NCBI GenBank assembly: GCA_002746295.2
Contig: NVWS02000060.1
Span: forward strand, 1 to 39,998
Direction of reading: 5' to 3'
DNA from: Zetaproteobacteria bacterium
GTDB taxonomy: Bacteria > Pseudomonadota > Zetaproteobacteria > Mariprofundales > Mariprofundaceae
DNA length: 39,998 bases
Positions 1 through 39,998 of the stretch are shown one piece after another. The translations under genes and the position numbers were made by a program. Position 1 is the stretch's first letter, and every line of letters starts with the position of its first letter. Under the pieces are notes generated by a model. The model did no database searches. It worked only from the letters and a program-made list of their open reading frames with translations, and was not told the origin of the DNA.

Positions 1-549
1 ATCATAGCCATTTTTGGTACCATCTGCATCCATGCTGGTTAAAAGAATTTCACCAGCACCAAAGTCGGACATCTTTTTTGCCCAATCAACAGCATTGATA
101 CCTGTGGGTTTACGACCACCATGCGTAAAACATTCCCAATGGTCATCTACTTTTTTGGCATCCACTGCCACCACAATGGTCGAAGAGCCAAAGCGTTCGG
201 CCGCTTCTTTAACCAATTTAGGATTAAAAATTGCCGCAGTATTGATGGATACTTTATCCGCACCTGCATGAAGCAAACCTTCAATATCTTTGAGTGCTTT
301 CACACCACCGCCCACCGTCAGCGGCATAAATACATGTTCCGCCACTTCGGTGACCATATGATAAAGCGTATCACGGCTTTCATGACTGGCGCGAATATCT
401 AAAAAGGTTAGTTCATCAGCACCTTGTTCATCATATTTAATGGCTGCTTCTACAGGGTCGCCAGCATCAATGATATCAACAAACTGTACGCCCTTGACGA
501 CACGACCATGGGCAACATCAAGGCAGGGAATAATTCGTTTCGATAACAT
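1..549 (-). CDS. hisF: Imidazole glycerol phosphate synthase cyclase subunit HisF (partial, 3' end off window)
   Basis: HisF is the cyclase half of imidazole glycerol phosphate synthase. It uses ammonia passed from HisH to turn PRFAR into IGP and AICAR in histidine synthesis. Translating the minus strand from ATG at 549 gives a typical HisF start ([20 protein letters not shown]), with the catalytic Asp in CLDV, followed by [18 protein letters not shown] and VAVDAKK. These are the expected (beta/alpha)8-barrel phosphate-site and active-site segments. About 183 residues are visible, so roughly the last quarter, including the second catalytic Asp region, lies beyond base 1. The start shares one base with the hisA stop (TAATG), so it is translationally coupled and is the last visible gene of the his operon. 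Confidence 0.96.
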
Positions 550-1283
550 TAGCGTAAAAGCTCCATTGCCTTAGAAAAATCAATAGTTTTTTCATAAATC
601 GCACGCCCTGTAATCGCACCACAAATCCCATCATTCATATATTTGGCACAATCTGTGATATCTGACATCTGCGCCACACCACCCGAAACAATCACAGGAA
701 TGGATACAGCTTTGGCTAAATTGACTGTTTCTTCAATATTTGGTCCTGATAACATGCCATCACGGGCAATATCGGTATAAACAATCGCTGCCACACCATC
801 ATCTTCAAATTGACGCGCCAAATCAACGGCTTTTACATCGGTCACATCATCCCAACCATGCACCGCCACCATGCCAGCCTTCGCATCAATGCCCACACAA
901 ACTTGCTTAGGAAATGCAGCACAAGCTGCTTTGACAATCTTAGGATTAGCAATCGCAATGGAACCTAAAATCACACGATCCACACCCAAATTCAACATGC
1001 TTTCAATCATCGATAAATCACGCAAACCACCACCGAGTTGCACGGGAATGTTCATCACTTTACAAATATCACGAATCGCTTCTTGATTGGCAGGTTTACC
1101 TGCAAAGGCACCATCCAAATCCACCACATGCAAGCGTTTGGCACCCAAGGACTGCCAATATGCAGCCATTTCAGCAGGGTTATCACCGTAATCGGTGGCA
1201 TCATCCATCCGCCCTTGTTTGAGGCGCACACAATGCCCAGATTTTAAATCAATCGCGGGAATCAATTCAAATAATTTAGACAT
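549..1283 (-). CDS. hisA: Phosphoribosylformimino-5-aminoimidazole carboxamide ribotide isomerase HisA
   Basis: HisA isomerises ProFAR to PRFAR, the fourth step of histidine synthesis. The protein opens with [20 protein letters not shown], placing the first catalytic Asp at about residue 12. It continues with [27 protein letters not shown] and [14 protein letters not shown], where the second catalytic Asp lies, and ends with VSGGVA. About 244 residues is normal. Three in-frame ATGs occur at 1295, 1286 and 1283. A GGAA lies 6 bases before the one at 1283, and starting there gives the family-typical [13 protein letters not shown], so I favour 1283. In all cases the start overlaps the end of hisH, as expected for a coupled operon. 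Confidence 0.96.
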
Positions 1284-1918
1284 CATGGTTTCCATTCCAC
1301 AAAATATTTTAACATCGCCAAGCCTGCTTTTTGTGATTTTTCAGGGTGGAATTGCACTGCCACAATATTTTCACGCCCAATCGCACAAGCAAACGGCCAA
1401 TCACCATAGGATGATGCTGCCAAGATATGTTCTGAATGTTGGGGTACACAATACAGCGAATGAACATAATAAACTTGCTCACCTTGCAAGGGTGCAAGCA
1501 CGGGATGTATGGGGTTTTCTTCTGAGAAAATAACATCATTCCAACCCATGTGCGGAATTTTAAAGCCACGCTCTGGGTGAGATTCTGGAAAAGCTTTGAC
1601 ATCACCTGCAATAAGATTCAAGCCATCATAGCAACCGAACTCATAAGACTTGCTCATCAAGGCTTGCATACCCAAGCAAATGCCAAGAAATGGAACACCT
1701 TGTTGCAGTTGTTCTGTCATAGCGACATCCAAGCCAGTCGATTTCAAAGCCGACATACAATCACGAAAAGCACCGACACCAGGCAACACCATACGATCAT
1801 AATATTTGAGTGAAGCAGCATCGCTCACTAAATCCACATCTGCACCCACTTTTTCCAAAGCCTTCGCGACTGAATGCAAGTTTCCCATGCCATAATCAAT
1901 CAAAGCCAATTTTGTCAT
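1283..1918 (-). CDS. hisH: Imidazole glycerol phosphate synthase glutamine amidotransferase subunit HisH
   Basis: HisH is the class I glutaminase that supplies ammonia through a tunnel to HisF. The 211-residue protein starts LALIDYGMGNLHSV. It has the nucleophile elbow GICLGMQ with Cys81, and the catalytic pair His191 and Glu193 in QFHPEKSQ. The oxyanion segment PGVGAF is at about residues 46-51. Length is normal for the family. The gene lies 3 bases after hisB and its stop overlaps the hisA start region, so it belongs to the same transcript as its partner hisF two genes downstream. No abnormal residues were seen. Confidence 0.96.
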   Translation of the reverse strand: MTKLALIDYGMGNLHSVAKALEKVGADVDLVSDAASLKYYDRMVLPGVGAFRDCMSALKSTGLDVAMTEQLQQGVPFLGICLGMQALMSKSYEFGCYDGLNLIAGDVKAFPESHPERGFKIPHMGWNDVIFSEENPIHPVLAPLQGEQVYYVHSLYCVPQHSEHILAASSYGDWPFACAIGRENIVAVQFHPEKSQKAGLAMLKYFVEWKP

Positions 1919-1921
1919 GAT

Positions 1922-2509
1922 TTATAAAGCACCTTTGGTGGATGGAATGCCTGTTTGACGTACATCCAACTCAAGAGCCATGCGTAAAGCACGACCAAAA
2001 GCTTTGAACACCGTCTCAATAATATGATGGTTGTTTCCACCCCGTAAACAATCAATATGTATGGTGATGCGCCCATGATTACTCACGGCTTGAAAGAACT
2101 CTTTGAACAAATCAATATCAAAACTTCCAACTTTTTCTTTGGGGAAATCAATGTTATACGTCAATCCAGGGCGACCTGAAAAATCCAATACCACCCGTGA
2201 TAACGCCTCATCCAGTGGTATATAGGCATGACCATAGCGCACAATACCCTTCTTATCACCCACAGCTTCACGCAAGGCCTCACCCAAACAAATACCAATA
2301 TCTTCCACGGTATGGTGGTCATCAATATCACGATCACCTTTCGCCTGTAAGCTTAAATCAATCAAACCATGGCGTGAAATTTGCTCCAACATATGATCCA
2401 AAAAGGGAATGGATGAAGACAAGTCTGCTTTGCCTGTACCATCCAAATCAAGACGAAGCTGAATGGATGTTTCTTTGGTAGAACGATCAATACTGGCAGT
2501 ACGACTCAT
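1922..2509 (-). CDS. hisB: Imidazoleglycerol-phosphate dehydratase HisB (monofunctional)
   Basis: This enzyme dehydrates imidazole glycerol phosphate to imidazole acetol phosphate. The 195-residue protein contains only the dehydratase domain; the N-terminal histidinol-phosphatase domain of enterobacterial HisB is absent. Manganese-binding histidine motifs are clear: [24 protein letters not shown] and [19 protein letters not shown]. The monofunctional form implies that a separate histidinol-phosphate phosphatase is encoded elsewhere, since none appears in this window. The start overlaps the hisC stop by 4 bases (ATGA), indicating translational coupling. Confidence 0.96.
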
Positions 2510-3540
2510 AACAAAACCTCTCTTAACGCCGTTAGAAAGGCATTATTTTCATCAGGCAAGCCAATCGTCACGCGCAAACATTCTGATAAGAGTCCACCTT
2601 GTGCATGCATATTCTTAATCAAAATATTTTTTTCCTTTAAACCTACAAAGATAGCATCCGCATCTTTGACCCGTAGCAAAATAAAATTGGCTTGCGATGG
2701 AAAAACTTCCACATCATCCATCGCCATCAACGATGCCATCATGCGACTACGTTCGTGACAAATATCCCGTGCTTGCTTAGCAAACACATCATTGTGCTGC
2801 AAAAAGAAACGTGCGGATATTTGGGTCAAACTATTGATATTGTATGGCATGCGTATTTTATTTAAATCTGCAATCACACCCGCATCACCCAAAACATAAC
2901 CCAAACGAAGTCCCGCCCAGCCCATTTTTGAGAAGGTACGCAAAACCATGACACTCGGAGCAATCAAATCGGTATATGTACCTTCCGAAAAGGGAGCATA
3001 GGCTTCATCAATCACCACCAAACCACGAAATTCACGAATAATTTTTTCGACAGTTTCTCTCGACCAAAGGTTACCCGTTGGGTTGTTTGGACATGCAAGA
3101 AAAGCAATCACAGCTTTTTCACGCGCGCACACTTGTAAAAAAGTATTGGCATCCAAAGAAAAATCTTTGTTCAACGGTACGGTTGCAACCGAACGCTTCA
3201 CCCATTGTGACATCAAATTATACATGACAAATGTCGGTGCTGGTGTGACGCAAGTGCCAGGTTCATTGCCAAGTAAAAGCATTTGAATGATTTCATCCGA
3301 GCCATTCCCCAACAATACTTGATTGGCATCTAAACCTTCACGCTGTGCAATCATCTCACGCAAATCATACATATCAGCATCGGGATACCGATTGATTTCT
3401 ACTTGCTTTAATGTATCCAACCATGCTTCTTGCAAGCCACCTGACAAGACAAATGGATTTTCCATCGCATCCAATTTAATCATGCCCGAGGAATCTGGAA
3501 CGTGATATGCCGATAAGGCTCGTATATCTTTACGAATCAT
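2506..3540 (-). CDS. hisC: Histidinol-phosphate aminotransferase HisC
   Basis: HisC is the PLP-dependent enzyme converting imidazole acetol phosphate and glutamate to histidinol phosphate. The 344-residue protein has the fold-type I aminotransferase landmarks: KLDAMENPF near the N terminus, the cofactor-contacting [18 protein letters not shown] at about 150-157, VIDEAYAPF at about 176-184, and the PLP lysine Lys205 in [15 protein letters not shown]. Length is close to the usual 350-360. It overlaps hisB and hisD by 4 bases each. The ENPF and RTFSK context favours HisC over generic aspartate aminotransferases, and the operon position settles it. Confidence 0.96.
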
Positions 3541-4838
3541 GATTCATCCTTCAAACGAAGTTCTAAAGTTAAAGCATGGGCTTGCAAACCTTCACGATGT
3601 GCCAAATGTGCAGCCGCTTTACCAATGTTTTGTACAGCTTGTAGCGTTGCACGAATCACACTGCTGCGTTTTTGAAAATCATAGACACCCAAAGGGCTTG
3701 AAAAACGCGCCGTACGGTTGGTCGGCAACACATGATTCGGGCCAGCCACATAATCACCCAAGGCTTCAGGCACATAATGTCCCATAAAGATGGCACCCGC
3801 ATGACGAATCTTGGGTAACAAGGCTTCAGGATCTGCCACCGCCAATTCCAAATGCTCGGGCGCGATAATATTGACAATGGCTGCCGCTTGTTCCAAATTA
3901 TCAGCTAAAATAAGTGCGCCGTGGTTTTCCACCGATGTACGGGCAATGGCTTGACGCTCCAATACCTGCAAATGTTTCTCAATATGTTCGGCAATATCAT
4001 CCAACAATGCCGCATCCGTCGAAATTAAAATGCTCTGTGCGGCTTCATCATGTTCGGCTTGGGATAAAAAATCTGCGCCCAACCATTCGGGATTGCCGCT
4101 ATCCACAATCATGGCAATTTCAGAAGGTCCTGCAATCATATCAATGCCACATGTGCCAAAGACTTGTTTCTTCGCCGCTGCCACAAATTTATTACCCGGT
4201 CCAACAATTTTATCCACTGCGGGAATCGTATCCGTGCCATAGGCCAAAGCTGCAACAGCCTGCGCGCCACCCACAGCATAACCTTCTTGCACACCTGAAA
4301 TATACGCCGCCGCCAACACCAAATCATTGCGTTCACCTGCGGGTGTCGGCACGACCATGACAATGGTCTCAACCCCTGCGACATGCGCAGGCACAGCATT
4401 CATCAATACCGAGGATGGATAGGCTGCTTTACCACCGGGGACATATAACCCCACCTTATCCAAAGCTGTGATACGCTGCCCCAGAGTCATGCCGACATCA
4501 TCCGTATAATCCCAATCTTTTTGCACTTGATGTTCGTGATAGGCACGAATCCGATCCACTGCCAATTGCAAAGCGGTTCGATCCTCATCCGAGACACGTT
4601 GCCATGCTGCATACATATCATCGCGAGAAATCACCATGTTTTCAGGCGAGCAGTCCCAACCATCAAACTTGGCAGTCAATTCACATAAAGCATCATCACC
4701 ACGCAATTTCACCTGCGTAAGAATATCTGCCACAAGTGCTTGAATATCTGCCCCAGTATCGGTTTCACGAGACAACAATGCATCCAATTGGGTATGAAAA
4801 TCAGACTGATTGGCATCCAGCCGAAGAATGTTAGCCAT
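3537..4838 (-). CDS. hisD: Histidinol dehydrogenase HisD
   Basis: HisD oxidises histidinol to histidine in two NAD-dependent steps at a zinc site. With the start at 4838 the protein is 433 residues. All four zinc ligands are visible: Gln260 and His263 in [10 protein letters not shown], Asp362 in [16 protein letters not shown], and His421 in LQAHALTLE. The general-base pair Glu328-His329 is in APEHLELAV. An in-frame extension to 4895 exists but overlaps hisG. The ATG at 4838 has AGGAG 7 bases upstream and gives a standard-length enzyme, so the shorter form is chosen. It follows hisG after 10 bases and overlaps hisC by 4. Confidence 0.97.
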
Positions 4839-4845
4839 ATATGCG

Positions 4846-4850
4846 CTCCT
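4846..4850 (-). promoter_or_regulatory. Shine-Dalgarno that fixes the hisD start
   Basis: The minus strand reads AGGAG here, 7 bases before the ATG at 4838 and overlapping the hisG stop codon (TAG at 4851-4849). It decides for the 433-residue hisD over the longer in-frame reading from 4895. Confidence 0.8.
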
Positions 4851-5514
4851 AATGTTTAGACTGTTGTGCCACTGCTTCACGCAACTGCTCAACAATCGGG
4901 TGAATCAATGCGCGTTTGGTTGCTGCACTGGCAGGGTTCACAATCAAACGACTGGAAATATCATACAATGTTTTTTCTTCAATCAAACCATTGGCTTTTA
5001 AGGTGCTTCCTGTTTCGACAATATCTACAATACGATCCGCCATACCCACCAAGGGCGCAAGTTCCATACCACCATACAAATGAATGATTTCAGCCTGAAT
5101 ACCCTGAGACAAATAATAGGCTTCTGCCAAAGCATCATATTTCGTCGCCACGCGAATACGACTACCCGCCTGCGGCTCACCTTGCTTCACTGCATCTTTT
5201 AATCCACAAATGCAAACACGGCAACAACCAATATTTAAGTCCAACGGTTCATACACATAAGGGCGGTGTTCCAACAATAAATCACGCCCTGAAATTCCCA
5301 TATCTGCTGCGCCTTGTTCAACATAGGTGCATACATCTGCTGCACGAATAATCAAAAAACGCACCTGAACCCCTTCAATCACAGGACCATCCACCATCAA
5401 TTTTCGTGTGGTTTGCACATCTTCAAGCGGCGTTAAATTAGCATACGCCAATAAGGGTAAGGTTTGTTCCAAAATACGCCCTTTGGATAGAGCAATGGTT
5501 AAAATATCAGACAT
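4849..5514 (-). CDS. hisG: ATP phosphoribosyltransferase HisG, short form
   Basis: HisG catalyses the first committed step of histidine synthesis, ATP plus PRPP to phosphoribosyl-ATP. The 221-residue protein begins [18 protein letters not shown]. It carries [23 protein letters not shown] and the PRPP-binding stretch [16 protein letters not shown]. The family's long form (about 290-300 residues) has a C-terminal regulatory domain that is missing here, so this is the short HisG that normally works with the HisRS-like regulatory subunit HisZ. No hisZ is present in the window. It overlaps murA by 8 bases and heads the his block, in the murA-hisG-hisD order common in proteobacteria. Confidence 0.95.
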
Positions 5515-6805
5515 GAAAACTATCCACCTGTGGCATCATTGGTTCACGACCACTGCAACGTTCAATACTCGCACCAAGTTTACAAAATTTTTCTTCCAGA
5601 CGTTCGTAACCACGATCAATATGGTAAACGCGTGAAATTTGGGTTTCACCTTCAGCAGCCAAACCCGCCAACACCAAACTTGCTGAGGCTCTTAAATCCG
5701 TTGCCATGACTTGCGCCCCTGAAAGTTTTTCTACGCCATGAACCACAGCCATATGTCCATCCAAATGAATATTCGCACCCATCCGAGCCAATTCTTGCAC
5801 ATGCATAAAACGATTTTCAAAAATGGTCTCACGAATACTGCTACTACCTTCGGATAAACACATGATTGCCATAAATTGAGCTTGTAAATCTGTTGGAAAA
5901 CCAGGGTGAGGCATGGTACTTATATCTACCGCTTGCAAACGCTTGGGTGCAGCACAGCGAATCCAATCACTGCCAGTTTCAACCAAGGCACCTGATGCAC
6001 GAACACGGGCTAAAAAAGCTTCCAAATCGGCAGGATTACAGCCCGTTGCCCTCACATCGCCACCTGTGATTAAAGCTGCAGATAAATAGGTTGCTGCTTC
6101 AATGCGGTCTGGAATCACTGTGATTTCACCACCTGAAAGCGATGCAACACCCTCAATCACAATTTTATGTGTACCATCGCCTTCAATATTGGCTCCCAAA
6201 TCACGCAAAGCCTGTGCAAGGTTAACCACTTCAGGTTCAGCCGCAGCATTTTCAAGAACGGTTTGACCATCCGCAATGGCTGCCGCCATCATCAGGTTTT
6301 CCGTTCCCGTCACAGTGACTTGATCAAACACAATATGTGCACCATGCAAGCCTTTGGGTGCAACAGCCTTAACATTACCATGTTCAACCTTGATTTCCGC
6401 CCCCATGGCTTCGAGTCCTTTCAGATGCATATCAATGGGACGTGCGCCAATCGCACAACCACCTGGCAAACTGACATTGGCATGTCCAAAACGCGCCAAC
6501 AAAGGTCCTAAAACCAAGGATGATGCACGCATGGTTTTCACCAGCTCGTAGGGTGCAACAGGGAGGTTTGCCGTACGCGCATCAATATGTAAACGGGATT
6601 GATCATCAATGGTGACTTCCGCACCCTGATGGGCAATGAGTGTCATCATCGTGGTCACATCTTTAAGGTGTGGAATACGATGATAAACCACAGGGGCATC
6701 GGCTAAAATAGCGACCGCCAACAATGGCAACGCCGCATTTTTTGCACCGCTAATTTCAACTGTACCAGTCAGCGGTTTCCCGCCTTGAATAATGATAGAT
6801 TCCAT
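5507..6805 (-). CDS. murA: UDP-N-acetylglucosamine 1-carboxyvinyltransferase MurA
   Basis: MurA transfers enolpyruvate from PEP to UDP-GlcNAc, the first committed step of peptidoglycan synthesis in the cytoplasm. The sequence has [17 protein letters not shown] at the N terminus, the catalytic and fosfomycin-reactive Cys117 in [18 protein letters not shown], and the inside-out alpha/beta barrel repeats. Length from the ATG at 6805 is 432 residues, close to the usual 420. An in-frame GTG at 6832 would add nine residues. A weak AGGAG overlaps that GTG, so the exact start is uncertain, but homologues begin near [12 protein letters not shown]. It overlaps hisG by 8 bases and lies 53 bases after the upstream kinase stop, so it may share that transcript. 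Confidence 0.95.
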
Positions 6806-6858
6806 AAGTCGGCGCACGCTAACGATTGTCACTCCTATTTCAAAAGCAAATCCACGCT

Positions 6859-8808
6859 CTATTTTTCACCCTGCCAATTTTCATCCAATACCGTCGCCAG
6901 CAAATGATTTAAATCTTCGGGATTAAAAGGCTTGCTCACCAACATCGCACGTTCAAACTTACCTGCATCTTCCAAACTCACAGAACGATCATAAGCGGTG
7001 GCAAAAATTACGGGAACATCTGAATTTAAGGCACGAATATAACGCACCGCCGCAGGACCATTCACACGTGGCATCACCATATCCATAATCACCACATCAA
7101 ATGCTTGTTCATCTTTTTCAAAAATATCAATGGCATCTTGACCATCAAATGCAGTCACAACTTCATGCCCCAAATCGTGCAAAAGTTCAGCCGATGTTTC
7201 ACGCACCAAAGGATCATCATCCACCAATAAAATACGCACTTCACGAAAGTCATGTGGGGCTTCAACGCCCCCGAATTCAGTACGCGCACACAAAGGGAAA
7301 TACATATGAATCGTCGTCCCTTGCCCCAATGTTGAATGCACATCAATCACACCATGATGATGACGCATGCAACCCATCACGGTTGCCAAACCCAAGCCAC
7401 TGCCCAACTGTTTGGTGGTAAAAAACGGATCAAACACACGATTAAAATGATCAGGGTGAATCCCCAAACCATTATCACTGATACTCAAATCTGCATATTC
7501 ACCATATTGCAATGCAGGGTAACGCACAATCAGCCCTTCATTTTCACCAACATCCAACATTTTCAATGCAATATGTATCTTTGGGTTCTGAACTGAAACA
7601 GATGCCTCCACCGAATTTTGCACCATGTTCATCATACTTTGCTGCAACAACTCTGGATCACCATGCATAGGGAAGGGGTATTGCTCAAAATCCAAAGAAA
7701 ATTCAATATTTTCAGGCACACTATGTTCAATCAGTTTCACCATTTCTTTCAAAAATGATTGCAAAGGAAAGTTTCGTGCATCAATTTGATCACGACGTGA
7801 AAATGTCATCAATTGTTTGACAATATCGGCCGCATCATAGGCTGATTTTTGTATTTTCTTGAGCCGATCGGGGGTCTTGGGCAAACCCTTGACCTCACGC
7901 GAAGCTAAATAAAGATGCCCCAACATACCTGATAACAAATTATTAAAATCATGGGCAATACCACCGACCAAAGTGGTCAAAGCTTCTTGTTTTTGCGTGT
8001 GTCGGTATTGCTCTTCGAGCAAGATATGCTGGGTAATATCCTCTTGAATGGCGACCGCATGGGTGATATTCCCCTCAGCATTCACAATCGGGGCAATACT
8101 AATATTGGACATAAACAAGCTTCCATCTTTGCGTTGCACTTGCTGTTGACCTTGCCATTTTTTACCCGAACGAATCGTCTCCATGAGCAATTGTTCAAAG
8201 CCAACATCAGCATCTGTCCGTAATTGAGAGTAAACACCTTTTTCCAACGCTTCTTCTTGGCTCCAGCCTGTTTGTTGTACAAAGGTATGGTTCACATATT
8301 GAAATTGAGCACGTTCATTGCAAATCATGATCGCTTCAGCAGCCTGATCCATGGCAGCAATCAATTGTTTGTTTTGTTTTTCCAACACATAACGCTGGGT
8401 CAACTCTTCTTGCAAGCGTCGGTTGCTTGCTTTTTGTATTTTGGCTTGGCGAATTTGATCGGTAAAATCTTGCACCGATAACAACAAGCACCCATCTTCC
8501 AAACAGGTTACGGTGGTTTGCTGCAAACGATAGTCACCATCACCCATTGGGCATGGAAACAAATAGCCATGTATTTGAGGTGAAAAAATAACGGGGGCTT
8601 GCGATTGCTTCACCATCTCCAAGCGTGCTTGAATATGCGGCTTCAAAAACCGAGGAAACAAGGTCGCCAAAGCCTGCCCTTGCATGGTTGCTGTGGTTTG
8701 CCCCAACCAGCCTTCCAAACGACGGTTGCAAAACACCACCTTACCTTCTTCATCCAGCAAACAAACACCTTCATTTAAAGCATTGAGGAGCGTAACATCA
8801 CGTTTCAT
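6859..8808 (-). CDS. Soluble hybrid histidine kinase (PAS-PAS-HisKA-HATPase-REC)
   Basis: The 649-residue protein has no evident transmembrane segment and is probably a cytoplasmic sensor. Domains in order: PAS at about 1-118; PAS with a C-terminal PAC segment at about 145-262; HisKA at about 270-340 with phospho-acceptor His286 in [11 protein letters not shown]; HATPase at about 385-505 with N-box Asn398, [14 protein letters not shown] and GSGLGLATV; and a C-terminal receiver at about 523-645 with Asp530-Asp531-Asp532, phospho-acceptor Asp576 and Lys626. HDFNN is typical of NtrB-like hybrid kinases. The start overlaps the stop of the CheC-like gene by 4 bases (ATGA). The ligand sensed by the PAS domains cannot be read from sequence. 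Confidence 0.93.
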
Positions 8809-9404
8809 GATACCAACTCTCGATCAACATAAGACAATAAACTTTCAAACGAAGAAACATGAAAGAACAATAAAATATCTCCCTGAACCTTGAGTTCATC
8901 AATGGTAAAAGAAGCTTCTGCCAATAAAATTGTCGATGCCTGACCACCCAATGCACACAAGTGATCGACCTTACATTCCAAATAATCGGGTACAGAATAC
9001 TGCAATCCCACATCCAAAAAATTTGCTATCGAACCCATCACAGCATTGATAAGAATATTTCCAATCTCAGTCAGTGTGCCTGATTTCAACGCATCCATTT
9101 CAGATGGATTTTGCGGTTCATCCGTCAATGACGACACCAAGATACTGGCTGCTTCTTGTGGAAAAACCAACACAGCGTTGCCATCAAATTCGCCTCGAAA
9201 ATTCATTTGCACACTCGATAGAGAAGTATCATCATCATAAGCCACATACTCATGTAAATTTTCTTTACGAATCAATTTCACACAAGGCACTTGTAAACGA
9301 ATATGATGTCCAACCATCTCATTCAAGGTTGCAGAAGCACGCCCAACGCCGATATTCATCAATTCGGACAACACATCTTCTTGGTCTAAACTCAGTTGAA
9401 TCAT
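8805..9404 (-). CDS. CheC-family phosphatase-like protein
   Basis: CheC, CheX and FliY proteins dephosphorylate response regulators through D/S-x3-E-x2-N helices. This 199-residue protein shows the first motif exactly: Asp10, Glu14 and Asn17 in EDVLSELMNIGVGRAS. The pseudo-symmetric second motif keeps Glu113 and Asn116 in LTEIGNILINAVMG, but the position four before Glu113 is Gly rather than Ser or Asp. The central block GEFDGNAVLVFP matches the CheC core. It lies between, and overlaps by 4 bases, a CheY-like receiver gene and a hybrid kinase gene, so it probably adjusts the phosphorylation of one of those receivers. No flagellar or chemotaxis genes are nearby. Confidence 0.88.
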   Translation of the reverse strand: MIQLSLDQEDVLSELMNIGVGRASATLNEMVGHHIRLQVPCVKLIRKENLHEYVAYDDDTSLSSVQMNFRGEFDGNAVLVFPQEAASILVSSLTDEPQNPSEMDALKSGTLTEIGNILINAVMGSIANFLDVGLQYSVPDYLECKVDHLCALGGQASTILLAEASFTIDELKVQGDILLFFHVSSFESLLSYVDRELVS

Positions 9405-9766
9405 GTCGCATCGACCAGTGCAACATTCAAAGCAGCCAAGACTTCGTCGGGTTTGGGGGGTTTATTCAAATAAGCGATAGCGCCCAAGCGCATACAACGC
9501 TCACTCACACCTTCCTGAATATCTGCCGTCAATACAACCGTCGGCACATTTAGAGCATGTTCTTGCATGTATTCCAACACTTCAAAGCCATTCATATTCG
9601 GCATAAGCAAGTCTAGGAACAACACATCAGGATTATCTTTAATCAATTTATCAACACATTCCAGACCATCTTTTGCTTGGATAATATCATGCTCTGTGGG
9701 TGAAAGAATACTACAAGTGCGCTTGCGTAAAAAATCTGAATCATCTGTGACCAATATCTTTGACAT
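9401..9766 (-). CDS. Single-domain CheY-like response regulator
   Basis: The 121-residue protein is a stand-alone receiver domain with no output domain. The acidic pair is Asp8-Asp9, the phospho-acceptor is Asp52 in LFLDLLMPNMNG, the switch Thr is Thr80 in VVLTAD, and the conserved Lys is Lys102 in YLNKPPKP. A good ribosome site (AAGGGG) lies 5 bases before the ATG at 9766. It is the first gene of a coupled three-gene unit with a CheC-like protein and a hybrid kinase. The expected role is a phosphorylated messenger that acts by protein contact. The target is unknown and may not be the flagellar motor, since no motor genes are seen. Confidence 0.92.
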   Translation of the reverse strand: MSKILVTDDSDFLRKRTCSILSPTEHDIIQAKDGLECVDKLIKDNPDVLFLDLLMPNMNGFEVLEYMQEHALNVPTVVLTADIQEGVSERCMRLGAIAYLNKPPKPDEVLAALNVALVDAT

Positions 9767-9820
9767 ATTTTCCCCTTACATCGCAACCCATGAAATGACT
9801 TCACTGATGTGACGCAGTTG

Positions 9821-9849
9821 TATATAAGTTCTACATTTTTTGATGTCAC
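9821..9849 (-). promoter_or_regulatory. Candidate sigma-70 promoter for the receiver-CheC-kinase operon
   Basis: On the minus strand GTGACA (9849-9844, five of six matches to TTGACA) is followed after 17 bases by TATATA (9826-9821, four of six matches to TATAAT). This lies about 55 bases before the response-regulator ATG. It is a pattern match only. Confidence 0.45.
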
Positions 9850-9862
9850 CCTATACTTTTCA

Positions 9863-9945
9863 CCCTCACGTGCTTTTATCGAGGATCCAAGATAAATCAT
9901 GCTGCGACTCTGGATTCTCAATACAACCTTTCGGGGATAGCGACA
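9863..9945. repeat. Dispersed palindromic intergenic repeat, diverged copy 1
   Basis: The block shares a 19-base exact match, CGTGCTTTTATCGAGGATC (9869-9887), with the copy at 32961-33031. It also has a degraded version of the second hairpin (GGATTCTCAATAC ... TTTCGGGGATAGCGAC). Its left arm CCCTCA no longer pairs perfectly with CGAGG. Edges are approximate. The rest of the gap 9767-10007 holds the promoter above and no gene. Confidence 0.7.
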
Positions 9946-10007
9946 CATTTAGTCAAGTGCATAACATCCATTGCTTTTAAGCAAGCATGAAAGCAAGACT
10001 CACGCCA

Positions 10008-11453
10008 TCACTTCACTATTTTCACCAAAACACCAACCGTTGGCATTTGCTTCACATCCATGCCATTCAACACAGCCAAATGATCGGCTGTAAAATGCCC
10101 CAAAATATCATGGGATTGCTTCGCCAATGATTGCCACGAATCACCCTGTTCCCATATATGCAATGCCATGCGAGGAATACCTTCATCTTTTTTTGGATGG
10201 AATGCTTTCAATGATAAGCCAATGGCATTAAAATCTTTTTCATACTGAGAAAATTTATCCTTTTTAGCCCACATCATCATGATAAACGCTTGCTCTTTCA
10301 CCATCCAAATGGTGACATCCATTGCCGCGTATTTCATATTGGGTGCTTTGCCTTCAATATGGGCATGAGCCGCTTCATGCCCCAATATTTGATCTTTTTT
10401 CATATAGGTGATGTCTTGCTTACGAAACATCTCTTGCAAAAACGCTTGGGGGGTTTGTCGTTTTACCATAGCTTCAATATCCAACCGAAAATATGCTTTT
10501 TCTTTTCGCACACGTGCAGTCAATGCGCGCGGTGTGTTTTTCAAGACCCAACGCTTGGGAAATTTTAATTGCAAATGAAGTTTCGGATGAAAAAAACCTT
10601 GCCCAACCACAGCACCATCTTTGGGACTATCGCCATAAGGGTAACCATCAATCGCGGCTAAAAAACGGTCATGGTTGATAAAACCTTGCTGATGTAGCCG
10701 TTGTTCTTGGGCTTCTACATCGGCAATGCGTTTTTTCGTTTCAGGATGGGATGCAAATGCACCGTGATATTCCTGAACCTTATAGCCTGCATCTTTTTTC
10801 TCTTTTTTATCCAAATCTTCCAAGCGTTTCAGAGTGCTTAACAAGCTTGCCACCGCATGCGGGTCATAGCCAGCCTTTGGCATGTATTTTAGTGCCAATT
10901 CATCCGATTGAAGCTCCTGCTCTCGCCCAAATCCACTGATAAATGTTGCAGCAAGCAAGTTGCTCAAATTACCTGTCACGGGTTGAATGGGAACAAAAAT
11001 AGATGCCATCATCATACCCACTTGGTATGCTTGGACTTGTGTGTATCGCTTCACGGCATGTCGTGCTGTCACATGTCCAATTTCATGCCCCAATACTGCC
11101 GCAAGTTCGGCTTCACTGTTCAAATAATTCAACAAACCCCGATGAATATAAACATACCCACCTGGTAAAGCGAATGCATTGACCGTGCCATCATCCACCA
11201 CATAAAAATGATAAAAAAGATCGGGACGATCTGAAATTTTAGCTAATTTTTGCCCCACCTCACTCACATAGACTGACAAAGGGTCTTTGGCATCCAACAA
11301 AGGAAGTTGTTGATGATATTGAATATTAAGCTGCTTACCCAAATTTAATTCTTCTTTTTCAGACATGAGAACAAAATCATGCCCCTTGGTTGCAGGGTTT
11401 GTGGCGCAAGCTGGCAAAAGAACCAGCAACAACCATAAAAATCTATATTTCAT
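10008..11453 (-). CDS. M48-family metalloprotease lipoprotein with C-terminal LysM-like region
   Basis: This is a probable periplasmic zinc protease anchored as a lipoprotein. The signal ends in a lipobox LPAC with Cys16. The zinc site is HEIGH (His123, Glu124, His127), with the third ligand probably Glu180 in EQELQSDELALKYM. NAFALPGGYVYIHRGLL is the usual preceding substrate-binding segment of BepA/YfgC/LoiP-like enzymes. Total length is 481 residues. Residues 130-290 contain the rest of the protease domain. In place of the TPR tail of BepA, residues about 424-481 read like a degenerate LysM (IWEQGDSWQSLAK ... LAVLNGMD). The start overlaps the nuclease stop by 4 bases, so it is cotranslated with the upstream genes. 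A role in envelope protein quality control is inferred. Confidence 0.9.
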   Translation of the reverse strand: MKYRFLWLLLVLLPACATNPATKGHDFVLMSEKEELNLGKQLNIQYHQQLPLLDAKDPLSVYVSEVGQKLAKISDRPDLFYHFYVVDDGTVNAFALPGGYVYIHRGLLNYLNSEAELAAVLGHEIGHVTARHAVKRYTQVQAYQVGMMMASIFVPIQPVTGNLSNLLAATFISGFGREQELQSDELALKYMPKAGYDPHAVASLLSTLKRLEDLDKKEKKDAGYKVQEYHGAFASHPETKKRIADVEAQEQRLHQQGFINHDRFLAAIDGYPYGDSPKDGAVVGQGFFHPKLHLQLKFPKRWVLKNTPRALTARVRKEKAYFRLDIEAMVKRQTPQAFLQEMFRKQDITYMKKDQILGHEAAHAHIEGKAPNMKYAAMDVTIWMVKEQAFIMMMWAKKDKFSQYEKDFNAIGLSLKAFHPKKDEGIPRMALHIWEQGDSWQSLAKQSHDILGHFTADHLAVLNGMDVKQMPTVGVLVKIVK

Positions 11454-12196
11454 CGAATATACTCCAAATCAAAGGGTGAATGCAGTGATAAAAACAACTG
11501 TCCTTTGCGTGATATACGAATACGACCATGCACCATCACGCGCTTGTTTTTTTCCAAGTGCAAAGCTTGATGGAAGTATTGTCGATAAGCTCTTGGAATC
11601 GATATACGCAACTTCCCCATATAAAACACCCATTTTTTCTTATTAAAATTTTCTTTCACAAGCCCTTTGACCACACGGTATTGGCCAATATTTTTATGGG
11701 ATACCCTTGTGGCTTGGATCAATCGAAAACGTGATGTTTTCCAAATTCCCAAGTGCTTCTGACGTGCTTTATCCTCTTCCTTGGCAAGTTTTTTAGCCCA
11801 ACGGCTATTGGGTTCAAAGTTGTAAAGGTGAGCATAACCTTGATTGAGCAACCAAGCATTGACCCACACACCATCACGCATCCAAACTTGAGCCAAGGTT
11901 CGTCCATATTTATCTTTTTTCTCTTGATCCAAACGTAAACGTACCTGCTTGCCTAAAATCAATGCGGTCAATGCTTTCTTAGCAACATCGCCACCCACTT
12001 GCGCTTGTGAATCTCGGTGTTGAATTTCAGGTGTATTTAAATTTAGAAAACGAACCTTTTCGCCCCGTCGGGTTTGAAAGGTATCGCCATCATACACCTT
12101 GGCGACTGTCACCCATCGCGAATCACTAATCCAAGACAGTGTCCCAGCTTGTGCAGGCATCGCGACCATCAGTGAAAGCAATAAAAGCCAAAACAT
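11450..12196 (-). CDS. Secreted thermonuclease (SNase-like) with a C-terminal OB-like extension
   Basis: A signal peptide (hydrophobic residues 2-13, cleavage near AQA-G) precedes a staphylococcal-nuclease domain at about residues 28-155. Active-site equivalents are visible: Asp38 in VYDGDTF, Arg49 and Glu57 in VRFLNLNTPE, and Arg99 in KYGRTLAQVW. The calcium-site Asp40 of the staphylococcal enzyme corresponds to Asn54. Residues about 165-248 form an extra basic beta-rich region (VVKGLVKENFNKKK ... VMVHGRIRIS) that resembles an OB fold. It should cleave nucleic acid in the periplasm or outside the cell. It overlaps the dehydrogenase stop by 1 base and the protease start by 4. Confidence 0.9.
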   Translation of the reverse strand: MFWLLLLSLMVAMPAQAGTLSWISDSRWVTVAKVYDGDTFQTRRGEKVRFLNLNTPEIQHRDSQAQVGGDVAKKALTALILGKQVRLRLDQEKKDKYGRTLAQVWMRDGVWVNAWLLNQGYAHLYNFEPNSRWAKKLAKEEDKARQKHLGIWKTSRFRLIQATRVSHKNIGQYRVVKGLVKENFNKKKWVFYMGKLRISIPRAYRQYFHQALHLEKNKRVMVHGRIRISRKGQLFLSLHSPFDLEYIR

Positions 12197-13140
12197 TATT
12201 GCAATGAACCCACCAAATCTGCATACGAAGTCATCTTATGTTTCTCAAGATACGCACACAAGCCATCACAAATTTTTCCACACAATAAGGGATCATAAAA
12301 TAAACCTGTGCCCAAACCCAAGGCATCCGAACCTGTTATCGCAAATTCCAGTGCATCATTGACGGTGGTTAAACCACCTTGCCCCAAAATGGGGATACCA
12401 TGTTTGGCTGCCACTGCACGGGTTTGATGAATTTTCCACAATGCCACAGGTTTAATGGCAGGACCTGACAGTCCGCCCGATATATTACCAATGATGGGGG
12501 TTCGTTTTTCCACATCCACTGCCATACCCACCAACGTATTGATAACGGATAGTCCATCACTGCCCGCTTCAATGACCAAACGTGCTGTTTCGGCAATATC
12601 GGCATTGTTGGGTGAGAGCTTGGTAATCAAGGGTTTTTTCGTCATGGCGCGCATCGCCTCGACCACTTTGGCCGCCATCACAGGGTCATTACCAAAATGC
12701 ACACCACCCTCTTTTACATTGGGGCAAGAAATATTGATTTCGATGGCCGTGACAGGTGAATCATCGAACATCGCCGCCACTTCCGCATAATCCGCCAAGG
12801 ATGAACCATTGGCATTCGCCCAAAATTGAGTTTCATCATGCGGCAAGTGCGGTAAAATTTCATCAATGACATAACGCGCGCCTGGGTTTTGCAAACCAAT
12901 GGCATTGAGCATGCCTGATGGTGTTTCATAGACACGATGGGGAGCATTACCCATGCGTGGTTCAACGGTCGTACCTTTAAGAATCACCGCGCCCACATCA
13001 CGATTTCTAAAACCTTCGACACGGGTGTATTCCTCACCAAAGCCCACACAACCTGACAATAAAACCAAGGGTGTTTGTAAGGATAAGCCAGCAAAGCTGG
13101 TTGAAAGGTCAATCGAAGAATGAGAAGAATGAGAAGACAT
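12196..13140 (-). CDS. pyrD: Dihydroorotate dehydrogenase, class 1 (1B-like)
   Basis: The enzyme oxidises dihydroorotate to orotate on FMN in pyrimidine synthesis. The core has LSGCVGFGEEY, ILKGTTVEPRMGN, the substrate segment GMLNAIGLQNPG, the catalytic Cys of class 1 enzymes in EINISCPNVKEGG, ITKLSPN, and phosphate-site IGNISGGLSGPAIKP. This matches the soluble 1B type (Bacillus PyrD), not the membrane class 2 enzyme of most Gram-negatives. The ATG at 13140 gives a standard 314-residue protein; an in-frame GTG at 13188 would add 16 residues without homology. Neither has a clear ribosome site. The electron-transfer partner PyrK is not in the window. Two downstream genes are coupled to it. 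Confidence 0.92.
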   Translation of the reverse strand: MSSHSSHSSIDLSTSFAGLSLQTPLVLLSGCVGFGEEYTRVEGFRNRDVGAVILKGTTVEPRMGNAPHRVYETPSGMLNAIGLQNPGARYVIDEILPHLPHDETQFWANANGSSLADYAEVAAMFDDSPVTAIEINISCPNVKEGGVHFGNDPVMAAKVVEAMRAMTKKPLITKLSPNNADIAETARLVIEAGSDGLSVINTLVGMAVDVEKRTPIIGNISGGLSGPAIKPVALWKIHQTRAVAAKHGIPILGQGGLTTVNDALEFAITGSDALGLGTGLFYDPLLCGKICDGLCAYLEKHKMTSYADLVGSLQ

Positions 13141-13293
13141 CGTCGAAGCATAGCTGGAAAGCAAACAGGTCTCAAAAAACAGTCTCACGTTTCAATATGA
13201 AAAGCGAGTATTTTACTTGGTTTTTCAAAAATGAATGTGTATGAATCATACGCTAACTTACTTCTAAGAATCACTCGACCCAGTACCCTGAAT

Positions 13294-14163
13294 TTAGGCT
13301 GTTTGCTGAATGCCTGCCAAATACCATGTTGGGTCATCAGATTGTTGATCGTGTCTAAAAATCCAAGTCTCATCAAGTTTGTTGCTATCTGATTCCAAAA
13401 TTTCACCTGTTGAAGCCAAGGTGTCTTCCTTCAACAATGCCGAAAACTTCACCGCGACCCATTCATAATCCGATTCAATCCATGTATTCAACATGTCCGC
13501 ATTGAGCATAGCAATCTCTGTTTGAGTTTTGGTCTCACCCAAAGCATTCATATCCAACTCGATACGAGAGGCAATTTCTGGCGTACAAAAAGTACGAATA
13601 TCATCCATATTCTTACCATCCCATGACCTTTGCATACGCAGAAAAATATCTTTGGCAGCAGGAATAAAGAAGTTTTCATCCACATCAGAACTTCCTATCC
13701 CAGAAACTTGTGGTGATGTTTGAGAAGACGTAAAAGCATTTTCTTGCAACATGCTTGGTTTGGGTTGCGACTGCTGACCAGCATAGGCATAGTTTTCTTT
13801 CGGTGTGGCAGTGAATTTTTTCCGCATAAACCAAAAAATGGCAAAGGCAATACCGCCCAATAAAAGAATATCCATAAAGTTAATGCCATCAAATGCACCA
13901 CCAAACAACAAGGCTCCCAACAAACCACCCATCATCAAACCGCCCAACATACCCATCATGCCGCCCCGTGCTGGAGAAGCTTTACCTGCCGCATTTTGCT
14001 TCTGTGCAAAACCTTGTTTGGGAGCTGGAGAAGCCTGTGGTTTACTAAAACTTTTACCAAAACTCATACCACCACCGAACCGTTTCGCCTGTGCATCATG
14101 ATTCATGCCTGTCACCATCAAACAAAATAACGCCAGCACGCTCACTGTAATAATTTTTCTCAT
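13294..14163 (-). CDS. Tim44-domain membrane protein
   Basis: The 289-residue protein starts with a signal or anchor segment (residues 2-20). It then has a low-complexity linker rich in Gly, Ala, Lys and Pro (about 27-68), a Gly-Met-rich hydrophobic stretch (about 68-90) and a transmembrane helix ending IAFAIFWFMRKKF (about 100-116). The C-terminal 130 residues (from DENFFIPAAKDIF) match the Tim44-like fold found in bacterial proteins with this exact layout. Function in bacteria is not established; a membrane-associated binding role is inferred. It overlaps the DciA gene by 4 bases. The 105 bases after it (13189-13293) hold a palindrome GTATGAATCATAC at 13239-13251 and no gene. Confidence 0.82.
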   Translation of the reverse strand: MRKIITVSVLALFCLMVTGMNHDAQAKRFGGGMSFGKSFSKPQASPAPKQGFAQKQNAAGKASPARGGMMGMLGGLMMGGLLGALLFGGAFDGINFMDILLLGGIAFAIFWFMRKKFTATPKENYAYAGQQSQPKPSMLQENAFTSSQTSPQVSGIGSSDVDENFFIPAAKDIFLRMQRSWDGKNMDDIRTFCTPEIASRIELDMNALGETKTQTEIAMLNADMLNTWIESDYEWVAVKFSALLKEDTLASTGEILESDSNKLDETWIFRHDQQSDDPTWYLAGIQQTA

Positions 14164-14654
14164 TGGAACTCCTCTTGATGTTGTTGGTAACGCAATTGTG
14201 CCACCCGCGCCTTAAACATCGCACGACGTAGCGCAATATCTTTGATGCTTTGTAATTCTCTGGCAAGCTCTTTTTTCTTACCTAAACTCACACTGCTAAC
14301 TTTCACCGCATGCTTCGATTCATGAAAACCTGCATCCATCCGCACTTCTGTATAGATTTTAGAGATGCGACCCATACGCGCATGTTCAAAGCATGCTTGG
14401 CGAATTTGGTCGCGCAAAAATACAATTTCTTGTGCCATCGTCGAATGTGTGACAGCAATCACCAAAATATGAGAGTCCCCTTCCCCAGGTTTTAATTGCA
14501 AGGGTTCGGTGCGACTGGCAAGCATTTTACCAACAATATCAGGCCATAAACGCCGCAAACGGGTTAAACCTGATAGTTCTTGCAAGCGTTGTGTACCCAA
14601 AATTTTAGCTAAATTTCCTTCCATGCCTTGTAAATTTGAAATCTTACGTGCCAT
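14160..14654 (-). CDS. dciA: DciA-like DUF721 protein (putative DnaB helicase loader)
   Basis: The 164-residue basic protein has the DUF721 core: LQELSGLTRLRRLWPDIVGKMLASRTEPLQLKPG, then a beta segment LVIAVTHSTMAQEIVFLRDQI. The W-P-x-I-V-G-x-x-L-A-x-x-T pattern is the family signature. DciA is the ancestral replicative helicase operator of bacteria that lack phage-derived DnaC or DnaI, so its presence argues against an enterobacterial host. The C-terminal 50 residues are Lys- and Arg-rich. The gene shares one base with the HIT stop and overlaps the Tim44-like gene by 4, so the cluster is cotranscribed. Confidence 0.82.
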   Translation of the reverse strand: MARKISNLQGMEGNLAKILGTQRLQELSGLTRLRRLWPDIVGKMLASRTEPLQLKPGEGDSHILVIAVTHSTMAQEIVFLRDQIRQACFEHARMGRISKIYTEVRMDAGFHESKHAVKVSSVSLGKKKELARELQSIKDIALRRAMFKARVAQLRYQQHQEEFQ

Positions 14655-14986
14655 TAAAAGGGTAACTTCTTACCACCCAAAATATGCACATGAAGATGAA
14701 ACACCACTTGCCCACCACCTTCACGCACATTGGTAATCAGACGATAACCCGCTTCAAGTTTCAATACATCATTGGCAATATAACTCACTTTCTGCATCAA
14801 CAGACCCAGTTGCATGGCATCTTCTGCATCATCGAGTGTGGCAATATGTTGCTTTGGAATGACCAATACATGCGTCGGTGCTTTGGGGTGAATATCATTG
14901 AAAGCATAGACATCATCATCTTCATACACTTTCTCGGATGGAATTTCACCCGCAAGAATGTGACAAAACAAACAATCATGCATCAT
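14654..14986 (-). CDS. Histidine triad (HIT) nucleotide-binding protein, HinT-like
   Basis: HIT proteins of the Hint branch hydrolyse nucleoside phosphoramidates. This protein of about 110 residues begins [23 protein letters not shown], with the Cys-x2-Cys of the branch, then [15 protein letters not shown], and ends with the histidine triad HLHVHILGG, whose middle His is the nucleophile. [17 protein letters not shown] is essentially canonical. The ATGs at 14986 and 14983 both follow GGGG on the minus strand; an upstream ATG at 14995 includes that ribosome site and is less likely. It starts inside the end of glgB (overlap about 11 bases). Confidence 0.94.
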
Positions 14987-17171
14987 CCACCCCATGTAAG
15001 CTTAAGGGTTTAAAAATCAGAGCCGCCAACGGTGGTAAGTCAATCAATAAGGATTGCTTGTGGCGCATGGCAGGCACAGCTTCTGATTCAACCTTACCTT
15101 GGTTGCCGATATTTGAGCCACCATAAACAGTAGCATCGGTGTTCAAGCACTCTTGATAAACACCTGATTTGGGAATACCCACACGATAGCCCAAGCGAGG
15201 CACAGGTGTTAAATTCAAGACCACCAGCACTTCACCGCCATTTTTATCGCGGCGAACAAAGCTTAATAAGGATTGTTCTGCATCATCACAATCTAACCAT
15301 TCAAAACCAGCAGCATCAAAATCAATTTCATACAAGGCTGGAATATCACGGTAGATATGATTCATATCCCGCATCATCAATTGCAAACCACGGTGAGGCA
15401 TGAAGTTGGATTGATCCCATGCCAAGGACACATCTTCATTCCATTCAGGCCATTGCCCAAATTCCATGCCCATCATATGCAATTTTTTACCTGGATGCGT
15501 CATCATATAGGCATAAAGCAAACGCAAGTTGGCAAATTTCTGCCAATCATCCCCAGGCATTTTTTCAGGCATTGAACCTTTGCCATGCACAATTTCATCA
15601 TGAGAAAAAGGTAAGATGAAATTTTCAGTGTGGGCATACATCATCGAAAACGTGAGTTGTTGCTGATGATATTTACGATGCACTGGCTCATTTTCAAAAT
15701 AGGACAAGGTATCATTCATCCAGCCCATATTCCATTTCATGGTGAAGCCCAAACCACCCAAATAAATCGGGCGTGACACCATCGGCCAAGACGTGGATTC
15801 TTCTGCCATGGTGACTGCACCAGGGTGACGTTCATGTACCAAGGTATTAAATTGTTTTAAGAATTCGACAGCACCTAAATTTTCACGCCCACCATGTTTA
15901 TTGGGTAACCACTCCCCTTGTTCACGAGAATAATCCAAATAAAGCATCGAAGCCACAGCATCCACACGCAAGCCATCCAGATGAAACTCATCCAACCAAA
16001 ATAACGCCGAAGCAATCAAGAAGTTGCGTACTTCATTGCGTTCAAAGTTGAAAATATAGGTTCCCCAATCTTTATGCTCACCCAAACGCGGGTCTTCATG
16101 TTCATATAAAGCAGTGCCATCAAAACGCGCTAGACCATGGCTATCTTTGGGAAAGTGGGCAGGTACCCAATCCAGCAGTACGCCAATGCCATGTTGATGA
16201 CAATAATCGACAAAATAACGAAAATCATCAGGTGTACCAAAGCGGCTGGTTGGCGCAAAATAACCCACCACCTGATAACCCCAAGAACCATCAAACGGAT
16301 ATTCGGTAATCGGCATCAATTCGATATGCGTATAGCCCATCCATTGACAATATTCGACCAATTGATGGGCCGAATCACGATAACTCAAGTATTCTTTACC
16401 CGCACGCCGCCATGAACCCAAATGCACTTCATAAATCGACATAGGCTGATCCAAAGCTTGCTTTTGTGGGCGAGCCTTCATCCAATTTGCATCGTTCCAT
16501 GTATATTTTTTGCAGTTATGGACCACACTGGCTGTATTGGGGCGCAACTCCATTTGCTGAGCATAGGGATCTGTTTTTTCTAGTAGTTCGCCGCTTTGCG
16601 TACGAATTTCAAATTTATAAACTTCTGACTCACACAGACTAGGAATAAAGATTTCCCAAATACCTGAAGTGCCACGCAAACGCATGGCATGTTCGCGCCC
16701 ATCCCAATGGTTAAAATTGCCAATCACTGAAACACGCGAAGCATTGGGTGCCCAAACAGCAAAACTAACGCCTGAAACACCTTCGTGTTCACGCACATGC
16801 GCACCCATCATCTTATATTTTTCAAAGTGATTGCCTTCACCCATCAAATGCAAATCCAACTCGCCTAAAAAGGGAGAGAAACGATAAACATCTTCTTCTT
16901 CCCACTGATGAGCATCTTTATCTTCAATTTGAAAACGATAAGCAGTATCAAAATCGCCTTGTTCCCACGCACATTCAAATAAATCCGTGCCTTCAATACG
17001 GCTCATAGGCATGGGTTCATCACCTGAAAGTACCCACATTTTTTCAGCATTGGGCTTGAATGCACGCACCACAACACCCGTGTTTTGACTTGGCTGACGA
17101 CCCAAATAAGCAAAGGGATCATGACTACGTGCCTCAATAATTTCCCATGCTTCTGATGAAAGTTTTTGCAT
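14976..17171 (-). CDS. glgB: 1,4-alpha-glucan branching enzyme GlgB
   Basis: GlgB introduces alpha-1,6 branches in glycogen. Two N-terminal carbohydrate-binding domains (CBM48 type; the second has [20 protein letters not shown]) precede the GH13 barrel. Catalytic residues are present: the nucleophile Asp in [14 protein letters not shown], the acid Glu in [10 protein letters not shown], and the transition-state Asp in [19 protein letters not shown]-like substrate motifs and [16 protein letters not shown] are also typical. From ATG at 17171 the protein is 731 residues, matching E. coli (728), and AGGGG lies 6 bases upstream. Longer in-frame starts at 17189 and 17285 lack a ribosome site. No other glycogen genes are present, so its gene is separated from the usual glg cluster. 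Confidence 0.95.
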
Positions 17172-17177
17172 CGCGTA

Positions 17178-17182
17178 CCCCT
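17178..17182 (-). promoter_or_regulatory. Shine-Dalgarno that favours the short glgB start
   Basis: The minus strand reads AGGGG here, 6 bases before the ATG at 17171. It supports the 731-residue protein over the 769-residue reading from 17285. Confidence 0.6.
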
Positions 17183-17349
17183 TGCTCATGATTGAATCAT
17201 CTAACCATTCAAACCCATTGTTTGGCGACACTATAACCTTTTGACAAGCATAGTCATTGCAAACAAGTGGAGAATTATTCGCCATTCGCTAGATTGCGGC
17301 TCCGCGTGGGTGGAGGGCAAAGCATTTACGTCACTTTATTAAAACGCAT

Positions 17350-17385
17350 CGAGAGATTGCAACGTCTCGCTTGATGGTAATCAAG
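17350..17385. promoter_or_regulatory. Inverted repeats between glgB and gltB
   Basis: Two adjacent inverted repeats lie in the divergent glgB-gltB gap: CGAGA/TCTCG (17350-17354 and 17365-17369), and CTTGAT-GGTA-ATCAAG (17370-17385, perfect 6-base arms). They may be operator sites or a leader hairpin of gltB. No clear -35/-10 pair was identified. The gltB ribosome site AGAGGGG is at 17452-17458. Confidence 0.35.
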
Positions 17386-17464
17386 TTGAATGACAACCGC
17401 TCCCCGATGATGGGTAACGGGAACGCATCTCATCATATACGATTAAATTTCAGAGGGGTTAGCA

Positions 17465-20400
17465 ATGTCATTACCAGCCAAACAAGGCTTATACAATCCA
17501 CAACATGAGCATGATGCTTGCGGCGTAGGTTTTATTGCTCATATTAAAAATCAAAAAAGTCATAGCATTGTCAAGCAAGGTTTAGAAATTTTAACCCGTT
17601 TAACCCACCGTGGTGCAGCAGGTGCGGATCCACGCGAAGGCGATGGGGCAGGCATTTTGATTCAAATTCCCGATGACTTTTTCCAAGCTGTTACCCCAGA
17701 TTTGGATATTGCCCTACCTGCCAGCGGTGAATATGGCGTGGGCATGGTATTTTTGCCGCAAGATCCAGCCCACCGTGCGACCTGTGAAACATTGATTGAA
17801 GAAGCCATTCGTGCTGAAAATCTCACCCTCTTGGGTTGGCGTGATGTGCCTGTGGATGCAGTACATGCTGATTTGCCTGAAAGTGTGACGGCTTGTGAAC
17901 CTGTGATTCGCCAAGTGTTTGTGGGGCAAGGTGAAAGTATCCGCGACCAAGAGACCTTGGAACGTAAATTATACGTGGTGCGTAAAATCGCACGCAACCA
18001 TATTCAAGATTTAAACCTTGATGACCCAGCCAATTTCTACTTTGCATCCATGTCCAGCCGTACCATCGTCTATAAAGGTATGTTTTTATCGCATCAAGTC
18101 GGTGCATACTACGAAGATTTAAAAGACGCACGCATGACCTCGGCTTTGGCTTTGGTACATCAACGTTTTTCTACCAATACGTTTCCAGCCTGGGAGTTGG
18201 CACACCCATTTCGCTTGGTCGCCCACAATGGTGAAATCAATACCGTTCGCGGCAATATCAATTGGATGAATGCACGTCGTCATTCCATGAAATCGGATGT
18301 CTTTGGTGATGATTTGAATAAAATTTGGCCAGTGATTGCAGAAAATCAATCCGATACTGCCTGCTTTGATAATGCCTTAGAATTGTTATTGATGGGTGGT
18401 TACTCCTTGACCCACGCTGCGATGTTGTTGATTCCTGAAGCTTGGAATGGCAATCATTTGATGGATGCCAAACGCAAAGCCTTTTATGAACATCATGCAG
18501 CATTGATGGAGCCTTGGGATGGTCCTGCTGCCATGGCATTTACCGATGGTCGTCAAATTGGTGCAACCTTAGACAGAAATGGTTTGCGCCCTGCCCGTTA
18601 TTTGGTCACCGATGATGATTTGGTGGTCATGGCCTCTGAAATGGGCGTGTTGGACATCCCTGAAGAAAAAATCATCAAAAAATGGCGTTTGCAACCGGGT
18701 AAAATGTTCTTAATTGACTTGGAAAAAGGTCAAATCATTGATGATGAAAGCATCAAAAATGAACTCGCCAATGAACGTGATTACGCCAAAATCTTGGCTG
18801 AAACACAAATTAAAATTGAAGATTTAGACGCTGATGTCGACGTTCAACAACCCGATCATGCAAGCCTATTGAATAAGCAACAAGCCTTTGGTTACACCAA
18901 GGAAAATTTAAAATTCTTGATGGCTCCGATGGCGATTACAGGCCAAGAAGCCACAGGTTCGATGGGCAATGACTCCCCCCATGCAGTCCTATCCAATCGT
19001 GCCAAACCTTTGTACAACTATTTTCGTCAACTGTTTGCACAAGTGACCAACCCGCCCATTGACCCGATTCGTGAAGAAATGGTCATGAGTTTAACATCCT
19101 TGATTGGCCCTAACCCCAATCTTTTGGGCTTGGATGACACCCCTGGTTTACGCTTGGAAGTGCGACAACCTATTTTGACCAATGAAGATTTGGAAAAATT
19201 GCGTTATATCCATAAAACAACCGATGATAGTTTCCGCACACAAACACTCTCCATGTGTTATGGCATTGCATCGGGTGCTTCGGGCATGAAGGCTGCGATC
19301 AAACGCTTATGCCGTGATGCCGAACAAGCCGTGAAAGAACATTACAACATCATTATTTTATCGGATCGTGATGTGTCTGAAACCTGTATTGCTATTCCTG
19401 CTTTATTGGCCACATCAGCGGTGCATCAGCACTTGATTCGCAAAGGTTTACGTGTGGAAACAGGTCTGGTGGTTGAAACAGGTTCAGCGCGTGAAATTCA
19501 TCATTTTGCTACCTTGGCAGGCTTTGGTGCAGAGGCCATCAACCCATATTTGGCCTTTGAAACATTGATGGATATGCATGCATGTGGTCAATTACCTGCT
19601 GACTTGGCTGTTGCCGATATTGAGCCGCGTTTTATCAAAGCCATTGGTAAAGGCTTGCATAAAGTCATGTCAAAAATGGGGATTTCCACCTATCAATCCT
19701 ATTGTGGTGCGCAAATTTTTGAAGCCTTTGGACTTTCGTCTGACTTTATTGCTGAATATTTTACGGGTACGCCCACTCAAATTGAAGGTGCTGGCTTAAA
19801 AGAAATTTCCGAAGAATCCGTGATGCGTCATCGTGTGGCTTATGGCAATTCGATGGCACATAAAAATGCCTTGGATGATGGTGGCGAATATGCTTGGCGC
19901 ATCCGTGGTGAGGAGCATTTGCTGGGACCTGAAAGCATTGCCACCTTGCAACACGCAGTCCGCACCAATAATTATAAGCTTTACAAAGAATTTGCTGATT
20001 ATATCAACCACCCCAAAGATCGTATGATTACCTTGCGTAGCTTGTTTAAATTCAAACAAGGTGCATCTATTTCCATTGATGCGGTTGAACCTGCTACAAA
20101 TATCGTCAAGCGTTTTGCCACAGGTGCGATGTCGTTTGGTTCAATTTCACACGAAGCCCACAGCACACTTGCCATTGCCATGAACCGTTTGGGCGGCAAA
20201 TCGAATACAGGTGAAGGTGGTGAAGAAGTCGCTCGCTTTAAGCCATTGCCAAATGGCGATTCCATGCGCTCGGCGATTAAACAAGTCGCATCTGGGCGTT
20301 TTGGTGTCACGGCTGAATACCTTGCCAATGCTGACCAAATTCAAATTAAAATGGCACAGGGTGCAAAGCCGGGTGAAGGTGGACAATTACCAGGGCATAA

Positions 20401-22108
20401 GGTGGATCAACGCATTGGTAAAGTGCGCCATTCCACCCCTGGTGTGGGTTTGATTTCGCCACCACCGCATCATGATATTTATTCCATTGAAGATTTAGCA
20501 CAGCTTATTTTCGATTTAAAAAATACCAACACAGCCGCTGATATTTCGGTGAAATTGGTATCTGAAATTGGCGTGGGAACGGTGGCTGCGGGTGTGGTCA
20601 AAGCCCATGCGGATCATGTGGTGATTGCGGGGCATGATGGTGGCACAGGTGCTTCACCGATTACTTCCATTAAATATGCAGGCAGTTGTTGGGAAGTGGG
20701 TTTGGCTGAAACGCAACAAACCTTATTGCTCAACCGTTTGCGTAGTCGCACACGTTTACAAGCCGATGGTCAAATGCGTACAGGGCGTGATGTGGCGATT
20801 GCTGCATTGCTTGGCGCGGATGAAGTGGCATTTGGTACCATTGCCTTGATTGCTGAAGGTTGCATCATGATGCGTAAATGCCATTTGAATACGTGTCCTG
20901 TGGGCGTTGCCACCCAAGATCCTGAACTGCGCAAGAAATTTGTGGGTAAACCTGAAGATGTGGTCAACTACTTCATGTATGTGGCTGAAGAAACCCGTGA
21001 AATCATGGCAGAATTGGGTTTCAAAACCTTTGATGAGATGATTGGTCGTGTGGATATGTTGGATACAAACGATGCCATGCGTCATTGGAAATCGCAGGGC
21101 ATCGATTTAACGCCTATTTTCCATCAAGTTGAAACAGAAGGCACGAAACATCATAGCCAAGCCCAAGATCATGGTTTGGATGCCTTGATTGATAACAAGC
21201 TTATTGCACAAGCTGAACCCGCTCTTGAAAACAAAACACCCGTGACCATCGAAACACCGATTTGCAATGTCGATCGTAGTTTCGGTACGATGTTATCGGG
21301 TAAGGTTGCCAAGAAATACGGTCATCAAGGTTTACCCGAAGATTGCATTGCCATTAAAGCGACAGGTACGGCAGGTCAATCCTTGGGTGCATGGTTGGCT
21401 CGCGGTGTTAGTATTGAACTGATTGGTATCGGCAATGATTATGTCGGTAAAGGCCTATCAGGTGGTCGCATTAGTATTCGTCCACCCGCAGAAACGCCGA
21501 TTAAAGCCGAAGAGAATAGCATTGTAGGCAACACCGTATTATTCGGAGCTGTCGATGGTGAAGCCTATTTTAACGGCATTGCAGGCGAGCGTTTTGCGGT
21601 ACGCAACTCGGGCGCAGTGGCAGTTGTTGAAGGTGTCGGCGATCATGGTTGTGAATATATGACAGGTGGTACAATTGCCATTCTAGGCGAGACAGGTCGC
21701 AACTTTGCTGCGGGTATGTCGGGTGGTATGGCGTATGTCTTTGATGAAGCGGGCAGCTTTGAGAGCTGCTGCAATATGGCACAAGTTGCTTTAGAGCCTG
21801 TGCTTTCCGAAGATGAAGCACTGGAAAAGCTGGATCATCAAGGTGGTGATTTGGAAACCATGGGACGTGTGGATATTCGTCATAGTATCAGTCAAAATGA
21901 TGAGAAAATTTTGCATCAAATGATTACACGTCATGTTCATTACACGAATTCGGCAAAAGGACGCAGGATTTTGGACAACTGGGATGCTTCACTCAGTCAG
22001 TTCGTGAAAGTCATGCCTGTGGATTATAAACGGGCGTTGGCAGAGCGGGAAGCCGAACATAAAGCCAATCAGAAAGCATCAGTAAACAAGGAGTCTACGC
22101 ATGGGTAA
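17465..22108 (+). CDS. gltB: Glutamate synthase (NADPH) large subunit GltB
   Basis: The large subunit of GOGAT makes glutamate from glutamine and 2-oxoglutarate. The 1547-residue precursor has a short 18-residue propeptide before the nucleophile Cys19 in HDACGVGF, which must be cleaved to free the N-terminal amidotransferase. Domains: class II GATase at about 19-430, central domain at about 480-770, FMN barrel at about 840-1210 and a C-terminal GXGXG beta-helix at about 1280-1490. The 3Fe-4S ligands are Cys1133, Cys1139 and Cys1144 in [22 protein letters not shown] lies 6 bases before the ATG. gltD overlaps by 8 bases, so the subunits are coupled. Together with glutamine synthetase (not seen here) it assimilates ammonium. 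Confidence 0.98.
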
Positions 22109-23540
22109 GGCGACTGGATTCAAAGAATTTGACCGTGAAAACCTGAGTTATGCACCTGTTACAGAACGTGTGTTAAACTTTAAAGAATTTTTCCAACTTC
22201 CTGAAGATATGAGTACACAAGGTGCGCGCTGCATGGATTGCGGTATTCCATTTTGTCACAATGGTTGCCCTGTCAATAACATCATCCCAGATTGGAATGA
22301 TTTGGTGTATAAAAACCAATGGCGCGAAGCCTTGGATGTATTGCATAGCACCAATAACTTCCCTGAATTTACAGGTCGTATCTGCCCTGCCCCATGCGAA
22401 GAAGCATGCACAGTGAATTTGATTGGTGATGCAGTCACCATTAAAAATATTGAATTGGCGATTGTTGAAAAAGGCTTTGAAGAAGGTTGGGTAATACCGC
22501 AAATTGCCAAAGAAAAAACAGGTAAGAAAGTCGCTGTTGTAGGCTCTGGACCTGCTGGTTTGGCCTGTGCGCAACAATTGGCGCGTGTTGGACATGATGT
22601 CGTGGTATTTGAAAAGGAAAACCGTGCGGGTGGTTTGATGCGTTATGGTATTCCAAACTTTAAGTTTGATAAGGCTGTGATTGATCGTCGTTTGGCACAA
22701 ATGAAAGATGAAGGTGTGGAATTCCGCGTCAATCAACATATTGGTGTGGATATGCCTGCGAAATCTTTGCTTGAAGTGTTTGATGCAGTGGCACTCACAG
22801 GTGGTGCGGAAGCGCCGCGTGACTTACCCATTGAAGGCCGTGATTTGAATGGTATTTATTTCGCTATGGAATTGCTAACCAAAAACACCAAACGTGTATT
22901 GGGCGACACGATTCCTGATAGTGAGTGGATTTCTGCCAAAAATAAACATGTGGTGGTCATTGGTGGTGGTGATACAGGGTCGGATTGCATCGGCACATCG
23001 AATCGTCATGGTGCGGCTTCGATTACCCAAATTGAAATCATGCCTGCGCCTGCTGAAAGCGTGGATAAACTGCTCACTTGGCCCAATTGGCCCATGAAAA
23101 TGCGCACATCGACATCGCAAGAAGAAGGCTGTGAACGTGATTTTGCCATTGTAAGCAAACGTTTTGTGGGTGAGCATGGTCAAGTCACTGCGATTGAGTG
23201 CGCCCGTGTGGATTGGTCACAAGATGAAAATGGTCGCTGGAACATGAAAGAAATCGAAGGCTCTGATTTTACCCTGAAAGCCGATGCGGTGTTTTTGGCA
23301 ATGGGTTTCCTACACCCTGTGCATGAAGGCATGATTGAAGAGTTGGCACTGGAGAAAGATGCTCGCGGCAATGTGGCTGCCAATACATCGGATTATCAGA
23401 CCAACCTTAAAAAAGTCTTTTCCGCTGGTGATATGCGCAGTGGTCAATCCTTGGTGGTTCGTGCCATCCATGAAGGTCGTCAGTGTGCTTATGCTATTGA
23501 TACCTTCCTCATGGGTAAGTCTGATTTGCCTCGCGCTTAA
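22101..23540 (+). CDS. gltD: Glutamate synthase small subunit GltD
   Basis: GltD passes electrons from NAD(P)H through FAD and 4Fe-4S centres to GltB. The 479-residue protein starts with the cluster-binding domain: Cys44, Cys47, Cys52 and Cys56 in [14 protein letters not shown], and Cys95, Cys99 and Cys103 in [12 protein letters not shown] binding follows in [17 protein letters not shown], and the NADPH-binding Rossmann motif in [15 protein letters not shown]. The C terminus has the second FAD contact ([15 protein letters not shown]). It begins inside the last codons of gltB, with AAGGAG just upstream. Length and motifs are standard. Confidence 0.98.
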
Positions 23541-23561
23541 CGCTTCCTAGCCCATAAATTT

Positions 23562-23605
23562 ACCGTTATCTCCGATAAAAACTGGCGATAACGGTCGTTT
23601 TATAC
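23562..23605 (+). terminator. Candidate gltBD terminator hairpin
   Basis: A perfect 9-base inverted repeat, ACCGTTATC (23562-23570) and GATAACGGT (23587-23595), with a 16-base loop, is followed by CGTTTTATAC. It lies 21 bases after the gltD stop. The long loop and short T run make it a weak intrinsic terminator. Confidence 0.55.
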
Positions 23606-23654
23606 ACGCTGAATTTGTATCATAAATGCAATCAAGATCGAGTACTGGAGAAAA

Positions 23655-24179
23655 ATGAATGGTTGGCAAGTGAGTTCTCAAATATCTAAAACTTGGCTTG
23701 CCTTGGGTGGTAATATCGGCAATGTTTTACACGCTTTTCAAACGGTTCGTAAAAGCTTGGAAAAGCACCCATCCTGCCATATTCTTACATCTTCATTGTT
23801 GTATCAAACGCCACCCATGGGGCCTGAAGGTCAAGCTGATTACCTCAATGCTGCATTACATTTAGAGACATCATTATCTCCCATTGATCTTTTAGATGTA
23901 TTGCAACATTTAGAACAGCAACATGGGCGCGTTCGTCATGAACATTGGGGCGCACGCACCATTGATTTGGACATCATTGCCTATGATGATATTTCAATGG
24001 ATTCAGAGCGATTGATTTTACCCCATCAACACATGCATTGCCGGCAATTTGTACTGCGTCCGATGTGCGATATTTCCCCCTACTGGTTGCATCCAAATCA
24101 ACAAAAAACAGCCCGCGAACTTCTCCAAGCCATCCTTTCAACAGGTCATTTACCCTTATCAAACGGACAAAAATGGTGA
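23655..24179 (+). CDS. folK: 2-amino-4-hydroxy-6-hydroxymethyldihydropteridine pyrophosphokinase FolK
   Basis: FolK transfers pyrophosphate from ATP to 6-hydroxymethyl-7,8-dihydropterin in folate synthesis. The 174-residue protein shows TWLALGGNIGN near the start, YQTPPMGPEGQADYLNAA, and the signature R-x3-WGARTIDLDIIAYD with the magnesium-binding Asp pair. LILPHQHMHCRQFVLRPM closes the fold. GGAG lies a few bases before the ATG. It stands alone from other folate genes here, and rlmJ follows after 30 bases on the same strand. Confidence 0.93.
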   Translation: MNGWQVSSQISKTWLALGGNIGNVLHAFQTVRKSLEKHPSCHILTSSLLYQTPPMGPEGQADYLNAALHLETSLSPIDLLDVLQHLEQQHGRVRHEHWGARTIDLDIIAYDDISMDSERLILPHQHMHCRQFVLRPMCDISPYWLHPNQQKTARELLQAILSTGHLPLSNGQKW

Positions 24180-24209
24180 CCCCATCCATTCTTTTGGCAG
24201 CATGCGAAC

Positions 24210-25049
24210 ATGCTTAGTTATCAACACAGTTACCACGCTGGCAATCATGCCGATATTCTTAAACACATCATTCTCGGGGATGTTGTGGCGGGTATGCAAA
24301 AAAAAGATACACCGATGTTCATGTTGGATGGATTTGCAGGACGTGGTATTTATGATTTAAACGCAAAAGATGCACAAAAAAAACATGAGTTTGATACAGG
24401 TGTTGCACGCCTTTGGCCCATTCAAGAAAAGAAACTTCCTGAAGGTATTCAACGTTGGAAAGCACTGATTGAATCTGAAAACCCCAAGGGTGGTTTTTCT
24501 CGATTACCCGGTTCCACAGCCATGCTCGCTTCCATGCTTCGATCGACAGATCGCTTGGCAGCATGTGATTTACACCCACAAGAGTTTGATGCACTGCGCC
24601 AAGGATTTCGTGCCCACCGTCGCTTTTCATTTCACAAACGCGATGCTTATGAGACCTTGCGTGCTTTTTTACCACCCAAAGAAAAACGAGGCTTGATTTT
24701 TCTTGATCCTTCGTTTGAAGATAAATTGGAATACCAACGTGTTGCAGAGGCTATTGCTGATATTTATCCACATTTTCGGGCAGGCGTATATGTGGTTTGG
24801 TATCCTATTCTACCCGCAGGACGTGAGTCTGACTTGTTCCGAGCATTCAAAAAATCAGAGATTCGTAATATCTTACGTATCGAAATGAGTGGAGATTTTC
24901 CTGATATGCAAATGCAAGGTTCAGGCATGCTCATCGTCAACCCACCTTGGCATGCACAAGCTCAAATGAAAGCATCGTTGGCATGGGTTCATGAACACTT
25001 ACTTGGCAAACATGGGCATTCGAGCATTCAGTGGTTGGTGAAAGAATGA
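24210..25049 (+). CDS. rlmJ: 23S rRNA (adenine(2030)-N6)-methyltransferase RlmJ-like
   Basis: RlmJ methylates A2030 of 23S rRNA. The 279-residue protein has the invariant family start MLSYQHSYHAGNHADILKH with Tyr4 and His6, then the SAM-binding LDGFAGRGIYDL (about 39-50), an RLPGST segment, and AACDLHPQE. The catalytic motif IV, which is DPPY in E. coli RlmJ, reads Asp166-Pro-Ser-Phe-Glu170 here (FLDPSFEDK), an unusual Ser for the second Pro. The C terminus (SGMLIVNPPW) matches the family. Family assignment is firm; whether the altered motif affects activity is unknown. It is separated from folK by 30 bases. Confidence 0.9.
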   Translation: MLSYQHSYHAGNHADILKHIILGDVVAGMQKKDTPMFMLDGFAGRGIYDLNAKDAQKKHEFDTGVARLWPIQEKKLPEGIQRWKALIESENPKGGFSRLPGSTAMLASMLRSTDRLAACDLHPQEFDALRQGFRAHRRFSFHKRDAYETLRAFLPPKEKRGLIFLDPSFEDKLEYQRVAEAIADIYPHFRAGVYVVWYPILPAGRESDLFRAFKKSEIRNILRIEMSGDFPDMQMQGSGMLIVNPPWHAQAQMKASLAWVHEHLLGKHGHSSIQWLVKE

Positions 25050-25057
25050 TTTCAAAC

Positions 25058-25087
25058 TTGGAAAACGATATAGCCATACGCTACAAT
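25058..25087 (+). promoter_or_regulatory. Candidate sigma-70 promoter for the OmpA-hemerythrin pair
   Basis: TTGGAA (25058-25063, four of six) and TACAAT (25082-25087, five of six) are separated by 18 bases, 42 bases before the ATG at 25130. Pattern match only. Confidence 0.55.
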
Positions 25088-25116
25088 AAGCGATATAAAA
25101 AATACTAAAACCTGAT

Positions 25117-25122
25117 GGAGGG
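25117..25122 (+). promoter_or_regulatory. Ribosome binding site fixing the OmpA-like lipoprotein start
   Basis: GGAGGG lies 7 bases before the ATG at 25130. An in-frame ATG at 25115 overlaps this site and is therefore unlikely to be the start. Confidence 0.75.
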
Positions 25123-25129
25123 AAGTAAA

Positions 25130-25789
25130 ATGTATGTTGGTATGATAACAGAGAAAGTAAGTCGTATATTATGTGTATGCTTGCTTGTACTGAGTATGAC
25201 AGCTTGTCAAACAACAGTAAAAAAAACTGATCACGTCAGGAAAAAACCAGATACTAGCATTCAACAAACAAATCAACTCAGAGCTGAAAAAATAAAACTT
25301 ACCGTTGAAAACAACCTTCTTCTGGCTCAAAAGTTAAATTTAAACGAACTTAACCGCCTCTTAAAAAATGAAGTTCAAGAAAAAACTGTCATGGTGGAGC
25401 AGCTCAAAAATAAAAGTATTAAAGTCACCTTTCTTAATTCCATCCTTTTTCCTTTTGGAAGTTTTGAGCTGAGTAAACAGGGGCGATCTGCTATTGTGAC
25501 ATTAAAGGATATTATAAAACAACATATTCAACAAGGTGGTATTATACGTATCATTGGTCATACTGATAATGTTGATGTGAATAAGTATAACCGTACTTAC
25601 AAAGATAATTGGGATTTATCATCTTTACGCGCCGCTTCTGTCGTTCGAGTATTGATTTGGGGACTTCATTTTAACCCCAATACATTTCGAGTTGAGGGCC
25701 ATGCTTCAACAGAGCCTAGAGCCAGCAATACCACTGAAAAAGGTCGCGCTCAAAATCGACGCATTGAAATTTTACTTACATCTAAATAA
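25130..25789 (+). CDS. OmpA-family peptidoglycan-binding lipoprotein with coiled-coil stalk
   Basis: The 219-residue protein has a lipoprotein signal with lipobox LSMTAC (Cys at about 26). A charged helical coiled-coil region follows at about residues 45-98, and an OmpA_C domain at about 103-219. That domain has the start F-x-S-I-L-FPFGSFELSKQG, the HTDN motif, and the peptidoglycan-contacting Asp and Arg in NWDLSSLRAASV. EGHASTEPRASN and GRAQNRRIEI complete the fold. It probably sits in the outer membrane and binds the cell wall. It has its own candidate promoter and precedes a hemerythrin-like gene by 12 bases. Its codons look slightly more AT-rich than those of its neighbours. Pal or a MotB-like protein are alternatives, but no transmembrane helix or Tol genes support those. 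Confidence 0.88.
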   Translation: MYVGMITEKVSRILCVCLLVLSMTACQTTVKKTDHVRKKPDTSIQQTNQLRAEKIKLTVENNLLLAQKLNLNELNRLLKNEVQEKTVMVEQLKNKSIKVTFLNSILFPFGSFELSKQGRSAIVTLKDIIKQHIQQGGIIRIIGHTDNVDVNKYNRTYKDNWDLSSLRAASVVRVLIWGLHFNPNTFRVEGHASTEPRASNTTEKGRAQNRRIEILLTSK

Positions 25790-25801
25790 AGGAGAAAAGT
25801 C

Positions 25802-26200
25802 ATGACCGTCATTTGGAAAGATGAATACAACACAGGCGAGCCTGAAATTGATAAACAACACAAGGTGATTTTTAAATACTTGGATGACCTTGAAGCGCAT
25901 ATGCAAGCGGGTGATATCGATGATAATTATGTGAAATGTTTAATGGATAACTTGGGCATTTTTACCCGCAGTCATTTTTGTTATGAAGAAATTTGTATGC
26001 GGCGCTATAAATGTCCTATTGGGGCAAAAAACAAAGACATTCACACCAAATTATTAAAAACTTACACGGCATATCGCCATCAACTGGATGATGAAGGTGT
26101 CACCGAAGATTTGATACAAAAAATTCATGATTTTATTGAAAGCTGGCTTTTAAATCACATCATCAAGATTGATACCCAATTACGCGACTGTATTGATTGA
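25802..26200 (+). CDS. Bacteriohemerythrin-like protein lacking one canonical ligand
   Basis: Hemerythrins bind O2 at a diiron site held by five His, one Glu and one Asp in a four-helix bundle. This 132-residue protein keeps His20 (EIDKQHKVIF), His58 and Glu62 (HFCYEE), His81 (IHTKLL), and His119 with Asp124 (HIIKID). At the position of the remaining ligand, which is His four residues before His81 in bacteriohemerythrins, it has Asn77. It is also Cys-rich near the site (Cys46, Cys60, Cys65, Cys71). AGGAG lies 8 bases before the ATG. It forms a likely two-gene unit with the OmpA-like lipoprotein. Oxygen or iron sensing or storage are possible roles; none is shown. Confidence 0.9.
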   Translation: MTVIWKDEYNTGEPEIDKQHKVIFKYLDDLEAHMQAGDIDDNYVKCLMDNLGIFTRSHFCYEEICMRRYKCPIGAKNKDIHTKLLKTYTAYRHQLDDEGVTEDLIQKIHDFIESWLLNHIIKIDTQLRDCID

Positions 26201-26207
26201 TCTTCGC

Positions 26208-27080
26208 TTAACTATCATAGCAGTCTATTTCAGCTTGCAAAGTCACATGCTCGATACCATATTGTTTTAATACGGAGATAAGCTTGGGTAAAATACCAAC
26301 CCAAGCTCCCATCTCATCCAAACGAATATGTGCAGATATTGCCAATTGATTGGATGGTAAACGCCACAGATGTATATGATGCATATCCACCACACCATCC
26401 ACATCTTTCATCGCAACTTTCAAATGCTCAATATCCATACCTTCGGGTGATGCCGACATCAATTCTAAGCTTGTTTCATGAATCAATCGCCAGCCGCCCC
26501 ATAATAAAATAGCCGCAATCACAAAAGATAGGATGGGATCAATCAAGACCCATCCTGTTGTCAAAATAACAATGCCAGCAATCATGGCAGCAACTGAACC
26601 CAAAGCATCGCCCACCACATGCCAGTAAGCAGCGCGTGTATTCAAATCATGACTACCATGCATCCATTTCATCATGATAAGGTTGACAAGCAAACCTATG
26701 GTCGCAATCCATAGCACCATCTCACCTTGCACTTCAGGTGGGTTCTTTAAACGGCTGATAGCTTCCCATACAATCCACACGGCAAGCAAACACAACATCC
26801 AAGCATTGACTTGAGCAGCCAACACTTTGGCACGACCATAACCATAACTCATACCAGCATGGGCGGGGCGTTTTGCAACACGCCCTGCCCACATCGCCAA
26901 ACCCAATGCCGCAACATCCAATATCATATGTCCTGCATCTGCCAACAAAGCCAGTGAGTGGCTCATGATGCCACCCACCAATTCGACGATTGCAAAAACC
27001 GCAGCCAACCAAAATGCAGCGCCTATACCATGATGATGGGCATGATCATGCCCATGGTGATGCTCATGCTTATCATTCAT
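26208..27080 (-). CDS. Cation diffusion facilitator metal exporter (CzcD/ZitB-like)
   Basis: CDF proteins export Zn(II) or similar ions in exchange for protons. The 290-residue protein has a His-rich N terminus (residues 5-17, ten His), six predicted transmembrane segments and the transport-site pairs His51/Asp55 in DAGHMILD and a second HVVGD in the fifth helix. The His-Asp/His-Asp combination is typical of zinc-preferring members. The cytoplasmic C-terminal domain ends with LQAEIDCY. It is 42 bases after the small lipoprotein gene on the same strand, and so may be the last gene of the efflux operon. It faces the hemerythrin gene across 7 bases. Confidence 0.93.
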   Translation of the reverse strand: MNDKHEHHHGHDHAHHHGIGAAFWLAAVFAIVELVGGIMSHSLALLADAGHMILDVAALGLAMWAGRVAKRPAHAGMSYGYGRAKVLAAQVNAWMLCLLAVWIVWEAISRLKNPPEVQGEMVLWIATIGLLVNLIMMKWMHGSHDLNTRAAYWHVVGDALGSVAAMIAGIVILTTGWVLIDPILSFVIAAILLWGGWRLIHETSLELMSASPEGMDIEHLKVAMKDVDGVVDMHHIHLWRLPSNQLAISAHIRLDEMGAWVGILPKLISVLKQYGIEHVTLQAEIDCYDS

Positions 27081-27122
27081 CTATATCACCATACTGGGTG
27101 GCATGAACGCTGACATCTTTCA

Positions 27123-27308
27123 TCATTCAACATCACCACGGAAATATTTTTCATGGTGACGGCGTGAATTATGATGATGATGCCCGTGATGACACACTTC
27201 ATTTTTAGGGCAGCGCATATCTTCTTGCGACTTCATAGCTTGATCGGATACACATCCCGTTAAACTCATATATCCCAACACAAGCGATACTAACACCATA
27301 TATTTCAT
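27123..27308 (-). CDS. Small His-rich lipoprotein at the end of the metal-efflux operon
   Basis: This 61-residue product has a lipoprotein signal (MKYMVLVSLVLGYMSLTGC), lipobox LTGC, and a short mature part with a His cluster (CHHGHHHHNSRRHH) and two Cys (CPKNEVC). GAGGAG lies 6 bases before the ATG at 27308, and the gene begins one base after the czcA stop, so it is translationally coupled to the pump. A longer reading to 27362 lies inside czcA and is rejected. I recognise no named family. The His-Cys content and the location suggest a periplasmic metal-binding accessory protein, such as a chaperone or buffer for the pump. That is inference. Confidence 0.75.
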   Translation of the reverse strand: MKYMVLVSLVLGYMSLTGCVSDQAMKSQEDMRCPKNEVCHHGHHHHNSRRHHEKYFRGDVE

Positions 27309-27309
27309 A

Positions 27310-30300
27310 TCACTCTCCTCTAAATGGGCGACTAAAACGAGCATACAAACATGGTAAAACAAACAAGGTTAACAAGGTCGAAGAAACAAGACCACCCACC
27401 ACCACCGTTGCCAAAGGTTTTTGAATCTCTGAACCAATACCCGTTGCCAACAACAATGGAACAAGCCCCAAACCTGCAATCATGGCTGTCATCAACACAG
27501 GTCTTAAACGACTTTCAGCACCATGACAAATCGCTTCATCCATATCTTTGCAATCATCTCGATGACGATTGATGGCATCCACCAGTACGACACCATTGAG
27601 TACTGCGACACCAAATAAAGCAATAAAACCGATACTCGATGGTACAGATAAATATTGACCCGATGCCCATAAAGCTAAAATACCACCAATCAGTGCCATC
27701 GGTACATTCAGCATAATCAAGGTTGCCTGCCCCATGGAATTGAACATGAAATAAAGCAGAATAAAAATCATTAGCAAGGATAATGGCACCACCACCATTA
27801 ACTTGGCTTGAGCGCGTTGTTGATTTTCAAATTGACCACCAAAAACCACGGTATATCCAGGTGGTAAATCAATCTCATTTTGAATACGCTGATCCAATTC
27901 AGCTACAATGCTACCCATATCACGCCCTTCAACATTACTTTGAATGACCACACGCCGTTGCACATCATCTCGTCGAATCATGGGTGGTCCTTGTTCTACA
28001 GCAATGGAGGCCACATCTTCAAGGCGTACCCATGCGCCATCGGGTGCTTGCAGAATAAGGCTACCAATAGCCTCAGCATTATCACGAAAATCCTTCGCCA
28101 AGCGTACATAAATATTATAACGCTCGTTACCAGAAATAACCTGTCCAGCAGTGGCACCGCCAATAGCATCGGCGACCAATGACATCACTGCATCCACCGA
28201 AATACCATAACGATCCAGTTTGGCACGATTGGGACGAATCACCAATTGCGCTTCACCTTCAATTTGCTCCATGGCGACATCGCGTGTGCCTTGAACACTT
28301 TTGGTCAGTTTTTCGATTTCTTTGCCTTTGGCAGCCAAAACTTTTAAATCAGGACCAAAAAGCTTAATCGCCAAGGCAGCCTTAACACCCGATATCAGCT
28401 CATCCACACGCATGGCAATCGGTTGTGTAAAAGCAATCAACAACCCTGGTACCACGTCCATTTTTTCACGCATCAGTTCTTGTAAAGCAGGTCGATCACT
28501 GGCACTCGTCCAATCATGAATGGATTTCAAGCCAACAAACAATTCCACATTCGACACAGGTTCAGGATCACCACCAATCTCGGCTCGACCTATTCGAGAT
28601 GAGACATACGTCACTTCAGGAAAGGATTCAACCAAGATACGTTCCAATTTTGTACCCACACCTTTGGCAAACTCCAGTGAGGAGGATGGTGCCAATGTTA
28701 CCCGTATCGCCAAGGTTCCTTCTTCCAATTCAGGCACAAATTCTGTACCCAAAAATGGAACAATCGAAATGGTTAAGAAGAATGCAATCGCAGCACCTGC
28801 AAGCACACGTTTTTTTGCATGCAACGCCAAACCGAGAAGGCGGTGATAAGCACGCGCAATGGGAGCCAAGACGGGACTTTCCTTATGAACCACACCTTTG
28901 GTAAATACAAACGTTGCCAATACAGGCATGACCAATAATGCAACAAGTAGCGATGCAAACATGGCAAAGCAAATCGACAACGCCATCGGTGTAAACATTT
29001 TTCCTTCCACACCTTCAAGTGAAAACAACGGTGTAAATACCAATAGAATAATCAACACCGCAAATAATACAGGGCGTGCGACTTCTTTGGATGCTTCGGT
29101 AATACGCAAGGCAATGCCATGGTCATCTTCGGGCGTTTTCTCCAGATGTTTGAAAATATTTTCTACCATCACCACCGAGCCATCGACCATCATACCAATC
29201 GCAATCGCCAAGCCACCCAAGCTCATCAAGTTGGCTGAAATACCATAATGCTCCATCACAGCCAAGGCAGAGAGAACCGAAATAGGCACCGATAGCAAGA
29301 CCAATGTTGCTGCACGAACATTCATCAGGAATAAAAATAAAATAATAATAATCAGTACAAAGGCTTCAAGTAACGCTTTCTCAACCGTCCAAACCGCTTC
29401 GTTAATCAAATCCGATTGATCATAAAAGGGTTGAATCGTCACGCCCTTGGGCATGGATTTTTGGACAATTTTCAAGCGTTCTTTCACATCATCAATGGTA
29501 TTTTTTGTGTTGGCTCCAAATCGTTTGAGCACAATGCCCACCACCACTTCACCCAGCGGTTTCACACTGCCATCCGCAGCACGTTCCGTCATGGTGACAG
29601 CGCCTTGACGAATTTCACCGCCAAAAGACACGCTGGCTACATCACGCACTCGAATGGATGTACCATTGACAGTCTTCACTGGAATCGCGGCAATGGCTGT
29701 CAAACCATCTTGACCACCGGGTACCCAACCGACACCACGAATCACCAATTGCTCATCACCTTGTGCCAAATACCAACCGCCTGCATTGCGGTTGTTGGCT
29801 TCAATGGCTTTCACCACATCGGCAGTATGTAGCTTATAAGATAACAAACGTTCTGGATTAAGGTGAACTTGATATTGACGTACTTCACCGCCATAAGAGA
29901 GAATATCTGTCACACCACCCACAGGCATTAACATCAATTTGACCACCCAATCATTCAATGCACGGAGCGTTAAAGCATCATAACCTGCGGCTGGATCAGA
30001 TTTGATAATGTACTGAAATACCTGACCAAGCCCCGATGTATTCGGGCCAATTTTCGGCGTACCCGCCCAAGAAGGCACGGTTTGCCGAGCATCTTGTAAT
30101 TTTTGGAACACCAATTGGCGGGCAAAATAAATGTCAGTTCCCTCTTTGAACACTACAGTAATCACCGATAAGCCTGTTTTAGAAATGGAACGCACTTCTT
30201 CAACATCAGGCAATGAATACATCACAGCTTCAATGGGATAAGTAATGATCTGCTCAACTTCTTCCGATGCCAAACCTTGCGCTTCGGTATTGATTTGCAC

Positions 30301-30438
30301 CTGCACATTGGTGACATCTGGAAAAGCATCCAAATTCAACTTTGGTACGACAAACAACGCATAAGCCATCGAACCCAGCAATAACATCAAAATCAGTAGG
30401 CGGTTATTTACCGCCGCATCAATCATTTTTGTTAGCAT
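27310..30438 (-). CDS. czcA: Heavy-metal efflux RND transporter (CzcA-like)
   Basis: This inner-membrane RND pump drives metal efflux with the proton gradient. The product is about 1042 residues. An N-terminal transmembrane helix is followed by the porter domain, with FPDVTNVQVQINTEAQGL and YPIEAVMYSLPDVEEVRS. The fourth-helix motif is GGLAIAIGMMVDGSVVMVEN, with charged Asp and Glu for proton relay. The segment FTQPIAMRVDELISGV has no copper-type Met at the CusA Met672 position, so a divalent cation (Zn, Co, Cd, Ni) substrate is more likely than Cu or Ag. This substrate choice is inference. TTG at 30450 also opens the frame, but GAGG 6 bases before the ATG at 30438 selects the shorter start. 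It lies 8 bases after czcB. Confidence 0.95.
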   Translation of the reverse strand: MLTKMIDAAVNNRLLILMLLLGSMAYALFVVPKLNLDAFPDVTNVQVQINTEAQGLASEEVEQIITYPIEAVMYSLPDVEEVRSISKTGLSVITVVFKEGTDIYFARQLVFQKLQDARQTVPSWAGTPKIGPNTSGLGQVFQYIIKSDPAAGYDALTLRALNDWVVKLMLMPVGGVTDILSYGGEVRQYQVHLNPERLLSYKLHTADVVKAIEANNRNAGGWYLAQGDEQLVIRGVGWVPGGQDGLTAIAAIPVKTVNGTSIRVRDVASVSFGGEIRQGAVTMTERAADGSVKPLGEVVVGIVLKRFGANTKNTIDDVKERLKIVQKSMPKGVTIQPFYDQSDLINEAVWTVEKALLEAFVLIIIILFLFLMNVRAATLVLLSVPISVLSALAVMEHYGISANLMSLGGLAIAIGMMVDGSVVMVENIFKHLEKTPEDDHGIALRITEASKEVARPVLFAVLIILLVFTPLFSLEGVEGKMFTPMALSICFAMFASLLVALLVMPVLATFVFTKGVVHKESPVLAPIARAYHRLLGLALHAKKRVLAGAAIAFFLTISIVPFLGTEFVPELEEGTLAIRVTLAPSSSLEFAKGVGTKLERILVESFPEVTYVSSRIGRAEIGGDPEPVSNVELFVGLKSIHDWTSASDRPALQELMREKMDVVPGLLIAFTQPIAMRVDELISGVKAALAIKLFGPDLKVLAAKGKEIEKLTKSVQGTRDVAMEQIEGEAQLVIRPNRAKLDRYGISVDAVMSLVADAIGGATAGQVISGNERYNIYVRLAKDFRDNAEAIGSLILQAPDGAWVRLEDVASIAVEQGPPMIRRDDVQRRVVIQSNVEGRDMGSIVAELDQRIQNEIDLPPGYTVVFGGQFENQQRAQAKLMVVVPLSLLMIFILLYFMFNSMGQATLIMLNVPMALIGGILALWASGQYLSVPSSIGFIALFGVAVLNGVVLVDAINRHRDDCKDMDEAICHGAESRLRPVLMTAMIAGLGLVPLLLATGIGSEIQKPLATVVVGGLVSSTLLTLFVLPCLYARFSRPFRGE

Positions 30439-30446
30439 GGTTGACC

Positions 30447-31589
30447 TCAATGGTTGTGTACTTCAAAACCAGCTTTCGCTAATTCTGAAGCAAGCACAAA
30501 CGCACCTTTCACAACCACCAACTCACCTGCCTTCACCCCTTCAAGAATACTTACAAGCCCCATATTGGACTTGCTTACCTTGACTTCTCGACGTTCAAAA
30601 TGACCGGGTTCTTCTTCAACAAAAACAATCAACTCACTGCCTTGACGTTGAATCGCTTGATCTGAAATAAGCAATGCTTTTTCACCTGAACCGATGACAA
30701 TATCGGCACGAACAAACATACCTGGATGCAATTGATCCTTGTTGTTTTGAATACTCAAACGCACGCCTGCTGTACGTGTGATGGGATCCAAAGCATGGTG
30801 TATATTCATAACTCGACCCATATATTGTTGGCTCCCGCCACGTAACATCACCGATGCTTGTTGATTCACTGCAATATCGACCAAACGAACTTCAGGCACC
30901 TTCACTTCAACCCAAACATGGGATTCATCCACGATTTGCATCAAGCGGTTACCCGCTGCGATATGCTGCCCCAAACTAAAATTATCATTGACCACTGTTC
31001 CTGCGTGTGGCGCGCGCAAGGTCAACAAACCATAGGCTTCTTGTTTTAATAATTGATCAATATTTTGATGTGTCAAACCATAAGAAACCAATATCGCTTT
31101 TGCCGCAGAAAAATTGGCATGGGTACTTTGATACGTACTTTCAACTTGTTGTAAACGCGCTTGCGATACAATTTTTTGCTTGGCTAGTTTTTTTAAACGG
31201 GTGAATTCCTGTTTGCTTCGGCGGTGTTCAGCTCTTGCTTTAAGATAATTAGCTTCTGCTTGCGCCAACACCGTGCTATTGAGAGTGACCAGTTTTTGCC
31301 CTTTTATCACTTGCTCACCCAAATAAACATGGCGGCTATGCACCGTTGCATCCACCAAGGTGGTAATATCAGCCAAGCCATAACCATTAAATGCCACCAC
31401 ACCGGGGGCTTGGATACTCTTCATTTGATGTTGGTGTTTCAATAGCATGGTCACAATGCCACCTTGTTTCACCTGTGCAGGCGTTAACTTCACCACGCCG
31501 CCTTCTTCATGACCGCCATGTTGAGGATCCGCTGCCCAAGCAGGAAGGCTCAATGTTAGTATGGTAAACAATAAAATAATTTTTTTCAT
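30447..31589 (-). CDS. czcB: Periplasmic adaptor of the metal RND efflux system (CzcB-like)
   Basis: This membrane-fusion protein links the RND pump to the outer-membrane channel. From ATG at 31589 it is 380 residues, with a signal sequence (cleaved near AWA) and a His-containing mature N terminus (DPQHGGHEEGG). A barrel-sandwich or lipoyl half-motif (VYLGEQVIKGQKLVTL) follows, then a coiled-coil hairpin at about residues 110-185 and the second half-motif (LRAPHAGTVVNDNFSLGQHIAAG). The beta-barrel domain is VMLRGGSQQYMGRV. AAGGAA precedes the ATG. The start overlaps the czcC stop by 4 bases. A 45-residue N-terminal extension in frame lies within czcC and is not supported. Confidence 0.93.
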   Translation of the reverse strand: MKKIILLFTILTLSLPAWAADPQHGGHEEGGVVKLTPAQVKQGGIVTMLLKHQHQMKSIQAPGVVAFNGYGLADITTLVDATVHSRHVYLGEQVIKGQKLVTLNSTVLAQAEANYLKARAEHRRSKQEFTRLKKLAKQKIVSQARLQQVESTYQSTHANFSAAKAILVSYGLTHQNIDQLLKQEAYGLLTLRAPHAGTVVNDNFSLGQHIAAGNRLMQIVDESHVWVEVKVPEVRLVDIAVNQQASVMLRGGSQQYMGRVMNIHHALDPITRTAGVRLSIQNNKDQLHPGMFVRADIVIGSGEKALLISDQAIQRQGSELIVFVEEEPGHFERREVKVSKSNMGLVSILEGVKAGELVVVKGAFVLASELAKAGFEVHNH

Positions 31590-32830
31590 GATTGAATTCC
31601 TTGAAGAATATATTCGGGGTGGCCTAACACTTGCGCCAGTAAAATACGCGAAAACCAAGCCTGTTTGATAATGTCTAGCGTGGTGATTTGTGCATCCAAA
31701 GCTTGTCTGATGTGTACCACCCACTCTTCCAAATCCAATTCACCTGCATCATAAGCTTGCTGCGCAAGGCGAATGGTATCGTTTGCACTTTGTTGCATCT
31801 GATATATTCGTATATCTGATAAGGACTGCATAGCATTGCGGTGATTTTCGATGGCATTCTCTACATCATAGCGCAATTGCTGCTTTGCCCATATCACACG
31901 GGTATCCATGCGTTCTTGATTCGCCAAACTGGCTCGATATGCCCCCGTATGATTGTTCCACAGGGCGAACGGCACTGTGATTGCTACAGATAGCAATTGA
32001 TCGCCTGCCTCACGTGCCACCTTGGCACTAAGCGTCAGATCCGATATGCGCGCTGCATCAGCCAAAGCAACTTGCGCATCCGATACCTTGCCTTGTGCTT
32101 GTAGTGCCAACAAATCAGGGCGTGATGCCAAAGCTATTTGATAGGCATGTTCAGGCGTTTTCCAATCAATGTATAGTTCAGGTAGTTGTAATCGGGATAA
32201 ATCTGTAACGATGTTTTTTTGACCCAAAGCTAAGGCATAAGCTTTTTGACTTCGCATCAAATTTTGCTTGGCAAGTGTTGTGGCATTCAATGCCGATGCC
32301 AAAGCTGATTGTGCCAGATTCACAGCCAATTGGTTGGATTGACCCACAGCCATTTTTTGAACCACTGCCAGCTTCACGACCATCAACATATCACGTTGTT
32401 GTTGACGCATTTTTAACAAGCGGTTTGCAAAATAACGTGTGACATAAGCCTTGGCAGCTTGAATACTTAATTGCTGACGGGTTACTTTTTTATGTTGCTG
32501 AGCAACATGCAACATCGCTTTTGCAGACCTCTCACGCAAAGCTTGTTTACCCCCCATCTCAATACCTTGAGAAAAGGTCAAATAATAATCATTGGTGGCT
32601 CCACCACCATTAAGTCGGCGACGTTGTGGTTCTATCAATAACTCAGGGTTATAAGCATACGCCCCTTGTTCCATAAGATTACCCTTTGCAGCGGTAATAT
32701 TTTGTTCTGCCATTTGTAGCATGGGGTGTTGTTTGGCAGCCATATGCATGGATTCTTGCAAGCTTTCTGCATGTACATAAAGCGGTTGGACACATAATAT
32801 AATACCCATCATGAATGAACGTGTGTACAC
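31586..32830 (-). CDS. czcC: Outer-membrane channel of the metal efflux system (TolC family, CzcC-like)
   Basis: This is the outer-membrane factor of the efflux trio. It starts with GTG at 32830, supported by AGGAG 6 bases upstream. A signal peptide (cleavage near VHA-E) precedes long helical repeats typical of TolC-family proteins: ITAAKGNLMEQGAY, LTFSQGIEMGGKQALRERSAKAML and LANQERMDTRVIWAKQQLRYDVENAI. YNPELLIEPQRR marks the first beta segment. Length 414 is normal for CzcC-like channels. The internal structural duplication of the family is evident as similar helix-strand patterns in the two halves. It is the first of three coupled pump genes. Confidence 0.92.
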   Translation of the reverse strand: MYTRSFMMGIILCVQPLYVHAESLQESMHMAAKQHPMLQMAEQNITAAKGNLMEQGAYAYNPELLIEPQRRRLNGGGATNDYYLTFSQGIEMGGKQALRERSAKAMLHVAQQHKKVTRQQLSIQAAKAYVTRYFANRLLKMRQQQRDMLMVVKLAVVQKMAVGQSNQLAVNLAQSALASALNATTLAKQNLMRSQKAYALALGQKNIVTDLSRLQLPELYIDWKTPEHAYQIALASRPDLLALQAQGKVSDAQVALADAARISDLTLSAKVAREAGDQLLSVAITVPFALWNNHTGAYRASLANQERMDTRVIWAKQQLRYDVENAIENHRNAMQSLSDIRIYQMQQSANDTIRLAQQAYDAGELDLEEWVVHIRQALDAQITTLDIIKQAWFSRILLAQVLGHPEYILQGIQS

Positions 32831-32895
32831 AAGTTTCTCCTTCTGAAAATAAAATAAAAAATAAGTATTTTGGGAGAAGGCTGGTGGTTTAAAAG

Positions 32896-32911
32896 TGATT
32901 CATAAGAATCA
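32896..32911. promoter_or_regulatory. Palindrome upstream of czcC, possible operator
   Basis: TGATTC-ATAA-GAATCA is a perfect inverted repeat with 6-base arms, 66 bases upstream of the czcC start. Its place and symmetry fit a regulator site for a metal-responsive repressor, but no regulator gene or matching known box was identified. Confidence 0.4.
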
Positions 32912-32960
32912 AACCCATACTGGACAGGCATATCATCATTTAAGTATGAAAGTAGAGCTC

Positions 32961-33031
32961 GTCATCCTCGCGTGCTTTTATCGAGGATCTCTTTAAACCA
33001 TAGATTTCCGATACAAGATTTCGGAAATGAC
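32961..33031. repeat. Dispersed palindromic intergenic repeat, intact copy 2
   Basis: A 71-base element bounded by GTCAT (32961-32965) and ATGAC (33027-33031). It holds two hairpins: ATCCTCG/CGAGGAT (32964-32970 and 32982-32988) and ATTTCCGA/TCGGAAAT (33004-33011 and 33021-33028). It shares 19 exact bases with the copy at 9863-9945. The layout resembles the GTCAT-bounded palindromic repeats found scattered between genes in many proteobacteria. The rest of the gap 32831-33119 holds the palindrome at 32896-32911 and no gene. Confidence 0.8.
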
Positions 33032-33119
33032 GATAAGGGTTAATGAATACTTAAACGACTATATCAAGGCAATAAAGCTTGCTTCTAATGATTCAGGCTA
33101 AAAAAGCCAAAATCAACCA

Positions 33120-33434
33120 TCAGCTGTGTAAATGTTTGGGGGGTTGCTCAATAAGATAAAATATTTCTGAAAAATAAAATGGCATGAACAAGGAAGCCCG
33201 CTGATTTAGGGTGTAAATTTGACCTTGTGCATCTGATTCTTGCCATAAAAAGGTGTGCGCCGCATGAGCAACACAGATAGAATCAATACCATTTGAATCG
33301 CTTTGGTTTCCATCACCTTGGCTCACTGTTACGTGCGCAGGCGCATCTGCTGCGTGGCAGACATCAATACCCGCACCACAAACAAACATTCCCATTTGCA
33401 AAGAAAAAATAGCAAGCCAAGCCAAATAACGCAT
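33120..33434 (-). CDS. Small secreted protein of unknown function, CzcI-like in position
   Basis: The 104-residue protein has an N-terminal signal segment (residues 2-20, cleavage near CHAAD). The short mature region contains Cys, His and acidic residues (DSICVAHAAHTFLWQE) and a C terminus with two Pro (IEQPPKHLHS). I do not recognise the sequence. Small secreted proteins called CzcI sit upstream of czcCBA in some bacteria and have similar size, and this gene is upstream of czcC on the same strand, about 290 bases away. The link is based mainly on position and is tentative. No clear ribosome site precedes the ATG at 33434, so the start is uncertain. Confidence 0.5.
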   Translation of the reverse strand: MRYLAWLAIFSLQMGMFVCGAGIDVCHAADAPAHVTVSQGDGNQSDSNGIDSICVAHAAHTFLWQESDAQGQIYTLNQRASLFMPFYFSEIFYLIEQPPKHLHS

Positions 33435-33530
33435 GCGGCGAAAGGTAGGGGCTAAAATTTAGAATGGCAAGCAATCGCCCTTTAAGTCGATTTCTTTTCT
33501 AAATAACGTGCCATATCGCCTATATTCGTA

Positions 33531-33791
33531 TCAATGTTTTCCCTCATAAGCTCGCCAAATACCCCAAGCATTGATAGAAATCCAAGATATCTCCAATAAA
33601 ATCAATCCAGCATTGGCATACATCAGTGCCATGATGAGCAAGGCAATACTACCCAATATACTGAGATAAAAAGACAACACCTTTTTATCGGGTTTGGCTA
33701 CAGTAAGGAAGTAAGCAATCAAAATGACAACCGAACCAAACAAACTCAACAGTTGTTCAGGCGATGAAAGACTCCACACAGCACTATCCAT
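33531..33791 (-). CDS. Small membrane protein of the CBU_0592 type
   Basis: The 86-residue protein has two or three hydrophobic helices: LLSLFGSVVILIAYFLTV, LSFYLSILGSIALLIMALMY and GLILLEISWISINAWGIW. The pattern of G-x-x-x-I-L-x-A-Y-F at the first helix and the ending E-x-x-W-I-x-I-N-x-W-G-I-W matches small inner-membrane proteins named after Coxiella CBU_0592, whose function is unknown. Its ATG at 33791 lies inside the last codons of the patatin gene (overlap 8 bases). It is therefore likely translated from the mutS-glnD-patatin transcript. The 96 bases after it (33435-33530) hold no supported gene. Confidence 0.75.
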   Translation of the reverse strand: MDSAVWSLSSPEQLLSLFGSVVILIAYFLTVAKPDKKVLSFYLSILGSIALLIMALMYANAGLILLEISWISINAWGIWRAYEGKH

Positions 33792-34686
33792 ACAACAATG
33801 CTTTTAAATGCGGTAACTGCTCCAACATAGCCCGTCGTCCACATTCAATTTCCTGCTCCACATGTGAGAAATCATCCCACGATGTAAAACCCACCAAAGG
33901 CTCCACCAACACATCAGCAAAATCTTTTTTATATTGTCGAAGGTACACACCTTTGATACCCGCAGACCAATCCAACATACCCATCACATTCTTGGGTTCA
34001 TCCGATTTACTGGGACGTGATCCAACATTCACTGCCACCACACATTGTTCGGACCCGCACACCATACGCGCTTCTTTGGCAGGTAATTCACTGGCAACAC
34101 CGCCATCCACATAACGCTGACCATCGACTTCAATCGGTTTAAAAACCCCTGGAATGGCCATACTTGCCGCCACCGAACGACACAAATCACCCTTCGAGAA
34201 CAGGTGGCACTCTCCCAGCGGAAAACTTACTGCTGTCACATAGAGCGGAAAACTTAAATCATCAAAGGATGCATCTGATAACAACATGTTTACATTTTTC
34301 AGCAAATCTTCACTGTCAGACAAGGCAATATCCATCACTGCACGTGTCATCATCACGGTTTGACGTGCAGCGATTTCCATGCGCGACAACCAGCTTATAT
34401 CATCTTCACTTAAGTGTTCCATATTGGGTAAGGCAAGATTACGAAAGGCATCCGATGCCATGAATTGTGATATTTTTTCTTCAACCACTTGAACATCTGT
34501 ATGCAGGGCATACATCGCACCAAACAAAGCACCAATACTTGTTCCAACAATGGCATCAGGGCGTAAACCTTCAGCATCCAATACTTCCAACACTCCCAAA
34601 TGTGCCATACCTCGGCTACCGCCACCGCCCAAAGCCAACACAAAGCCTTGCTTATGTTGTTTTTTCCACGGTTGCCACCAACTCAT
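33784..34686 (-). CDS. Patatin-like phospholipase
   Basis: This is a Ser-Asp dyad lipid hydrolase of the RssA/YchK-like bacterial group. The 300-residue protein starts MSWWQPWKKQ, then has the oxyanion loop GGGGSRGMAHLGVLEVL, the nucleophile Ser in VGTSIGALFGAMYAL, and the catalytic Asp in VDGGVASELP. GGAGG lies 4 bases before the ATG at 34686, and ATGA overlaps the glnD stop. A longer in-frame reading to 34728 lies inside glnD and is rejected. It lacks a signal peptide and is probably cytoplasmic or peripheral to the inner membrane. Its association with glnD is unexplained. Confidence 0.93.
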   Translation of the reverse strand: MSWWQPWKKQHKQGFVLALGGGGSRGMAHLGVLEVLDAEGLRPDAIVGTSIGALFGAMYALHTDVQVVEEKISQFMASDAFRNLALPNMEHLSEDDISWLSRMEIAARQTVMMTRAVMDIALSDSEDLLKNVNMLLSDASFDDLSFPLYVTAVSFPLGECHLFSKGDLCRSVAASMAIPGVFKPIEVDGQRYVDGGVASELPAKEARMVCGSEQCVVAVNVGSRPSKSDEPKNVMGMLDWSAGIKGVYLRQYKKDFADVLVEPLVGFTSWDDFSHVEQEIECGRRAMLEQLPHLKALLYG

Positions 34687-37268
34687 ACATCCTCCGGTAA
34701 GCTCGCTTCTTCTCTTAGCTTCAAACACAAGGCATTCACTTCATCGGTCGTCAAACAGCCCCCTTGCTTACCCTCCACAAAAAACACATCCACAATCCGC
34801 TCACCAAAGGTACTAATCGCTGCCCCTTTCAATTCAAAACCCATATCGCTGATGACCCAAGCCAAACGAGCCAATAATGCTGGTTGCTCACTGGCAGCGA
34901 CTTCGATGGTGGTTTGATGTTCTGAAGATACTGCCAACCGACGAACCCTTAGCGGCACATTGCGCATCAACACTGTAATTTTATCCAGTTTCAATGCAGG
35001 TATCACAGGGCGTTGATTCGGTGCTGCCAACGTTTTTTCCAAACGTTTTTGCAAACGTTGCAAATCAGCATCGTGGCTCAAGCTTTTGCCTTGCATATCC
35101 TGCACATGAAACACATCCAAAACCCGTCCGTTTTTCAAATCAAAGGCTTGTGCTGCCAACACATTGATATGTCCTATGGCAATCGCACTGGTTAAACTAG
35201 CAAACAAATTATCACGATCGTCTGCCAACACCATCACCAAAGTTTCCCCGCCGACTTTATCTGCAAACAAACACACACCTTCATCATTTTTTTCCAGCAA
35301 ACTTGCCAATGGATTCAATTGACGGGGTGGAAAATGCATCACACAACGCCATGGTAAACAACGTAAAGCCGCACTCAGGGAGTGCAATTCATCACCCTGT
35401 GCATCACGTAAGGCACTGCTAATCCGAGCATCAAGGCGTTCATTACGTTTTTGCTGCACCACCTCATCTTGTTCACCACCTTGCATCAAGAAACGTGCTG
35501 TACTTTGATACAATTCACGCAATAAACTGCCCTTCCAATCATTCCAAACATTCGGACCCACCGCTGAAATATCCGCCACAGTTAATAAAAACAAATATTG
35601 AAGCCGTTCCAAATCTACGACTTTTCTCGCAAATGTTTCAATCACTTCTGGATCAGATAAATCGAAGCGTTGAGAAGTTACCGCCATCGTTAAATGCTTG
35701 CGAACCAACCAAGCCACCAAGCCACTGGCTTCCACCGATAAACCAATGCTAAGACAAAAATCGCGCGCTAAACCTTCCCCATTGATGGAGTGATCGCCCA
35801 CCATACCTTTGGCAATATCATGAAAAATCAATGCCAAATAAAGTAACTCAGGGCGACTCACCTTATGCCACAGCTCATTTGCCAAGGGTAAACGTGTCGC
35901 ATGTTCATCATGGTAGAAATTACGTGCTTCGGCTACGGCACGAAGCGTATGTTCATCCACTGTATAGGCATGATAACGGTTGAATTGCCCCAATCCGACC
36001 ACCTCACGAAAGGGTAAAACAAACCGCCCCAATACACCTGTATCATGCATCTCTCTTAAGGCATGGGCGACATTTCGGCGATCGCGTAAAATACTCAAAA
36101 AGACTTGATGGGCTTGGGCATTGGCACGAAATTCATCGTCAATCAATAACACATCCGCTCTAATTTGACGTAATGCTACACTTGATAAGTGCCGCTTATC
36201 TTGCTGTGCCACATGAAAAATACGCAACAAACGCAAAGGATTTTCCTGAAAGACTTTGCTATGTTGCAAACCAACACGCTGCCCTTCCAAGGTAAAGCCA
36301 TCTTCAATATTTCGTTCAAAGGCAAAAAATTTAGGGTGCAAAAGTTCTTGAAAATGCATCACCAACAAGCTCGACACCCGGGCAATACGCCCTGCATGTC
36401 GAAAGTAATCTTTCATAAACCATTCCACAGCAAAATGGTCATCATGGTCATCATAACCCAGTTGTTCTGCTAAAATAGCTTGTTGCTCATATCCCAAACG
36501 ATCATTGGGGCGCTTGACAGCCAAGTGCAAGGCGGCACGACAACGCCATAAAAAATCTTGTGCTGTCGATAGGTGTTCATATTCACGTTGCGATAATGCA
36601 CCCAAACCCACCAAGTCTTCACAACATGCACTGCCATACCAAGCCTTTGCCATCCAAAAAATACTTTGCACATCACGCAAGCCGCCCTTGCACTCCTTGA
36701 TATCTGGTTCCATCAAAAAAGCTGTGCCACCTGTATTGTTATGGCGGGTTTCAAATTCTTTTAGCTTCGCTTCCACAAAAGCTTTGCGTTGCTTCTTAAA
36801 AAACTTGCTTATTTTTTGATGCATGGTGTCAAATTGATGCCCTTGACCCAACAATAAGCGTGCTTCCAAAGCAGCTGTTGCAGATGTCCAGTCTTCTTTC
36901 ACATGTTCCAATGTTTGTTGATTCGTACGCACGGCATAACCAATTTTTGCACCCAAATCCCATAAAGCATATAAAAAGGTTTCAATTTCTTGTTTGCAGT
37001 TATCGTCTGCTTCGTCACCGAGCAAAAACCATAAATCCCAATCTGATTGCGGTGCCAATTCCGCTCGTCCATAACCGCCCACTGCCACCAAATCCACTTT
37101 TTTTACGGCATGCGGTGCTTTTTCCTGCCAAAGTTTGATGAGTAAATCATCCACTTGCTGACACATGCTTTGCATCAACTTGGCACCCGAAGCACCCGCA
37201 TTGAGTTGTGTTTCAATGCTGTCGTACATCGGCTGCATGGCAGATTTTTTTTTCTTTTTTTGTACCAT
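34683..37268 (-). CDS. glnD: Bifunctional [protein-PII] uridylyltransferase/uridylyl-removing enzyme GlnD
   Basis: GlnD uridylylates PII proteins when glutamine is low and removes UMP when it is high, and so sets nitrogen assimilation. The 861-residue protein has the nucleotidyltransferase site GGYGRAELAPQSDWDLWFL with Asp76 and Asp78, the EPDIKECKGGLRDVQSI motif, an HD hydrolase domain with LIFHDIAKGMVGDHS, and two C-terminal ACT domains for glutamine sensing (one beginning near ETLVMVLADDRDNLFASL, the other near TTIEVAASEQPALLARLAW). Codons 3-8 are a run of Lys from an A7-G-A9 tract. GGAG lies 9 bases before the ATG. It follows mutS after one base. The gltBD genes of the same pathway are also in the window. 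Confidence 0.96.
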   Translation of the reverse strand: MVQKKKKKSAMQPMYDSIETQLNAGASGAKLMQSMCQQVDDLLIKLWQEKAPHAVKKVDLVAVGGYGRAELAPQSDWDLWFLLGDEADDNCKQEIETFLYALWDLGAKIGYAVRTNQQTLEHVKEDWTSATAALEARLLLGQGHQFDTMHQKISKFFKKQRKAFVEAKLKEFETRHNNTGGTAFLMEPDIKECKGGLRDVQSIFWMAKAWYGSACCEDLVGLGALSQREYEHLSTAQDFLWRCRAALHLAVKRPNDRLGYEQQAILAEQLGYDDHDDHFAVEWFMKDYFRHAGRIARVSSLLVMHFQELLHPKFFAFERNIEDGFTLEGQRVGLQHSKVFQENPLRLLRIFHVAQQDKRHLSSVALRQIRADVLLIDDEFRANAQAHQVFLSILRDRRNVAHALREMHDTGVLGRFVLPFREVVGLGQFNRYHAYTVDEHTLRAVAEARNFYHDEHATRLPLANELWHKVSRPELLYLALIFHDIAKGMVGDHSINGEGLARDFCLSIGLSVEASGLVAWLVRKHLTMAVTSQRFDLSDPEVIETFARKVVDLERLQYLFLLTVADISAVGPNVWNDWKGSLLRELYQSTARFLMQGGEQDEVVQQKRNERLDARISSALRDAQGDELHSLSAALRCLPWRCVMHFPPRQLNPLASLLEKNDEGVCLFADKVGGETLVMVLADDRDNLFASLTSAIAIGHINVLAAQAFDLKNGRVLDVFHVQDMQGKSLSHDADLQRLQKRLEKTLAAPNQRPVIPALKLDKITVLMRNVPLRVRRLAVSSEHQTTIEVAASEQPALLARLAWVISDMGFELKGAAISTFGERIVDVFFVEGKQGGCLTTDEVNALCLKLREEASLPEDV

Positions 37269-37269
37269 G

Positions 37270-39870
37270 TTATGACTCCAATGTTCTTTTCAACGCTTCC
37301 AAATATAGCAAGGCTTCAATGGGTCGCATTTGGTTCACATCCAACGTTTTCAAACGACTCTCAAGATCTTCTAAACGCTTCAAGGTCTGCTCTTGTTTTC
37401 TTTTTTCAGCTTCTGCAAACAAACCCAATTGCGCCACCCCTTGTGGCGTTTCCAATGCCGCGCTATGTTCCAAACGATGCAAATGCTCACGCGCACGTTT
37501 GACCACTTGCGGTGGTAAACCTGCCAATTGTGCCACTGCCACCCCATACGATTGATCCGCTGCATCTTCGATGACTTTGTGCATGAAAATCACTTGCCCA
37601 TTCCATTCACGCACTGTCACTGAAGCATTAAAGGCTTCGGAATGATTTTCAGGAAGTTCTGTCAGTTCATGGTAATGCGTGGCAAACAACGTAAACACAT
37701 CATCGGCAGCGATCAGTTCCTCTGCCACAGCCCAAGCAATGGCTAAACCGTCCCACGTACTGGTACCACGTCCAATTTCATCAACAATCACCAAGGAACG
37801 CGGTTCCAATTGATTTAAAATGGTCGCTGTTTCCATCATTTCCACCATAAATGTTGAGCGACCACTCGCCAATTCATCGCCCGCCCCCACGCGCGTAAAC
37901 AAACGTGTTGTCAGTGGAACACGCGCCGAATCCGCAGGTACAAAACAACCAGTATGCGCCAGCCAAACCACCCATGCAACTTGCCGCATATAGGTGGATT
38001 TTCCGCCCATGTTCGGGCCTGTCAGCAACATGAAGCGTCGTGATTTTCCATCCATATGCGTGTCATTGGCAACAAAGCTGTCATCTTTCAAACATTGCTC
38101 GACCACCGCATGTCGCCCTGATTCAATGCTTAATGCCCGACCACCATGTACTTCAGGACGTGTGTAATGCTGTGTTTTTGCCAAATATGCAAAACATGCC
38201 AATACATCCACAGCAGCCACAGCAGACGCAGCTTGTTGAATCTCAGAAGCTTGCTGGGCAATGCTTTGGTGCAATTGTTCAACCAGCTCTGCCTCACGCG
38301 CCGTTGCAGCATCTTGTGCGCCCAAAATTTCCGATTCAAAACTGTGTAGTTCATCGGTGATAAAACGTTCGGCATTCACCAAGGTTTGTTTGCGAACATA
38401 ATCATGGGGAGCATCGGCAGATTGTGCCTTGGATATTTCAATAAAATAACCAAACACCTTGTTGTATTTCACACGAAGATTTTGCAAGCCCGTACGTTCA
38501 CGCTCTTTGACTTCATACGCTCGCAACCAATCCCCTGCATCATCGGCGAGGCCGCGCAAACGATCCAGTTCAGCATCAAAGCCCACTTGAATCACACCAC
38601 CAGCATGAAACATGGCAGGCATGGTTGTTTCCAGTGCTGCATCCAAAGTTTGCGCCAAAGTTTCCAAACCCAACAGTGCAGGTTTGGCTTCTGACAATAG
38701 ACCCGTACAATCACCCAAAGCTTGTTGAAGTTGTGGCAATATCAACATCGAATCTGATAAACCGCGCAAATCTCGGGGAGCTGCACGATACAACACAATA
38801 CGTGTTAACATACGCTCCATATCCCTGATTTGCATCAATGTTTGACGTAATTTCTCGCAATCCTCGCTGCCATGAAGCAATTGTTCCACAGCATCCTGAC
38901 GTTTACCAATCATGACCATATCCAACAAGGGATAATCCACCCATTCGCGTAACAAACGTGCGCCCATCGGCGTACAGCTTTGATCCAGAATATACATCAT
39001 GCCAGCTTTTCTATCACCATTCAGTGCGGCATAAACTTCAAGATTTCGACGTGAACGTGCATCAATCTGCATGCCGTGTTGTTGTTCTTTGAATACAGGT
39101 AATTGCAAATGTCCCACGTCACATTTTTGCGTTTGCTCTAAATACACCAACACAGCACCCACTGCCGCTGCTGCTTGCGGATGGGGTTCTAAATTCAATC
39201 CACTTAAATCTTTTAAACCAAAGCGTTGCTGCAATTTCTCTTGCGCTACCGATGACGAAAAACTCCAGTCACCCGAACGATAAACCTGCCAGCCACCTTC
39301 CAAGTTATCCTTGGATGTCAACAACACTTCCGCAGGCTTCAATACTGCCAACATCTCATCCAGACGTTGTTCCCCCATACCTTCCAGTAAACGCCAAGCC
39401 CCCGATGTCATATCCAAAGAAGCCATGCCCCAATGTTCACCCTTACGCGCCATTGCCAACAACGGTGCGGATGTTTCTTGTTCCAACAAGGATGCTTCGG
39501 TGATGGTGCCAGGTGTCACCACACGCACCACTTCACGGCGAACAGGGCCTTTGCCTGCCGTCGCTGCCTCCATCTGATCGCAAATAGCCACCCGTTTACC
39601 CGCTGCCACCAATTTGGCTAAATAATTGTCGGCTTGATGCCAAGGCACACCTGCCATAGGAATATCAGCACCGTCAGCCTTGCCTCGCTTGGTTAAGGTA
39701 ATATCCAATATTTTTGACGCTTCAATCGCATCCTCAAAAAACATTTCATAAAAATCTCCCATACGATAAAACAACAAACAATCCGCATATTCGGACTTTA
39801 TGGTGAGATATTGCTGCATCATGGGGGTTTGTTTGCTTGATTTTGTGGGTTCTGATGTTTCATTGCTCAT
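37270..39870 (-). CDS. mutS: DNA mismatch repair protein MutS
   Basis: MutS recognises mismatches and starts methyl-directed or nick-directed repair. The 866-residue protein begins with the mismatch-reading Phe-x-Glu (Phe40, Glu42 in [11 protein letters not shown]). The connector, lever and clamp domains follow. The ATPase domain has Walker [16 protein letters not shown], Walker [18 protein letters not shown], and the signature [16 protein letters not shown]-terminal region (to ALKRTLES) carries the dimerisation helices. Length matches E. coli MutS (853). No ribosome site is visible before the ATG at 39870; a promoter with a short leader lies just upstream. It heads the mutS-glnD-patatin-small membrane protein run. 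No mutL is in the window. Confidence 0.97.
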
Positions 39871-39891
39871 GCACGAAGATTAACAGTTTAA

Positions 39892-39919
39892 AGTATAATA
39901 AAGATAAAAAATATGCTAA
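39892..39919 (-). promoter_or_regulatory. Candidate sigma-70 promoter of mutS
   Basis: On the minus strand TTAGCA (39919-39914, four of six) and TATACT (39897-39892, five of six) are 16 bases apart. The -10 ends 21 bases before the mutS ATG, giving a short leader. Pattern match only. Confidence 0.5.
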
Positions 39920-39998
39920 CTATTCAGGTTTCTGCGGAGTTATTCGAGGATAAGGCGAAAAAAAATCAGCTCGGGAGGCGCACAAAGAGGGGGGGGGG

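Follow-up and report, generated by a model that had tools for sequence, protein, structure and literature searches.

A bacteriohemerythrin clade of Zetaproteobacteria with asparagine fixed at a canonical iron-ligand histidine and a probably altered diiron site

In hemerythrins of known structure, Fe1 is held by the His pair of helix C and the His of helix D; in O2 carriers this iron is six-coordinate and saturated, and O2 binds at Fe2. FBXL5-type hemerythrins possess an extra ligand, a Glu directly after the helix-B His. Altered sites were listed for 58 of 327 bacterial hemerythrins by Bailly et al. (2008); of the 71 alterations, 45 lay in helix C and 7 were changes to Asn, and the authors suggested that the function of single-domain hemerythrins is perhaps less important (PMC2556348). 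Ligand variants were also noted in 106 single-domain sequences in a 2016 paper (PMC4919030), and two hemerythrins were counted in M. ferrooxydans PV-1 (PMC3770913). The diiron site of YtfE is described as having four His, two Glu and an oxo bridge, with H84 and H204 on Fe1, H129 and H160 on Fe2 and E133 and E208 bridging, and most bacterial RICs contain a ScdA_N domain with a CC motif (PMC9268430). RIC/YtfE has been proposed to donate iron or to take part in the chemistry of NO or nitrite. The mycobacterial hemerythrin-like protein Mka HLP is a NO peroxidase whose ligands depart from the five-His set (PMC8913304), and HerA of C. jejuni guards Fe-S enzymes against O2 and peroxide damage, protecting but not repairing them (PMC4257069). 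The His-to-Asn type of change is therefore already known. A clade in which this Asn is fixed was not found described in the open-access papers that were searched.

The window, the whole stretch of 39,998 nucleotides that was analysed, comes from a genome of the class Zetaproteobacteria and encodes such a protein:

25802..26200, + strand: CDS of an Asn-variant single-domain bacteriohemerythrin, 132 aa (ORF translation, NCBIfam match, AF2 fold)
25788..25794, + strand: AAAGGAG, resembling a ribosome-binding site, upstream of the ATG and sharing bases with the stop codon of the preceding gene (read from the sequence)
25115..25789, + strand: gene for an OmpA-domain protein, ending 12 bases upstream of the hemerythrin (ORF and Pfam)

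The protein belongs to the bacteriohemerythrin sequence family, but it does not have the canonical site. It scored above the NCBIfam cut-offs for the hemerythrin domain (TIGR02481, 98.6 vs 51.75) and for bacteriohemerythrin (NF033749, 90.5 vs 84), and fell 0.3 bits short of the Pfam cut-off for PF01814 (25.0 vs 25.3). Hemerythrin was the only Pfam domain found and ScdA_N was absent; the domain stands alone, with no fused output domain. Among the matches listed by phmmer against solved structures, the sequence relatives were hemerythrins only. AF2 with 22 aligned sequences gave five models with mean pLDDT from 60.9 to 92.7, and the best one (92.7), which was used here, has the four-helix-bundle fold of solved hemerythrins. 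Its best folds among the matches listed were DcrH-Hr (3waq; Z 16.8, rmsd 2.1, 127 residues) and McHr (4xpx; Z 16.1), on a scale where unrelated helical bundles among the matches listed reached Z 12.9. RIC was not among the best 50 matches listed of each fold search, which is no argument against a relation.

The first-shell residues of the metal site lie at the following positions:

25859..25861, + strand: His20 codon, ligand of helix A (36/36 orthologs reaching the position)
25973..25975, + strand: His58 codon, ligand of helix B (37/37 orthologs)
25985..25987, + strand: Glu62 codon, bridging carboxylate by homology (37/37 orthologs)
26030..26032, + strand: Asn77 codon AAC, at the position of the first ligand His of helix C (Asn in 37/37 orthologs; AAC 22, AAT 15)
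26042..26044, + strand: His81 codon, second ligand of helix C (37/37 orthologs)
26156..26158, + strand: His119 codon, ligand of helix D (36/36 orthologs reaching the position)
26171..26173, + strand: Asp124 codon, bridging carboxylate by homology (36/36 orthologs reaching the position)

We take His20 to be a Fe2-side ligand by homology. The original prediction had named these ligand residues together with Cys60, Cys65 and Cys71, and all of them are present in the translated ORF. It had also placed Asn77 at a canonical iron-ligand His, and this register was confirmed by phmmer against the solved DcrH-Hr (2avk) and McHr (4xpx): the stretch from His58 to His81 aligned gap-free, the template His that faces Asn77 is the first of the helix-C HxxxH pair, and no other His takes the ligand site. 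As there is no gap in this stretch, misalignment is ruled out as the source of Asn77. The canonical set of five His, one Glu and one Asp is thus incomplete in 37/37 orthologs, which answers the question raised with the prediction, whether close relatives also have Asn.

These 37 distinct orthologs, the set left after duplicate removal with one genome per species, were found by profile search in 37 of the 78 genomes of the class, with bit scores of 120-256. The next-best matches in the class stayed below 60 bits and the top single match outside it reached 74 bits. At the lower end of the range lies a strongly diverged clade member (L064, G027:C232:9771-10160; 120 bits). The profile search did not find the subfamily in the 23 genomes of g11, the largest genus group in the class table. 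A short-peptide scan of 84,980 genomes, one per species, gave 24 relatives, the nearest 91% identical, which were assigned to Mariprofundaceae, Mariprofundales, Mariprofundus, Ghiorsea or Zetaproteobacteria and in two cases to proteobacteria only. Since 37 genomes of different species share the Asn and encode it with two synonymous codons, a sequencing error or recent mutation is ruled out. For ten chosen ortholog pairs, NG86 gave dN of 0.014-0.133. Two of the pairs were saturated; the remaining eight had a finite dS, although several came close to saturation, and their dN/dS was 0.007-0.18. Judged from the low dN/dS in these sampled pairs, the subfamily is under purifying selection and is a maintained protein. 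The Asn77 swap is genuine and is kept by selection.

Asn is rare at this column elsewhere. The comparison set comprised 55 other hemerythrin domains, namely 27 further matches from the class, L001 from the window's genome and 27 picked from the phylum list. His occupies the ligand column in 49 of the 54 that have a letter there; Asn occurs twice, and Gln, Leu and Trp once each. Some of the non-His rows fall in loops whose alignment is uncertain. A DNA motif scan of 398 genomes of the same phylum (HFxxEE, then Asn at the right spacing, then His) matched 40, of which 37 belong to this clade, one (G200) has another hemerythrin and two are likely chance (the match in G386 contains an in-frame stop, and G166 has no profile match among the matches listed); the backwards control matched once. 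The His version was present in 101/398 genomes with four matches in its backwards control, and some of the 101 may be chance. The G200 protein (L099/L118, G200:C64) is a hemerythrin that does not come from the class and likewise has Asn at this ligand column. Its genome contains 13 canonical His motifs, and it is probably an independent case of the swap. Phyla beyond that of the window were covered by exact short peptides and by the plasmid, phage and viral-contig scans only. In a tree of 35 orthologs and the 55 other domains, a branch supported at 100/99 separated the clade from the other rows, and the clade was retained after removal of nine hallmark columns (SH-aLRT 99, quick method). Both trees are built on few columns and contain long branches, and which row adjoins the clade is not settled.

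The window's genome has further hemerythrin-like genes. L001 (812-2287, on another contig) reads in translation as a fusion of a hemerythrin domain with a GGDEF-like C-terminal part, with several His at a different spacing in the helix-C region. L002 (1492-1962) is a separate HHE-type protein, and the gene directly upstream of it translates to a di-heme cytochrome c peroxidase-like protein.

Besides Asn77, the clade is marked by residues that are rare or absent in other hemerythrins:

25979..25981, + strand: Cys60 codon (36/37 orthologs; 0/55 other hemerythrin domains)
25994..25996, + strand: Cys65 codon (33/37 orthologs; Cys in one other hemerythrin, L069)
26012..26014, + strand: Cys71 codon (36/37 orthologs; 0/52 others, where the residue is mostly Tyr or Phe)
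26189..26191, + strand: Cys130 codon near the C-terminus (35/35 orthologs with a letter; 0/8 others with a letter, only 8/55 other rows reaching the column)
25877..25879, + strand: Tyr26 codon, clade hallmark (36/36 orthologs; 0/55 other hemerythrin domains)
25955..25957, + strand: Gly52 codon, clade hallmark (94% of 36 orthologs; 0/55 others)

Cys130, which was absent from the original list of cysteines, could not be scored in L054, which ends before the column, and in L063, which stops at a contig end. Arg56 and Arg67 are hallmarks as well (each 37/37 orthologs, vs 11% and 13% of the other domains). Judged from the helix positions, Tyr26 (helix A) could lie opposite Gly52 (helix B) in the vicinity of the site. 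Asn77 is constant where the cysteines vary, and Arg56 and Arg67 are equally constant. The diverged L064 retains Asn77, Cys71 and Cys130 but neither Cys60 nor Cys65, and L054 retains Asn77 and Cys60 but not Cys65, Cys71 or Cys130. Since L053, L054, L061 and L064 all keep Asn77 while at least one cysteine is missing, the Asn does not depend on the full cysteine set. Phe59, Trp115, Leu116 and Ile120, which we take to line the oxygen pocket, are conserved in 97-100% of the orthologs.

The surroundings of the gene are variable. No neighbour family recurred in more than 8 of 27 loci, in a count that kept the longest ORF per place (the hemerythrin itself was displaced in L013, L015, L019, L020 and L026) and in which several flanks ended at contig ends. 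Co-transcription with the OmpA-domain gene is possible in the window, as a local arrangement and not as a conserved partnership. No conserved FNR-type box was found up to 300 bases upstream of 25 loci with at most two mismatches, and the single exact match lies at -280 of L005. On the other side of the gene, 26208-27080 (- strand) has a translation that resembles cation-diffusion-facilitator exporters and is rich in His at the N-terminus, and the adjoining 27310-30450 (- strand) reads like a CusA-type RND pump. There was no sign of a mobile origin: 17 plasmid records and two phage records matched, all below 60% identity, and the viral-contig scan gave two matches only, of 19 residues each.

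The original prediction had offered a mononuclear site, an altered affinity or tuning for sensing as consequences of the swap. The likeliest of its options, as read from the sequence, is that the diiron site is altered and differs in how it binds ligands or in its redox behaviour. The mononuclear option is less supported, since the four remaining His and both carboxylates are invariant in the orthologs wherever sequence covers them, which would be unexpected if one iron had been lost. With one ligand His exchanged for Asn and conserved cysteines gained, the two-iron site is probably unlike that of ordinary oxygen carriers in its reactivity. We propose, with a probability of roughly 0.5, that this is a clade-specific bacteriohemerythrin with a diiron site that was rebuilt and not lost, and that it may react with O2, peroxide or NO instead of being a reversible carrier.

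By comparison with solved hemerythrins, where Fe1 has three terminal His, Asn77 would stand in for one of these. Fe1 would be left with His81 and His119, either five-coordinate or with a weak ligand, the Asn oxygen or water. In plant lipoxygenases, Asn serves as such a weak oxygen ligand. Both irons would then be open to an exogenous ligand, each with two His and two shared carboxylates, and the total of four His and two carboxylates would equal the RIC/YtfE count. Two irons are most likely still bound and could react with O2, peroxide or NO, and the protein may shield oxygen-sensitive enzymes in a cytoplasm where O2 is low and Fe(II) is high. The cysteines are presumably reduced there and may act as an electron source or a thiol switch at the end of the bundle where the site lies, which is the weakest step. 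A diiron protein reactive with O2, peroxide or NO is favoured by the ligand count of YtfE and by the NO peroxidase activity of the mycobacterial HLP. The proposal is consistent with the fixed Asn77, the other ligands kept, the single supported clade, the low dN/dS and the conserved pocket residues. Against it stand that the reactivity is an analogy drawn from the ligand count, whereas YtfE arranges its helices differently and has a further domain, and that neither a conserved partner gene (27 loci) nor an FNR-like box (25 loci) accompanies the gene. As to setting, Ghiorsea MAGs are reported to contain cbb3 oxidases and nitrate and nitrite reductase genes (PMC10734525), which makes both low O2 and reactive nitrogen plausible. 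HerA and HerB of the microaerophile C. jejuni would be the physiological precedent for the protection of Fe-S enzymes.

An O2-binding bacteriohemerythrin with shifted affinity or autoxidation is quite possible, because the Fe2 side and the presumed pocket residues are intact: O2 would bind at Fe2, with Asn77 or water on Fe1, for storage or delivery at low O2. The nearest solved relatives are O2-binding hemerythrins and hemerythrin domains. The protein may also replace an ordinary hemerythrin, as 34/37 genomes with the Asn protein have no canonical His motif at the exact spacing; the motif was present in 3/37 of them vs 16/41 other genomes of the class (Fisher p 0.0016, kinship ignored). Phylogeny is a confounder of this argument, and so are hemerythrin domains of other spacing, such as L001 in the window's genome. 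Moreover, the fixed loss of a strong ligand together with new conserved cysteines across the clade suggests more than tuning.

The cysteines are central to a less probable alternative, a redox or metal sensor or switch. In it, a thiol pair or an additional metal site made up of Cys60, Cys65, Cys71 and Cys130 would be linked to the diiron site, and the protein would signal to a partner. Their near-invariance in the clade (36, 33 and 36 of 37, and 35/35) and the rarity of Cys at these columns elsewhere (0/55, one row, 0/52 and 0/8) agree with it, as does L054, the sole case of Cys71 loss, where Cys65 and Cys130 are gone as well, as if the residues acted together, although this is a single case. 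However, a switch of this kind seems unlikely with neither a fused output domain nor a conserved neighbour, and with four orthologs that kept Asn77 without the full set. A site with a single iron or with a different metal, or one that has degenerated and lost its function, is improbable, since although one ligand is gone and the 18% of bacterial hemerythrins altered in the 2008 survey are read by its authors as 'mutated away' from the canonical motif (PMC2556348), the remaining ligands of both irons are invariant and dN/dS is low in the pairs tested.

If the rebuilt, reactive diiron site is the right reading, a class of iron oxidizers might have turned an oxygen-carrying hemerythrin into an enzyme with a catalytic diiron centre, through the one fixed ligand change, which would open the second iron. 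A cysteine relay would serve as its inbuilt electron donor or switch, and it would do the NO, peroxide or O2 work of RIC; this wider version is doubtful. Altered bacterial hemerythrins have so far been listed as deviants with no function assigned, and here the single-ligand change is natural and fixed. It changes a normally saturated iron by one residue and could serve as a probe of whether it is saturation that makes hemerythrin carry O2 and keeps it from acting as an enzyme. This would also contribute to the functional assignment of a protein that marine iron oxidizers conserve.

In the text of Bailly et al. (2008), the altered hemerythrins are listed deviants, whereas the Asn of the window's protein is fixed in a clade along with cysteines. 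Unlike FBXL5-type hemerythrins, the protein has Phe59 and not Glu directly after the helix-B His in 37/37 orthologs. HerA of C. jejuni differs in keeping every ligand His, and HerB, for which there is evidence of Fe-S enzyme protection, is likewise a hemerythrin with extra Cys motifs, but with its Cys in a C-terminal extension and a hemerythrin-like spectrum (PMC4257069). Mka HLP resembles the window's protein in its non-canonical His set in a related fold (PMC8913304), and differs in an extra Tyr ligand and a fifth helix; Tyr26 is here a clade hallmark only. The four His and two carboxylates read from the sequence equal the RIC/YtfE/ScdA set in number, and would be coordinated alike only by analogy; RIC likewise has a conserved Cys motif, elsewhere in the protein (PMC9268430). 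In contrast to RIC/YtfE, the window's protein lacks ScdA_N, which had no match in the 78 class genomes, its helix D has HxxxxD where the article gives HxxxE, and the two-helix swap belongs to YtfE (PMC9268430). The bacteriohemerythrins DcrH-Hr and McHr (NF033749, TIGR02481) share its sequence family, predicted fold, length and six of the seven ligands; the window's clade is set apart from them by four His instead of five, with Asn at the first helix-C ligand, and by its own cysteines, Tyr26, Gly52, Arg56 and Arg67.
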